Shown here: positions 1 through 64,000 of the stretch, piece by piece
Numbering within the stretch: position 1 is the first letter of the stretch
Layout of the letters: each line of letters starts with the position of its first letter
Assembly (NCBI GenBank): GCA_019084245.1
Contig: JAHRFE010000005.1
Coordinates: forward strand, 62,001 to 126,000
Direction: 5' to 3'
From: Hoeflea sp.
GTDB taxonomy: Bacteria; Pseudomonadota; Alphaproteobacteria; Rhizobiales; Rhizobiaceae
Length of the DNA stretch: 64,000 bases
Made by a program: the position numbers and the translations under genes
Notes under the pieces: generated by a model
Told to the model about the DNA's origin: nothing
Database searches by the model: none
What the model saw: the letters and a program-made list of their open reading frames with translations, nothing else

Positions 1-235
1 GAATGATCGTCTGGCCGATATCGAAGCCGGCGCGATCGCCAAAAAAGCCGAACCCGGACGCGATTCCCGCGCGCGCCAGATTAGCGATCGCATTGGAAAT
101 GCCCATATAAACCATCGCAATCACGGCGATGATCAGAAGTCCCTGAAAGAAAAGGCCGCGCGCCTTTGGATCATTCATCAACGATACGCGGCCGGAATCA
201 TCAGCGTCCGACGAGACGCCTGCTTGATGAGCCAT
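1..235 (-). CDS. aapQ: AapQ-type amino-acid ABC transporter permease (partial)
   Basis: Only the first 78 codons are inside the window; the gene runs off the left edge. The reading frame starts at ATG 235 behind a GGGGAC ribosome site and gives a hydrophilic N-terminus of about 28 residues, then a transmembrane segment around residues 29-46 (LFFQGLLIIAVIAMVYMGIS) and an AxAGIASGFGFF stretch typical of permeases of the general L-amino-acid importer. It sits 142 bases downstream of aapJ on the same strand, the usual aapJ-aapQ order, so it should be one of the two inner-membrane subunits partnering the binding protein. The Aap assignment rests mainly on the neighbour, because little of the permease is visible. 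Confidence 0.85.
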   Translation of the reverse strand, partial: MAHQAGVSSDADDSGRVSLMNDPKARGLFFQGLLIIAVIAMVYMGISNAIANLARAGIASGFGFFGDRAGFDIGQTII

Positions 236-312
236 GTCTGTCCCCAACTCTATTCGTCCGGACCTTCTGGCCGGATCGTTCGTTAACCTGTCGCCGTTCC
301 GTCAGGCTTTCG

Positions 313-358
313 GCCCCTTTCAGAAAGGCCATAGAAGCGGGCTCCCGTAGGAGCCCGC
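313..358 (-). terminator. intercistronic hairpins between aapJ and aapQ
   Basis: A perfect 9-bp stem (337-345 with 350-358, loop CGTA) lies 20 bases after the aapJ stop. A second small stem (about 316-328) follows before aapQ. There is no long U-run on the minus strand. A structure of this kind just after a periplasmic binding-protein gene commonly protects the upstream mRNA or stops part of transcription, so that binding protein exceeds permease. That role is inferred; the pairing is seen. Confidence 0.6.
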
Positions 359-377
359 CTTGATGTTGCGCCAGATC

Positions 378-1400
378 TTAGCGGATCGGCGGTGCGTACT
401 GGAATCCACCCTTCGACCACAGCGCATTCACGCCGCGATCAATGGCGAGCGGAGTCGAGGCGCCAACATTGCGCTCGAACACTTCACCGTAATTGCCAAC
501 CTGCTTGATCACCTGGTAGGCCCAGTCGTTGCTGACGCCGATGGCTTCGCCAAAAGCGCCTTCCTTGCCGAGCAGACGCATGATGTTGGGGTCTGTCGAT
601 TCGAGCATCTCGTCTGCATTTGCCGAGGTGATGCCAAGTTCTTCAGCATTCAGCATGGCAAAGTGAACCCACTTGACGACGGAGAACCACTGATCGTCGC
701 CCTGACGAACGGCAGGTCCAAGCGGCTCTTTCGAAATCACTTCCGGCAGAACCATGTGCTCATCCGGCGCCGACAGGCCGAGGCGGATCGAATACAGGCC
801 CGACTGATCGGTTGTGTAAACGTCGCAACGGTTGGCGTCATAGGCAGCGTTCACTTCTTCGAGCTTTTCGAACACGACCGGATTGTAGGTCATGTCGTTG
901 GCCTTGAAGTAATCGGTGAGGTTGAGCTCGGTGGTGGTGCCGGTCTGCACGCAGACCGATGCGCCCGAGAGCTGCAGCGCGGAGTTCACGCCAAGCGACT
1001 TGCGCACCATGAAGCCCTGGCCATCATAGTAGTTGACGCCAGCGAAGTTGAGACCCAGCTGGGTATCACGGCTCATGGTCCAGGTGGTGTTGCGTGACAA
1101 CACGTCAACTTCACCAGACTGAAGCGCGGTAAAGCGTTCCTTGGCCGACAGCGGGCTGTACTTCACAGCCGTGGCATCGCCGAAAACTGCAGCAGCTACG
1201 CCGCGGCACAGATCGACATCGAGACCAGACCAGTCGCCTGCGTCATTCGGAGCGGAAAAACCGGCGAGGCCGGTGGACACGCCGCACTGGACGAATCCCT
1301 TTGCCTTGACATCGTCCAGCGTTGCAGCGGATGCCCCTGTGGCTCCCATGCCTGCAACGGCGGCGACGCCAACGACAGCCGACAAAATCTTTTTGTTCAT
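378..1400 (-). CDS. aapJ: General L-amino-acid ABC transporter periplasmic binding protein
   Basis: This 340-residue protein captures a broad range of L-amino acids in the periplasm for the Aap importer. The frame is open to 1499, but ATG 1400 is chosen because it follows an AAAAAGG ribosome site and begins a clear signal peptide (MNKKILSAVVGVAAVAGMGATGASA). The mature part has the family-3 solute-binding profile, including the VQCGVSTGLAGFSAPNDAGDW and GLDVDLCRGVAAAVFGD segments. Length matches AapJ of rhizobia (about 341). aapQ follows on the same strand after a hairpin. In rhizobia the aap operon responds to nitrogen status, but I see no clear promoter motif here. Confidence 0.95.
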   Translation of the reverse strand: MNKKILSAVVGVAAVAGMGATGASAATLDDVKAKGFVQCGVSTGLAGFSAPNDAGDWSGLDVDLCRGVAAAVFGDATAVKYSPLSAKERFTALQSGEVDVLSRNTTWTMSRDTQLGLNFAGVNYYDGQGFMVRKSLGVNSALQLSGASVCVQTGTTTELNLTDYFKANDMTYNPVVFEKLEEVNAAYDANRCDVYTTDQSGLYSIRLGLSAPDEHMVLPEVISKEPLGPAVRQGDDQWFSVVKWVHFAMLNAEELGITSANADEMLESTDPNIMRLLGKEGAFGEAIGVSNDWAYQVIKQVGNYGEVFERNVGASTPLAIDRGVNALWSKGGFQYAPPIR

Positions 1401-1738
1401 TTGATACAACCTTTTTTTCTGTTGCCCTGTTTGAGGTGCGACAAAAGCGGCATGGGCGATGTTCTCGCTCCTCTGCCGATGCCTTTTGCACCCCATCATA
1501 CCATGCTGAAATCACCCGAGGGTCAAGTCTTGAATGTTCTAAAATCGTCAAGATAGCCAAATTGGGCGCTAAAACGACAGCCCTGTCAGGTCTCGGGCTC
1601 AGCTTGCCGAACCATCAGATCGTTCCCCTCCTGTATCGCGGGGCCGCATACCAAGTACACGCCGCCCGTTCTTGTGATAGCAAGGAACTCGCGATAAGCC
1701 TGCCTGAATACCAATCCAGCCAACAGACCGGACCAGAG
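1401..1738. other. Divergent intergenic region aapJ / metC
   Basis: These 338 bases separate the oppositely oriented aapJ and metC and must hold both leaders. A CTTGAC match to the rhizobial -35 box lies on the minus strand at 1522-1527, but no good -10 is found at the expected 17-base spacing, so I do not call a promoter. Open frames running into this region from both flanking genes lack start signals and are treated as fortuitous. Confidence 0.5.
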
Positions 1739-2926
1739 ATGAGCAAGACCACAAAACCCTCGCGCAACGGTATCAACACCCGCCTGGCCCATGCTGGCCA
1801 TGACCCGCGGAGTTTCTTCGGCTTTGTCAATCCGCCGGTCGTCCACGCCTCGACCGTCCTCTTCCCCGATGCGGCAACGATGGTCTCGCGCGACCAGAAA
1901 TACACCTATGGCACACACGGAACGCCAACCACGGATGCGCTCACATCGGCGATTGACGAGCTGGAAGGATCCGAGGGAACCGTTGCGGTTCCTTCAGGTC
2001 TAGCGGCGGTGACCTTGCCGTTCATGGCAGCGCTCAGCGCCGGCGATCACCTGCTGGTCGTCGATTCCGTCTATTCGCCCACCCGCAATTTTTGCGCGGG
2101 CATGCTGGCGCGTTTCGGAATCGAGACCACCTATTATGATCCCCTGATCGGCGCGGGCATCGAGCGTCTGATGCGGCCCAACACCAAGCTTGTACACACC
2201 GAGGCGCCGGGCTCGAACACCTTCGAGATGCAGGATATCCCGGCCATCGCCGAGGTTGCGCACGCGCACGGGGCGCTGGTCTCGATGGACAACACCTGGG
2301 CGACCCCTCTCTATTTCAGGCCGCTCGATCATGGCGTCGATATCTCCATCCACGCGGCCACCAAATACCCCGCGGGGCATTCGGACATCCTGATCGGCAC
2401 GGTGTCGGCCAACAAGACCGCCTGGCCCGCCATCAAGAAGACCTTCTCCATGCTCGGCATTTGCGCCGCGCCGGATGATTCCTACATGACCCTTCGCGGA
2501 TTGCGCACCATGGGCATAAGGCTGGCCCGACACCAGGAGAGCACGCTCGCAATTGCCCGGGCACTCGAGGACATGCAAGGCGTTGCCCGCGTGTTGCACC
2601 CTGCCCTTGAGAGCTTTCCCGGTCACGACATCTGGAAGCGCGATTTCTGCGGGTCGAGCGGCATCTTCTCGATCGTGCTCGACGTTGCCGATGTTCAGCG
2701 ACAGCAGGCAAAGGCACACGCCTTTCTCGATGCGCTTGAGGTGTTCGGCCTCGGCTATTCCTGGGGCGGGTATGAAAGCCTCGCCGTACATGCCAATCTC
2801 TCCGATCGCACCATAGCGCTGCCACCGAAGGAAGGGCCGGTAATCAGGCTTCAGATCGGCCTGGAAGACGTCGAGGACCTGATGGCCGACATCGAGCGCG
2901 GCCTGGCGGCGGCCCATTCTGCCTGA
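1739..2926 (+). CDS. metC: Cystathionine beta-lyase (PLP-dependent)
   Basis: Predicted to cleave cystathionine to homocysteine, pyruvate and ammonia in methionine synthesis. The 395-residue protein has Cys/Met-metabolism PLP-enzyme features: YTYGTHGTPT near residue 55 (phosphate and neighbouring-subunit contacts), EGSEG and PSGLAAV around residues 76-91, MDNTWATP near 183, and the cofactor lysine in ATKYPAGHSD (K209). ATG 1739 gives the family-standard length; the frame continues upstream to 1322 without a plausible start. Family members can also act as gamma-synthases, but the ATKYPAGHSD context and length favour the lyase. It stands alone, divergent from aapJ and convergent with the histidine kinase. 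Confidence 0.9.
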   Translation: MSKTTKPSRNGINTRLAHAGHDPRSFFGFVNPPVVHASTVLFPDAATMVSRDQKYTYGTHGTPTTDALTSAIDELEGSEGTVAVPSGLAAVTLPFMAALSAGDHLLVVDSVYSPTRNFCAGMLARFGIETTYYDPLIGAGIERLMRPNTKLVHTEAPGSNTFEMQDIPAIAEVAHAHGALVSMDNTWATPLYFRPLDHGVDISIHAATKYPAGHSDILIGTVSANKTAWPAIKKTFSMLGICAAPDDSYMTLRGLRTMGIRLARHQESTLAIARALEDMQGVARVLHPALESFPGHDIWKRDFCGSSGIFSIVLDVADVQRQQAKAHAFLDALEVFGLGYSWGGYESLAVHANLSDRTIALPPKEGPVIRLQIGLEDVEDLMADIERGLAAAHSA

Positions 2927-2953
2927 CGGTGGCACGATGTTCGCGTCGAGGCA

Positions 2954-2983
2954 GCCGGGGTATTGCATGGCGCCTGCCCCGGC
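2954..2983. terminator. Possible hairpin between metC and the histidine kinase
   Basis: GCCGGGG (2954-2960) pairs with CCCCGGC (2977-2983) across a 16-base loop in the 72-base gap between two convergent genes. There is no U-run on either side, so it is at best a weak bidirectional terminator. Confidence 0.3.
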
Positions 2984-2998
2984 GTGATCGCAGCCAGT

Positions 2999-5245
2999 TC
3001 AGAGACCGCGTTTTGGCAGTGTGATGACGAACCGCGCGCCGCGCTGAAACGAAGCATCAAGAGCAATCGAGCCGCCATGGCTTTCCGCGATCCTCCGGCA
3101 CAAGGCCAGACCCAGCCCTGAACCGGAATATTGCAGCTCATCGCGGTGCAGGCGTTGAAACACGCCGAATATTCTTTCTGCCTGTGCGGGATCTATGCCG
3201 ATGCCATTGTCCGCAACGGCAATGGAGACCTCCGTATCACTGGTTTCAACATCAACCCGAACCACCACCGGTGTGCCCACGACACTGTACTTCATCGAAT
3301 TGGCAAACAGGTTTTGCAGAAGCTGGACCATCAGATTGAAATCGGCATTGATTTCAGCGTCGGACTCGATGGTCAGGCGCGCCTTGGCTTCACTCGCATG
3401 GACGACAAGATTGCTCCATGCCTCGGCCACGGCGTCAGACAGATTGAATTGTGTCGGCTTGATCGTTCGGTAAGCCAACTGCGAATATTCCAGAAGGCTC
3501 GAAATCATCTGCTCCATCGCCTTTCCGCGATCGGAAATATGCGCCGAGAGCATTTCAAGCTCATCGGTTTTTCCAGCTCCGACATCCTCCGCGATCATGT
3601 CGGCGAAAAGCCGTATCTGCCGCAGCGGCGCCTTGAGATCATGGGAGACAATCCCGGCAAATTGCTCCAGTGCATCATTGCGCATGGCCAGTTCCTGCGT
3701 CTGGTGCGCGATCCGCTCCCTCGCCTGGTAGCTGTCCGTGACATCACGTCCGACAGACACCAATTCGACCGGTTCACCCTCCTTGAACACCATCAGGTTG
3801 GTCCATGAGTACCAGTATTTCTCCCCGGCATGGTCCTGCATCTGCCGTTCGAGCGTCTTCATCGGCCGTTCGGGAGTGAGCCCGGAGATCTTTTTCATCA
3901 CATCAGGACGCATTTCCGGCGGAATGAACTCCATGAACTTGCGTCCAACCATGTCCTCCGCCTTGCACCCGGTGAAGCGGGCGTAATTCTCGTTGACATA
4001 GGTCAGAGTCGTGTCTGGATGCGCGCGGGAAATGAGGTCCGGAAGGCTGCGCACCAGCGACTCGAATTCGGTCTGCTTGCGATCGAGCGCCCGCTCGATT
4101 TCGAGGCGTTCGGTGATATCCTCGCCAAGCGACAGCATCATCGGTTCCGGCGCGTTCTCCATGCGCTGCACCCGGATTCGGCATACATAGATTGATCCAT
4201 CCTTGCGTCTGTGCCGGGTGTCAAGCTGCAGCACCTTGGTCTTGCCCAGGATAAGCGGCTGCATCTTTTCGCTGATTTCTTCCGGCCGATACTCGGCATT
4301 GAGATCGCGCGCATCCATGCCGCGCAGTTCTTCCATGCTGTATTGCAGGTTGTCACGCGCCGCCTTGTTGGCGTAGATGATGGATCGATCCTTGGGCCTG
4401 ACGAGATAGACTTCCTGGGCCACGCCTTCGAGAATGAAACCAAGTCGCTCGGCTTCAGACTTTGCCCGCACCAGATCGGTGACGTCAGCTCTCAATCCAA
4501 CGCGATAATTATCCTCGGTGACGCGGTCCTCGATTTGAACCCACTGATCCTCGCTGATCTGGTAAACATAGGGCTCACCGGGATTGTTGTGGATGTCCAA
4601 TTGTCTCAAAATCCACGCTTGGCGCACTTCAGGCGTGCTGCCGGCCTGCGGGTACCGACCCGATTCAATGGTCTCGCGCAGGATTTCCTCGAAGGTCTTG
4701 CCGAGCTCAATGGCGGCTGTGAAATCCGCGTGCATGGTGCGATAGGCCGTGTTGCAAAGCACGAGCCTGTCGGCAGGATCATAGATGGCGAAGCCGTGGG
4801 AAACTGAATCGAGGGCTGATCTGAGAAACGGCTCCGGCTCGTTTCTATCGTTCCACCCCGTCTTGAGCTCCTGGTTTAGCCGGGTGAGATCGCGAACAAT
4901 CATCACCGTTCCGGCTGACGCTGCATCTGCCGCTGAAAGCGGACCCTGGCTCAGTTCGACGGCAAGAACGCGGCCATCCTTGCAGCGCAGCCGGGCGTTC
5001 CGACGGACCCACCCGGCCGCTTCCTTTTCAGTCGCGGACAGCGTCTGCCCTGGGGACAAAAGGCCCTCAGCTGACGTTTCAAGCTTCGCCTGCTCCATTC
5101 CCAGAATATCCGGTTCCGCGTAGCCAAGGAGCGTCACGGCCGCCTGGTTTGCGGCGACAATGATCCCATCGACATCGGTCACCAGAACAGGGTCCGGAAA
5201 CGTGTCGTAGAGTGCTTTTGCAAGGATTTCCGCCGGGAGTTGCAT
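2999..5245 (-). CDS. Multi-PAS sensor histidine kinase
   Basis: This 748-residue kinase has no transmembrane segment or signal peptide, so it should sense a cytoplasmic cue. Four PAS-like modules can be read at about residues 8-125, 145-255, 265-380 and 390-510. They are followed by a HisKA dimerisation domain with phospho-acceptor H535 (AGIVSHDLKAPLRQ) and an HATPase domain with N, G1 (VADNGIGID) and G2 (GSGLGLA) boxes to the C-terminus. Start ATG 5245 gives a PAS helix at once (TFPDPVLVTDVDGIIVAANQ). It lies 37 bases after a single-domain response regulator and closes a three-gene operon. The ligand is unknown; no haem, flavin or chromophore-binding signature is obvious. Confidence 0.92.
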   Translation of the reverse strand: MQLPAEILAKALYDTFPDPVLVTDVDGIIVAANQAAVTLLGYAEPDILGMEQAKLETSAEGLLSPGQTLSATEKEAAGWVRRNARLRCKDGRVLAVELSQGPLSAADAASAGTVMIVRDLTRLNQELKTGWNDRNEPEPFLRSALDSVSHGFAIYDPADRLVLCNTAYRTMHADFTAAIELGKTFEEILRETIESGRYPQAGSTPEVRQAWILRQLDIHNNPGEPYVYQISEDQWVQIEDRVTEDNYRVGLRADVTDLVRAKSEAERLGFILEGVAQEVYLVRPKDRSIIYANKAARDNLQYSMEELRGMDARDLNAEYRPEEISEKMQPLILGKTKVLQLDTRHRRKDGSIYVCRIRVQRMENAPEPMMLSLGEDITERLEIERALDRKQTEFESLVRSLPDLISRAHPDTTLTYVNENYARFTGCKAEDMVGRKFMEFIPPEMRPDVMKKISGLTPERPMKTLERQMQDHAGEKYWYSWTNLMVFKEGEPVELVSVGRDVTDSYQARERIAHQTQELAMRNDALEQFAGIVSHDLKAPLRQIRLFADMIAEDVGAGKTDELEMLSAHISDRGKAMEQMISSLLEYSQLAYRTIKPTQFNLSDAVAEAWSNLVVHASEAKARLTIESDAEINADFNLMVQLLQNLFANSMKYSVVGTPVVVRVDVETSDTEVSIAVADNGIGIDPAQAERIFGVFQRLHRDELQYSGSGLGLALCRRIAESHGGSIALDASFQRGARFVITLPKRGL

Positions 5246-5282
5246 GTCAGATCATGCGCCAGGTTAGCAACTCAGAGCCGTC

Positions 5283-5714
5283 TCATGAGAAGTCTTCCGC
5301 GCAATTGTCGGAAAGCTGATCGCGGGTATATTCCGAGATGATGAATGAAATTGCGGTTCTGTCAATTTCATCCTTGCCAATGCGGAAGTCGACGCCGAAA
5401 TCGGGGAATTGCTGGAAATAACTGCCGCTGATGTCGGACGAAATGATTCCGATCGGTCCGACATAACCCGCCTCGCGCAATTGCGGCGCGGTTTCGCGGA
5501 AATCATTGTTGGGCACCAGGCGGTTGTCAAGGAAAACGATATCGATGTCACCTGCCTTGACGCACTCGACGGCGGAGTCGATGTCGCCGACATAATCAAG
5601 TTCGATCGGCGGTCCGTCGACCTTCTCAAGCGTTCGCTTGAGCAGCAGGTGCTCCGCAGGGTCATCGTCAACCAGCAGGATCTTCAACGGATGCCCGGTC
5701 CGATCAGGATTCAT
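5283..5714 (-). CDS. Single-domain response regulator
   Basis: The protein is 143 residues and is a receiver domain only, with no DNA-binding or enzymatic output. KILLVDDDPAEHLLLKRTL supplies the acidic pocket, D63 in VFLDNRL is the phospho-acceptor, and K114 in IGKDEID is the conserved lysine. It resembles the Rcp1-type stand-alone receivers that pair with PAS or phytochrome-like kinases. It lies 10 bases behind the LuxR-type gene and 37 bases ahead of the kinase, so H535 of the kinase is the likely phosphodonor. The downstream partner is not evident; a phosphorelay, or competition for another regulator, are both possible. Confidence 0.92.
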   Translation of the reverse strand: MNPDRTGHPLKILLVDDDPAEHLLLKRTLEKVDGPPIELDYVGDIDSAVECVKAGDIDIVFLDNRLVPNNDFRETAPQLREAGYVGPIGIISSDISGSYFQQFPDFGVDFRIGKDEIDRTAISFIISEYTRDQLSDNCAEDFS

Positions 5715-5724
5715 TGGCTGCCCC

Positions 5725-6414
5725 TCATGTGATCAAGCCGCTGCGCAACGCCGATGCCACCATCTGGGCCCGGTTGACAACATGCAACTTCCGCAGAACT
5801 GCGGCGATATAGGAATTCACGGTATGCTCGGACAGACCAAGAATGATGGCGATCTCGGCGGACGTCTTGCCCTCGGATGTCCAGCGGACGATCTGGATTT
5901 CGCGCTCATTGAGTCCGCTGATGGAATCCAGCGACAGGATCACTTCAAAATACCGCTGGAATATCAATGTTGCATCAAGCGCGACAACTGCCAGGCTCTC
6001 ATGTTGGGGCTGTTCCGTGTCGCCGAACATCAACAGGCAGTAGCGTTTGGCGGCAAGCGTATGTAGCGGAACGCCAATCGCGGCCTGGGCTCCGCTCGCA
6101 CCCGCCAGACTGGACGGATGATCCTGCAGATCCATCGAAAACGGCGCTGTCGAACGCTTCGATTGAAGGACGCTCGGGTCGTCAGAGCCCACGGATCTGC
6201 CGTTTGTTTTTCCCAGCCAGGATTCAGGCAGATTGTGCAGGGCATGAGGATGTTGAAGATTGATCCCTTCATCCTCGCCCGCCACCTCCGAAAGGATAAA
6301 ATACTGACACTGTTGATGAAAGGCCAGCGCCTTGAACAGCCGGAAGAAATCCATCCTGTTGACAGCGCGGCCCAGCTCCGGGCCCAGATGATAGGCTGCT
6401 TCCGGCATCAACAT
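5725..6414 (-). CDS. LuxR-family transcriptional regulator (solo)
   Basis: The 229 residues split into an N-terminal domain of about 150 residues resembling the autoinducer-binding fold and a C-terminal LuxR helix-turn-helix (LNEREIQIVRWTSEGKTSAEIAIILGLSEHTVNSYI, roughly 166-201). In the sensor domain the DP pair of acyl-homoserine-lactone receptors can be aligned (SDDPSVLQSKRSTAPFSMD), but the tryptophan normally following it is replaced by Met. No luxI-type synthase is in the window, so this is a LuxR solo that may bind another ligand or none. It is the first gene of the operon with the response regulator and kinase. Confidence 0.85.
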   Translation of the reverse strand: MLMPEAAYHLGPELGRAVNRMDFFRLFKALAFHQQCQYFILSEVAGEDEGINLQHPHALHNLPESWLGKTNGRSVGSDDPSVLQSKRSTAPFSMDLQDHPSSLAGASGAQAAIGVPLHTLAAKRYCLLMFGDTEQPQHESLAVVALDATLIFQRYFEVILSLDSISGLNEREIQIVRWTSEGKTSAEIAIILGLSEHTVNSYIAAVLRKLHVVNRAQMVASALRSGLIT

Positions 6415-7069
6415 GGCGCCCCTCTCGAATCAACACACATCACAAACATCCAGCATCCCACGCGAGCGGGTCGCCACACAAGATCGCCACAGATTTTCGG
6501 GCTGAGATCTGCGGAAACGCGAAGGGAATGATTGCTCGGTATGAATTCCGGTATTTCCTCAGGTTCCAGGCAGGCACACACAGCATAATGCAGAATTCTG
6601 CCCGCTTAATCATTAGATTAGCATATTCGCAAACTAGACCATGTAATTGGCAATATCAATCTCATCCGGGCCTAAGCAGGACAAATCCTCGGTCCAGGCA
6701 GACCAGCCAACGACGCAAATCATGAATCGGATGACAAGTTGTGCGATCCATTCAGATCGTCCCCATCTGTCTGGACAAATCGCCCCACCAGATCAAGTGC
6801 TCGTGGGCAGACTTTTCGAAACAGATGGGAGCCATGTTTATCGGTCAGACCGCTAGCTGCCCCGCATCATGATTTCCTGGGTCGCGGAGAAGCCATCCAG
6901 AGACAATTCGAACACAAAATCTTCGCTGCTGAGTGATTTCGCTGAGATCTTGAAAACCTTGCCTTTTCGCAGAGATTCGGAAAGATTCTGGTCCACCTTT
7001 TCCCGCCGGATTGAACCATGTCTCCCGTATAAACCGCAACCTATGTGTCCGGAACGGACATCGGAAAAT
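6415..7069. other. AT-richer intergenic region without a convincing gene
   Basis: These 655 bases precede the LuxR-type operon and are clearly AT-richer than the flanks, most of all around 6595-6660. Short open frames on the plus strand (for example 6528-6725 and 6739-6936) have no ribosome site, no compositional support and no recognisable product. The stretch should hold the promoter of the signalling operon, but I cannot place it. A 12-base palindrome (6589-6600, GCAGAATTCTGC) is of a size expected by chance. Confidence 0.5.
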
Positions 7070-7146
7070 TGGCGACCCCTGCTGGATTCGAACCAGCGAC
7101 CGTCGGCTTAGAAGGCCGGTGCTCTATCCAGCTGAGCTAAGGGGCC
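7070..7146 (-). tRNA. tRNA-Arg(TCT)
   Basis: Read on the minus strand it folds as a standard cloverleaf. The acceptor is GGCCCCT/AGGGGTC with discriminator G and an encoded CCA at 7072-7070. The D-arm is GCTCAGCTGGATAGAGC, the anticodon loop CTTCTAA carries TCT, and the T-arm is CTGGTTCGAATCCAG. The length is 77 bases. Confidence 0.97.
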
Positions 7147-7189
7147 GTGCGCGTGTCGCCGGCGGGGCCGGTCGACAGGGCGGATAATC

Positions 7190-7495
7190 TCAATGGGTCC
7201 AGGGCTGGCGGCGGTCAAAGCGGAAATTGTCGGCATAGGCCACGCGGCGGCGCTTGCTTTCCTTCGGCTCGACGACGCGATAGTCAAGTCCGTTGCGGGT
7301 TGCGTAGGTCACCGCCGCCTCGCATGTGTCGAACCGCATGCGGATCTGGCTCTTCATGTCGGCCGACGAGGTGTAGCCCATGATCGGATCGATGCTGCGG
7401 GGCTTTTCCTGCTCGAATTCGAGCACCCAGTCCTGGGTGTTTGCCTTGCCGGACTGCATCGCCGTCTTGGCGGGACGATAGATTTTCGCAGTCAT
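7190..7495 (-). CDS. NDUFS4-like complex I accessory protein (ETC complex I subunit family)
   Basis: This 101-residue protein belongs to the family of the 18-kDa accessory subunit of NADH:ubiquinone oxidoreductase, which alphaproteobacteria share with mitochondria. Recognisable features are KIYRPAKTAMQSG at the start, a central WVLEFEQEKPRSIDPIMGYTSS segment, a YATRNGLDYRV helix-strand, and the very conserved C-terminus DNFRFDRRQPWTH. The start ATG 7495 follows AAGGGGAACTGGGAC and gives the same length as rhizobial relatives; the frame extends upstream to 7561. It is a single gene between two tRNA genes, away from any nuo operon. Confidence 0.92.
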   Translation of the reverse strand: MTAKIYRPAKTAMQSGKANTQDWVLEFEQEKPRSIDPIMGYTSSADMKSQIRMRFDTCEAAVTYATRNGLDYRVVEPKESKRRRVAYADNFRFDRRQPWTH

Positions 7496-7579
7496 GTCCC
7501 AGTTCCCCTTCATGACGATGCCCGCCTGAAAAGGCGGTTCACGGCGCCTGACGAATGGCATCCAAGGACACCCGAAAAA

Positions 7580-7656
<77 letters not shown>

Positions 7657-7841
7657 ATGCCCAAAGCGCCGCGCATCCAACCGGATGCGCACAACTCGCT
7701 GTAGAGCTTTGTATTGACGCACATGCTTTGTCGCTCAGAACACTGCATCCGAGCGCGACCCGCATCAAGACGTGCTCCGGATACACCGGAACGTCATGCC
7801 CCGCAACTCCAAATCGTCCCATACACGACCTTGCCGGCAAA

Positions 7842-8324
7842 TCATTGCCGGATGGCGTGGTGGCGCGCCCTGTCGCCGACCGAAATGCTTTTTCGCCCGG
7901 CGGTACCGGCATTCAACTCGAGCACATAGCGCACCGGCCCGGGCGAAGCGATCACGTTTTCCGAAAACGGCGTCGTGTCTTCAGCAATCCCGACAATCGT
8001 GCCCGCGTCATCAATGAACAGCATGTCGAGCGGCAGGGGCGTGTTTTTCATCCACATCAGCACCTGGCGGGTCTGGTCGAAGCGGAACAGCATGCCGTGA
8101 TCGGAATCCATGCTCTGCCTGTGCATCAATCCGCTGGCGCGGGTCTCCGGCGTCAACGCCAATTCGACGCTGAAGGACACCGGGCCATTGCCGGTGGTGA
8201 TGACAAGCGGCTCGGAGTCCGTCGGCAGCACGTCCGCCAGTGCGGAGGCTTGATGCGAAAATGCCGCGGTCAGCGCCAGGAAGGCTGAAATGATGAGCGG
8301 GAGCAGAGCGGGAAAACGACGCAT
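7842..8324 (-). CDS. DUF192 exported protein
   Basis: This 160-residue protein has an N-terminal signal peptide (RRFPALLPLIISAFLALTAAFSHQASA) and then a DUF192 domain over most of its length. The domain signature is visible in VELALTPETRASGLMHRQSMDSDHGMLF and MWMKNTPLPLDMLFID. DUF192 proteins are small, mostly periplasmic and of unproven function. It begins 6 bases after the double cold-shock gene, so the two are almost certainly co-transcribed. Confidence 0.9.
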   Translation of the reverse strand: MRRFPALLPLIISAFLALTAAFSHQASALADVLPTDSEPLVITTGNGPVSFSVELALTPETRASGLMHRQSMDSDHGMLFRFDQTRQVLMWMKNTPLPLDMLFIDDAGTIVGIAEDTTPFSENVIASPGPVRYVLELNAGTAGRKSISVGDRARHHAIRQ

Positions 8325-8330
8325 TCCGAT

Positions 8331-8906
8331 TCAGTGCGAATTTGGAACGGGAGAATCGATATCGGGATGAATTTCCGCCGCCATAAGGCCCTTGTCGCCA
8401 TCTCCATAACGCACCAGCACGACCTGCCCCGGCCGAAGTTCGGCCAGGCCGTAGCGCCTGAGCGTCTCCATGTGGATGAAGATGTCTTCGGTCCCTTCGC
8501 CCCGTGTCAGGAACCCGAACCCCTTGGTGCGGTTGAACCATTTGACAATCGCCCGCTCCAGGCCGCTCGATGGCTTGACCTGGACATGGGTGCGCACCGG
8601 CGGCAATTGCGACGGGTGAACGGCCGTCGAGGTGTCCATGGAGATGATGCGGAATGTCTGGTAGCCGCGCTCGCGCTTCTGGATCTCGCAGACGATGCGG
8701 GTTCCCTCCAGCACGGTCTGGTACCCGTCCCGGCGCAGGCAGGTCACATGCAACAGCACATCTTCCATGCCATTGTCAGGAACGATGAAGCCGAAGCCCT
8801 TGGCGACGTCAAACCACTTGATGACCCCGGTGATCTCGATCAGGTCCACCGCGTCAGCATGGGCTTCCGCCACCGCCTCGTTCTTGTCTGAGGACCTTTC
8901 CCCCAT
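8331..8906 (-). CDS. Double cold-shock-domain protein
   Basis: The 191-residue protein carries two cold-shock domains, at about 25-92 and 115-182. Each has the RNP1-like core ([19 protein letters not shown] and [19 protein letters not shown]) preceded by KWF. A proline-rich linker separates them. Tandem-CSD proteins of this size are common in Hyphomicrobiales and are taken to bind single-stranded RNA or DNA. DUF192 follows after 6 bases. A short antisense-looking reading frame across the gene is not supported. Confidence 0.92.
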
Positions 8907-9215
8907 CCGGATAACTCTCCGATACGCGCCACATGGAAATCAAGTGATTCTCGATTAAAACATTAACATTGTATTGCGCTGACTGTGCAAGCCCTGCTTT
9001 AAAACTTGTTGATCCATCCACTTCTAATGCCGGTGACGCGGATGGTATTGACATTACCGCGGCCTGCCTGGGTGGCCAAACGGCGCACATGTCTCCTGCC
9101 GCGCGGAAAAAGGCCGGTCGCGGCATCGCCATGCCATTGCCTCACGGGCAAATCCGCCTATCGTTCATCCCGACAATCCCATCATCCCTCTCATTACCAA
9201 TCATGGAGTAAGCCT
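8907..9215. other. Divergent intergenic region csp / gloA
   Basis: These 309 bases lie between two divergent genes. The half next to the cold-shock gene is AT-rich (8940-9010) and probably carries its leader and promoter; the GloA half ends in a GGAG ribosome site. No RNA gene or convincing small ORF is visible. Confidence 0.5.
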
Positions 9216-9656
9216 ATGCGTTATCTGCACACAATGGTCCGGGTCAGCGATGTCGACGCGTCGCTCGATTTCTATTGCAACAAGCTCGGGCTCGAGGAAA
9301 TCCGCCGCCACGAGAGCGAGGCCGGCCGCTTTACGCTTATCTTTCTTGCGGCCCCGGGCGACAAGGAGCGCGCACTCACTGACAAGGCCCCGATGGTAGA
9401 ACTGACCTACAACTGGGACCCGGAGGAGTACACCGGCGGCCGCAATTTCGGTCACCTCGCCTATGTCGTCGACAATATCTACGAGCTGTGCCAGCACATG
9501 CTCGACAATGGCGTGACCATCAACCGGCCGCCGCGCGACGGTCACATGGCCTTTGTCAGATCGCCGGACGGAATTTCCATCGAGCTTCTGCAGAATGGCG
9601 ATCCGCTCGACCCCGCCGAACCCTGGGCCTCGATGAAAAACACCGGCGCCTGGTAA
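9216..9656 (+). CDS. gloA: Lactoylglutathione lyase (glyoxalase I)
   Basis: This 146-residue VOC-fold enzyme converts the hemithioacetal of methylglyoxal and glutathione to S-lactoylglutathione. It has two beta-alpha-beta-beta-beta halves. Metal ligands expected for GloA are present: His5 in [10 protein letters not shown], Glu in VELTYNW, His in FGHLAYVV and Glu in ISIELLQ. ATG 9216 follows CATGGAGTAAGCCT and gives the usual short GloA length; an in-frame extension back to 9006 has no support. The GloA type without the long insertions favours nickel or cobalt, which is a family inference. Confidence 0.93.
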
Positions 9657-9663
9657 TCAAGCG

Positions 9664-9697
9664 CTCCTGCCCGGCGTTCATCCGCACCGGGCAGGAG
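9664..9697 (+). terminator. Strong hairpin after gloA
   Basis: CTCCTGCCCGG (9664-9674) pairs perfectly with CCGGGCAGGAG (9687-9697), beginning 8 bases after the gloA stop. There is no U-run, so termination is plausible but unproven. Confidence 0.45.
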
Positions 9698-9918
9698 TCG
9701 GGGCGCGCGCCAACGCAAGGCTCACGCAACGATCGGCAACTAAGCTGGCAAATATGTCATGCTTTCGCCGTATTTACGACGCATCGCATGGCCTTGATCT
9801 ACTCACCCATCTGTCCGGCCAGATCCGGATTTGTGCATTTACAACAACATTGCAAATGGGTACGCAGCTTATAGAGGCCTTCGGGTCTGCCATTGCATAA
9901 GACCGGGGGCTCCATAGA

Positions 9919-11130
9919 TTGCCGACAGGCAGGAAACATACAGCCAGGCGCTACGCTGGCGGCCACATTGTCATGCTGGCAGGCGTGGCAATTGTCCTGA
10001 CCGGATGCGTGTCGACCGGTGATCCGGCAATGTATACGAGCCAGGGCTTCGCGCCCGGAGCTTCAAGCTTTGCCACTCTCAACAGCGCTGACCAGTCTGA
10101 TGCCCTGATGATGGCCTCGGTTGCCGAGGATTCGACGTCCGGAGACATCCCGCTGCCCCAGCCATCGCCGGCGACGCCGGTTGTCGCTTCCCCCGATCAG
10201 CTCGCCGGGGAGGCGCAAGGCGCAGCAGGCCAGCAACTGGTCATGGCCGAGACCGGCGTTGACGCGCTCAACCAGGGCATTACCCAGAATCAGCCGTTGC
10301 AAGCGGCCTCCAATCTCTACAGCGCGCCGCCTTCCGCAACACAGACTGCGGCTGTTGCAACTGAGCCCGCTTCCACGCCCGATGTCACAAGTGATTCGGC
10401 GCAATTGGCGCTCCGCATGGCTTCATCCGAACCCGCGCCCGCCGGCGCTGAAGCTGACGCGGATCAAGCCCCAGCCGCGCCGCAGGTGCAGCTGCAGGAA
10501 CTGGCGGTCGTTGCACCGCCAGAGAAACAGTCCATTTTCGGACGCCTGTTTGCCTCGCAGCCGAAATCGACCAGGAATGCGCCTGCAGGGACGAAAGAAC
10601 GTCTGGTTTCACCCAAGAAGACTCAAGTGGTCATGGCATCGGCATCACGTGGAAGTGATGAAGCGCTGCCTGGCGTGCGCGTCTCCAACGTCTTCGGCTT
10701 GAGCGAAGCAGAAGAGACAGGTGTTTCCGGCGACGGCCGAATCGAGCTGGCCTCTGCCGCCGGTCTGGCGCGGCTCGCGCCCAACGGCTTGCATGTGCAG
10801 ACCGAAAAGGTGGAAGTCGGCTGTTTCAAACCCGAGCTGGTTCGGGTACTCAAAACCGTTGAGCGCCACTATGGCCGCCCGCTCGTGGTGACATCGGGCT
10901 ACCGCAGCCCCAAGCACAACCGCCGCGCCGGTGGTGCGTCCGGCTCGCGCCACACCTCCTGCGAAGCCGCCGATATCCAGATCGAAGGCGTTTCGAAATG
11001 GCAACTGGCCAAGTACCTCCGCTCCATGCCGGGCCGCGGTGGCGTCGGCACCTACTGCCACACAGAATCGGTCCATATCGACGTCGGCAGCGCGCGTGAC
11101 TGGAACTGGCGCTGCCGCCGCCGCAAATAG
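9919..11130 (+). CDS. Peptidase M15-type (YcbK-like) lipoprotein
   Basis: The 403-residue product starts with an RRYAGG-type basic region, a hydrophobic core and a lipobox LTGC (C30), so it should be a lipid-anchored envelope protein. Residues about 35-260 are a low-complexity Ala/Pro/Gln/Ser linker. The C-terminal 110 residues form a peptidase_M15_3 domain with SGYRSPKHNRRAGG, SRHTSCEAADIQI and the final CHTESVHIDVG, which contain the expected H, D and H zinc ligands. Such domains act on peptidoglycan peptides or are degenerate binders. The start is TTG 9919 (GGGGG upstream): a stop lies at 9898, and the first ATG (9973) would remove the basic n-region. Confidence 0.85.
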   Translation: MPTGRKHTARRYAGGHIVMLAGVAIVLTGCVSTGDPAMYTSQGFAPGASSFATLNSADQSDALMMASVAEDSTSGDIPLPQPSPATPVVASPDQLAGEAQGAAGQQLVMAETGVDALNQGITQNQPLQAASNLYSAPPSATQTAAVATEPASTPDVTSDSAQLALRMASSEPAPAGAEADADQAPAAPQVQLQELAVVAPPEKQSIFGRLFASQPKSTRNAPAGTKERLVSPKKTQVVMASASRGSDEALPGVRVSNVFGLSEAEETGVSGDGRIELASAAGLARLAPNGLHVQTEKVEVGCFKPELVRVLKTVERHYGRPLVVTSGYRSPKHNRRAGGASGSRHTSCEAADIQIEGVSKWQLAKYLRSMPGRGGVGTYCHTESVHIDVGSARDWNWRCRRRK

Positions 11131-11151
11131 TCTCCACCTGGCGCTCACGCC

Positions 11152-11171
11152 GCCGCCCCTTGCGGGGCGGC
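11152..11171 (+). terminator. GC-rich hairpin after the M15 gene
   Basis: GCCGCCCC pairs with GGGGCGGC around a four-base loop, 21 bases after the stop codon. No U-run follows, so function as a terminator is uncertain. Confidence 0.4.
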
Positions 11172-11282
11172 AATTGCGCGCCTCAACTTCCAATTCTGCA
11201 GAGATGACATTTTTTTGTCGGCGACATCAATTAACCGCTTGCGGTCCCAAAGCGGTCTGATTATAAGACGCCCACACTGTAC

Positions 11283-11357
11283 GCGCCCTTCGTCTATCGG
11301 TTAGGACGCCAGATTTTCATTCTGGAAAGAGGGGTTCGACTCCCCTAGGGCGTACCA
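11283..11357 (+). tRNA. tRNA-Glu(TTC)
   Basis: The cloverleaf has acceptor GCGCCCT/AGGGCGT (one G-U pair at the end), discriminator A and encoded CCA. The anticodon stem CCAGA/TCTGG has loop TTTTCAT (TTC), and the T-arm is GGGGTTCGACTCCCC. The length is 75 bases with CCA. Confidence 0.96.
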
Positions 11358-11542
11358 CAACTTTCAAGCACTTCGCTTGATCTCCTCATCCAAGATCTGA
11401 GTTTTATCCGAGCACGGCGCAAAGCCACGGGCGGGCGCTTCCGACTGTTTTATGTCACGTGCCGCAAATGCCCGGCCAACCTCTGACGGCGCCGCGGAGC
11501 GGTCCGAATCCACAAGCTTCCGCAATGCAACGAGACTTCGGC

Positions 11543-13342
11543 CTATCGGGCGGGGGCGACGTCCATCACCCTGATCTGAACCCTGCGGACGCCTTGCCAG
11601 TGGTCTGCCGAAATTGTTCCGGCGACATGAAACATCATCCCCCGGCCTCCGAGGAGTGCTGCCCCCATCTCGGTGTCTGCGGCGCGAAACGCAATGCCGT
11701 TCAGCCGCCCGCCATCGGCGCCTGACAGGGTCACCTTGATATGATTCTGTCCCACCACCCGGGCATCGCTGAGCGTGTGCGCAGGCACCGCGAACACCGG
11801 CTGCGGATGACCCGCGCCATAGGGCCCGGCGCGCTCGATCATGTCGACCAGGTCCAGCGTCGCCCCGGACGCTGAAATCGCCCCATCGATCTTGAGCCGG
11901 TGCGCCGCGGTCAGCCCGGCAACGGTGTCCGCTGCATTCTCTTCCAGAAACGCACGCAGGTCGCCCAGCCTTGCCTTGTCCACCGTGATTCCGGCAGCCA
12001 TAGCATGGCCGCCGCCCTTGACCAGCAGGCCGAGTTCCACGGCCTTGCGTACCAGCCGCCCCAGATCGAGCCCCGGAACCGAGCGGCCCGATCCGGTGCC
12101 CTTGCCGTTGCCGTCAAAGGCGATGGCGAAAGCCGGGCGCCGGTAGCGTTCCTTGAGCCTAGCTGCCAGCAGGCCGACCACGCCGGGGTGCCACCCCTGC
12201 CGTTCGGTGACGATGATCGCCGGCCCCTCGCCGCTCGCCATTTCGACGGCTGCTTCCGCGTCGGCTTCGGCCAGCATCGCCGCCTCGATCGCCTGGCGCT
12301 CTCGGTTGAGTTCCTCGAGCCGCTCGGCGATTGCCGCGGCTTCCGCCGGGTCCTCGAGCGTCAGCAGGCGGCTGCCGAGCGCCGCATCGCCAATGCGGCC
12401 GCCCGCATTGATGCGCGGGCCGATCAGATAACCCAGATGGTAAGGCGTGATCGGACCGTTGACTCCGGCCCGCTGGGCGAGCGCCGCAAGCCCTGCATTG
12501 CCGAGCGTCCGGGCCGCGAGCAGCCCCTTGACCACGAACGCCCGATTGAGCCCCTTGAGCGGCACCACGTCGCACACCGTGGCGAGCGCCACCAGATCTA
12601 GGCAGGCGAGCAGATCGAAGGTCCCTGCCCGCGCATCACCCTTGCCGCGCAACAGTCGCAACGTTCCGGCAAGCACCATGAACACCACGCCACAGGCGCA
12701 CAGATGCCCAAGGCCGGACAAATCATCCTCGCGGTTGGGATTGACCAGGGCATGGGCCACAGGCAGCTCGCTTGCCACCTGGTGGTGATCGATCACCACC
12801 ACGTCGACACCGCGCCGTGCGGCTTCCTGGAGAGATTCATGGCTGGTCGAGCCGCAATCGACAGTGATGATCAAACCCGCGCCGCGGTCGATCAACTCGC
12901 CGATCGCGGTGGGGTTCGGCCCATAGCCTTCAAAGATCCGGTCCGGAATGTAAATCTCGCTCCCGAGGCCGAAATGCCTGAGGAAGCGCTGCATCAGCGC
13001 CGAGGACGTTGCGCCGTCCACGTCATAGTCGCCAAAGATTGCCACGCGCTCGCCGCGGGAAATGGCGGCCGCGATCCGTTCCGCTGCCTTGTCGCAATCG
13101 GTGAGGCTCGACGGATCAGGCATAAGCGATTTAATGGTCGGATCGAGAAAGGCCATCGCATCGCCCATGGCGACGTCACGACCGGCCAGGACGCGCGCAA
13201 TGATCTCGGGCAGTCCGGTGGTCTGGGCAATGGAGATCGCCTTGTTCTCGCCTGCGAGATCAAGCCGCGCTATCCATTTTTGGCCGGAGAGCGATTGCTC
13301 CACGCCAAGGAATGCCCGGTCGGATGCGCTGCTGCCTGCCAT
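11543..13342 (-). CDS. recJ: Single-stranded-DNA-specific exonuclease RecJ
   Basis: The 599-residue protein is a 5'-3' ssDNA exonuclease for RecF-pathway recombination and mismatch repair. DHH-family motifs are intact: GDYDVDG (104-110), TVDCGS (160-165) and VIDHHQ (184-188), with NPNRED following. The DHHA1 domain contains the nucleic-acid-binding GGGHAMAAG. Length and domain order are as in other alphaproteobacterial RecJ. It lies 154 bases after glpX on the same strand, in an alaC-hom-glpX-recJ order that I recall as conserved in rhizobia. Confidence 0.96.
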   Translation of the reverse strand: MAGSSASDRAFLGVEQSLSGQKWIARLDLAGENKAISIAQTTGLPEIIARVLAGRDVAMGDAMAFLDPTIKSLMPDPSSLTDCDKAAERIAAAISRGERVAIFGDYDVDGATSSALMQRFLRHFGLGSEIYIPDRIFEGYGPNPTAIGELIDRGAGLIITVDCGSTSHESLQEAARRGVDVVVIDHHQVASELPVAHALVNPNREDDLSGLGHLCACGVVFMVLAGTLRLLRGKGDARAGTFDLLACLDLVALATVCDVVPLKGLNRAFVVKGLLAARTLGNAGLAALAQRAGVNGPITPYHLGYLIGPRINAGGRIGDAALGSRLLTLEDPAEAAAIAERLEELNRERQAIEAAMLAEADAEAAVEMASGEGPAIIVTERQGWHPGVVGLLAARLKERYRRPAFAIAFDGNGKGTGSGRSVPGLDLGRLVRKAVELGLLVKGGGHAMAAGITVDKARLGDLRAFLEENAADTVAGLTAAHRLKIDGAISASGATLDLVDMIERAGPYGAGHPQPVFAVPAHTLSDARVVGQNHIKVTLSGADGGRLNGIAFRAADTEMGAALLGGRGMMFHVAGTISADHWQGVRRVQIRVMDVAPAR

Positions 13343-13496
13343 CGAGAAATCAATCCGTCATCAAGCGCCGGGCCACCATGGCCGCGCTGGAGACATTGCT
13401 CATAGCCTAAACGAGACGGACCGGCAAAACGCATGGCCTGCAATCCGGTCAGGATCATTCAACCGCGGGTGGGACGGGCCAAAAGGCAGCGTCCGT

Positions 13497-14483
13497 TCAG
13501 TCGAACTTCTCGAGATCCTGATGCCGGGCCTTGATTTCACGCACGGTGCGCGACGAGGACCGCATCACGATGGTGTGGGTGATGATGGCGTCGGGCGTGA
13601 ACCTGACCCCCTGCAACAGATTGCCGTCGGTCACGCCAGTAGCGGCGAACAGCACGTCGCCGCTCGCCATTTCTTCCATCGTGTAGATCTTGCGCGGGTC
13701 GGTGATGCCCATCTTGGCCGCGCGCGCGAGTTTTTCTTCGGTGTTGAGCTGTAGCCGGCCCTGCATTTGTCCGCCGATGCACCTGAGCGCCGCTGCAGCA
13801 AGCACGCCTTCGGGCGCGCCGCCGATACCGAGATAGATATGGATGCCGGTTTGTTCCGGGTCGGTGGTGTGAATGATTCCCGCAACGTCGCCATCGCCGA
13901 TCAGACTGATCGCCGCGCCGGTCGCACGCACTTCCTCTATGAGACGGGCATGACGCGGCCGGTCGAGAATACAGGCTGTGACCTGGCTTACGTCCACGCC
14001 CCTGGCTCGGGCGACGGCGTGAATATTGTCGGTCGCACTCGCATCCAGCGACACCGTGTTGGGCGGATAGCCCGGCCCGATGGCAATCTTGTCCATATAG
14101 ACGTCGGCCGCGTAGAGCAGGCTGCCTTTTTCGGCGATTGCGATCACCGCCAGGGAGTTGGGCAGGTTCTTGGCGCAGATGGTCGTGCCTTCGAGCGGAT
14201 CGAGCGCGATGTCGACCTTGGCGCCGTCGCGGTTGCCGACTTCCTCGCCGATATAGAGCATCGGCGCCTCGTCGCGCTCGCCCTCGCCGATCACCACGAC
14301 GCCGTCAATCGGCAGCCGGTTGAGTTCCGAGCGCATGGCATCGACGGCGGCCTGATCCGCCGCCTTCTCGTCACCCCGGCCGCGAAGCCGGGCCGCGGCG
14401 ACGGCGGCCCGTTCGGTGACACGCGCGATCTCAAGTGTCAGAATACGGTCGAGACCGCTTGTGTCTGTCGATGTGCCTGCCAT
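13497..14483 (-). CDS. glpX: Class II fructose-1,6-bisphosphatase (GlpX)
   Basis: Hydrolyses fructose-1,6-bisphosphate to fructose-6-phosphate in gluconeogenesis. The 328 residues contain the GlpX-family metal and phosphate motifs: GEGERDEAPML, DIALDPLEGTT, GDGDVAG, and IGGAPEGVLAAAAL. ATG 14483 is preferred over GTG 14501 because GGGGAATTGGG lies just ahead of it. Being next to hom and recJ is a synteny feature rather than a pathway link. In some bacteria the same fold also dephosphorylates sedoheptulose bisphosphate. Confidence 0.95.
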   Translation of the reverse strand: MAGTSTDTSGLDRILTLEIARVTERAAVAAARLRGRGDEKAADQAAVDAMRSELNRLPIDGVVVIGEGERDEAPMLYIGEEVGNRDGAKVDIALDPLEGTTICAKNLPNSLAVIAIAEKGSLLYAADVYMDKIAIGPGYPPNTVSLDASATDNIHAVARARGVDVSQVTACILDRPRHARLIEEVRATGAAISLIGDGDVAGIIHTTDPEQTGIHIYLGIGGAPEGVLAAAALRCIGGQMQGRLQLNTEEKLARAAKMGITDPRKIYTMEEMASGDVLFAATGVTDGNLLQGVRFTPDAIITHTIVMRSSSRTVREIKARHQDLEKFD

Positions 14484-14669
14484 GGACCCAATTCCCCGCA
14501 CGTTTTTCGTTGGCTGCTTTTACAGCCTTGAAACATACCAAGGCAATGTGAATTCCACATAAAAAACCATTGTTTTTTCAGGATTTTCACCAGATCCACG
14601 GCTAAATCGATTAGAGCGCGGGCCTGATCAGGCGCCCCCGTCTTGCGCATCAGCGGGCACGATCCGGCC

Positions 14670-15992
14670 TCAGCCCTCGCGGGTGCGCTCGATGCGGATC
14701 ACCTGCGGTTCGCCCGACAGGTAGCCCTCGCGCTTGATCGCATCGACTGCGGCGCGCACCCTGGATTCAGTCGTTGCATGGGTGACCAGAATGACCGTCT
14801 GCGGCCCGGCTTCGGAACCCGCCGGACGCGCACGCTGGACGATCGACTCGAGCGAGATGTCGTTCTGCGCCATGCTCGTTGCGATCGAGGCGAAGACGCC
14901 GGCGCGATCGTCGACCTTGAGCGATATGAAATATCCGCCCTCATGGCTCTGGATCTGCGCTCGCGTATAGGGCTCCAGCTTGTCGGCCGGCCGTCCCAGG
15001 GCGGGGGCATGCTGATGGCCGGGTCGGCTCTTGGCGATGTCGGCGATGTCGCCAAGCACCGCCGACGCGGTGGCGTCGCCGCCCGCGCCCGGACCCGAAA
15101 GCATCAGTTCGCCGAGGATGTCGGCCTCGATCGTCACCGCATTGGTGACGCCCTCGACCTGGGCGATCATCGAGCCCTTGGGCACCATGGTCGGATGCAC
15201 CCGTTGCTCGATGCCGGTGGCGGTTCTTTGGGCCACGCCCAGCAGCTTGATCCGGTAGCCGAGTTCATCGGCGGCATGGATGTCGTCGATCGAAATGTTG
15301 GTGATGCCTTCGATATAGACCTCATCGGCGGCTATCTGCGTGCCGAAGGCGAGGCTGGTGAGGATCGACAGTTTGTGCGCGGTGTCATTGCCCTCGATGT
15401 CAAAGGCCGGGTCGGCTTCGGCATATCCGAGCCGCTGCGCCTCCGCCAGGCACTCGGCGAAGCCCATGTTGTCGCGCTGCATGCGGGTCAGGATGTAATT
15501 GCAGGTCCCGTTCAGAATCCCATAGATCCGGGTGACCGAATTGCCGGTCAGCGATTCCCGCATCGCCTTGATGACCGGAATTCCGCCGGCCACCGCCGCC
15601 TCGAAATTCAATAGCACACCATTTGTCTCGGCCAGCAGCGCCAGTTCGACACCGTGCCGCGCCAGCATTGCCTTGTTGGCCGTCACCACATGGCGCCCCG
15701 CGGTCAGCGCCGCAAGCGCCGCAGCAAGCGCCGGATCGCCCTCGCCGCCGATCAGTTCGACCAGGACATCGATGTCGGCTTCACGGGCCATGACCACCGG
15801 ATCATCAAACCATTTCACGCCTTCAAGACTGATTCCGCGGTCACGGTTGCGGTCGCGCGCGCTCACGGCGGTAATCAGGATCTCGCGGCCGCAAATGTCA
15901 GACAGCAGATTGTGTCGGGTCGTGATCGCGCGAAACAGCGCTGCGCCGACGGTTCCAAGTCCTGCAATGCCAATTTTGAGGGCATCAGTCAT
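14670..15992 (-). CDS. hom: Homoserine dehydrogenase
   Basis: Reduces aspartate semialdehyde to homoserine, the branch point to threonine and methionine. The 440-residue protein has a Rossmann NAD(P) site at the N-terminus (IGIAGLGTVGAALFRA), the dehydrogenase core with GGIPVIKAMRESLTGN and LNGTCNYILT, the catalytic-lysine region YRIKLLGVA, and a C-terminal ACT domain (about 350-430) for allosteric threonine control. ATG 15992 is chosen over the longer frame to 16037 because it places the Rossmann strand at residue 6. It follows the alaC-like gene by 100 bases on the same strand. Confidence 0.96.
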   Translation of the reverse strand: MTDALKIGIAGLGTVGAALFRAITTRHNLLSDICGREILITAVSARDRNRDRGISLEGVKWFDDPVVMAREADIDVLVELIGGEGDPALAAALAALTAGRHVVTANKAMLARHGVELALLAETNGVLLNFEAAVAGGIPVIKAMRESLTGNSVTRIYGILNGTCNYILTRMQRDNMGFAECLAEAQRLGYAEADPAFDIEGNDTAHKLSILTSLAFGTQIAADEVYIEGITNISIDDIHAADELGYRIKLLGVAQRTATGIEQRVHPTMVPKGSMIAQVEGVTNAVTIEADILGELMLSGPGAGGDATASAVLGDIADIAKSRPGHQHAPALGRPADKLEPYTRAQIQSHEGGYFISLKVDDRAGVFASIATSMAQNDISLESIVQRARPAGSEAGPQTVILVTHATTESRVRAAVDAIKREGYLSGEPQVIRIERTREG

Positions 15993-16092
15993 GTTTGCTA
16001 TCCACTTTGTCTGAGCATTGTCAGAATGTACCCGCACTGACGGTGCGCGCTGAAGATGTTGAAGGGCGGTTTAACGGCGGGTGAGCGGGCGG

Positions 16093-17316
16093 TCAACGCC
16101 GGGCGGACAAAGACACCACATTGTCCCCGCCGCCGCCGTCCTTGACGGTCGAAAGGAACCGTTTGATGTTGCGCGCCGCCTGTCGGATCCGATGCTCGTT
16201 CTCGACAAGCGCAATCCGGACATGCTCATCGCCATGTTCGCCAAAGCCGATGCCCGGCGCGACGGCCACATCGGCCTTCTCGACCAGCAATTTGGAGAAT
16301 TCGAGCGATCCGAGATGCTTGAATGGCTCGGGAATCGGCGCCCAGGCGAACATGGTCGCAGGCGGTGGCGGCACATTCCATCCCGCCTTGCCAAAGCTGT
16401 CGACCAGCACGTCGCGGCGGCGCTTGTAGATCGAGCGCACTTCGGCGATGTCCGAGCCGTCGCCATTGAGTGCCGCTGTGGCCGCCACCTGGATCGGCGT
16501 GAAGGCGCCGTAATCGAGATAGGACTTGACCCGGGTCAGCGCCGAGATCAGCCGCTCGTTGCCGACAGCAAACCCCATCCGCCATCCCGGCATCGAAAAT
16601 GTCTTCGACATCGACGTGAACTCGACGCAGACGTCGATCGCGCCCGGCACCTGCAACACCGAGGGCGGCGGCGCATCGTCGAAGTAGATTTCGGCATAGG
16701 CGAGATCGGACAGGATGATGATCTCATGCTTCCTGGCGAAGGCCACGACCTCCTTGTAGAAATCAAGAGTGGCGACATAGCTCGTCGGATTGGACGGATA
16801 ATTCAGGATCAGCGCCAAAGGCTTCGGGATCGAATGCCGCATCGAGCGTTCGAGCGCCAGGAGGAAACTGTCATCGGGCACCACATCCAGCGACCGGATC
16901 ACCCCGCCCGACATGATGAAACCGAAAGCATGGATCGGATAGGTCGGATTGGGACACAGGATGACATCGCCTGGCGCGGTGATCGCCTGGGCCATGTTGG
17001 CGAAGCCTTCCTTGGAGCCAAGCGTTGCGACCACTTGGGTTTCTGGATTGAGCTTGACGCCAAAACGCCGCTGGTAGTAGCTCGCCTGAGCGCGCCTGAG
17101 ACCGGGAATGCCCCGCGATGTCGAATAGCGGTGGGTGCGCGGATCTCTCACCGCTTCGCACAATTTGTCGACGATGGCCTGGGGTGTCGGCAGATCGGGG
17201 TTACCCATGCCGAGGTCGATGATATCGGCGCCGCCCGCGCGGGCCGAGGCCTTCAGCCGGTTGACCTGCTCGAACACGTAAGGCGGGAGTCTGCGGACCT
17301 TGTGAAATTCTTCCAT
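16093..17316 (-). CDS. alaC: AlaC-type PLP aminotransferase
   Basis: The 407-residue fold-type I aminotransferase begins MEEFHKVRRLPPYVFEQVNRLK, typical of the AlaC/YfdZ group that makes alanine from pyruvate and glutamate; related proteins are often annotated LL-diaminopimelate aminotransferase. The PLP lysine is in SMSKTFSMPGWRMGF. NYPSNPTS and SDLAYAEIYFDD provide the other cofactor contacts, and the last Arg motif is HVRIALVENE. Start ATG 17316 removes a 25-codon unsupported extension. It lies upstream of hom on the same strand, so an aspartate-family role is possible. Substrate specificity cannot be settled from sequence alone. Confidence 0.85.
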   Translation of the reverse strand: MEEFHKVRRLPPYVFEQVNRLKASARAGGADIIDLGMGNPDLPTPQAIVDKLCEAVRDPRTHRYSTSRGIPGLRRAQASYYQRRFGVKLNPETQVVATLGSKEGFANMAQAITAPGDVILCPNPTYPIHAFGFIMSGGVIRSLDVVPDDSFLLALERSMRHSIPKPLALILNYPSNPTSYVATLDFYKEVVAFARKHEIIILSDLAYAEIYFDDAPPPSVLQVPGAIDVCVEFTSMSKTFSMPGWRMGFAVGNERLISALTRVKSYLDYGAFTPIQVAATAALNGDGSDIAEVRSIYKRRRDVLVDSFGKAGWNVPPPPATMFAWAPIPEPFKHLGSLEFSKLLVEKADVAVAPGIGFGEHGDEHVRIALVENEHRIRQAARNIKRFLSTVKDGGGGDNVVSLSARR

Positions 17317-17394
17317 GGAATTCCCCGGAATTGCGGGCGTTCTGCGCACGCCCCGATGGCACGGTTTGCGTCCAAACAAGCATGAACGCAAGAG

Positions 17395-17919
17395 TTATTT
17401 CTCGATTTGCTTCTGCGCATCGCTGCCATGATTGGCGGCAAGCGCCCGAAGCTGCCTGAGCCTTGCTTCATATTGGGCCCGCGCACCAGGCGTCGCGGCC
17501 CGCGCGCGCAGCAGTTCCGCCATTTCCGCCTCCGCAGCGCGCTTCTCGGCATCGGTCATCTGTGTGTTTGCCGCCTGCGGCATGCGACCGAATGTCGGGT
17601 ACTCGCCGGTCCGGCGGGCTCCGGTGTCGACAAAGTCCTGGGTTGCGACCGGCGTGGTCTGCTCGATGGGAACGACCGACATGATGCCGGGGTTCTTCCG
17701 GATCACCGTGGGCGCTGCAGACACCGGCTCTGCAGCAGGGTCCGGTGTGCCTGCCGTACCGGTCGTCGCCGCGTCAGCCACGATCGCGGGCGCCGCCGGA
17801 ACCTCCGACGTTACAACCGTCGCTGCAACTGGAGCGGCGTCTTCGAGCGAAGCTGTCTGGCACCCCGCCGCAAGAATTGCGACAAATGCAACAAACACCG
17901 GACGATGAAATGGTATCAT
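17395..17919 (-). CDS. Putative lipoprotein, unknown function
   Basis: The 174-residue product starts MIPFHRPVFVAFVAILAAGC with a lipobox at C20, so it is probably a membrane-anchored lipoprotein. A Pro/Ala/Thr-rich linker (about 25-75) is followed by a helical C-terminal half with MTDAEKRAAEAEMAELLRAR and EARLRQLRALAANHG, which may form a coiled coil. I do not recognise a named domain. ATG 17919 is chosen for the signal; the frame is open upstream to 18138 but that part is antisense to the phaC leader. It is divergent from phaC. Confidence 0.75.
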   Translation of the reverse strand: MIPFHRPVFVAFVAILAAGCQTASLEDAAPVAATVVTSEVPAAPAIVADAATTGTAGTPDPAAEPVSAAPTVIRKNPGIMSVVPIEQTTPVATQDFVDTGARRTGEYPTFGRMPQAANTQMTDAEKRAAEAEMAELLRARAATPGARAQYEARLRQLRALAANHGSDAQKQIEK

Positions 17920-18088
17920 GGCGATGTATATTCCGGTCTCCACCAGATGGTGGTCATGACATGGACAAAAAAAGCCCTTATCACTGAGAGGACTGATGTC
18001 TGGATTTACATCCAAGCATCGCAAACAAGCCGATTTAAGGCAGAAGACAGGCCGGAAGCAAGCTCCGGCACACAGGAGGAGGCGTAAC

Positions 18089-19924
18089 ATGCAGGACAAG
18101 GGCAACAGCACGGCCGGGAAAGACCCGATCGGGGACAAGGCGTCGCTGGCCGAGGCCTATGTCGTCAAGGATCCGGAAGTTTTCGCCCGCAATGTCGCTC
18201 GCATGCTCGAGGAATTGGGCAAGGCCGCCTCGGCGTGGGTCGAGCCGCGCGAAAGAGGCGAAGTCTCCGACACCGTCTCCGAACCCATGACCGATATGGT
18301 CAAGACCTTCTCGAAGGTCGGCGAATACTGGCTGTCCGACCCCAAGCGTGCCATCGAGGCTCAGACCTCGCTGCTGACCGGCTATTTCGGCATGTGGAGT
18401 GATTCCCTCAAGCGCATGTCGGGTGAAGACGACACGCCCAAGAAGAAAAACACCGACAAGCGTTTTTCCGATCCGGACTGGGACAACAATCCTTTCTTCG
18501 AGTTCCTGAAAAACGCCTATTTCATCACCTCGGACTGGGCCAACAAGCTGGTGGCCGAGAGCGAAGGGCTTGATGAGCATACGCGCCACAAGGCGGCGTT
18601 CTACATGCGGCAGGTCACCAGCGCCCTGTCGCCGGCCAATTTTCTCGCCACCAATCCAGAACTTTACAAGGAAACCGTGGCTTCAAACGGTGAAAATCTG
18701 GTCCGGGGCATGCACATGCTGGCCGAGGACATCGCCGCCGGCAAAGGCGAGTTGAAACTCCGCCAGTCCGATGCCTCCAATTTCAAGGTCGGAGAAAACA
18801 TCGCTGTTTCACCCGGCAAGGTCATCGCCCAGGACGATATCTGCCAGATCATCCAGTATGAGCCCAAGACCGAAAACGTGCTCAAGCGGCCGCTGCTGAT
18901 TGTCCCGCCATGGATCAACAAATTCTACATTCTCGATCTCAACCCGAAGAAATCCTTCATCAAATGGGCGGTCGAACAGGGGCACACCGTGTTCGTGATC
19001 TCCTGGGTCAATCCGGACCAGCGTCACGCCAAAAAGGACTGGGAAGCCTATTCTCGTGAAGGGATTTCGTTCGCGCTCGACACAATCGAACAGGCGACCG
19101 GCGAGCGCGAGGTCAATGCCATCGGCTATTGCGTCGGCGGCACGCTGCTGGCCGCGACCCTGGCGTTGCACGCCCAGGAAAAGGACACCCGGATCGCCTC
19201 TGCGACCTTCTTCACCACGCAAACGGATTTCACCCATGCGGGCGACCTCAAGGTTTTTGTCGACGAGGCGCAGATCGCCTCGATCGAACACGCGATGGAG
19301 AAGAACGGTTATCTTGACGGCTCGAAGATGGCCACGGCCTTCAACATGCTGCGCGCCTCCGACCTGATCTGGCCCTATGTCGTCAACAATTACCTCAAGG
19401 GCAAGGATCCCATGCCCTTTGATCTGTTGTACTGGAACTCGGATGCGACCCGCATGCCGGCGGCCAATCATTCGTTTTATCTGCGCAACTGCTACCTTGA
19501 GAACAACCTGTCCCAGGGCAAGATGAAGCTGGCCGGCAAGACCCTCAAGCTCGGCAAGGTCAAGACCCCGATCTACAATCTCGCGGCCAAGGAAGATCAT
19601 ATCGCCCCTGCCCGCTCCGCCTATGTCGGCGGCCAGTTGTTCGGCGGAGAAGTCACCTATGTGATGGCGGGCTCCGGACATATCGCCGGCGTCATCAATC
19701 CGCCCGAGGCCGGAAAGTACCAGTTCTGGTCAGATGGTCCGAAAGGCGCGGAGTTCGACGACTGGGTCAAGGGTGCGAAGGAAACGCCGGGTTCCTGGTG
19801 GCCGCACTGGCACGAATGGATCAAGTCCCATTCAAGCGACGAGGTTCCGGCGCGCCAGCCCGGGGGCAGCAAGCTCAACGCAATCGAGGATGCGCCAGGC
19901 TCCTATGTCCGGACCCGGGTCTGA
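18089..19924 (+). CDS. phaC: Class I poly(3-hydroxyalkanoate) synthase
   Basis: Polymerises (R)-3-hydroxyacyl-CoA into PHA granules in the cytoplasm. The 611-residue length equals rhizobial PhaC. An N-terminal PhaC_N region leads to an alpha/beta-hydrolase core with the modified lipase box GYCVGG. The catalytic triad can be counted as C348, D503 (AAKEDHIAP) and H531 (GSGHIAGV). The start is ATG 18089, 8 bases after AGGAGGAGG, one of the strongest ribosome sites in the window. No phaA, phaB, phaR or phasin gene is adjacent. The frame upstream to 17996 is unsupported. Confidence 0.97.
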
Positions 19925-19987
19925 CGCAGGGGACGAAGCGTCGCGCGAGTTTGCGGCCCGTCACCAGACCTGCTACCGGCGCCTACG

Positions 19988-20710
19988 ATGAAATTTGATC
20001 CGCCCCTGATCGCAGCGACGCTGGTCCGCCGCTACAAGCGCTTTCTGTTCGACGCGGAGCTTGAGTCCGGCGAACGGGTCACCGGCTTCTGCCCCAACAC
20101 CGGGTCCATGCGCGGGCTGACGGCGCCGGGATCGCGCTGTTACCTGACGCAGCATTCTTCGGCGACTCGCAAATACCGCCACGCGCTCGAGCTCGTGGAA
20201 GCTTCAGGCACCCTGGTCGGCATCAACACAGCCCGCCCCAATCGCCTGGTCGAAGAAGCCATAAGGGCGGGCCTGCTTGGTTCTCTCGGGGAATATTGCG
20301 AACTCCGGGCGGAGCAGAAATACGGCGTCAACTCGCGCATCGACTTCCTGCTCAGCGATCCCGAAAGGGGCCTCGCCTATGTGGAGGTCAAGAACGTGCA
20401 TTTTTGCCGCGTCCCGGGCCTGGCAGAGTTCCCTGACAGCGTCACCACAAGGGGCGCCAAGCATCTGCAGGAACTGGGCGACATGGCCGAGGCTGGACAT
20501 CGCGCCGTCATGGTCTATCTCATCCAGCGCGATGATGTGGACCGGCTGAGTCTTTGCCGCGACCTTGATCCGGCCTATGCGGCGGCTTTTGACCGCGCCA
20601 TGAAACGCGGGGTTGAAGCTTGCGCAATACGATGCAAGATCACATCTGACGAAATACGCGCTGAATCGCTTGTTGCCGTTGAGGAACCCGGCCTAAGCAG
20701 CGTATTGTAA
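19988..20710 (+). CDS. sfsA: SfsA family nucleic-acid-binding protein
   Basis: The 240-residue protein matches SfsA (sugar fermentation stimulation protein) throughout: an OB-like N-terminus (YKRFLFDAELESGERVTGFCPNTGSM), then a PD-(D/E)xK nuclease-like core with SRIDFLL and YVEVKNVHF, and FPDSVTTRGAKHLQEL. The name comes from maltose gene expression in E. coli; the biochemical activity is not firmly known. It lies 63 bases after phaC and just before map, all co-directional. Confidence 0.93.
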   Translation: MKFDPPLIAATLVRRYKRFLFDAELESGERVTGFCPNTGSMRGLTAPGSRCYLTQHSSATRKYRHALELVEASGTLVGINTARPNRLVEEAIRAGLLGSLGEYCELRAEQKYGVNSRIDFLLSDPERGLAYVEVKNVHFCRVPGLAEFPDSVTTRGAKHLQELGDMAEAGHRAVMVYLIQRDDVDRLSLCRDLDPAYAAAFDRAMKRGVEACAIRCKITSDEIRAESLVAVEEPGLSSVL

Positions 20711-20759
20711 CCCTTGATCCGGCGCGAGGCCGGCTGTGACACGACAAAGCGAGCCTTCC

Positions 20760-21587
20760 ATGGTTACCTATATCGATGCGGCTTCGGCTCCGATGAGAAA
20801 CACCGGCCAGATCCGGCTTTATGGCCAGGACGGCTTTGAAGGCATGCGCAAGGCAAGCCAGGTCACAGCAAGGTGCCTCGATGAACTTGTCGCCCGGGTC
20901 GTGCCGGGCGTGACCACCAACGAGATCGACCGCTTCGTCTTTGAATTCGGCATGGACAACAACGCCCTGCCCGCCACGCTCAATTATCGCGGCTACACCA
21001 AATCCTGCTGCACCTCTATCAATCACGTCGTCTGCCACGGCATCCCCAACGACAAGCCGCTGCGCGAGGGCGATATCGTCAATATCGACGTGACCTATGT
21101 GCTTGAGGGCTGGCACGGCGATTCGAGCCGCATGTATCCGGTCGGCGAGATCAAGCGCGCCGCCGAACGTCTGCTGGAAATCACACAGAACTCGCTGATG
21201 CTCGGCATCGCAGCGGTCAAGCCGGGCGCCCGCACCGGCGCCATCGGCCACGCCATCCAGACCTATGCCGAATCCGAACGCTGCTCGGTTGTGCGCGATT
21301 TCTGCGGTCACGGGCTCGGCCGGCTGTTTCACGACGCGCCCAACATCCTGCACTACGGACGTCCGGACGAGGGTCCGGAAATGCGGCCCGGCATGATCTT
21401 CACCATCGAACCGATGATCAATCTGGGCCGTCCGCACGTCAAGGTGCTCTCCGACGGCTGGACGGCGGTGACGCGCGACCGCTCGCTCACCGCCCAGTAC
21501 GAGCACACGGTCGGCGTCACCGAGGACGGATGCGAGATCTTCACCCTGTCGCCCGCCGGGCTCGACCGACCCGGCCTGCCCGCATGA
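20760..21587 (+). CDS. map: Methionine aminopeptidase, type I
   Basis: Removes N-terminal methionine from nascent proteins. The 275-residue enzyme has the metal ligands in order: D of [10 protein letters not shown] of [10 protein letters not shown] of [11 protein letters not shown] of [10 protein letters not shown] and E of [11 protein letters not shown] 20760 (MVTYIDAAS) matches rhizobial homologues better than GTG 20736. The stop overlaps the start of radC by ATGA, which indicates translational coupling. Confidence 0.96.
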
Positions 21588-22432
21588 CAACAGGCCGTCG
21601 CCCGGGTCCGGATGCAAAAGGCCTCACCCGGGGCGGCTTGGAGGATGAAGGCGAGGACCACGCGCCCGACGACGAACGCAGCTTCTTTGCCGAAAGCCGT
21701 CAGGCAAAGACCAGGGGACAGCCGCTTGCGCCTGCTCCGGGCGACCAGCCTGGCAGCGCCGAGGAACACTATCACGGCCACCGCGACCGCCTGCGCCAGC
21801 GCTTTCGCGACAGCGGCGACCGGGCGCTGGCCGATTACGAACTGCTCGAGCTCCTGCTGTTCCGGCTGATTCCCCGCCGCGACACCAAGCCGATCGCCAA
21901 GGCGCTGCTCGCCCGCTTCGGCTCGCTGCCGGAGGTGCTGGGCGCGCCCACCCACCTGCTCACCGAGGTCAAGGGCGTCGGCGACAGCGTGGCCACCGAC
22001 CTCAAGCTGGTGGCAAGCATCGCGCACCGCATGCTCAAGGGTGATCTCAAGGGCAGGCAGGTTCTGGCGTCCTGGTCATCCGTGATTGAATATTGCCGCG
22101 CCGCGATGGCTTTCGAGGCACGCGAGCAGTTCCGGGTGCTGTTTCTCGACAAGAAGAACGCGCTCATCGCCGACGAGGTGCAGCAGACCGGAACCGTCGA
22201 TCACACCCCGGTCTATCCGCGCGAAGTGGTCAAGCGCGCGCTGGAACTCTCCGCCACCGCAATCATCCTGGTGCACAATCATCCCTCAGGCGATCCGACG
22301 CCCTCGCGCGCCGATATCGAGATGACCAAGCTGATCATCGACACGGCGCGGCCTTTGGGGATCACCGTGCATGATCATATCATCATCGGCAAGGATGGCC
22401 ACGCCAGCCTGAAGGGGCTGAAGCTGATCTAA
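21584..22432 (+). CDS. radC: RadC family JAB/MPN-domain protein
   Basis: The 282-residue protein has an N-terminal disordered part, a helix-hairpin-helix region ([19 protein letters not shown]) and a C-terminal JAB1/MPN-like metalloprotease-type domain with the ligand set [14 protein letters not shown]. RadC was named for a repair phenotype that was later withdrawn, so its role is unsettled. ATG 21584 overlaps the map stop by 4 bases. The 3' end overlaps the convergent photolyase gene by 4 bases. Confidence 0.93.
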
Positions 22433-24000
22433 ACATGTGTCCAGCCGGTCCGCATTTCCGGGCCTTCGAGAAAACGGCTGGAATCCGCCTTGATCTCCTC
22501 AAGCCGCTCTGGCGCCATCTTGCCGAGCGAGCCCATGATCAGGCCCATGCGGTGATTCTGTCTCAGGGTGCCTTCGTTCGCTGACAGAAAATTCCAGTAC
22601 AGATAATTGAACGGGCAGGCTTTCTCGCCTGCCTTCTGCTTCACATCGAACCGGCAGCCCGCGCAGTAATCGCTCATCCTGTTGATATAGGCGCCCGACG
22701 CCGCATAGGGCTTGGAGGCGAGGAAGCCGCCATCGGCATAGAGCGCCATGCCCACCACATTGGGCATCTCCACCCATTCATAGGCGTCCCAGTAGACAAT
22801 CAGGAACCATTCCTGAACCTGTTTCGGGTCAATTCCTGCGAGCAGGCAGAAATTTCCCAGGACCATCAATCGCTGGATGTGATGCGCATAGGCATTGGCC
22901 TTTGTCTCCGTTACCGCCTGCCTGAGGCAGTTCATCTCGGTGTCGCCGGTCCAGAAGAAGCCGGGCAGTTGCCGGGTTGCATCGAGCGCATTGGCGTCCG
23001 CGTAGTCCGGCATCTTCAGCCAGTAGACGCCGCGGATGAACTCGCGCCAGCCGATGATCTGCCGCACGAACCCCTCGACAGCATTGAGCGGGGCTTGGCC
23101 CTCGCGCCAGGCCGCCACCGCCCTGTCGCAGCATTCGCGCGGACCCAGAAGGCCGCAATTGATCATGGCGGAGAGATGACTGTGAAACAGCAGCGGCTCG
23201 CTCTGCTTCATCGCGTCCTGCCAGTCGCCGAACCCCGGCAGGGCCTCGGCGATGAACCATTCAAGATAGGCAAGCGCATCGGCTCGCGTCACCGGATGAT
23301 CGAACGGCTCGAGATCGCCGAAATGGCTGGCGAAGCGCCGGGCCACCAGATCCATGACCGCGCGCGTCGTCCCGTCCGGCTCAAAGCCGGGACGGACCGG
23401 AATCCGGATCTTGTCCGGCAGTGCCTTGCGGTTGTCCGAATCGAAATTCCACTGCCCGCCTTCCGGCCCACCGTCGACCATCAGATAGCCGGTACGCCGC
23501 CGCATCTCGCGGTAGAAATACTCCATCCGTAGGGTTTTCGGCTGCTGCCCCTTGTCGTTCACGGCCCAACTGACAAAATCCTCATGGCTGGCCAGGAATC
23601 GCGTGTCCGTGCGAATTTCCAGATCCACGCTGAGTTCTTCCCGCCAGGTCTGGGCATCATTGAGCACGCGAAATTCCGACGGCTCGGTCATGACAACGCG
23701 GTGGGCGTCGTTTCGTCTGACAGCATCCGCGAGCGCCGCGCCGAAGGTTCCGGGATTGCCGGCATCGTCCAGAGCCAGATAATCGATGTCAAAGCCGTCC
23801 GCGCGCAGATCATTCGCGAAGTGCCGCATTGCCGAGAACAGGAACGCGATCTTCTTCTTGTGATGCCGGACCGACGTCGCCTCGCCCATCACCTCTGCGA
23901 TGAAGATCACATCGCGGCCGGGCACGGCATCGGAAAGGCTCGACAGGTCCCGCGACAACTGATCCCCGAGGATGAAACGCAAGACTTTCTCCTCGGACAT
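22429..24000 (-). CDS. phrB: Iron-sulfur bacterial photolyase/cryptochrome (PhrB type)
   Basis: The 523-residue protein is a member of the FeS-BCP class, whose Agrobacterium PhrB repairs (6-4) photoproducts using FAD and a [4Fe-4S] cluster. The four cluster cysteines can be counted as C358, C446, C449 and C462, with exactly the relative spacing of Agrobacterium PhrB (88, 3 and 13 residues). The antenna domain starts [16 protein letters not shown]-domain signatures include [20 protein letters not shown] and ILGNFCLL-like [13 protein letters not shown] 24000 places the Rossmann strand at residue 6; the longer frame to 24132 runs into the tig terminator. It is convergent with radC. Confidence 0.95.
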
Positions 24001-24124
24001 AGAGACTCCCAACATTGATAGGATGCCGGCGCCTGACGACGGAACCGATCGAGGCTGTTTACGTGGAAAGCTTGGCTGTGGATTGCCGGTCCAAAGCCCG
24101 CTTCGGTGTGGGTCGCAGGAAGCC

Positions 24125-24158
24125 AAACGCAAAACGCCGGAGCTATGCCCCGGCGTTT
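24125..24158 (-). terminator. Rho-independent terminator of tig
   Basis: AAACGCCGG (24132-24140) pairs with CCGGCGTTT (24150-24158). On the minus strand the stem is followed by TTTTGCGTTT, placed 24 bases after the tig stop. Confidence 0.8.
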
Positions 24159-24181
24159 GATGCAGTCGAAACGAGCAAGTC

Positions 24182-25609
24182 TTATTCAGACGCTGCGTCG
24201 TCCTTCTTGGCGGCCTTCTTCTTGGCCGGCGCCTTTTTCTTGGCGGCAGGCTTTTCCTCAGCCCCAGCCTCGGCCTCGTCGTCGGCCATCAGCTCTTCCT
24301 TGGTCACGGACTTGTCGGTCACGTCGATGACGGTGAGCATGTGGTCGATGGTCTTCTCTTCAAAGATCGGCGCGCGCAATGAGGCGACGGCACCAGGGGT
24401 CTTCTGGAAATATTCGTAGATTTCCTGTTCCTGACCCGGGAACTTGCGAACCTGCTCGAACAGCGAGCGCTGCAGTTCCTCATCGGAAACCTGGATACCG
24501 GCTTCTTCGCCGATCTTGGACAGCACCAGGCCAAGACGGACCCGGCGCTCGGCCAGCTTGCGGTATTCCTCGCGGGCTGCCTCTTCGGTCGTGTCCTCGT
24601 CCTCGAAGGTCTTGCCGTTGTCGGTCAGTTCCTGGTTGATCTGTCGCCAGATGCTCTCGAACTCGGCATCGACCAGTTTTGAGGGAGAATCGAACTTGTG
24701 GGCTTCGTCGAGCTGATCGAGGATCTGCCGCTTCAGCTTCTGGCGGGTCACCTGGCCATACTGGCTTTCGATCTGCGAGCGGACGATGTCGCGCAGCTTG
24801 TCGGCCGATTCGAGGCCGAGGGTCTTGGCCAGGTCATCATTGACTTCCAGCGCGCCCGGAGCCGCAACCGCCTTGACGGTGATGTCGAACTTGGCTTCCT
24901 TGCCGGCGAGATGGGCTGCCTGGTAGTCAGCCGGGAACGTGACCGAGATTTCCTTTTCGTCGCCGGCCTTGAGGCCGATGAGCTGCTCTTCAAAGCCCGG
25001 AATGAAGCGGTTCGAGCCGATGACCAGCTCGGCGTCCTGATCGGCGCCACCTTCGAAGGGCTCGCCCTCAAGCTTGCCGAGGTAATCGATCGTCACCTTG
25101 TCGCCGTCAGCGGCCTTGCCGTCCTTGGGCTCATAGGTGCGGCTGTTTTCGGCAACGCGCAGCACCTGCTCTTCAACTTCGTCTGCGGGCACGTCGATGA
25201 CTTCGCGCACAACCTTGATGCCTGTCATGTCCGCCACGTCGAATGCGGGAATGACTTCATAGGCCATTGTGAATTCGAAATCGGCTGCGCCGCTGAGGAT
25301 CTGGTCGGCTTCCTTCTCGTCCTCGGTCATGGAGATCTCGGGCTGCGTTGCAGCCCGCTCTCCACGCTCGGAAAGGATCGCGGTCGGCTTTTCCTGGATC
25401 ATTTCATTGACCAGTTGAGCCATGATCGACTTTCCATAGACCTTTTTCAGGTGCGAGATCGGCACCTTGCCCGGACGGAAACCCTTGATCTGCATCTTGC
25501 TTTTTGCTTCAGCAAGCTTTTCGTTCATCTGCGATGCCATGTCCGCGGCGGGAACGACAATTTTCAATTCGCGCTTCAGCCCTTCGGCAAGCGTTTCGGT
25601 AACCTGCAT
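24182..25609 (-). CDS. tig: Trigger factor chaperone
   Basis: Ribosome-bound chaperone and prolyl isomerase for nascent chains. The 475-residue protein shows the ribosome-binding loop ([19 protein letters not shown] near 45-63), an FKBP-type PPIase domain ([21 protein letters not shown], about 160-245), a helical C-terminal arm, and a Lys/Ala-rich tail ([16 protein letters not shown]) seen in many alphaproteobacteria. The start ATG 25609 follows GAAGGTTTGAAC. tRNA-Leu lies upstream on the same strand and a good terminator downstream. Confidence 0.97.
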
Positions 25610-25792
25610 GTTCAAACCTTCATTTCCTCGCGACTGCGACCGTTCGGGTTGGCCCCGCGACTGGGCCGGTTTTTCCGGCGTCGCTTGTGGCATTTTTCAT
25701 TTCAGACTCCGAACCGGATCAACCGGCAGGTCGCCTCTTCGTGTTTGCCCGCTCGTCCTGCGCCACATGGGCTGCCGGACTGGACACTAATC

Positions 25793-25877
<85 letters not shown>

Positions 25878-26026
25878 TCTTGGGGCCGCAAAACACCGCT
25901 CGCGCGAGGCGACCCTGAACGCGTGCGCTCTATATCACCCGTTTGGCGGCGATCAAAGGAAAAATGACCGTGGCCATAAGGGTTTTTGCCCCGAAGCAGG
26001 CCTCGATGCGAATTATAGCCGGCTTT

Positions 26027-26635
26027 TCAGTAGAGCGGCTCCTGGTAAAGTGTCTCGCCATCGATCATCAACCGCGCAATTTGCGGCTCGCCATTGCCCG
26101 AAACACGAACCGCAACAGTCGTCCGGCCCTCATTCTGGGCCTTCTCGATCTCAAGCCCCTCGCCTTCGGGAACATAATAGCGTTCGATCCCGAAGCTCAG
26201 CGGCCCGATCAGATTGGTTCCGCCTGTCCGCTTGGCGATCATGATCCGGGTTGGCAGCGATTTGAGAAATACTTCGTCCGCGGCAACGCTAGCGGGCTTG
26301 GAAAAACCTGCCGATTTGGCGGCGTATGTGCCATCATTGCCCGGAGCAAGTGTCAGCCAAACCGGCGCGGTCGTATCTTCAGCGGGCCAGGCGTCGTTGA
26401 CCAGGCTATTGTCTATTGTCGAAACATCCACGTAGCTGAGCCAGACATAATCGCCCCGCATCAGGTCACGCGGATCCACCGGTTCGGTCTTGAGCACGAT
26501 TTCGCGGCCTTCCCTCAGGATCGAGGCCCTGCCCTCAATTGCCAGCGCCAGAGTGCTGACGAGAACCGCGGCGGAAACCAGGCCGGCGAGATAGGGATTG
26601 AGCGGACGCCGCAGGAATTGCCCGAGATCCGTCAT
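26027..26635 (-). CDS. GDYXXLXY-domain membrane protein
   Basis: The 202-residue protein has one N-terminal membrane segment (PYLAGLVSAAVLVSTLALAI) and the family-defining motif GDYVWLSYVDV near residue 61. The rest should lie outside the cytoplasm. Function is unknown. It overlaps the DUF2157 gene by ATGA (26632-26635); the two domains regularly occur side by side or fused, which supports a joint role in the envelope. Confidence 0.9.
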   Translation of the reverse strand: MTDLGQFLRRPLNPYLAGLVSAAVLVSTLALAIEGRASILREGREIVLKTEPVDPRDLMRGDYVWLSYVDVSTIDNSLVNDAWPAEDTTAPVWLTLAPGNDGTYAAKSAGFSKPASVAADEVFLKSLPTRIMIAKRTGGTNLIGPLSFGIERYYVPEGEGLEIEKAQNEGRTTVAVRVSGNGEPQIARLMIDGETLYQEPLY

Positions 26636-27738
26636 GGCAGCACCTCCCTGTTCTTGAAGCGTTTCTCAATCTTCATCACCGCGAAAGCGATAACGGCGAG
26701 CGCAATTCCGCCCAGAAACAGGAACCCGGAACTACCAAGCAGCGATCCGAGCGTTTCGCTGACCACGTAGATCGTCTCGCAAGCGAAGGCGAAATAGGCA
26801 AACCGCCGCACCAGCCTGTTTTCACCGCCTGCGACAGCCAGAACCGCAACGCTGATCAGCAGGATGAACGCCGCAAGCGCCATCTCCAGCGCCAACCCCG
26901 GGTTGACGAGAGTAACCTGAATCAGCCCGAGCCCTGACAGCAACATCACCGCGCCATAAGACGACACCGCTCCATGCCGGGAAATGGCGCTGCCGAGCAA
27001 GCCAGGCGCAAACGAGCCGATGCCGAACACAACAGCGCCCATCACGGCCAGCGGATAGCCGGGCTCAAGATCGGTTGTCTCCTTGATGATCCACATGGCC
27101 CAGCAGATGAGCAGCAGCGCAGCAAGATGGCCGGCGATCGCCGAGCGGGATCGCCAGGCCGACAGACCGACGGCAAAGGCCAGCGCCAGAACGATCAGGT
27201 ACCCTGTCAGGTGAACATCCGACCGGGAGTCGAAAAACGAAGCCTCGGCAAACATGTATCCAAACCCCAGCAGGCCGGCACTGACTGCCGCCATGGCCGA
27301 GGAAAAGCAAAGCGACACCACAAGCGCTCCGACTGCCCATGTCAGCATGAACGCGGCCTCGTCGCCGCTCAGATGATACATCTGCCCGACAAGTGCGATG
27401 CCCGCCCCGTAACAGAGCAGCGTGAACACCAGAGCTGCCTCAGAGAGCCCGCCAGAGCCCCGCTTCAGCGCTAGTGAAGCGACGGAAAGACCGCATATTA
27501 TAAAGACAAAGATTGTGACCACCCGCATCAGCCGCGGGATGAATTCCCAGTTTGCCGCAATCAGCGCAATCACCGCTGCGCCAAACAGCACCGCGGCCAG
27601 CACCGCCAGAACGCCAGAAAGACTGAAACCGGTGTGACGCCGGTCATGATCAGCCAGCAGAATTTCACCCTGGCCAGGCGGTAATAGCCCGCTGCGGGTC
27701 CACTGATCAATTTCGCGGGACAGATACCTTCGAAACAT
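26632..27738 (-). CDS. DUF2157 multi-pass membrane protein
   Basis: The 368-residue protein starts with a soluble DUF2157 helix (MFRRYLSREIDQWTRSGLLPPGQGEIL) and continues with about ten hydrophobic segments. ATG 27738 gives the domain its usual start; a longer frame to 27852 has no ribosome site. It is the upstream partner of the GDYXXLXY gene with a 4-base overlap. Function is not known. Confidence 0.9.
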   Translation of the reverse strand: MFRRYLSREIDQWTRSGLLPPGQGEILLADHDRRHTGFSLSGVLAVLAAVLFGAAVIALIAANWEFIPRLMRVVTIFVFIICGLSVASLALKRGSGGLSEAALVFTLLCYGAGIALVGQMYHLSGDEAAFMLTWAVGALVVSLCFSSAMAAVSAGLLGFGYMFAEASFFDSRSDVHLTGYLIVLALAFAVGLSAWRSRSAIAGHLAALLLICWAMWIIKETTDLEPGYPLAVMGAVVFGIGSFAPGLLGSAISRHGAVSSYGAVMLLSGLGLIQVTLVNPGLALEMALAAFILLISVAVLAVAGGENRLVRRFAYFAFACETIYVVSETLGSLLGSSGFLFLGGIALAVIAFAVMKIEKRFKNREVLP

Positions 27739-27937
27739 GTGGCGATTCTCTCGTTCGGGAGCCAGCGATTCTTTGGCCGCGGGCCTTGGCGCAAGAGTAC
27801 ACCAATCTGCAGGCGCCGGACAATGACAGGATAAAGAGCACTCTGCCCTCAAATATTACAGCCTTGCACAGCTTTGAGGCATATATCCGTGAAATCCCCC
27901 TTAGCCATGCAAATACGGAATAGCTTCCATGAAAATA

Positions 27938-27972
27938 TTGCACTGCACAAATCGATTGAATGCCCCTATATT
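27938..27972 (+). promoter_or_regulatory. Promoter of DUF1127 gene 1
   Basis: TTGCACTGCACAA (27938-27950) contains a CTGCAC -35 box, followed by 17 bases and CTATAT (27966-27971). This matches the rhizobial housekeeping pattern CTTGAC-N17-CTATAT in spacing and -10. The same arrangement occurs before DUF1127 genes 2 and 3. The start codon is about 60 bases downstream. Confidence 0.75.
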
Positions 27973-28031
27973 CAAAACATCGGAACGCCACGGTGGTGAG
28001 CCGAAAACAGCAGGACAGAAGGAGATAGACC

Positions 28032-28172
28032 ATGAAACTGATCCGCTCCTACGCCAGCTGGCGGAAGTACCGCGAAACCTGCGTCGAGCTCAACAGGCTT
28101 TCGGAACGCGAGTTGAGCGACATCGGCATGTCACGGGGCGATATTCCCTTCGCCGCACGGCGCGCCTTGTAA
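28032..28172 (+). CDS. DUF1127 small protein 1
   Basis: The 46-residue basic protein consists of a single DUF1127 helix-turn-helix-like motif, with the family signature RLSERELSDIGMSRGDIPFAARR at residues 22-44. AAGGAGATAGACC lies ahead of ATG 28032. DUF1127 proteins of this short class bind RNA and alter phosphate or carbon metabolism where studied (for example CcaF1 in Rhodobacter and similar Agrobacterium proteins). This copy is directly followed by a CCUCCUCCC-type hairpin RNA, as in the Rhodobacter ccaF1-CcsR locus. Confidence 0.92.
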   Translation: MKLIRSYASWRKYRETCVELNRLSERELSDIGMSRGDIPFAARRAL

Positions 28173-28313
28173 GAGTTTTACGAATTCGGAGCGGCCTCCT
28201 CCTCCTCCCATAAAGCCGCTTCGATGTGACTGGTGTTCATCCTCCTCCCGAGCATCAGTCTCCCAAAATGGCGCCCACCGGATCCTCCTCCCCCGGTGGG
28301 CGTTATTTGTTTT
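28173..28313 (+). ncRNA. Cuckoo/CcsR-type small RNA with three CCUCCUCCC loops
   Basis: Three consecutive hairpins follow the DUF1127-1 stop, each presenting CCTCCTCCC in its loop. Hairpin 1 has stem 28187-28195/28215-28223 and motif 28201-28209. Hairpin 2 has stem 28228-28235/28253-28260 (one G-U) and motif 28241-28249. Hairpin 3 has stem 28272-28281/28293-28302 and motif 28284-28292, followed by TTATTTGTTTT as a terminator. Alphaproteobacterial cuckoo RNAs (CcsR in Rhodobacter) have exactly this motif in loops and sit behind DUF1127 genes. The motif mimics the anti-Shine-Dalgarno sequence. The RNA is probably cut from the DUF1127 transcript, so the 5' end is not known. Confidence 0.85.
28272..28313 (+). 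terminator. Terminator hairpin of the DUF1127-1/cuckoo RNA transcript
   Basis: CGCCCACCGG pairs perfectly with CCGGTGGGCG, and TTATTTGTTTT follows on the plus strand. It doubles as the third CCUCCUCCC hairpin. Confidence 0.88.
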
Positions 28314-28488
28314 GGCAGCCTGTCCTGCCCGCGCGCCTGGCCGCGCACCGCGCTTCACCCCTTCGCTTCAAGACTTTGCCTCTGTTCGCCAGATCGCGGC
28401 AAAGACGTGGCGAGACTGAATCTTAATCTTTGTTAACAAGGTTTTGTTAAGGCGGATTGCAGAAACCGCATGGCACCTTTGCATTATT

Positions 28489-28523
28489 TTGCACTGCACA
28501 AATCGGACGGTCGCTCCTATATC
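28489..28523 (+). promoter_or_regulatory. Promoter of DUF1127 gene 2
   Basis: The 13-base block TTGCACTGCACAA (28489-28501) is identical to that of gene 1, with CTGCAC as -35, a 17-base spacer and CTATAT (28517-28522). The spacer also shares AATCG with gene 1 and GGACGG with gene 3. The start codon is about 55 bases downstream. Confidence 0.75.
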
Positions 28524-28576
28524 AAGGTCAACAAACACGGAGCTGATTTCCAGCCGAACCCGAAAGGACCAAGACC

Positions 28577-28720
28577 ATGAACTTCCGCAAGGCCTACAAA
28601 GACTGGCGCGACTATCGCAACACCGTCAACGAACTGTCCCGCATGTCTGAACGCGAACTCAACGACCTCGGCATCTCCCGCGGCGATATCCCCTTCGTCG
28701 CTCGCCGTCCGGGCAACTAA
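28577..28720 (+). CDS. DUF1127 small protein 2
   Basis: The 47-residue protein (MNFRKAYKDWRDYRNTVNEL then RMSERELNDLGISRGDIPFVARR) is a close paralogue of gene 1. It has its own promoter and its own terminator, so it is a separate transcription unit, and no CCUCC-loop RNA follows it. The ribosome site is CGAAAGGACCAAGACC. Confidence 0.92.
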   Translation: MNFRKAYKDWRDYRNTVNELSRMSERELNDLGISRGDIPFVARRPGN

Positions 28721-28763
28721 GCTTACAAAAATACTGCCCGGTTTTGGCCGGTCAATCCAAACG

Positions 28764-28794
28764 GCGCCCTGGAGACAGGGCGCTGTTTCTGTTT
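28764..28794 (+). terminator. Terminator of DUF1127 gene 2
   Basis: GCGCCCTG and CAGGGCGC form an 8-bp stem closed by a GAGA tetraloop and followed by TGTTTCTGTTT. Confidence 0.85.
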
Positions 28795-28936
28795 GTGCGG
28801 CTCACTTTCCCCGGCGAATACTGAGCATTTCGGACCACACTGCCACCGGCAGTCTCTGCCTAATTTATCAGCAACATCGAATACTGACCCGCCCGTTAAC
28901 CAGCCATTCCGGCCTTGCATAACAGGCTTGCTTATA

Positions 28937-28971
28937 TTGCTCTGCACAATTGGACGGCAATCGCCTATATG
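28937..28971 (+). promoter_or_regulatory. Promoter of DUF1127 gene 3
   Basis: TTGCTCTGCACAA (28937-28949; one base different from genes 1 and 2) gives a CTGCAC -35, a 17-base spacer and CTATAT (28965-28970). The start codon is about 68 bases downstream. Confidence 0.75.
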
Positions 28972-29039
28972 AAGGGCATCAGATTGATCACACCGTAATC
29001 ACCGCCCTCCCTGAAGGGCGCGCACCCGAGGAGACCGCC

Positions 29040-29186
29040 ATGAACATTCTTAGCAGAGCACGCAGCTGGATGAAAACCCGCCAGACCGCACAGGAACTCG
29101 CCAACCTGTCCAACGAGACCCTCGCCGACATCGGCCTGACCCGTTTCGACATCGACAACGTGGCACGCGGCATTCGCACCCGCTAA
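29040..29186 (+). CDS. DUF1127 small protein 3
   Basis: The 48-residue protein (MNILSRARSWMKTRQTAQEL then NLSNETLADIGLTRFDIDNVARG) is the most divergent of the three paralogues; the SERE core is SNET and the C-terminal arm lacks RGDIPF. Start ATG 29040 follows GAGGAGACCGCC; an in-frame extension to 28950 overlaps the promoter and is rejected. It is a separate unit with its own promoter and terminator. Confidence 0.9.
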   Translation: MNILSRARSWMKTRQTAQELANLSNETLADIGLTRFDIDNVARGIRTR

Positions 29187-29210
29187 TCGCATATGAAATG
29201 ACCGTTCGTT

Positions 29211-29240
29211 ACGGCGTCCCTTGGGACGCCGTTTTCGTTT
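29211..29240 (+). terminator. Terminator of DUF1127 gene 3
   Basis: ACGGCGTCCC (29211-29220) pairs with GGGACGCCGT (29223-29232) over a tight TT turn (in practice a slightly larger loop) and is followed by TTTCGTTT. Confidence 0.85.
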
Positions 29241-29298
29241 GAGCCGAGCCCTGCAAAACATCTTTGAGACGGGGCCGCGCCCGTGGTAAACGGACGCC

Positions 29299-30738
29299 AT
29301 GACCAAGAGCACTTCTCCTTCTCCCTCTCCCATTCATGTGATCGGCGGCGGTCTCGCCGGCTCCGAAGCCGCCTGGCAGATCGCCCGGCGCGGCCTTCCC
29401 GTGGTTTTGCACGAGATGCGGCCGGTGCGCGGCACCGATGCCCACAAGACCGACAGCCTGGCCGAACTCGTCTGTTCCAATTCCTTCCGCTCCGATGACG
29501 CGGAAAACAACGCCGTCGGCGTCATCCATGCGGAAATGCGCATGGCAGGCTCACTGATCATGTCTTGCGCTGACAAGAATCAGGTCCCCGCAGGCGGCGC
29601 GCTGGCTGTTGACCGGGAAGGTTTTGCTCAAGCCGTCACCGACGCCATCGAAGCCGAGCCTTTGATCGAGGTTGCGCGCGAGGAAATCACCGGCCTGCCG
29701 CCCCACGATTGGGACCAGACGATCATCGCCACTGGCCCGCTGACGGCCCCCGGCCTTGCCGAGGCCATCAGCGCCGAGACCGGCCAGGACGCGCTCGCGT
29801 TCTTCGACGCCATCGCGCCGATCATCCACACCGATTCGATCGACATGTCCGTGTGCTGGTTCCAGTCGCGCTACGACAAGGTCGGACCCGGCGGCACCGG
29901 CAAGGACTATATCAACTGCCCGATGGACAAGGATCAGTACGACGCCTTTGTCGACGCGCTGATCACCGGCGACACCACGGGCTTCAAGGAATGGGAGGGC
30001 ACGCCCTATTTCGACGGCTGCCTGCCGATCGAGATCATGGCCGAGCGCGGCCGGGAGACCCTGCGCCACGGCCCGATGAAGCCGATGGGCCTCACCAATG
30101 CCCACAAGCCCGACATCAAGGCCTATGCCGTGGTCCAGTTGCGCCAGGACAATGCGCTGGGCACGCTTTACAACATGGTCGGATTCCAGACCAAGCTGAA
30201 GTATGGCGCCCAGGCCGAGATCTTCCGGCTGATCCCGGGGCTCGAGAACGCCGAGTTTGCCCGCCTTGGCGGCCTGCACCGCAACACCTACCTCAACTCG
30301 CCGCGCCTGCTCGATGGAACCTTGCAGCTCAAGGGTCGTCCGGGGCTGCGCTTTGCCGGCCAGATCACCGGCTGCGAAGGCTATGTCGAAAGTGCCGCGA
30401 TGGGACTGCTGGCAGGCCGCTTCGCCGCGGCCGAGCGTCTTGGGGAACCGCTCGCGCCGCCGCCGCTGACCAGCGCCTTCGGCGCGCTGCTCAACCATAT
30501 CACCGGCGGCCACATCGAAAGCAACGACGAGCCCGGCAAGCGGTCGTTCCAGCCGATGAATGTCAATTTCGGGCTGTTTCCGCCGCTCGATCCCGGCGCG
30601 ATCCTCCGCCCCGAAGGTGGCGGTCGGTTCCGCGGCAAGGACAAGGCCAAGGCCAAGAAACAGGCCATGGCCCGCCGCGCGCTGACTGATTTCGCCGCAT
30701 GGCTCGAAAACACCGGCATCCGACAAGCCGCCGAATAG
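29299..30738 (+). CDS. trmFO: Folate-dependent tRNA m5U54 methyltransferase TrmFO
   Basis: Uses FAD and methylenetetrahydrofolate to form ribothymidine at tRNA position 54. The 479-residue protein begins with an FAD dinucleotide-binding motif ([21 protein letters not shown], about 12-32), followed by the family-specific [30 protein letters not shown], and the C-terminal [17 protein letters not shown] and [13 protein letters not shown] 29299 follows GGACGCC. It is convergent with the sterol-desaturase gene, with only 10 bases between the stops. Confidence 0.96.
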
Positions 30739-30748
30739 CTTACATCCG

Positions 30749-31715
<967 letters not shown>

Positions 31716-31723
<8 letters not shown>

Positions 31724-32174
31724 TGTGGTCCCCCTCCGGATCCGCAAATTTCGGGCTCGCCAGCACAAAACTGCCGCAGAGCCAAAGCGACACTTCCGCC
31801 GCATCTTCGTTGCTGAAGAACACATATTCCCCACCCTTGAGGGTCGAATCATGAAAGGTGATTCTGAGCCCCGCCTGGCCTTCCAACGGCGCCACTGCGA
31901 CCGAGCCGGGCAGGATCAGCCTGGCGACATAATGACGCCCCATGGTCTGCAGAAAACCGACTTTTCCGTCCGCGAGTCGCAGGAAGCAGGCCTTTCCATC
32001 CGCGGTCATCGTGACCGAGCGGATTGCCTCGCCCGGATAGGCGCGGGCAAATTCCATGATTGCTTCGCCGGTGTCGCGCGAATCCTTCTGGCGTGAACCG
32101 CCGCTGTAATGAACGGCGCCAATCACCAGCAAGACGCCGAAGGCGACCACCACTACCAAGGCTCCAAGGCTCAT
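31716..32174 (-). CDS. Membrane-anchored hypothetical protein
   Basis: The 152-residue protein has one N-terminal transmembrane segment (LGALVVVVAFGVLLVIGAVHY) and a soluble domain of about 125 residues with predicted alternating strands (SVTMTADGKACFLRLADGKVGFLQTMG, YVFFSNEDAAEVSLWLCGSF). I recognise no named family. Start ATG 32174 puts the membrane segment first. Its 3' end overlaps the sterol-desaturase gene by 8 bases, which suggests a functional link, perhaps as partner of the membrane enzyme. Confidence 0.8.
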
Positions 32175-32289
32175 CTGTTCCCTCCGAATTGACGTGGCTC
32201 CCGGACGCGTCAACGCTCCGGACTATGCCTTGCAGCTTATTCCTGCGCAAGTCACCGATAATTGGGGATCAAACGCTGTTTGGGAGCGG

Positions 32290-33165
32290 TCAGACCCGGC
32301 CCCGCCGCGCCGCCCGCCACAGGCGCCATTGCCGCCGCCATTGCGGCAGTTGAAGCGATGCCTCCAGACTGCCTGCGCCGAGCTTTACAGCCCGTGCGAG
32401 CACCGGCTCGACCAGCGAGACCGGCAGATAGGCAGGAAAGACCGAACCCGGCAACTCTGCGAGCACCGACCTCGCCTTGTCCAGATGCTCTCGCCCGAAG
32501 TCGGCAAAGGCGCGCACGGCATTGGACAGCGCCGTCTTATCTTCGCCGCGCAGAAACCCGTCACGTTCCAGCCCGGTCGCAGCCAGGAGGTCTCCCGGAA
32601 CAAACACCTGCCCCCTCGCCTGGGTCATCGGCAGCAGCATCAGATGCCCCGCCACTGCCTGCGCCACACCGGCATGGCCGCTGGCGGTCGCCGTCTGCGT
32701 TGAACATTCGGGATCAATCAGAAAGGCCGACATCTGCAGCATCGCCGAAGCCGTCTCGCCGGCATAACCTTCATAGCTCACGCGGTCGGGCATCGGGTCA
32801 TCATAGAGATCGAAAATCCGTGCTTCGCACATCGCGATCAACGGCGCCACCGGCATGGCGCGGCGTTGAATTACATCGAGAAGGGTTTGGGCAACCGGAT
32901 GCGCCCGCGCCTCGCCGCCCCGTTCGCCTGCCAGCACGTCGCGCCACCATTGCAGCCGAACCTCGCCAGGAAGCGCCTCACGCACCCGGTCACGGATCGA
33001 GGCGATCTCGGCGTTGAACAGCATCAAGGCCAGCAGGTCATCGCGCGCCGCTTCCGGCATCAACAACAGCGCCAGATACCGGTCGATATCCGCCCGGCGG
33101 AGATCGGAAAGCAATTGTTCGCGCAATGCTGGCGCCAAAGCGCCTGATGAACCTGGCCCAGTCAC
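32290..33165 (-). CDS. Squalene/phytoene synthase-fold protein, NDUFAF6-like
   Basis: The 291-residue protein has the trans-isoprenyl synthase fold signature (LMLFNAEIASIRDRV then GEVRLQWWRDVLAG), but both Asp-rich catalytic motifs are missing: the first position reads FNAEIASIRD and the second AVAGHLMLLPMTQARGQVFVP, without an NxxRD. This is how the complex I assembly factor NDUFAF6 differs from true phytoene synthases, so an assembly role is favoured over carotenoid synthesis; no crt genes are present. The start is GTG 33165, 4 bases after the Mth938/NDUFAF3-like gene. It ends the yajC-secDF operon. Confidence 0.82.
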   Translation of the reverse strand: MTGPGSSGALAPALREQLLSDLRRADIDRYLALLLMPEAARDDLLALMLFNAEIASIRDRVREALPGEVRLQWWRDVLAGERGGEARAHPVAQTLLDVIQRRAMPVAPLIAMCEARIFDLYDDPMPDRVSYEGYAGETASAMLQMSAFLIDPECSTQTATASGHAGVAQAVAGHLMLLPMTQARGQVFVPGDLLAATGLERDGFLRGEDKTALSNAVRAFADFGREHLDKARSVLAELPGSVFPAYLPVSLVEPVLARAVKLGAGSLEASLQLPQWRRQWRLWRAARRGRV

Positions 33166-33169
33166 CCTC

Positions 33170-33556
33170 TCACACTGCGATCAGGGCGGCGGCAACCGCA
33201 CGTGATTCGGCAAGCATGACATTGTAGGTCCGCACCGCAGCGCCCGTGCTCATCGGATCGGAGGAGACCTCAGCGGCCCGCAGCGCCGCCTTGAGCTCAG
33301 CCGGCAGTGGCCGGATCTCCATGCCGGTTCCCACAAGCAGAAACTCGATCTCCCGGGTCTCCGCCATAACCTTCTCAAACCGCGCCAGTGTCAGCGCCGC
33401 ATCTTCTTCCACATCCCAGCCATAGATTCCTGAAGGCAGGCACAGGATCGATCCGCGATGCGACATATCGGCAAACCGGAACCCGCCATTGCCGTAGGCC
33501 TCGATCGGCGCACGTCCGGGGAAATGTGCCTCGCGGATCTCGATGCCACGCGCCAT
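33170..33556 (-). CDS. Mth938/DUF498 family protein, NDUFAF3-like
   Basis: The 128-residue protein belongs to the Mth938-like (DUF498) family, which includes human NDUFAF3, a complex I assembly factor. Visible features are FRFADMSHRGSILCLPSGIYGWDV and FLLVGTGMEIRPLP, followed by YNVMLAESRAVAAAL. It starts 3 bases after the secDF stop and stops 4 bases before the NDUFAF6-like start. A place behind secDF fits a link between membrane protein insertion and complex I assembly. Confidence 0.9.
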   Translation of the reverse strand: MARGIEIREAHFPGRAPIEAYGNGGFRFADMSHRGSILCLPSGIYGWDVEEDAALTLARFEKVMAETREIEFLLVGTGMEIRPLPAELKAALRAAEVSSDPMSTGAAVRTYNVMLAESRAVAAALIAV

Positions 33557-33559
33557 GGC

Positions 33560-36130
33560 TCAGGCCGTACTCTTGTCGGCGATGCCTGGTGCCGTTTCCG
33601 CTTCTTCCTCGGTGTCCATTCCGACCCGGAACGTGTCAGCCCGAAGCTTGAACAGGATCAGTACCGGAGCAGCGATGAAGATCGAGGAATAGGTGCCGAT
33701 CACAACGCCGAAGATCATGGCGAAGGTGAAGGAGCGAATGACTTCACCGCCAAACACGAACAGCGCTGTCAATGCCAGAAGCGTTGTCACCGATGTCAGG
33801 ATGGTGCGCGGCAGCATCTGGTTGATCGACAGGTTGAGCAGGCTCGGAAGCGGCATCTTCTTGTACCGCCTTAAATTCTCGCGGACACGATCATAGACGA
33901 CCACCGTGTCATTGAGCGAATAGCCGACAATCGTCAGCACCGCCGCGATACTCGAGAGGTTGAACTCGATGCCAGAGATCACGAAGATGCCGATTGTCAG
34001 CACCACATCGTGTACCGTCGCAATGATGGCGCCGAGCGCGAACTGCCACTCGAACCGGAACCAGATATAGACCAGAATCGCCAGCAGCGACGCGATCACG
34101 GCGATTGTGCCGGCCTGCGCCAGTTCACCCGACACCGTCGGGCCGACAACCTCTACCCGCCTGATCTCGTAGCTTTCCTCCAACTCGGCGCGAACCAGGG
34201 TGATGGCTGTTTGTTCAGCGTTTTCGCCGCCGCCCTGCGCCTGCAGCCTGATCAGAACTTCGCGCGGCGATCCGAATTCCTGGGCCTGGATTTCACCGAG
34301 ATTGAGTTCAGTCAGGCGGGCCCTGATGTCGCCGACATCGGCGTTCCCGTCCTTGGCTTGAACCTCGATCATCGATCCGCCCTTGAAGTCGATGCCGTAG
34401 TTCATGTTGATGGTGGCAAACAGCGCCAGCGCCGCCACCGAAGCCGCCGCCGACAGGATAAAGGTGAAGCGCCGGAGTTTCATGAAACGGAAGCTGAAAT
34501 CCCGCACGATCGCATCAAGCGCGCCTCTCGGCATGACTTTCGGTCGGCTGCGCCGCACCCATTCCGCAACCAGCCAGCGCGTCAGGGTGAACGCGGTAAA
34601 GACGGTTGTGACAATACCAACTGCAAGCGTCACGGCAAACCCGCGCACCGGACCGGTGCCGAGATAGAACAGGATGATTGCGGCAATCAGCGTGGTGACA
34701 TTGGCATCGAGGATCGTGGAGAAAGCCTTGCTGAAACCGGCGTCTATGGCCTGTATCAGGGATCGCCCTGACTTGTGCTCCTCTCGAATCCGCTCGTAGA
34801 TCAGCACGTTGGAATCGACCGCCATACCGACGGTCAGGACAATACCGGCAATGCCCGGCAAGGTCAGCGTGGCCCCCAGCATGGTCAGGATTGCGATGAT
34901 CATCACGACGTTGGCGATCAACGCCAGGTTGGCGATGAAGCCAAGCATGCCGTAGGCGACAAACATGAACGCCAGCACGAGAATCGCGCCGATGATGCCG
35001 GCGATTTCGCCGGCCGCGACCGAATCGGCGCCGAGACCCGGGCCGACAGTGCGCTCTTCTATCACTGTCAGTGTCGCCGGCAATGCGCCGGCCCGCAGCA
35101 GGATCGCCAGATCATTGGCGCTCTGCACATCGAAATTGCCTGAAATCTGCCCCGTTCCGCCGAGGATCGGTTCGCGGATCACGGGTGCTGAGATCACCTG
35201 ATCGTCGAGAACGATGGCAAACGGCAGCCCGACATTGCGTGTCGTGGCCTGGCCGAAGCGTTGACCGCCCTTGGAATCAAACCGGAAGCTGACGACCGGC
35301 TCATTTGTGCGCTGGTCGTAGCCAGCCTGCGCATCGACAAGGTTCTCGCCCGAAACCAGAACCGTGCGTTCGATCAGATAGGGAATCGGCGGATCATCGG
35401 TCGAGTAAAGCACCTCGGAATTCGCCGGAGGACGGCCTTCGATCGCTTCCTGGATCGGCATTGACGAATCGACCATCCGGAAAGCAAGCTTGGCGGTCTG
35501 GTTGAGAAGGCTTTTCAGACGCTCGGGATCAGAAAGGCCCGGAACCTGAACCAGGATCCGGTCGACACCCTGGCGCTGGATCACCGGCTCCGTAGTTCCC
35601 AACTCGTCGATACGCTTGCGTACTACCTCGATCGACTGGGCCACCGCCGACGACACCCGGTAGGTGATGCCTTCATCTGTCAGAAGAACACGCAGAAGAC
35701 CGGTTTGCGGTTCTTCAATGCTTGCCTCGGCCACCGTGCCGCCGCCAAACAATCCCGAATTGACCGGCAGTGTTAGCTCTTCCAGCGCGGTTTTCGCCTC
35801 TTCGATACGAGCCTCGTCGCGAATACGGACCTGCACCATCTGTCCGGTCCCCGAAAGGCCCGTGTAACCAATCCCCGCTTCGCGCAAGAGCCGCCGCACA
35901 TCATCAACAGTTGTGGTCAGCCTGTCCTTGATGATGTCCTGACGGTCCACCTGCAGGAGCATGTAGGAGCCCCCCTGGAGATCGAGACCGAGGGTGAGCT
36001 TCTTGGAAGGCGCCCAATCCGGCAGGCTGTCAGCCTGCTGCTGGCTCAAGAGGTTCGGCGCGGCAAACACCACGCCGGCGAGAACCGCAAGCCAGATAAG
36101 GGTCGTTTTCCAACGGGAGAAATAAAGCAT
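33560..36130 (-). CDS. secDF: Fused preprotein translocase subunit SecDF
   Basis: An 856-residue fusion of SecD (about 1-540) and SecF (about 545-856), with twelve expected membrane segments. It uses the proton motive force to pull secreted proteins out of the SecYEG channel. SecD marks are KLTLGLDLQGGSYMLLQVD, a periplasmic P1 head domain and FMFVAYGMLGFIANLALIANVVMI; SecF marks are NYGIDFKGGSMIEV and GYSLNDTVVVYDRVREN. yajC lies 91 bases upstream. Fusion is the less common form and occurs in many Hyphomicrobiales. Confidence 0.96.
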   Translation of the reverse strand: MLYFSRWKTTLIWLAVLAGVVFAAPNLLSQQQADSLPDWAPSKKLTLGLDLQGGSYMLLQVDRQDIIKDRLTTTVDDVRRLLREAGIGYTGLSGTGQMVQVRIRDEARIEEAKTALEELTLPVNSGLFGGGTVAEASIEEPQTGLLRVLLTDEGITYRVSSAVAQSIEVVRKRIDELGTTEPVIQRQGVDRILVQVPGLSDPERLKSLLNQTAKLAFRMVDSSMPIQEAIEGRPPANSEVLYSTDDPPIPYLIERTVLVSGENLVDAQAGYDQRTNEPVVSFRFDSKGGQRFGQATTRNVGLPFAIVLDDQVISAPVIREPILGGTGQISGNFDVQSANDLAILLRAGALPATLTVIEERTVGPGLGADSVAAGEIAGIIGAILVLAFMFVAYGMLGFIANLALIANVVMIIAILTMLGATLTLPGIAGIVLTVGMAVDSNVLIYERIREEHKSGRSLIQAIDAGFSKAFSTILDANVTTLIAAIILFYLGTGPVRGFAVTLAVGIVTTVFTAFTLTRWLVAEWVRRSRPKVMPRGALDAIVRDFSFRFMKLRRFTFILSAAASVAALALFATINMNYGIDFKGGSMIEVQAKDGNADVGDIRARLTELNLGEIQAQEFGSPREVLIRLQAQGGGENAEQTAITLVRAELEESYEIRRVEVVGPTVSGELAQAGTIAVIASLLAILVYIWFRFEWQFALGAIIATVHDVVLTIGIFVISGIEFNLSSIAAVLTIVGYSLNDTVVVYDRVRENLRRYKKMPLPSLLNLSINQMLPRTILTSVTTLLALTALFVFGGEVIRSFTFAMIFGVVIGTYSSIFIAAPVLILFKLRADTFRVGMDTEEEAETAPGIADKSTA

Positions 36131-36221
36131 GGCGCTCTCGGTTCATCCTCGGGGATGAAATTGGTGAATGAAAGGTCCCGCGTGCGGCGGACAGGACCCC
36201 TGTCCTGTCCGCCATTTGCGG

Positions 36222-36548
36222 CTATTCCTTGGCAGGTTCGCCCTTGACCCGAACATCGGCAATCAGGCTGCGAATCAGCCGGACCTTCACGCCATCGGAA
36301 ATCTCGACTTCGAGCTCGGTGTCGTCCACCACCTTGGTGACCTTGCCGATGACGCCGCCACCGGTGATGATCTGGTCGCCGCGGCGAACATTCTTCAGCA
36401 TTTCCTCGCGTTTTTTCATCTGCGTGCGCTGCGGCCGGATGATGAGGAAATACATGATTACAAAAATCAGCAGGAAGGGCAGGATCGACATCAGGATCTC
36501 ACCGCCGCCGCCCATTGAGGACTGGGCATAAGCCGGGGTCACAAACAT
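36222..36548 (-). CDS. yajC: Preprotein translocase subunit YajC
   Basis: The 108-residue partner of SecDF has one membrane segment (ILMSILPFLLIFVIMYFLII), then RPQRTQMKKREEMLKNVRRGDQIITGGGVIGKV, the diagnostic YajC core. MFVTPAYAQ at the start is typical of rhizobia, and ATG 36548 follows AAGGAGTTTTTC. It is the first gene of the operon yajC-secDF-NDUFAF3-like-NDUFAF6-like. Confidence 0.95.
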   Translation of the reverse strand: MFVTPAYAQSSMGGGGEILMSILPFLLIFVIMYFLIIRPQRTQMKKREEMLKNVRRGDQIITGGGVIGKVTKVVDDTELEVEISDGVKVRLIRSLIADVRVKGEPAKE

Positions 36549-36856
36549 GAAAAACTCCTTGAGGGTAAGCTTGGGGGAGAGCCCAAGGGCTCCCCGACAG
36601 TCGAGCGGAATATAGTGGCAAGATAGCCGAATGCAACGCAAACATGGGACAATCCGGCCCGAATTGCCTGCCAAAACAGCTTTTCCGTACCATCATGCCG
36701 TGCTACCGGCTTTGGTGCATGTCCCGCCCGGGTGATTTCGCCCGAACAAGGCGGAGATGCACCCATTCGGAATCAAGGACGACCATCGCGCGTTCGTCCC
36801 GATGAACGCCACGCCGGGCGCCACATCGCCACGCCAACACCAGCCTGGACACTCCC
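36549..36856. other. Divergent intergenic region yajC / DUF815 gene
   Basis: 308 bases between divergent starts. Promoters for both sides must be here but none stands out. No small gene or structured RNA was found. Confidence 0.5.
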
Positions 36857-37726
36857 ATGCAAGATGAAACCGCCCGCCAGATCCTCGCTGAACTTGCCCG
36901 CCTGTCGCGCGCCGTGGAGGCGCTGGCGCCGTCCGCGCCGGCAACGAACAATTTCGATGCGGCGGCCTGCTTTGTCTGGGATGCGGACAATCAGCATCTG
37001 GCGCCGGTGACCAGGCCGAACCGGATCGAGATCTCGTTGATCAAGGGTGTCGATCATGTCCGCGACATTCTGGTCGACAACACCCGCCGCTTCGCCATCG
37101 GGCTGCCCGCCAACAATGTGCTGCTGTGGGGCGCGCGTGGCATGGGCAAATCCTCGCTCGTCAAGTCCGTCCACGCAGCGCTTGCCGCAGAACCCGGCCT
37201 GCCGGCCCCGCTCAAGCTCATCGAGATCCATCGCGAGGACATCAACTCCCTGCCCGCGCTGATGGCGATCCTGAGACCCGCGCCGGCGCGCTTCATGCTG
37301 TTTTGCGACGATCTTTCTTTCGATCATGATGACACCGCCTACAAGTCGCTCAAGGCGGCTCTTGATGGCGGCATCGAAGGCCGGCCCGACAATGTGCTGC
37401 TCTACGCGACATCCAACCGCCGTCACCTGCTGCCGCGCGACATGATCGAAAACGAGCGCTCTACCGCCATTAATCCCAGCGAAGCGGTCGAGGAAAAGGT
37501 CTCGCTGTCAGACCGCTTTGGCCTCTGGCTCGGCTTCCACAAGTGTTCCCAGGACGACTATCTGGAAATGGTGGCCGGATATGCCGCGCATTTTGGCCTG
37601 GATGCGGATCCGGAATCGCTCAAGGCCGAGGCGCTGGAATGGTCAACCACGCGCGGCGCGCGGTCGGGGCGCGTGGCCTGGCAGTTCATCCAGGATCTGG
37701 CCGGTCGGATGGGCACATCGATCTGA
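36857..37726 (+). CDS. DUF815 AAA+-type ATPase
   Basis: The 289-residue P-loop protein has Walker A at WGARGMGKSS (91-100), Walker B at FMLFCDDLSF, a sensor-like LLYATSNRRHLLPRDM, and arginines in the C-terminal helical part. DUF815 proteins are widespread single-domain ATPases, and function is not established. ATG 36857 comes after a divergent promoter region. It is monocistronic, ending at the bidirectional terminator shared with the nlpD-like gene. Confidence 0.9.
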   Translation: MQDETARQILAELARLSRAVEALAPSAPATNNFDAAACFVWDADNQHLAPVTRPNRIEISLIKGVDHVRDILVDNTRRFAIGLPANNVLLWGARGMGKSSLVKSVHAALAAEPGLPAPLKLIEIHREDINSLPALMAILRPAPARFMLFCDDLSFDHDDTAYKSLKAALDGGIEGRPDNVLLYATSNRRHLLPRDMIENERSTAINPSEAVEEKVSLSDRFGLWLGFHKCSQDDYLEMVAGYAAHFGLDADPESLKAEALEWSTTRGARSGRVAWQFIQDLAGRMGTSI

Positions 37727-37750
37727 ACTCAGACAGCCTACACGGAACGG

Positions 37751-37784
37751 AAAAAGGCCAGCGCATCACAACGCTGGCCTTTCC
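37751..37784. terminator. Bidirectional terminator between DUF815 and nlpD-like genes
   Basis: AAAGGCCAGCG (37753-37763) pairs perfectly with CGCTGGCCTTT (37772-37782) over 8 bases. The minus strand continues with TTTTTCCG and the plus strand has CCTTTCC, so it can serve both convergent genes. Confidence 0.85.
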
Positions 37785-37803
37785 ACTATCGCCTGGAGGG
37801 CGT

Positions 37804-39534
37804 TTATTCGAGGTATTTGGTCGGATCGACCGGTGTTGCGTTCTTGCGAACTTCAAAGTGCAGCCGCGGCGTCTTGGCTGCTCCGGTCATGCCGGAACTG
37901 GCGATCACCTGCCCGCGAACAACCTTGTCGCCGCGCGCCACATTCAAGGTGTTTGCGTGGGCATAGACGGTCACCAGCCCATCATCATGGCGGACCAGGA
38001 CGGTCTTGCCATATTCCTTCAGTCCGTCGCCGGAATAGATCACCACGCCATTCTCCGCAGCCTTGACCGGTGTGCCGGCCGGCAGGGAGATGTCGATCCC
38101 GTCATTGCGCTTGCCGTTTTCGGACTTGCCGAAGCCGGTGATGACCTGGCCCCGTGCGGGCCAGCGGAACTTGTCGATCCCGGTCGAGGCCGGAGCGACC
38201 GAGGCCGTATCGGAATTGGTCTTGGCCGCCACACTGTCCTCAGCGGCGCTGACCGGCGGCGTGTAGGGCTTGGGCGCGTTGGGAGCGGCGCCCGCATTGA
38301 CCGATGCCGTCGTGGTCGATCGGTCGACACTTTCGCTTCCCGCTGCCGGAATGACGAGCGACTGGCCGATGCGGATGTTCGATCCCGTCAGATTGTTGGC
38401 CGACTTCAGCGCATCGACGCTGACGCCGTGGTTCCGGGCAATTTTGCTCAGTGTATCGCCGCTTGTGACGGTGTAGGCGCTAGCGGCCGGGCTGTTCGAG
38501 CCGGGATTGGATGCGGTTGCGGTCGACGTCTGGGATGAATCAGCTTCGGCCTTGGGGCTGCGCAAGGCTGGTGCGCTCGGCAGCACGGCCACATCCTGGT
38601 GCGGCGAGCGGACAGGCAACGGTATCCGGTCCTGCTTGGCTTCGCCGCGCAGGCCGGTGCCCGAATTGGCGGCAAGCGTGTTGGGATTGTTGTCCGGCGC
38701 TGAAACCGGCGCCTTGCGGGAATAGACATAGACCGGGATCAGCAGTTGCCGTCCGGAGGAGACCCGCGACGCATCGTCAATGCCGTTGGCCTTCATGATT
38801 TCGTTGGCCGGGACGCCATAGCGTTTGGAGAGATTGTAGATGGTCTCGCCCGGGGCAAGCGTGATGCGGGTTCCGCCGGTCGTCGTCCAGCCCGCACCCT
38901 GTGGCGCGGTGCCGGTAACGATCGGATCGGGCGCCATGACCGGATCGCTGTTGTTGGCGTAGTCCGGCTTGACCGGCACGCTGGAGTTCAACTGCTGCGG
39001 CCTCTCGGGAAACGCCTGTGTCGCCGGTGCAAGCGCGGGCTGCACCATCGGGTCCAGGTTCCGCGAGGCCGTTGCGCTTGCCTGGTTGCGGACCGGCTGA
39101 ACCGTTGGCAAGACCTGACGCGCCACCGATGCGGTTTGCTGGCTTCCGCCGCCAATCAGACTGGACGAGGACGCGGACGTCCTGGCCATCGAGGGAACCG
39201 AACCGGTGGCTGTCGGATCATAACCCGGCTGGGAAGGCGACCGGTAGTCACCCGGAAATGCCTGCGAGGAAGCCGGCGCCTGGGGATAGGAATTGGCCTG
39301 CGGATAACCGCCGGACACTCCGCCTGACGAATTCAGGTTGCCGCCAACATCCGCCATCGGCGCGAGCGATGACGAGGATGGCGCGGGCACCGACGCGGTC
39401 ATCAACTGATCCGTGTTCCGGTAGGAGAACCGGTCTGCATCCGAGCTGCAAGCTGCGGCTGACCCTGCCAGAAGGGCGACGCCGAGCAAACGGGTCACCG
39501 AAATACCGGGAACGACAGTCTTTGTGACACGCAT
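37804..39534 (-). CDS. nlpD: NlpD-like LysM/LytM lipoprotein with degenerate M23 domain
   Basis: The 576-residue protein has a lipoprotein signal (VALLAGSAAAC), a long Ser/Pro/Gln-rich region, two LysM peptidoglycan-binding modules (ITLAPGETIYNLSKRYGVP; YTVTSGDTLSKIARNHGVS) and a C-terminal LytM/M23 domain (about 455-576). Two of the zinc-binding histidines are replaced: N477 in RNDGID where HxxxD is usual, and R557-L-H559 in place of HxH; HAN is kept. It is therefore probably an amidase activator, like E. coli NlpD and EnvC, rather than an endopeptidase. The surE-pcm-nlpD order is the same as in E. coli, which supports the name. Confidence 0.88.
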   Translation of the reverse strand: MRVTKTVVPGISVTRLLGVALLAGSAAACSSDADRFSYRNTDQLMTASVPAPSSSSLAPMADVGGNLNSSGGVSGGYPQANSYPQAPASSQAFPGDYRSPSQPGYDPTATGSVPSMARTSASSSSLIGGGSQQTASVARQVLPTVQPVRNQASATASRNLDPMVQPALAPATQAFPERPQQLNSSVPVKPDYANNSDPVMAPDPIVTGTAPQGAGWTTTGGTRITLAPGETIYNLSKRYGVPANEIMKANGIDDASRVSSGRQLLIPVYVYSRKAPVSAPDNNPNTLAANSGTGLRGEAKQDRIPLPVRSPHQDVAVLPSAPALRSPKAEADSSQTSTATASNPGSNSPAASAYTVTSGDTLSKIARNHGVSVDALKSANNLTGSNIRIGQSLVIPAAGSESVDRSTTTASVNAGAAPNAPKPYTPPVSAAEDSVAAKTNSDTASVAPASTGIDKFRWPARGQVITGFGKSENGKRNDGIDISLPAGTPVKAAENGVVIYSGDGLKEYGKTVLVRHDDGLVTVYAHANTLNVARGDKVVRGQVIASSGMTGAAKTPRLHFEVRKNATPVDPTKYLE

Positions 39535-39640
39535 AACATTACCCAATCAACGCAATACCAACTGCGATGATTAAAGCGCGTTAGTGTTACTCATCGGTTA
39601 AAGCAGCGGGAATCTGTGTTTTTTGATGTCAGACGGGCGC

Positions 39641-40294
39641 TCAAAGCGCCAGCGCCAGGCCTGGCGCAAAGGGAAGATACGGCACGTCGAACAGGTCCTC
39701 GCGCTCAAACCGGCTGCCGATCTTGGTCAACCGCGCCATCTGGGTCCTACCGCTTTCGCTTTTGATCGGCGCAAGCATGACACCGCCCGAGGCCAGCTGA
39801 TCGATGAATTGTCGCGGCATGCCGTCAAAAGCGCAGGTTGCAATGATCCGGTCAAACCCACCCTCCCCGTTCATGCCCTTCAGGCCGTCAGCCTGCCGGG
39901 CGATAACATTGCCAATGCCAAGATGGGCGAACCGCTGCTGGGCAAGCTGGATCAGCGTCTTGTAGCGATCGATCGTCACCACCCGTTCCGCCAGGCGGGC
40001 CGCAACCGCGGCGAGGAACCCGCTGCCGGTGCCGATGTCGAGAAACCGGTGGCCCGGCTCGATCTGCAGCAGTGCAATCATCCGCGCCACCAGATCGGCG
40101 CTTTCGGCGAAGCTGCCGCAATCGATCGGCACAAGCCGGTCCTGATAGGCTGCATCTGCGTGGGCGGCAGAGACGAACAAGGTGCGCGGCGTTTGCTCAA
40201 GGGCTGTCAGAAGCGCCTTGTCGGCTATGCCTTCGGCCCGGAGCCGCAGGAAAAGCCCGGCAAAACCTTCCTTCTCCAGAAGCCGCACATTCAT
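39641..40294 (-). CDS. pcm: Protein-L-isoaspartate O-methyltransferase
   Basis: Methylates isoaspartyl residues in damaged proteins to start repair. The 217-residue enzyme has SAM motif I FLDIGTGSGFLAAV (85-98), preceded by the substrate-loop region (DRLVPIDCGSFAESADLVARM, where most homologues have GQTIS), and FDRIIATCAF. It begins 3 bases after the surE stop, a classical surE-pcm pair. Confidence 0.93.
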   Translation of the reverse strand: MNVRLLEKEGFAGLFLRLRAEGIADKALLTALEQTPRTLFVSAAHADAAYQDRLVPIDCGSFAESADLVARMIALLQIEPGHRFLDIGTGSGFLAAVAARLAERVVTIDRYKTLIQLAQQRFAHLGIGNVIARQADGLKGMNGEGGFDRIIATCAFDGMPRQFIDQLASGGVMLAPIKSESGRTQMARLTKIGSRFEREDLFDVPYLPFAPGLALAL

Positions 40295-40297
40295 CGC

Positions 40298-41056
40298 TCA
40301 ATCTTCCAAGGCCGCGGCCAGTTTCTCCTGGACAGCGTGATTCGTCAGGTCGAGCTTCAGGGGAGTCACCGAAATGTAGCCATTGGAGATTGCCTTGATG
40401 TCGCTGTTGGCCTCCGGCGAGAAGTCGCGGCGGCCGAACTTCAGCCAGAAATAGGGAAAGCCGCGCCCGTCCTGGCGTTCTTCGATGGAAAGCGCGTGCG
40501 TCAACTGCCCCTGATCGGTGACGACAACGCCCTTGACCTCGTCGGCGGCGCAATTGGGGAAATTGACATTGAGCAAGGTGCCCTGCGGCAGGTCGATGGC
40601 GACGAGCTTCTTGAGCAGCGCCGGCGCCAGCGTCTCGGCCACAACCCACGGAACGATCCGGCCATCGGACCAATTGTAGGCCTGGCTCATGGCGATCGAG
40701 CGGACACCCAGAAGCGTGCCCTCCATGGCGCCTGCCACCGTGCCCGAGTAGGTCACGTCATCAGCCACGTTCTGGCCGGAATTCACCCCGGACAGGACAA
40801 GGTCCGGCCCCGGATCCATCAGGCTGCGGACAGCCATGATCACGCAGTCCGTCGGCGTGCCACGCAGCGCATAGGTCTTGTCTCGCACCTTGCGCAGGCG
40901 AAGCGGCTCGGACAGGGTGAGCGAATGGGCGAGCCCGCTCTGGTCGGTTTCAGGCGCAACGATCCAGACATCGTCGGAGAGCGTCCGGGCGATACGCTCC
41001 AGCACCTCAAGGCCCTCGGCGTGAATGCCGTCGTCATTGGTGATAAGAATACGCAT
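40298..41056 (-). CDS. surE: 5'/3'-nucleotidase SurE
   Basis: The 252-residue metal-dependent phosphatase acts on nucleoside monophosphates in stationary-phase survival. The family start [16 protein letters not shown] supplies the metal pair D8 and D9. Further ligands are the Ser of [11 protein letters not shown] and the Asn of [12 protein letters not shown] 41056 is preferred to TTG 41062; AAAGGATATT lies ahead. It is 27 bases after serS. Confidence 0.95.
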
Positions 41057-41083
41057 TGCCAATATCCTTTAAATATGGATGTC

Positions 41084-42367
41084 TTACGCGGCCTTCTCGA
41101 TCCTGGTGAGCCCGCCCATATAGGGCTGCAAGACGTCGGGCACGGTGATCGATCCGTCGGCGTTCTGGTAATTTTCCATGACCGCGATCAGGGCGCGTCC
41201 GACCGCGACGCCCGACCCATTGAGCGTATGGACAAAACGTGTGGCCTTGTCGCCCGGCTTGCGGCAGCGTGCATTCATCCGCCGCGCCTGGAAATCGCCG
41301 CAGACCGAACAGGACGAGATCTCGCGATAGGCTTCCTGCCCGGGCAGCCAGACTTCGATGTCGTAGGTCTTCTGCGCGCCAAAGCCCATGTCGCCGGTGC
41401 ACAGCACGATCGTGCGGAAATGCAGGCCAAGGCGCTTGAGAACGTTTTCCGCGCTCGCCGTCATCCGCTCATGTTCTTCGAGCGAAGTTTCGGGTGTCGT
41501 CACCGAGACCAGCTCCACCTTGGTGAACTGGTGCTGGCGCAGCATGCCGCGCGTGTCGCGGCCCGCGGATCCGGCTTCCGAGCGGAAGCAGGCGGTCTGC
41601 GCGGCATAGCGCTTGGGAAGCTCGTCGTCGGCAATGATCTCGCCGGCAGCCATGTAGGTCAGAGGCACTTCGGCGGTCGGGATAAGCCAGCGCCCATCCG
41701 TGGTGCGAAACAGATCATCGCCGAACTTGGGCAGTTTGTCGGTGCCGTAGGCCGCCGCGTCATTGACCATCAGCGGCGGATTGACCTCGGTGTAGCCATG
41801 CTCGGCGGTGTGCAGGTCGAGCATGAACTGGCCCAAAGCCCGTTCCAGCCGCGCAAGCCCGCCGGTCAGGATGGTGAACCGCGCGCCCGACATCTTCGCG
41901 GCGCGCTCGAAATCCATCATGCCCAGGGCTTCGCCCAGTTCGTAATGCTCCCTGGGCTTGAACCCCAGATCCGGCTTCGCCCCAACCTTGCGCACCTCGA
42001 CATTGCCGCTCTCGTCCGTGCCGACCGGCACCTCGTCGAGCGGGATGTTGGGCAGCACCGAAAGGGCATGCTTGAGCGCCTCGTCGAGGTCACGTTCCTT
42101 GGCCTCTCCGGCCTGCAGCTCGTCCTTGATGGTGGCCACTTCGGCCTTGAGGCTGTCGGCTGTCGCCTGGTCCTTGGCGGCCATCGCCTTGCCGATCTCT
42201 TTGGACGCAAGATTGCGGCGTTCCTGCAGCGCCTGGAGCAGGCCCACATGGCTGCGGCGCGCCTCATCCAGTTCGATCAGGCTCGCAGCTTGCGGCGCGG
42301 CACCGCGTTTGGCCAGTGCCGCGTCAAGAGCTGCGGGATTGTCTCGTATCCATTTGATGTCAAGCAT
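41084..42367 (-). CDS. serS: Seryl-tRNA synthetase
   Basis: The 427-residue class II synthetase has an N-terminal coiled-coil arm (about 30-105) that binds the long variable arm of tRNA-Ser. The catalytic core has motif 2 ([28 protein letters not shown]) and motif 3 ([19 protein letters not shown]). Start ATG 42367 yields [11 protein letters not shown], the family start. surE follows after 27 bases. Confidence 0.97.
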
Positions 42368-42448
42368 GGCTGGTCCCGGTCGTAAATTGGCAGCGCAACG
42401 ACCGCGATCATGCCGGTAAGCGGCACAATGCGGCGTTCACTCGGGAGC

Positions 42449-43288
42449 TCAGGCGTCCGATCTGGGTTCGGCTTCGCCGGACGAGTCTGTGTCGCCGGCT
42501 TCTGCCAAAGCCTCTCTCGCAGCGCGCTGACGCTCCACGAGTCGGGCGCAATAGATGCCAATCTCGTAAAGAAGGATGGTTGGCAGCGCAAGCCCGATCT
42601 GGGAGACCGGATCGGGTGGCGTCAGGATCGCGGCGGCGACGAAGGCCGCGACGATGGCGTATTTGCGCTTGTCGGCGAGACCTTGACTGCTGACCAGTCC
42701 GACGCGCGCCATGAGCGTCGTCACCACCGGCAACTGGAACACCAGTCCGAAGGCAAATATCAAAGTCATGATCAGCCCGAGATATTCCGACACCTTGGGC
42801 AGAAGCATGATTGAAGCTTCACCGGAGCCGCCGGTCTGCTCCATCGACAGGAAGAACCACATCACCATCGGCGTGAAGAAGAAATAGACCAGTGCCGCTC
42901 CGATAAGGAAAAGCACCGGCGAGGCGATCAGGAACGGCAGGAAGGCGCCCCGTTCATTCTTGTAGAGCCCCGGCGCCACGAACTTGTAGACCTGGGTCGC
43001 GATCATCGGAAAGGCGATCACCAGACCGCCGAACATGCCGATCTTGATCTGCGTAAAGAAGAATTCCTGCGGCGCGGTGTAGATCAACTCGATCTTGCGG
43101 TCGTCCATACCAGCCCACTCGACCGCCCAGGTGAACGGCACAACCAGGAAGTTGAACAGCGGCTTGGCAAAGGCGAAACACAGCAGGAACGCCAGGAAGA
43201 ACGCGCCGATCGCCCACATCAGGCGATTACGCAGCTCCATCAAGTGTGCAAGCAGCGGCTGCGGCTTGTCGTCGATATCGTCGCTCAC
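42449..43288 (-). CDS. tatC: Twin-arginine translocase subunit TatC
   Basis: The 279-residue inner-membrane protein with six predicted segments binds twin-arginine signal peptides. Typical parts are PLLAHLMELRNRLMWA, FVAPGLYKNERG and ILTPPDPVSQIGLALPTILLYEIGI. The start is GTG 43288, whose GTGA overlaps the tatB stop by 4 bases. Confidence 0.95.
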   Translation of the reverse strand: MSDDIDDKPQPLLAHLMELRNRLMWAIGAFFLAFLLCFAFAKPLFNFLVVPFTWAVEWAGMDDRKIELIYTAPQEFFFTQIKIGMFGGLVIAFPMIATQVYKFVAPGLYKNERGAFLPFLIASPVLFLIGAALVYFFFTPMVMWFFLSMEQTGGSGEASIMLLPKVSEYLGLIMTLIFAFGLVFQLPVVTTLMARVGLVSSQGLADKRKYAIVAAFVAAAILTPPDPVSQIGLALPTILLYEIGIYCARLVERQRAAREALAEAGDTDSSGEAEPRSDA

Positions 43289-43956
43289 GCCTGGCCCTCG
43301 CCTTGCTTGGTTTTCCTGGCGCGTGGCGCCGCCTTGGCAGGAGCAGCCGCCGCAGCAGCAGCCTTTGCTTGACCCGGGGCCTTGGCGGCGGGCTTCTGCG
43401 TCGCCGGCTTCGGTGCAGCCTTGGCCTTTGACGCCGCCTTTGCGGTCTTCGATGCAGCAGGTGAGGCTGCCGTCTTTGCGGCCTTGCCACCGGCCCCGGA
43501 TGCCGGCGCAGCCTTCGAAGCTGTCTTGGCTTCAGTCTGCGGGGGGGGCGACGCCGGTTTCTCGGCCTTGATTTCCGGCGCACCATCCGGAAGCTTCATT
43601 GTAGCCTCCGGAATGTCGGTCTTGGGCTTCCATGGCGGCGTTTCCGACGGCGCGTTGACGGTTTTTTCGATGTCCGAACGGATCGAATTCGCCGTGTCCT
43701 TCAGCGGGTTGACCGCGTCACGAATGGTCTGCATCGGATTGAGCTTGCGGGCTTCGTCGAAGGTCTTCTTGACGTCGTCCAGTTCAGCCTCACGTAATGC
43801 CTCATCGAACTGCCCCCGAAACTCATTGGCCATGCCCCTGAGCTTCTTGGTGGTCCGCCCGAAGGCGCGCAGCATAGGCGGCAGGTCCTTCGGACCGACC
43901 ACGATGATCAGCACAATGGCGACGACCAGGAGCTCTGGCCAACCGATGTCCAACAT
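43285..43956 (-). CDS. tatB: Twin-arginine translocase subunit TatB
   Basis: The 223-residue protein starts with the TatB membrane helix (MLDIGWPELLVVAIVLIIVVGPKDLP) and an amphipathic helix (LRAFGRTTKKLRGMANEFRGQF). From about residue 125 the tail is a low-complexity Ala/Lys/Pro stretch, longer than in E. coli but usual for rhizobia. It forms the receptor complex with TatC. Confidence 0.95.
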   Translation of the reverse strand: MLDIGWPELLVVAIVLIIVVGPKDLPPMLRAFGRTTKKLRGMANEFRGQFDEALREAELDDVKKTFDEARKLNPMQTIRDAVNPLKDTANSIRSDIEKTVNAPSETPPWKPKTDIPEATMKLPDGAPEIKAEKPASPPPQTEAKTASKAAPASGAGGKAAKTAASPAASKTAKAASKAKAAPKPATQKPAAKAPGQAKAAAAAAAPAKAAPRARKTKQGEGQA

Positions 43957-43996
43957 TCAGACGTCTCCTCACCCGTCAGGGCAACGGGATTGGGGG

Positions 43997-44227
43997 TCAG
44001 CTGCGATCTTTGGCTTCTTCGGCCTTGGTTTCGACAGGCCTGGCTTCGACAGTCTTGGACTCGACCGTCTTCGTTTCAGGCGTGGCTTCTTCTTCGCCCA
44101 TGCCCTTCTTGAAGTTCTTGATTCCCTTGGCGACGTCGCCCATCAGTTCCGGAATCTTGCCGCGGCCGAACAAAAGCAACACGACGACCAGAACGATAAG
44201 CCAATGCCAAATGCTGAATGAACCCAT
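43997..44227 (-). CDS. tatA: Twin-arginine translocase subunit TatA
   Basis: The 76-residue pore-forming subunit has one membrane helix ([16 protein letters not shown]), the hinge [22 protein letters not shown] and an acidic tail of Glu/Thr/Lys repeats. It is first of the tatABC group; 39 bases separate it from the ABC ATPase gene upstream. Confidence 0.96.
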
Positions 44228-44266
44228 GATACTCTCCTGTCTGCATCCTACCCTGATTTAGGGTGT

Positions 44267-45316
44267 TTAGCCGTTTCTTTCAAACACCAAAATGTCACGT
44301 GCGTTCACTGTGACCGAAACATCCCGGACGCCGGCCCTTAATTGGCCAGCGCGAATGCGGGCGTCAATTGGACTTTCGCCTCCGGCAACCACCAATGTCA
44401 CCAGCTCCTCCACCCCCAGGAAACGCCGCGCCACCACACGCGCTGAAACACCGCACGGCGTCTCCGTAACTTCGACGCCGGGCAGCCTTATGGCAATCGA
44501 GACCTCCGCGCCATCAGAAAAACCAAGCGCTTTCACCGGCCCCACCGGCGTTTGCGCCATTTCGCCCGACACCACCCCTTCAAACACATTGATTTCGGAA
44601 AAGAAACCGGCGGCGAAGAGATTGACCGGACGATGATAGAGATCCTCGGCCGTGCCCACCTGCACAAGCGCGCCATCCCTGAGCAGCGCGATCCGGTCAC
44701 CCATGCGCATGGCTTCCTCGGCGTCATGGGTCACCACCACCGCTGTGGCGCGCGCTTCCCGCAGGATCGCCAGCGTCTCGGCCCTGACACTGTCCTTGAG
44801 GCGCGAATCGAGCCCCGAAAACGGCTCGTCCATCAACAGCACCGCAGGCCGGGGTGCGAGCGCCCGCGCCAGCGCCACGCGCTGTTGCTCGCCACCCGAC
44901 AGCGCGTGCGGGTAATTGTCGGCGTAGTGCACCATGCCGACCCGGTCGAGTGCGGCCAGCGCCTCCCGCTTCGCGTCTGCCGAACTCAGCGCCGTCAGTC
45001 CGAACCGGACATTGTCAAGAATCGTCAGATGCGGAAACAGCGCGAAATCCTGAAACATCAATCCGATGCCGCGGCGCTCGGGCGGCAGGTTGACCGAAGG
45101 CCCGGCGATCTCACGGTCATTGAGCAAGAGCCGGCCCCGGCCAAGCGGCTCGATCCCCGCGGCAATGCGCAACAATGTCGTCTTTCCCGATCCCGAGGGG
45201 CCTAGCAGACATAGAACCTCGCCCGGTTCAGCCGAAAGCGACACGCCGCGGAGCGTCTGCAGGTCACCATAGGCGTGATGCACGTCTTCAAACGCCAGCC
45301 GCGCGGCAAAGGTCAC
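44267..45316 (-). CDS. Orphan FbpC/PotA-type ABC transporter ATPase
   Basis: The 349-residue ATPase has Walker A GPSGSGKT (39-46), Q-loop FQDFALFPHL, signature LSGGEQQRV, Walker B LLMDEPFSGLD and H-loop VTHDAEE, plus a C-terminal TOBE-like domain (about 270-349), the layout of ferric-iron and polyamine importers. GTG 45316 (MTFAARLAFEDVHHAYG) after GGACGGCAGG is preferred; GTG 45439 would add 41 residues and overlap scpB by 17 bases. No permease or binding protein is in the window. It sits between scpB and tatA, inside an otherwise conserved block. Confidence 0.85.
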   Translation of the reverse strand: MTFAARLAFEDVHHAYGDLQTLRGVSLSAEPGEVLCLLGPSGSGKTTLLRIAAGIEPLGRGRLLLNDREIAGPSVNLPPERRGIGLMFQDFALFPHLTILDNVRFGLTALSSADAKREALAALDRVGMVHYADNYPHALSGGEQQRVALARALAPRPAVLLMDEPFSGLDSRLKDSVRAETLAILREARATAVVVTHDAEEAMRMGDRIALLRDGALVQVGTAEDLYHRPVNLFAAGFFSEINVFEGVVSGEMAQTPVGPVKALGFSDGAEVSIAIRLPGVEVTETPCGVSARVVARRFLGVEELVTLVVAGGESPIDARIRAGQLRAGVRDVSVTVNARDILVFERNG

Positions 45317-45422
45317 CCCTGCCGTCCTGCGCGCGTTGGCCGCTCTTACTTGCTGTCTCACCTGGGTTGGACCCTTGCTGTCAGTCTCGATCTCGCCCGG
45401 GGGAAACCCCGCGACCGGAGGC

Positions 45423-46181
45423 TTAGTCCTCCGCTTCACCCATCGGTGTCAAGAGACCAAGCTCTTCGAGGTCCATCTGTGTCAGCGGATCCTCGTCTTC
45501 GCTCAAGTCGTCATTGGCGGGAAGGACCGGCGGCTGGAAGTTCGACGGCACCCGCCCGGAGAGCAGGCCCGCGCCCTTGAGTTCGTCCATGCCCGGCAGG
45601 TCGCGCAGGTCCTCGAGACCGAAATGATCGAGAAACGCCGCCGTCGTGCCATAGGTCACCGGACGGCCCGGCGATCGGCGGCGGCCGCGCATCCGCACCC
45701 ATCCGGTTTCCAAAAGCACGTCGAGCGTGCCCTTGGAGGTGGCGACACCGCGTACATCCTCGATTTCGGCGCGCGTCACCGGCTGGTGATAGGCAATGGT
45801 CGACAGCACCTCAAGCCCGGCGCGCGAGAGTTTCTTGACTTCGGTTTCCTCCTGACGGATCAAGAATCCCAGGTCGACCGCGGTGCGGAACGCCCAGGCG
45901 TCGCCGACCCGGACCAGATTGACGCCGCGATGGGCATAGCTCTCGGCCAGACGCTGGATCACCAAGCCCACAGGCGCGCCCTCGGGTAGCTTGGCTGCGA
46001 TCAGGTTCTCGGCCACCGGGCCGCTCGACGCAAAGATCAGCGCTTCGGCGATACGCTCGGCTTCGTGAAGCGCGCGGTCCCTGAGTGCATCAAGGGCATC
46101 CCTCGTCATCTCCTCATCCTCCGCATGGCCAGCCTCGCTGCCATAGGCAAAGGCAGAGCCGTAACCGGGATCCATCATCAT
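45423..46181 (-). CDS. scpB: Segregation and condensation protein ScpB
   Basis: The 252-residue protein holds the two winged-helix domains of ScpB (EALIFASSGPVAENLIAAKLP; LEVLSTIAYHQPVTRAEIEDVRG with TYGTTAAFLDHFGL), followed by an acidic tail (NDDLSEDEDPLTQMDLEEL). It works with ScpA and SMC in chromosome condensation. It overlaps scpA by 4 bases. Confidence 0.94.
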   Translation of the reverse strand: MMMDPGYGSAFAYGSEAGHAEDEEMTRDALDALRDRALHEAERIAEALIFASSGPVAENLIAAKLPEGAPVGLVIQRLAESYAHRGVNLVRVGDAWAFRTAVDLGFLIRQEETEVKKLSRAGLEVLSTIAYHQPVTRAEIEDVRGVATSKGTLDVLLETGWVRMRGRRRSPGRPVTYGTTAAFLDHFGLEDLRDLPGMDELKGAGLLSGRVPSNFQPPVLPANDDLSEDEDPLTQMDLEELGLLTPMGEAED

Positions 46182-47041
46182 GGCTTGCTCCCTGCGCTTG
46201 CGGCGGCCACTTGCGGGCGCCGCATGAAGATCGGTTGGAAGGCGCCGTCCTGGCGGATTTCAATCCGCCCTTCCCGCACCATTTCAAGACTTGCGGCAAA
46301 CGAGCTGGCGATCGCCGTCACCCGTTCCTCGGGATCGGACAGATAGCGGATCAGGTATTGATCGAGCGCCATCCAGTCCTTGAGCTCCCCCATCAGGCGC
46401 ACCAGAATGACACGGGCATCGGCCAGCGACCATACCCGCCGCCGGGCGATGGTCACCTGGGTCACGGTCTGGCGCTGTCTCTGCGCGGCATAGGCGGTCA
46501 AGAGATCATAGAGCGTTGCGTCGAAATTCGATGTCTTGTCGATCACCATCGGTTCGGGTTCACCGCGCGCGAACACATCGCGCCCCAGCCGGTTGCGATT
46601 GACCAGCCGTGTGGCCGCCTCGCGCATGGCTTCAAGCCGCTTCAGGCGGAACGCCAGCTGCGCCGCCATCTCCTCGCCGCTCGGCTCATCGCCCTTGGGG
46701 CTGTGCGGGATCAGCAGGCGGGATTTGAGATAGGCAAGCCAGGCAGCCATCACCAGGTAGTCCGCCGCCAGTTCGAGCCGCAACTCGCGAGCTTTCTCCA
46801 CAAACAGCAGATATTGCTCGGCCAGCGCGAGGACCGAAATCCTGGCCAGATCGACCCGCTGGGTCCGCGCCAGATGAAGAAGAAGATCCAAAGGCCCCTC
46901 AAAGCCCTCGACATCGATCACCAGCGACGGATCGCCGATGGCCCGGTCGACCTTGACGTCTTCCCACATCGCATCCATGGGCGTCTTGCCCGATGAAGTC
47001 CTGTCAGGTCCGCCAGCGTTCTGCCGGTTGCCGTTGTTCAC
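46178..47041 (-). CDS. scpA: Segregation and condensation protein ScpA
   Basis: The 287-residue kleisin subunit of SMC-ScpAB has the conserved N-terminal core VIDVEGFEGPLDLLLHLARTQRVDLARISVLALAEQYL (about 42-80) and a C-terminal winged helix (VTAIASSFAASLEMVREGRIEIRQDGAFQPIFM). The start is uncertain: GTG 47041 is the first candidate, and ATG 46978 would give a protein starting MDAMWEDV, closer to some rhizobial homologues. nagZ ends 18 bases upstream. Confidence 0.93.
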   Translation of the reverse strand: MNNGNRQNAGGPDRTSSGKTPMDAMWEDVKVDRAIGDPSLVIDVEGFEGPLDLLLHLARTQRVDLARISVLALAEQYLLFVEKARELRLELAADYLVMAAWLAYLKSRLLIPHSPKGDEPSGEEMAAQLAFRLKRLEAMREAATRLVNRNRLGRDVFARGEPEPMVIDKTSNFDATLYDLLTAYAAQRQRQTVTQVTIARRRVWSLADARVILVRLMGELKDWMALDQYLIRYLSDPEERVTAIASSFAASLEMVREGRIEIRQDGAFQPIFMRRPQVAAASAGSKP

Positions 47042-47059
47042 TTGTGCCGCCTTTCAACC

Positions 47060-48076
47060 TCAAGACGCCGCCATCAGCCCCTCGAATTCCTTCCGCAATG
47101 CGATTTCGTCGCTCAGATCGGGCGCCCGGAACGCCGCCATCACGGCTTTCGCGCGCCGAAGGCTGTCTCCCGACAAGACAGGCGTTATCGAGGCCACCGC
47201 CTCCATTTCCGCCCTGTTGCCATTGCAGTGCAAGGTGACATCGCATCCTGCAGCGAAAATTGCACCTGCCCTGACGGCGAAATCCCCAGAAAGCGCATTC
47301 ATCGACACATCATCCGACATCAACAGGCCATCAAACCCGATTTCAGCGCGGATCACCTCGTCAATCACACGGCGCGACGTAGTGGCGGGATGCTCCGGAT
47401 CGATGGCAGAGTAGACAACATGCGCCGACATCGCCATTGCCTCACCTGAAAGCGCCTTGAACGGCGCGAAATCCCGCAACGACAACTCGGCCCACGAAGC
47501 GTCAACCCGCGGCAGCTCAAAATGGGTATCGGCGCCGGCGCGGCCGTGCCCGGGAATATGCTTGATCACAGGCAGCAGCCCGCCTGCCTTCAGCCCCTCG
47601 CAGGCAGCCGCTCCCAACGCGGCCACCACGTCCGGCGTGATCCCATAAGCCCGGCTGCCGATCACCTCGTGGCCGCCGGGCGCGGGCACATCCAGCACCG
47701 GCAGGCAATCGACGGTGATCCCGAGCGAATAAAGATCGAAGGCGTGAAGACGCGACATGATCCAGGTCGCGCGCAGGCCCGCCTCGGGATTGACCTGATA
47801 GAGCGCGCCCAGATCCGCGCCTGACGGATATTGCGGCACGAGCGGCGGCTTGAACCGCTGCACCCGTCCACCCTCCTGATCGATCAGCACCGGCGCGTCC
47901 GGACGCCCGATGCAGTCCCTGAGGCTCGCGGTCAGGTCCGCGACCTGGCTCAGGCTCACGATGTTGCGGCCAAACAGGATAAAGCCCCACGGCCTGTGTT
48001 CGGCAAAGAACGCCGCCTCATCAGATGTGAGTTCCGGTCCCGCGCACCCGAATATGACTGCTTTTGATTCGCTCAT
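47060..48076 (-). CDS. nagZ: Beta-N-acetylhexosaminidase NagZ
   Basis: The 338-residue glycoside hydrolase family 3 enzyme removes N-acetylglucosamine from anhydromuropeptides during wall recycling in the cytoplasm. Visible motifs are LIDQEGGRVQRFKPP, VIKHIPGHGRAGADTHFELPRVD (with the Asp-His catalytic loop), and GLLMSDDVSM with the nucleophile Asp. There is no signal peptide, in line with recycling. It is between the SPOR gene and scpA. Confidence 0.95.
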   Translation of the reverse strand: MSESKAVIFGCAGPELTSDEAAFFAEHRPWGFILFGRNIVSLSQVADLTASLRDCIGRPDAPVLIDQEGGRVQRFKPPLVPQYPSGADLGALYQVNPEAGLRATWIMSRLHAFDLYSLGITVDCLPVLDVPAPGGHEVIGSRAYGITPDVVAALGAAACEGLKAGGLLPVIKHIPGHGRAGADTHFELPRVDASWAELSLRDFAPFKALSGEAMAMSAHVVYSAIDPEHPATTSRRVIDEVIRAEIGFDGLLMSDDVSMNALSGDFAVRAGAIFAAGCDVTLHCNGNRAEMEAVASITPVLSGDSLRRAKAVMAAFRAPDLSDEIALRKEFEGLMAAS

Positions 48077-48195
48077 CCGCCGATGGTAGCCGATTGGCCA
48101 GTCTTTGACAGGATGCGGTTACGCATCGGCCCTTCATACAGACAAGGTGCACCCGAAGGCGTGGCTTGCAGACTGCAAGAAGACGGCGTGGAATC

Positions 48196-51100
48196 CTACC
48201 TCGACACGAAGCAGCTTCCGCCGGCCGACTTGTAACGCTCGCACAAGGCATTGGCTTCATCGCGGGTTCCGGCGGGGATCCTCACCCGGTGGAAAACGCC
48301 CTTGCCCGGGATGTCGGCGCGCTGGATATCAACTCCGCGGCCGCCAATGACCGAATTATAGCGGCTCGACAGCGCCTGCCAGGATGCCTGAGCGCCCTCC
48401 TCGCTCGGTTGCGAGGCGATCTGCACAAAATAGCCGCCGGGATTGGCGACGGGCACCGCAGCAGCCGGCGCTGTTGCAGCGGGCGCCGCAGCAGCCGGAG
48501 CGGAGGCTACTTCCGCCGGCTGGGCCTGCGCGGCAGGAAGGCTTTGCGGATTGGCGACATCGCCACCCTGGGTAACGGTACCCACCACCGTGACCGGCTG
48601 GTCCGCCGGACGGTTTTGCGGAACCGGTGCGCGGATCGGCTGGGTGGTGACCACACGAACAGGGGCAATTGACTGTTCTGCGGCCGGTGCGTTTGCAGAA
48701 CCGGGCGCCAGTGCCGGGGTCGCCGTCTCGGCGTCAGCGGCGGGCTCGGTTGCGGCCTGCTCGACCGGAGCCGCCTGTGACGCCGGTTCGGCAGGCGCTG
48801 CGGCGTCTAGCACAGCCGGCTCCGCCGTCATGGCCTCCGTTATGGTGGGTTCGGCCAATGCCGACGCAGGCTGCGCCACAGCGGCTTCAGGCTCGGGGGC
48901 AGGTTCAAGTTCTTCACGGGCGACGATCGAGCCATCCGGCTTGACGATCATCGTGCGGACGCGGCGCGGCGACACCACCGGTGCGCTCGCGGTATCGGAA
49001 GCGCCATCCGCGCCAGCACCGTCAGCGGCCAGGCGTTCTTCGGATTTTTCCGTCACATCGCCACGGCCTTCAAGCGGAAGGACTTCCGGATCGAGGGTGC
49101 GCTGAACGACATCCACCGGCTCTTCCGCCGTATTGACCAGCGACGGCTGTCCCGGCGAATTGGCATCGTCGCCGGCAACACGATCGTAAACCGCCTTGTC
49201 CTGATTGGGAACGGTCATGCCGCCCGGATTCTCGGGCAGCACTTTCACCGGCTCCGTGTCAGCCCGAATAATGCGGGGGCCGCCATCGGCAACCGTGTCA
49301 TCGCCCGACAGCATGCTCCAGCCCAAGGCGCCGGCGCCGGCAAGCACCGCGATGCCCAGAACGGCAAGCGCCAGAACCGAGCCGCGGGAGCCGCGCTCGC
49401 GCTGAGCAGGCTCTTCGGCCAATTCCACGCCGTCATCATCGACATAGGCCAGATCGCCGTCGGCGTATGCCAGTTCGTCCGGGTGCGCCTGCGAACCCTG
49501 ATAGGAGTGGCCCGACGGCTCAACGCCCAGCTCGCGCTCGAGCGCAATGTAATCATCGGAAGTCTCATAGCCGCGCGGAGCCGCGTCCGTGCGCCCCCAT
49601 GCCTCGGTTGACGCAAAGGATGCGCTGACGGCAGCGCCGGAACCCGCATCGGAAACATCGACGATGTCTGCAAATTCCCGTTCGATATCCGTGTCGTAGT
49701 CCGGTTCGACCGGCTGAGGATCGTCATGCACCAGTTCGGGCACATCGATATCTGCCACCGCCTCGACGCCGACATCGGGTTCGGAAATCAGCTGAGGATC
49801 GAAGTAGTAGTCATTCTGTCCGGCCTGCTCCGCAGTCTCCACCGTCTCGAACCCGTCAAGCCAATCGTCCTGATCGGACGGCGTGTCCTGCCGATCGGGC
49901 AAAGCGGCAACGGTCAGCGGTACCGGAGCCGGATCGGGTTGGCTGTTCTCTTCGGCCGGCACCAGTCCGAGAAACGCTTCGGCCATCTCATCGCGCGCGC
50001 CTGTGCCCGGCGCGGCAGGTGCCACGACCTGCCATGCGTCAGGCTCCGGGCTATCGCTCTGCGCCGGATCCGCCGATGCGACAGCCTCGGGCTCGGCCCA
50101 ATCATTGTCGAGGAAGACGGCGGTGTCGGCAAGCACCTGGTCAAGGTCAAGATCAAAGTCGAGATCATCGGATGCATCAGAATTTGCCTGGCCAGGCTCC
50201 TGCGCGGGATCCGGAAATCCGAACATGTCCTCGAGCTCTTCGTCGAGCTCCTCGGCTACGGCGTTTTCAATGCCGTCCTCGGACCAGCCCTCTGACGTGT
50301 CAGCCGGGACCGCGGCATGCTCCGGCATCCCCTCATCATCGGCAATATCGGCAAGCAGTTCTTCCGCGGCATCGTCAAAAACAGAACTCTCGCCGTCCGT
50401 GGAACTGTCATCCCACCCGTCCTGCTCTGCCTCAGCCTCAAATCCGGCATGGCCGGAGGCCTCAAGCGTCTCATCGGTTCCGTCGTCCTGAACGGCGGCA
50501 TCCTGCGAGGCGAGAGTCTGTTCGAAGGAATCCAGTTCCGTCGACAGGAAATCCTCAAAATCCAGCACTGCGCCGTTTGGCGCCTGGGCGGGAGCCGCTT
50601 CAACAGGCGGCTCATCGAACAGCGACTGATCCGCGGCCCGGATCGGTTCCGGATCAAGACTTGGCTCAAATTCCTCCTCGGCGACATCTGCCGGGAGGTA
50701 ATCATCCTGCCCTTCCGAACCGGAAGGAAAGTCTTCCATGTCGCGATCGAAGGACGCCTCAGCCGCCCACGCGGCCGCGTCCTCAGACTGCACTTCTGCA
50801 GCAGAAGCCGATGGGGTGGCCGTGGATTGACGGGCGGGTATTTCAAAGCGGAACATATCAGCCAGAACATCATCGTCCGGGATATCCGGCGGAGCAAGCT
50901 TGCTGCCATCACCGAAACCAGTCTCGGTCACCTGCGCCGGCTGATCCTCGACGGGCTCCGAATCATAGGCCGCGAATTCAGGCTCGTACTCGGCCCGCAG
51001 CTCCGGCTCGGCATCAGCTTCGGAGGCCGCCCAGGGGTCCTGCCACTCATCATGGACCTGGGCATCATTGGCCTGGTCACCATCGTCAGCGGCGTCGTTA

Positions 51101-51594
51101 TCGGGGGCAGCATAATGGTGGGAAACGGGCTGCTCAGCGTCCATCATCTCGCGGGGATCAAGGGCAAATTCGTCCTCGTGTGCGCCCGAGAAGGTTTCGG
51201 GCGACGAACCGCCATCCGCCGCCCATTCCTGCGGGTCACTGGCCTGCTGGTCACTGGATCGGGTTTCAAGCCATGGATCTTCCGCGGCGGCCTCATCCGA
51301 CTCGCTGAACTGAACAACCTCAGGATCAGAGCCTTCGTCCATCCAGGCTTCCGGGTCCGCATCATCGGCTTCGAGCACATCAATTTCGTCGACGGCCGGG
51401 ATTTGCGGCACGTCGAGCTCACGCATCAACTCGGCCTCAAGATCGAATTCGCTCGATTGAGGGGCATCATCCGCCGCTGCCGCGCGCTCGGCAGGCCGCT
51501 CGTAGCCGATGATCCGGGCAAGTTCCGCCAAGGGATCATCGATTTCGGCATCCGGATTTGGGGACCGGGTGTTGCTGTCCAGTTGATCAACCAT
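48196..51594 (-). CDS. SPOR-domain protein with giant acidic cytoplasmic region
   Basis: The 1132-residue bitopic membrane protein has residues 1-735 strongly acidic and low-complexity (D/E/A/P/S-rich, few aromatics) and probably unstructured. One membrane segment follows at about 738-760 (GSVLALAVLGIAVLAGAGALGW), then a Pro/Ala/Val-rich periplasmic linker and a C-terminal SPOR domain (about 1052-1131; YFVQIASQPSEEGAQASWQAL and CFVSR). SPOR binds denuded glycan at septa, so a cell-division role is expected. The place between argS and nagZ is shared with other Hyphomicrobiales as I recall. Long open frames on the opposite strand here are artefacts of composition. Confidence 0.9.
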   Translation of the reverse strand: MVDQLDSNTRSPNPDAEIDDPLAELARIIGYERPAERAAAADDAPQSSEFDLEAELMRELDVPQIPAVDEIDVLEADDADPEAWMDEGSDPEVVQFSESDEAAAEDPWLETRSSDQQASDPQEWAADGGSSPETFSGAHEDEFALDPREMMDAEQPVSHHYAAPDNDAADDGDQANDAQVHDEWQDPWAASEADAEPELRAEYEPEFAAYDSEPVEDQPAQVTETGFGDGSKLAPPDIPDDDVLADMFRFEIPARQSTATPSASAAEVQSEDAAAWAAEASFDRDMEDFPSGSEGQDDYLPADVAEEEFEPSLDPEPIRAADQSLFDEPPVEAAPAQAPNGAVLDFEDFLSTELDSFEQTLASQDAAVQDDGTDETLEASGHAGFEAEAEQDGWDDSSTDGESSVFDDAAEELLADIADDEGMPEHAAVPADTSEGWSEDGIENAVAEELDEELEDMFGFPDPAQEPGQANSDASDDLDFDLDLDQVLADTAVFLDNDWAEPEAVASADPAQSDSPEPDAWQVVAPAAPGTGARDEMAEAFLGLVPAEENSQPDPAPVPLTVAALPDRQDTPSDQDDWLDGFETVETAEQAGQNDYYFDPQLISEPDVGVEAVADIDVPELVHDDPQPVEPDYDTDIEREFADIVDVSDAGSGAAVSASFASTEAWGRTDAAPRGYETSDDYIALERELGVEPSGHSYQGSQAHPDELAYADGDLAYVDDDGVELAEEPAQRERGSRGSVLALAVLGIAVLAGAGALGWSMLSGDDTVADGGPRIIRADTEPVKVLPENPGGMTVPNQDKAVYDRVAGDDANSPGQPSLVNTAEEPVDVVQRTLDPEVLPLEGRGDVTEKSEERLAADGAGADGASDTASAPVVSPRRVRTMIVKPDGSIVAREELEPAPEPEAAVAQPASALAEPTITEAMTAEPAVLDAAAPAEPASQAAPVEQAATEPAADAETATPALAPGSANAPAAEQSIAPVRVVTTQPIRAPVPQNRPADQPVTVVGTVTQGGDVANPQSLPAAQAQPAEVASAPAAAAPAATAPAAAVPVANPGGYFVQIASQPSEEGAQASWQALSSRYNSVIGGRGVDIQRADIPGKGVFHRVRIPAGTRDEANALCERYKSAGGSCFVSR

Positions 51595-51654
51595 GCTTCA
51601 CTCACACACTCTCGTACATTGTACTGCCAGAGCATTGTGGGGAAAAGGTGACGT

Positions 51655-53415
51655 CTAGCGCATTTCTTCCGGTGCGTCAGTACCTGTAATCGACAGACCT
51701 GACTTCAAAACCGATGCGACGGCGTACACCAAACCCATCCTGGCGATAGTTGATTGTCTGTTTTTATCGTTAACAAACCGCAAACCCGGTTCATCACGCC
51801 CTTTGTTCCAGTGCGCATGCAGCAGACTTGCGAGCTCATAGAGATAGAACGCGACCCTGTGCGGCTCCTGTCCGGAGGCTGCGGCTTCAATCATCCGGGG
51901 GTATTCGCCAAGCTTCGCAATTAGCGCCAATTCGCTCTCATGCACCAGATCCGAGAGATCGGCGGACGCGAGTGCTTCGGCTGACAGGTCGAGATCCGGG
52001 AAGATTTCCAGAGCCTGACGCATCACCGAGGCGCACCTTGCATGGGCGTACTGAACGTAGAAGACCGGATTGTCCTTGGATTGCTCGGTCACCTTGGCGA
52101 AGTCGAAATCGAGCGATTCCGAGCTCTTGCGATACAGCATCATGAAGCGCACCGAATCGACACCCACCTCGTCGACCACATCGCGCAGCGTGATGAAGTC
52201 GCCCGAGCGCTTGGACATCCGCACCGGTTCGCCGTTGCGGTAGATCTTCACCAACTGGCACAGAAGCACCGTCAGCTTCGCCTCGCCCGCCGACACCGCC
52301 TTGGCGACAGCCTCCAGCCGCTTGATGTAGCCGCCGTGATCGGCGCCCAGCACATAGATCATCTCGGTGAAGCCGCGCTCGAACTTGTCGCGGAAATAGG
52401 CCACGTCGGCGGCGAAATAGGTGTAGCTGCCATCCGACTTGATCAACGGACGGTCCATGTCATCGCCGACTTCGGTCGAGCGGAACAGCGTCTGCTCGCG
52501 ATCTTCCCAATCCTCTGCGGTCTGACCCTTTGGCGGCGGCAGCTTGCCCTTGTAGACATGGCCCTTGAAGGTCAGGTCGTTGATGGCGTTGCGAATGGCC
52601 CGCTCGCCATCGGCATGCAGGCTGCGCTCGGAGTAGAACACATCATGCTCGACATTGAGCGCCTTGAGATCATCCCGGATCATCGCCATCATCGCATCGA
52701 TGGTGCGATCCTTGATCAAGGCCATCCGCTCATCTTCGGGCATTGACCTCAGCGCTGTGCCGTAATCCTTGGCCAGCGCCTGGCCCACGGGGACCAGGTA
52801 ATCGCCCGGATACAGACCGGCCGGGATCTCGCCAATAATCTCGCCCAGCGCTTCCCGGTAGCGCAGATAGACCGACTTCGTCAGCACATCGATCTGCGAA
52901 CCGGCGTCGTTGATGTAGTATTCCTTGGTCACGTCGTATCCGGCAAACGCCATCAGATTGGCCAGCGCATCGCCAACGACGGCGCCGCGGCAATGGCCGA
53001 CATGCATCGGTCCGGTGGGATTGGCCGAGACATATTCGACATTGACCTTGTGGCCGGCACCAACCGTCGAACGGCCGTAATCCACCCCATCGCGCGCAAT
53101 CACGCTGACCAGACGCTGCCAGAACGGAGCGGTCAGCCGGAAATTGAGAAAGCCGGGACCCGCCACGCTGGTTTCGGCGACGTCGGGGTCGCTATTGAAC
53201 TGAGCGGAGATCATCTCGGCCAAAGACCGCGGATTCATGCCCAGCGGCTTGGCCAGAACCATGGCCGCATTGGTCGAAATGTCGCCATGCGCCGGGTCGC
53301 GCGGCGGCTCCACGGCCAGTCGCTCGAAGCTGACGGCGTCGCCCTTATCTTTAACAACTTCAAGCGCTTCAATGGCTTGCTTGATTCTGGTCTCGAAGTC
53401 CTTGAACACATTCAT
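51655..53415 (-). CDS. argS: Arginyl-tRNA synthetase
   Basis: The 586-residue class I synthetase has its HIGH signature as HVGH (138-141, in [15 protein letters not shown]), a KMSKS-like loop [10 protein letters not shown], and the C-terminal DALR-type anticodon-binding domain ([16 protein letters not shown]). It is second in the dgt-argS-SPOR-nagZ-scpAB run. Confidence 0.97.
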
Positions 53416-53480
53416 GGCAATAGGTCCGGATAGGGCAAAAAAGGGCGCAAAAGCGAGGCTCGCACGGGGTTGAGCGCTGC

Positions 53481-54686
53481 CTATCGCAATTCCGGTGTAT
53501 GGTCAAACAAGCGCCGGTGCGCCGCCACCGCATAGGTATCGGTCATCCCGGCAAGATAGTCCCTCACCTTCCGCGCTCGCAGCTCGACCGGCAGATCATC
53601 GATTCCGGAACGGGCGTGCTTGTCTCCCATCCCGCCTGGATCGGCCATGAAGGCCGCATAGAGATCCCTGACGATGCTGGTGGCGTTGGCGCGCACCCGC
53701 ATCACATCGGGATGCCTGTAGAGATGCCGGTAGAGGAATTTCTTGATGTTCCTGTCGGCTGCGACGAACTCCTCGGAGAAATGCGCCATGGTCCGCCCGG
53801 CATGGCGGACATCGTCAGCCGATTGCGGTTTGATCTCAGCAATATTGGCCTGGGCCGTGCCGATGACATCCTCCACCATTTTGGTGATCTGCCGCCGCAT
53901 CACCTCATGGATCAGCCGCGGCTCCTCAAGCTTCGGATAGCGCTCGCGAACCTCTGAGAGCAACCGCGCGAGCAGCGGCAGTTCCTCAAGCATCTCCAGC
54001 GTGATCAGGCCGGATCGAAGCCCGTCGTCGATGTCATGGGTGTTGTAGGCGATATCATCGGCAATCGCTGCAACTTGGGCCTCAAGGCCGGAATGGGTGG
54101 CAAGCCACAGGTCGTGACGGCTGTTGTAGTCGACAATCGGCTCGGGCACTGGCCCGGCGCCCTCGGCAATCAGTGGCCCGTTGTGCTTGACCAGCCCTTC
54201 AAGCGTTTCCCAGGTCAGGTTCAGACCGTCGAACTCGGCGTAGCGCTGCTCCAGCTTGGTGACGATGCGCAGCGACTGGGCATTGTGATCGAAGCCGCCG
54301 GCGTCCGCCAGCAGCTCGTCTAACGCCTCTTCCCCGGTGTGGCCGAAGGGCGTGTGGCCGAAATCATGCACCAGCGCCACGCCCTCGGCCAGATCCTCGT
54401 CAAGCTTGAGCGCACGCGCCAGCGCCCGGGCGATCTGCGCCACCTCGATGGTGTGGGTCAGCCGTGTGCGGTAATGATCGCCCTCGTGGGCCACAAACAC
54501 CTGCGTCTTGTGCTTGAGCCGCCGGAAAGCCGTGGTGTGAATGATCCGGTCGCGATCGCGCTGGAACTCCGACCGGGTCGGGCTCACCGGTTCGGCAACC
54601 AGCCGGCCGCGGCTCGCCCAAGGGTCTGCAGCCCAGGGCGCGCGCACCCCGGTTCCAAAACCAAGCTGTGAAACGTCGAATTCCAT
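53481..54686 (-). CDS. dgt: Deoxyguanosinetriphosphate triphosphohydrolase-like protein
   Basis: The 401-residue HD-domain protein hydrolyses dNTPs to the nucleoside and triphosphate. [22 protein letters not shown] leads to metal ligands H78 (RLTHTIEV), H107-D108 ([17 protein letters not shown]) and a later Asp in [18 protein letters not shown] 54686 ([11 protein letters not shown]) is chosen. The frame stays open to 56075, but that extension is antisense to two real genes. The divergent promoter region is shared with the erpA-like gene. Confidence 0.94.
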
Positions 54687-54824
54687 GCCTATCCCGTCAA
54701 CAGGCGTCCAACCGGCCCGACTCAGCACGTCCAAGCATTGACGTCGGGCCAACGCCTTCATACCTATAGAACAAGTGATTTGAAACATGTCTCTGCCGGA
54801 CCTTGACCCCGGCAAGGAGGTACC

Positions 54825-55160
54825 ATGACTGAAACAGCACAAGTGACGCTGTCGGATTCCGCCGCCCGCCGGATCAGGGAGATCGTTTCGGCCGAGGACG
54901 GCAAGTCGGCGCTTAGGGTGTCGGTCGAAGGTGGCGGCTGCTCGGGTTTTTCCTACAAGTTCGACCTCGCCGATCAACCCGCCGATGATGACGTCGTGCT
55001 CGAGAAAGACGACGCCCGCGTTCTGATCGATCAGATATCGCTGGTCTACATGGCCGGATCGGAGATCGATTTCGTCGACAATCTGATGGGCCAGGCGTTC
55101 CAGATCAGGAATCCCAATGCGGTCGCGTCCTGCGGCTGCGGCACCAGTTTCTCGATCTGA
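54825..55160 (+). CDS. erpA: A-type iron-sulfur cluster carrier (ErpA/IscA family)
   Basis: The 111-residue protein passes Fe-S clusters to target enzymes. The three ligand cysteines of A-type carriers are present as C39 (GGGCSGFSY), C103 and C105 ([11 protein letters not shown]). AAGGAGGTACC precedes ATG 54825. ErpA, IscA and SufA are hard to separate by sequence; a stand-alone location without isc or suf genes favours ErpA. xthA follows on the same strand after 54 bases. Confidence 0.9.
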
Positions 55161-55214
55161 TCGGACGATCGGCGCGGCAAACCCCGCCGCCCGGCACACT
55201 GAAGGATACAAGCC

Positions 55215-55997
55215 TTGAAAATCGCCACCTGGAACATCAACGGCGTCAAGGCGCGGATCGACAATCTGCAGGCCTGGCTCAAGGAAAGCGACCCCGATAT
55301 CGCCTGCCTGCAGGAGATCAAGTCGGTCGATGACGGCTTTCCGCGGCTTGAGATCGAAGCGCTCGGCTATCATGTCGAAACCCATGGCCAGAAGGGCTTC
55401 AACGGGGTGGCGATCCTGTCCAAGCGCAGCCCCGACGAGGTCAATCGCGGCCTCCCCGGCGATGATGAGGACGAACAGGCGCGCTTTATCGAGGCGGTTT
55501 TCTCGGTTGATGGCGGCAGCCTGCGCGTGGCGTCGATCTATCTTCCCAACGGCAATCCCGTCGACACACCGAAATACCCCTACAAGCTCTCCTGGATGGA
55601 ACGACTCGAGGCCTTCGCCGCGAAACGGCTGGCGCTCGAAGAGCCGCTGGTGCTGTCCGGAGACTACAATGTCATTCCCGAACCGGTTGATTGTCATGAT
55701 CCAAAGGTCTGGGAGGGCGATGCGCTGTTTCTTCCGCAAACCCGCGCTGCATTTCGGAAACTCGAGAACCTGGGCTTCACAGACGCGGTGCGGGCGGTCA
55801 ATGACCAGCCCGAGACCTATACGTTCTGGGATTACCAGGCAGGCGCCTGGCAAAAGAACAACGGCATCCGCATCGACCACCTTATGCTGTCGCCCGAAGC
55901 CGCCGACAGGTTGCAGTCGGCCACGGTGGAAAAACATGTGCGCGGCTGGGAGCGTCCGTCGGATCACGTGCCCGTGGCGATTTCCCTCGCCATCTGA
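55215..55997 (+). CDS. xthA: Exodeoxyribonuclease III
   Basis: The 260-residue AP endonuclease and 3'-5' exonuclease of base excision repair starts [20 protein letters not shown] and includes CLQEIKSVD (metal Glu), [10 protein letters not shown] (Asp/Asn) and RIDHLMLS with the final SDHVPV (catalytic Asp-His). The start is TTG 55215 after GAAGGATACAAGCC; no ATG lies near. Confidence 0.95.
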
Positions 55998-56066
55998 GCC
56001 CCGGCCTGTCAGTCCGGCGCTGTCGCAAGTCTTGCCAATCGACGATTCGAGGCGCATCATCAGCCA

Positions 56067-56354
56067 ATGAAACATGCGCGATCATGGCTGTTGGCCATGG
56101 GCATCGGTGTTTTCACGGTGCTCGGCCTGTCGATCCCACCCGCACTAGCGGGGCCGGAATGCGAGTGCGTCGGCAACGGCAAGCGGATCAAGGAAGGCGG
56201 CGTCATCTGCCTGCAGATCGGCTCGTCACAGCGCTACCTCGCCCGCTGCGAACGTGTTCTCAACAACACAAGCTGGAAAAAGCTCTCCGACGGCTGCCCT
56301 ACGGCACAAATGTCGCCACGAACGGCCAATGCTACCGCCCGCGTGCGGGGCTGA
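56067..56354 (+). CDS. Small secreted cysteine-rich protein, unknown function
   Basis: The 95-residue protein begins with a signal peptide ([21 protein letters not shown]) and has cysteines in [22 protein letters not shown] and DGCP. A similar C-C-C-VLNNTSW-DGCP pattern occurs in small exported proteins of other Hyphomicrobiales, to my recollection; function is unknown. The last 20 codons have weak codon bias, while the overlapping -1 frame from 56297 stays open to 56377 with GC-rich third positions and supplies a sixth cysteine. A lost base near 56298 is therefore possible. It is convergent with exoR. Confidence 0.72.
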
Positions 56355-56388
56355 GCTTCAGCCTGTTCGGATTATAAGGTAAGTCGGA

Positions 56389-57186
56389 TCAGTTGAGGCC
56401 CTTGGCCAGCATGTCCTGGGCCAGCGCCACCGCGGTGCGGCGGTCCGCTTCACCGGCCAATGAAAACGCCCGCTCCTGCAACGCCTGGATCCAGACCCTG
56501 TCCGACGGCGTCGAGCGCTCCAGCGCCGTTGTCATGAAAGCCAGGCCGCGAACCACCTGGCCCTCTTCGAACACCACATTGCCCAACAGCGCCGAGGCTG
56601 CCGGATGGCCGCTGACGCGCGCCCGGTTGAGCCACTTCTTGGCCTGTTGGATGTCATTGGCGCCACCCTCGCCTTCCAGAATCATCCGACCCAGCCGGTA
56701 TTGCGCTTCCGGCACGCCAAAGGCGGATGCAGCCTGAAAGTAGAGTTGCCGCGCGGCTCCAAGGTTCGGTTTGACCGGGCTTCCGGGAATCCCAATCTGG
56801 TAGTAATTGGCAAGCGACAACAGTGCGTTGACGAAATAGCCGGTATCCTGCGATCCAGGCTCTACGCCCTGGCGTGCAATATCGTCATAGATCTTGAAAG
56901 CTTCGTAGTCGTTCTCCACCACGCCATCACCATAGGCATACATGTTGGCAAGCGCCCAACGCGCGCCCGGATGGCCTTTCTCGGCGGCATATCTGTAAGC
57001 CTCGACAGCTTCATCCTTGCGGCCCTTCTTGTAGGCCGAAAAACCGAATTTGAAGAGATCGAACGGACCGGATTCGCGCGTCACCCCGGAATTGGGATCA
57101 AGCGCCCGTGCAGGCGAGCCGATGCAGATGGCTGCGGCAAGGACTGCGCAAAAAAGGCCGGTCCGGGTACGGTTAGATGTCCGCAT
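56389..57186 (-). CDS. exoR: ExoR, periplasmic Sel1-repeat regulator of exopolysaccharide
   Basis: The 265-residue protein has a signal peptide (cleavage after ARA, residue 28) and Sel1-like repeats ([83 protein letters not shown]). The [22 protein letters not shown] segment agrees closely with Sinorhizobium ExoR as I know it. ExoR binds the sensor kinase ExoS in the periplasm and holds the ExoS-ChvI system off; its proteolysis induces succinoglycan and represses motility. exoS and chvI are not in the window. ATG 57186 overlaps the ilvD 3' end by 14 bases. Confidence 0.92.
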
Positions 57187-58897
57187 AGCAGTGTTTTTCT
57201 TTCGCTCCGCCCGGATGCGTCACGGCGCCATAGCGCGCCGACCCCACCGTCTGGGCGTATTTCCAAAGCGCGCCCGATGCATAATCGGTCTCCCGCGCTA
57301 CCCATTTTTCCCTGCGTGCAGCCAATTCCTCGTCGGACAGCCGCACTCCCAAAATGCCGTCGACAGCATCGATCTCGATGATGTCGCCGTCTTCAAGCAG
57401 GCCGATCGGCCCGCCCTCCGCGGCTTCCGGCCCGACATGGCCGACACAGAAGCCGCGCGTTGCGCCGGAGAACCGGCCGTCGGTGATCAGCGCAACCTTG
57501 TCGCCCATGCCCTGGCCGTAGATGGCCGCGGTGGTTGACAGCATTTCGCGCATGCCAGGCCCGCCCTTGGGGCCTTCATAGCGGATCACCAGAACCTCGC
57601 CTTCCTTGTAATCCCGGTTTGTGACCGCTTTGAAGCAGTCCTCTTCGGAATCGAAACACCGCGCCGGACCGCTGAACTTGAGCCTCGCCATGCCCGCAAT
57701 CTTCACGATCGCGCCGTCGGTTGCCAGGTTGCCTTTCAACCCGACAACGCCACCGGTCACGGTGATCGGCTTGTTGGCCGGGTGCACCACATCCTGATCA
57801 TCGTTCCAGCGAACATGCTCCATGTTTTCGGCCAAAGTGCGGCCCGTCACGGTCATGCAGTCTCCGTGGAGATAGCCGTGCTCAAGCATGGTCTTCATCA
57901 GCACCGGAATGCCGCCCGCCTCGAACATGTCCTTGGCGACATATTTGCCACCAGGCTTCAGATTGGCGATGTAGGGCGTCCGCTCGAAAATCCTCGCGAC
58001 ATCAAACAAGTCGAACTCGATGCCGCATTCATGCGCGATCGCCGGCAGGTGCAGCGCCGCATTGGTCGATCCGCCGGTTGCCGAAACCACGGCAGCCGCA
58101 TTTTCCAAAGACTTGAGCGTGACGATGTCGCGCGGACGGATCTGTTTGGCGATCAGTTCCATGATCTTCTCGCCGGCTGCGTAGCAGAACTTGTCGCGCA
58201 TCTCGTAAGGCGCCGGCGCGCCGCAGGAATAGGGCAGCGCCAGACCAATGGCCTCGGCCACGGTCGCCATGGTGTTGGCGGTGAACTGCGCGCCGCAGGA
58301 TCCCGCCGACGGACAAGCCGCCTGCTCGATCTCATAGAGATCCTCGTCCGACATGTCGCCGACCGAATGCTGGCCCACGGCCTCGAACACGTCCTGGATG
58401 GTGATCTGGCGGCCGCGGTAGCTGCCGGGAAGAATGGAGCCGCCATAGATGAAGATCGAGGGCACGTTGAGCCGGACCATCGACATCATCATGCCCGGCA
58501 GCGACTTGTCGCAGCCCGCAAGACCAACGATGGCGTCGTAGCAATGGCCGCGCATGGTCAGTTCCACCGAATCGGCGATCAGATCGCGGCTGGCCAGCGA
58601 CGCCTTCATGCCCTGGTGACCCATGGCGATGCCGTCGGTCACGGTGATGGTGCAGAACTCGCGTGGCGTGCCCTTCGCGGAAGCCACGCCTTTCTTGACC
58701 ACCTGCGCCTGCCGCATCAGCGAGATGTTGCACGGCGCTGCCTCGTTCCAGCAGGAGGCCACGCCGACCAGCGGCTGGGCGATCTCCTCGCTCGACAGTC
58801 CCATGGCGTACAGGAACGCCCGGTGCGGCGCGCGCGCCGGCCCCACCGTCGTGTGACGGCTTGGAAGCTTGGACTTGTCGAATGCACTTGCGGTCAT
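57173..58897 (-). CDS. ilvD: Dihydroxy-acid dehydratase (IlvD)
   Basis: Dehydrates dihydroxy-acids to 2-keto acids in valine, leucine and isoleucine synthesis. The 574-residue IlvD/Edd enzyme has cluster cysteines in [21 protein letters not shown] and [17 protein letters not shown], and the C-terminal [29 protein letters not shown] 58897 follows GAGGATAAC; the frame to 59050 is unsupported. Several IlvD/Edd members dehydrate sugar acids instead, and this location next to exoR may be a second copy, so the substrate is less certain than the family. Confidence 0.9.
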
Positions 58898-59095
58898 GTT
58901 ATCCTCAGGCACGGCAAGGTCCAGAGTGACCAGGCCGCGGGGCCGAACTGAAGCTTTGCCGTGCGCCCCGTTTGTGGCGGGAAATGGGCACAAAAAGCCT
59001 GCCGAATTACATAGCAGATGCATTTGAAAAAAGTGTTGCGGATTCGTCACATTGCGTGATGACCGTCATCGATCACGTGAATCTGCCCTGCCCTA

Positions 59096-59125
59096 AACGA
59101 AAAACCCCGCCAAGAGGGCGGGGTT
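59096..59125 (-). terminator. Terminator of the FadL-type gene
   Basis: AACCCCGCC (59103-59111) pairs with GGCGGGGTT (59117-59125). On the minus strand the stem is followed by TTTTTCGTTT, 28 bases after the stop codon. Confidence 0.9.
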
Positions 59126-59152
59126 GAATGGCACCGACACTGACCGGATTGA

Positions 59153-60373
59153 TCAGAACTTGACCTTGACTGCACCGGATATCGCAGCCACGAGGTCTGA
59201 GCCGTAATTATACGTGATCCGCGAATCCGCTGATGATCCCGAGGTGAGAACACCAAGTGCTCCCCCAAGCCGAATCTCAACATTCTCGTTCGGAGTGAAG
59301 GCGCCGCCAGCCGACACCGTCCATGTATCCGACTGAGTTCCGATCGTCGTCGCGGTTCCGCGGTCCCAAGTCAGCGCGACAAGGCCGGAAAGCTTATCAT
59401 TGAACTTGTGGCCGACACCGCCCGTGACTGTCCATCCATCGCGATAGAAGAGATCAAGCGAAGTCACCTCGTTCACGGCCCCCGAAGAACATCCAAGCGC
59501 TGCGGTAAATGTGGGACACAGCGCGATTGACTGCAGTACGCTCCAATCCACCCACTTGACCGACCCGAAGGCGAGCCAGCCAGGAGCAATGCCCGACTGT
59601 ACCTTTATCTCAACGACCTGCGGCATTGTCGCCGAGCCAAAAATAGGGGTCACTGCACCACCAAACGGGGCCGGTGCGAAGGGGTTCTGAGTAAGATCAA
59701 GTACTCCGGAGATGCTATTCAATTGCACTTCTGAATAATAGACCGCGCTAGCTCTAAAAGCTATTTCCGGGATTTCATATGCCAGGCCTGCACGCCAACC
59801 AATGCCTGAATCTTCCAGATTCACCCGACCAATGCCGGTGCCAAATGCAGCGGGAATTACCGCAGTAAGACGTTCCTTAAAACCGCTGATCTCCAGGTGT
59901 GAAACACCGCCAATGACCCTGAATTGCCCCTTGCCTGCCTGTAACTTCACAGAGCACGTTGCTGCAAAGCCGTCGCTGCCGATGTCCGTTTCGGTGTTCG
60001 AGTTCGCACCCGCCCAGTTACGTCCAGGATTGGAATGGGCGCCGTAAGGTTGGCTGTAGTCAGCCATGCAATCGACGTACTCGCCGATGCCAAGCTTCGC
60101 GCCAAGGCGCGGCACTGTATATGACTCGGTTTCCCTGACCCCATTGGCTGCACCACCCGGTGTACCATCCGTAGCATCAACATCGACAACGTTATTGAGG
60201 TCGCGCTGCGGCATCACGTAGGTGACGGCAGCTTCCGTTGCAAACCGCGATGTATCAAACAGCAGATCGATACTGTATCCACCACGCTCCAGGCCACCAG
60301 CCTGCGCAGCCGATACAAGAGCAACACTCGCGGCCAAGCCGGCAACGATCGATTTCAAAGGTACACGAATCAT
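59153..60373 (-). CDS. OMPP1/FadL/TodX family outer-membrane transporter
   Basis: The 406-residue protein has a signal peptide (LKSIVAGLAASVALVSAAQA) and the FadL-family start GGLERGGYSIDLLFDTSRFATEAAVTYVMPQRD. Alternating beta-strands run to a terminal Phe (AISGAVKVKF), as in outer-membrane barrels. It should take up hydrophobic compounds such as long-chain fatty acids. Base composition, especially 59640-59790, is lower in GC than in the neighbours. It is a single gene with its own terminator. An inverted repeat lies about 250 bases upstream. Confidence 0.88.
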   Translation of the reverse strand: MIRVPLKSIVAGLAASVALVSAAQAGGLERGGYSIDLLFDTSRFATEAAVTYVMPQRDLNNVVDVDATDGTPGGAANGVRETESYTVPRLGAKLGIGEYVDCMADYSQPYGAHSNPGRNWAGANSNTETDIGSDGFAATCSVKLQAGKGQFRVIGGVSHLEISGFKERLTAVIPAAFGTGIGRVNLEDSGIGWRAGLAYEIPEIAFRASAVYYSEVQLNSISGVLDLTQNPFAPAPFGGAVTPIFGSATMPQVVEIKVQSGIAPGWLAFGSVKWVDWSVLQSIALCPTFTAALGCSSGAVNEVTSLDLFYRDGWTVTGGVGHKFNDKLSGLVALTWDRGTATTIGTQSDTWTVSAGGAFTPNENVEIRLGGALGVLTSGSSADSRITYNYGSDLVAAISGAVKVKF

Positions 60374-60690
60374 GAATCCCCTCCAGGACGTAAAAGCTTA
60401 CGATTGACGTGATTAGGTAATGAATCTGAGGGGTTTGTAAACAGCGATGAAAGCGGCCCACGCCTTCCGGCAGACAGCCATCTTGATTACGGGGCCAAAA
60501 ACTGCCGAATCCGGATCGAAATCAACGATTTTACGTAGCGATAGGCACGGCTGAGACCCGAAAGCAGGCCAAATCCTTAGCCTGTCACGCCTTTGTTGCA
60601 TTTCGGTCACATTTGCCCTGATTTTGTGCGAATTGCACAACCGGAACGACTGATACCAGACATCGGACCGGATTTGCCGGGACGAGCGCG
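60374..60690. other. Intergenic region upstream of the FadL-type gene
   Basis: These 317 bases separate valS (upstream, same strand) from the FadL gene. They contain the inverted repeat at 60624-60640 and part of the valS-end hairpin at 60687-60711. No small gene is convincing; the 60413-60640 minus-strand frame has no ribosome site. Confidence 0.5.
60624..60640. promoter_or_regulatory. 17-base inverted repeat, possible operator
   Basis: TTGTGC and GCACAA are perfect 6-base arms around GAATT. The site lies about 250 bases before the FadL-type start, where a promoter could be. The regulator is unknown; binding is an inference from symmetry only. Confidence 0.4.
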
Positions 60691-63510
<2,820 letters not shown>

Positions 63511-63726
63511 TGATGTCTCCGTGATCCGGGATTGCCCCGCTGTAGAGCCGTTTGCAAGCCGAGGTCAAGCCGCAACAGCGAACCCGGGCGCCACGGCCAA
63601 ACAGGCGGGCGAGCACGAATGTCGGCTTAGACTATGACCAAATTGGCACGGACGAACACTTGACGCGCTCTCGCGCCCCGACTGCCCCTATTTCAAGCAG
63701 CCGCGTCCTCCAGCAGCAGGCAAGAT

Positions 63727-64000
63727 CTACCGGCGGCTTCCGCGTGACACGCGCTCGATTTCCTCACGCACAAGCCGCTCGACCAGCGTCGGAAGATTGT
63801 CATCGAGCCATTGTGTGAGCATTGGCCGCAGCATCTCCTCGGCGATCTCGTCGAAGGAGCGGCTTTGTCCCGCTGCGATCGCCGCGTCCAGTTCTCCGAA
63901 AGCCGCGGCGACCTTCTCCCCTGTGTGCAAGGAGACCAGCTGTCCGTTGCTCTGAGAATGGCCGGCGCTCTGATGTTCAACGGAGTGCATGTCATTCGCT
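63727..64000 (-). CDS. popZ: PopZ / DUF2497 family protein (3' part)
   Basis: Only the C-terminal 90 residues are in the window; the gene enters from the right edge. The end is the DUF2497 hallmark, IAEEMLRPMLTQWLDDNLPTLVERLVREEIERVSRG, preceded by FGELDAAIAAG. PopZ self-assembles at cell poles and anchors chromosome origins and polarity factors in alphaproteobacteria, with the new-pole role shown in Agrobacterium. valS follows on the same strand after 216 bases. Confidence 0.88.
   Translation of the reverse strand, partial: ANDMHSVEHQSAGHSQSNGQLVSLHTGEKVAAAFGELDAAIAAGQSRSFDEIAEEMLRPMLTQWLDDNLPTLVERLVREEIERVSRGSRR

Follow-up and report, generated by a model that had tools for sequence, protein, structure and literature searches.

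An αr14 (RF02344) small RNA directly behind a DUF1127 gene in Hoeflea sp., and the promoter box upstream of the pair

The stretch of Hoeflea sp. DNA that was analysed (64 kb; hereafter the window) carries three DUF1127 genes in a row on the forward strand, ahead of trmFO (GIDA domain, E 5e-100). These are DUF1127-1 (28032-28172; 46 aa; PF06568, E 1.3e-14), DUF1127-2 (28577-28720; 47 aa) and DUF1127-3 (29040-29186; 48 aa). An αr14 sRNA (28181-28308, forward strand) lies behind DUF1127-1 only; DUF1127-2 and DUF1127-3 end in plain terminator-like hairpins, at 28759-28788 and 29211-29232 respectively, and no CCTCCTCCC motif follows either gene. The whole genome gave seven DUF1127 matches, and no CCTCCTCCC was found at the loci of the four that are outside the window. 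In locus L158 (approximately 1340-1720; G000:C32) another DUF1127-like frame is flanked on both sides by a short direct repeat, GTGAAGGGCGCGCGGAGAC, as judged by eye, and a similar sequence, GAAGGGCGCGC, is present ahead of DUF1127-3 in the window.

Folding of the segment between 28173 and 28313 predicted three successive hairpins with CCUCCUCCC present in each loop. Hairpin 1 (28186-28224) has a stem of 10 bp (28186-28195/28215-28224) and hairpin 2 (28228-28260) one of 11 bp (28228-28238/28250-28260). Hairpin 3 has a stem of 16 bp (28266-28281/28293-28308) and, with the T-rich tail that follows it, forms an intrinsic terminator (28266-28313). It was missing from the output of a simple terminator scan because that scan accepts loops of 3-8 bases only. 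The 13 bases between the DUF1127 stop codon and hairpin 1 (28173-28185) are an A/U-rich linker, unpaired in the predicted fold, which is a putative processing region. The first-pass annotation had placed a structured RNA of the CCUCCUCCC type directly 3′ of the DUF1127 gene, with a third stem that doubles as a terminator, and both points agreed with the fold; its three stems were also recovered, but with the lengths given above and not the 9, 8 and 10 bp it had proposed.

The nine-base motif CCTCCTCCC occurs on the forward strand at 28201-28209, 28241-28249 and 28284-28292, and no further copy was found on either strand of the 64-kb window. The count alone is a weak signal, as dinucleotide shuffles of the window averaged 0.82 copies and 6 of 100 reached at least three. 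The stronger signal is that the three copies fall inside 92 bases, every one of them in a hairpin loop: when the motifs were held fixed and the remainder was shuffled, none of 500 sequences placed all three in hairpin loops. The minimum free energy of 28173-28313 was -59.8 kcal/mol; shuffled sequences averaged -34.2 (z -7.36), and none of 200 came as low. The motif had been equated with the anti-Shine-Dalgarno sequence of 16S rRNA; the 16S tail reads CCUCCUUUCU, so that the two share CCUCCU alone and are not equal. A search of the draft genome with a 16S 3′-end pattern gave no matches.

Comparison with covariance models showed that the segment belongs to the known αr14 family (RF02344) and is a relative of NfeR1 of Sinorhizobium meliloti. 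The RF02344 model aligned over its full length (positions 1-123 of 123) with 97.3 bits, against a curated cut-off of 58.8. PMC10746234 and the review PMC7143759 describe αr14 RNAs as three hairpins, each with an identical CCUCCUCCC anti-Shine-Dalgarno motif, whose stems differ strongly. The same features were found here: CCUCCUCCC is unpaired in each of three hairpins, and the loops are constant while the stems vary yet stay paired. As three CCUCCUCCC hairpins are the published description of αr14, three loops are the canonical αr14/NfeR1 form and no variant.

The first-pass annotation had read the three loops as a variant of the cuckoo/CcsR RNAs and had suggested a check with a covariance model of that family. 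The loop motif and the position behind a DUF1127 gene are indeed identical in the two kinds of RNA, and the CcsR1 model (RF02791) did match the segment, at 26.8 bits (E 0.00048 in a search of 1451 bases). This score, however, falls far short of 65.3, the cut-off for CcsR1, whereas the αr14 score is far above its own; the alignment spans hairpins 2 and 3 only, since the CcsR1 model has two loops, and three hairpins were predicted here instead of a two-hairpin unit. With three loops being the described αr14 form, a three-loop variant of CcsR1 is very improbable. CcsR1 was accordingly rejected as a family name, as was αr7 (RF02342), which matched the same stretch at 28.9 bits, far under its cut-off of 60. 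The question of αr14 versus cuckoo is in part one of naming, because αr14 and CcsR are both grouped under cuckoo RNAs in the literature, going by reference titles and one passage. For the window, the name is thereby settled: it holds a described sRNA family instead of a new form.

Across a sample of 199 genomes of the order, 63 had an RF02344 match at E <= 0.001 and 29 had one over the cut-off; for 61 relatives (own genome included) the numbers were 45 and 36, and none of 14 named control genomes had a match. Within the genus, 17 of 18 genomes (own included) passed the cut-off; G205, which is 77% complete, did not. An alignment of 33 sequences from a wider range showed 39.7% of cells paired, which was not above its own shuffles, as MAFFT failed to align the variable stems across genera and the structure columns were misplaced. 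A genus alignment (16 units, 37 pairs), which is free of ambiguity and made of close relatives, was used instead. All 592 of its 592 cells form standard pairs and four pairs changed on both sides; slid controls gave 0 or 1 double-changed pairs and 34.6-56.0% of cells paired. The stems are therefore kept in the covariation check that had been proposed for them, and the covariation is modest but consistent, modest because 29 of the 37 pairs never vary.

A scan that is independent of the family model, for three exact motifs spaced 20-50 in genome contigs, gave at least 120 loci. The 80 with titles are mostly Hyphomicrobiales or Rhodobacterales; at least four (L009, L053, L054 and L080) belong to other phyla by title and are probably chance repeats, and a few further chance matches may sit in L083-L122. 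After removal of these four, and of units with a short flank or a motif number other than three, 119 of 137 units (112 loci, among the matches listed) folded with all three motifs in loops, compared to 0 of 2740 shuffles. Rhodobacterales loci often had more loops, in chains of up to 12 among the matches listed. Seven loci (L012, L019, L049, L060, L081, L097 and L103) are chained arrays of 8 to 12 CCTCCTCCC motifs; the first five are Rhodobacterales or Rhodobacteraceae by title, and loop number is far more variable there.

Of the 17 genus loci examined, 16 have a DUF1127 gene 26-31 bases upstream of the first motif. The seventeenth (L183) is the second unit of genome G207, in which a DUF1127 gene lies, by coordinates, 10 bases ahead of another αr14. 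Across all of the at least 120 loci listed, chance matches included, 45 of 125 clusters had a DUF1127-like frame no more than 400 bases upstream, and among the same loci 27 units had one within 60 bases. Outside the genus, this gene pair is seen, by title, in species of Phyllobacterium, Martelella, Mesorhizobium, Oricola, Labrenzia and Brucella. A short DUF1127 gene beside a CcsR-like sRNA has been published for the CIN1 locus (PMC10253847), and here too the DUF1127 gene adjoins an CCUCCUCCC hairpin RNA, ending at 28172 with the first motif starting at 28201.

Upstream of DUF1127-1 lies a box, TTGCACTGCACAA (27938-27950, forward strand), which all 16 DUF1127-1 promoters examined in the genus carry with no more than one mismatch. 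A likely -10 element, CTATAT (27966-27971), starts 28 bases past the box start, and the spacing is equal at DUF1127-2 (box 28489-28501, CTATAT 28517-28522, as read in the sequence) and at DUF1127-3 (box with one mismatch 28937-28949, CTATAT 28965-28970). All three genes of the window are thus preceded by TTGC(A/T)CTGCACAA. The upstream part of the DUF1127-1 promoter region, CCATGCAAATACGGAATAGCTTCCATG (27905-27931, forward strand), is largely kept across the genus. Counting boxes with at most two mismatches within 200 bases upstream, for which shuffles give 0.05-0.15 per group, revealed one ahead of 46 of 46 short DUF1127 genes of the genus (16/16 DUF1127-1 and 30/30 others). Elsewhere, in named loci, it was found at 4 of the 22 DUF1127 genes that have αr14 no more than 60 bases behind them, at 13 of the 36 remaining DUF1127 genes and at 9 of the 75 αr14 units that stand alone. 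As only 4 of the 22 named pairs have the box, the promoter part is valid for the genus and not for all DUF1127-αr14 pairs. A crude consensus scan, which picks up one of the three DUF1127 promoters, gave a single forward-strand sigma-70-like site between 27850 and 29300, at 27944-27972 ahead of DUF1127-1, and none between 27973 and 28186. No box was found between 27973 and 28185, where the best match has 6 mismatches.

The spelling of the promoter region and the gene order of the genome suggest which regulator may act here. In the literature, VtlR of Brucella is an activator of three DUF1127 genes and of AbcR2, with the reported motif CAATGCAGCCATGCA; the box by which LsrB activates NfeR1 is TGCA-N6-GCAT / T-N11-A; and the trxB-vtlR gene order is conserved in the class (PMC7486931). 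By eye, CCATGCAAATACGGAATAGCTTCCATG resembles the Brucella VtlR motif. The box ahead of DUF1127-1, on the other hand, differs from the TGCA-N6-GCAT spelling of the LsrB site, which occurs six times in the window with only one occurrence (28458-28471) near a DUF1127 gene. A LysR-type gene is located directly behind trxB in this genome (L159, 2506-3405); among the 25 of 55 NCBIfam matches listed for its protein, no model was over the cut-off. The box may be a VtlR/LsrB site, given synteny and spellings that agree in part.

A second αr14-like RNA is encoded on the reverse strand of the same genome (G000:C21:112061-112206; L002 and L251) and scored 38.2 bits, under the cut-off. Two loops carry CCTCCTCCC, the terminator hairpin lacks the motif, and the copy stands alone behind a TTGCAATGCAGCAT box. 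Matches like this two-loop copy were present in 16 of 18 genus genomes. None of the 16 genus copies has the box at two or fewer mismatches; at 3 mismatches it was found at 15 of 16, against 0.35 in shuffles.

As for targets, the nine-base motif pairs fully with GGGAGGAGG. The first-pass annotation had named phaC as a perfect match. There is a site, AGGAGGAGG, at 18074-18082 ahead of a start codon of the phaC frame (PhaC_N, E 2.2e-76), and it can pair over nine bases only with loop 1, which is longer and contains CCTCCTCCT; with loops 2 and 3 the pairing is of eight bases. Genome-wide, GGAGGAGG-N4-10-ATG occurs at 21 sites (1 for the reversed pattern) and GGGAGGAGG-N3-10-ATG at four (0 reversed). 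By eye, the four GGGAGGAGG frames are ABC permease-like, TRAP-type binding protein-like, FAD monooxygenase-like and a frame of 10 codons. Since it is one among 21 such sites, phaC is not singled out and was rejected as a special target, while its pairing is possible on sequence. Complementary candidate sites thus exist in the genome, where strong Shine-Dalgarno sites are expected anyway; as patterns, the counts indicate strong Shine-Dalgarno sites and not regulation. Published work on NfeR1 describes silencing of ntrBC at its translation initiation region via the anti-Shine-Dalgarno motifs.

Given the family, structure, conservation, gene order and shared box observed above, we think it probable that the αr14 sRNA is co-transcribed with DUF1127-1, is freed by processing and silences mRNAs with strong Shine-Dalgarno sites. 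One transcript would run from approximately 27978, driven by the promoter at about 27905-27971, through DUF1127-1 and αr14 and end at the terminator near 28313. In the linker after the stop codon of DUF1127-1 the transcript is probably cut by an endonuclease, for example RNase E, and each loop of the freed αr14 would then offer CCUCCUCCC to the Shine-Dalgarno region of a target mRNA and reduce its translation; the three loops would be largely interchangeable. The putative regulator is a LysR protein of the VtlR/LsrB type. Published precedents are ccaF1-CcsR for the shared transcript and its processing and NfeR1-ntrBC for the silencing.

Two other accounts of how the RNA arises or acts were weighed against co-transcription. 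A promoter of its own inside the 3′ part of DUF1127-1, which would make αr14 independent of the DUF1127 mRNA, is conceivable because NfeR1 has its own sigma-70 promoter (review PMC7143759) and because stand-alone αr14 genes exist here, the two-loop copy of this genome among them; moreover, 80 of 125 three-motif clusters (motif test; at least 120 loci, chance matches included) have no DUF1127 gene within 400 nt upstream. The DUF1127-to-αr14 distance, however, is nearly fixed in the genus, and the interval between DUF1127-1 promoter and RNA yielded neither a sigma-70-like site by the crude scan nor a box with fewer than 6 mismatches, which makes an internal promoter unlikely. That the segment is a mere terminator region of DUF1127-1 with no function in trans is more improbable by far, and the least credible account of all. 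Hairpin 3 would by itself be a good terminator, but DUF1127-2 and DUF1127-3 make do with simple terminator-like hairpins that lack the motif, and the three loops persist among αr14 units while the stems change with compensation.

The trmFO locus was compared between genomes. Of 74 rows reaching trmFO, 48 were kept, 25 same-genome repeats and one locus cut at the edge (L005) having been dropped. The first αr14 cluster follows the box and then a DUF1127 gene in 29 of the 48 loci (15 of which are the window and its genus), whereas in 11 the box leads straight to αr14 with no DUF1127 gene. Another seven have DUF1127 ahead of αr14 without a box of two or fewer mismatches, and one has no αr14 cluster. 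Named examples with the box alone come from Endobacterium, Shinella, Sinorhizobium and Rhizobium wenxiniae (L023, L028, L035 and L063). In two loci from Sinorhizobium (L031 and L035) the box, -10 element and leader of the window are retained (local alignment scores of 89 and 73, the latter against 26 for the best of 300 shuffles), and their αr14 lies within 153-154 bases of the box, leaving no room for a DUF1127 gene. The αr14 of L035 (Sinorhizobium sp. 6-70) starts with GAATTCGGAGC just as in the window, and DUF1127 is absent between the leader and αr14. Eight further loci (L125, L126, L128, L024, L052, L067, L099 and L115) have the order box, DUF1127, DUF1127, two or three tandem αr14 units and trmFO.

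We tentatively propose, while holding it somewhat doubtful, that one VtlR/LsrB-type LysR protein drives DUF1127 and αr14 from a single promoter, and that the DUF1127 frame at trmFO was lost or inserted in the history of the Rhizobiaceae, such that the 3′-UTR sRNA and the stand-alone sRNA gene would be two states of one element. If true, this would join NfeR1 under LsrB, DUF1127 under VtlR and the DUF1127-CcsR co-transcripts, published stories that we found meeting only in pairs, and would be a clear case of interconversion between an sRNA derived from an mRNA and one with a free-standing gene. In the open-licence PMC literature, no paper treating NfeR1 and DUF1127 together was found. The remaining interest of the locus is in this shared promoter and the two states at trmFO.

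Among the closest known systems is αr14/NfeR1, with which the window shares the full-length model match, the three CCUCCUCCC hairpins and a third hairpin that is the terminator; the promoter box type is also common to some stand-alone αr14 genes. It differs in that NfeR1 has its own LsrB-activated promoter, whereas the RNA of the window lies directly behind a DUF1127 frame and no promoter of its own was seen. The likeness to αr7 is a weak match on this stretch that does not reach its cut-off. With CcsR1-4/ccaF1 of Rhodobacter sphaeroides (RF02791) the window shares the placing of CCUCCUCCC hairpin RNAs after a DUF1127 gene. As published, ccaF1 and CcsR1-4 form one transcript that is cut by RNase E, a processing that is only probable here. 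CcsR1 also follows a two-hairpin model, unlike the window RNA, and its operon has an RpoHI/RpoHII promoter, whereas the window has the CTATAT -10 element and the conserved upstream box. In the VtlR/LsrB regulon (Brucella, Agrobacterium and Sinorhizobium) a single LysR regulator controls both small DUF1127 genes and sRNAs, and a trxB-linked LysR gene is present in this genome; the difference is that DUF1127 and the sRNA would here use one transcript, under putative regulation by the trxB-linked LysR protein.
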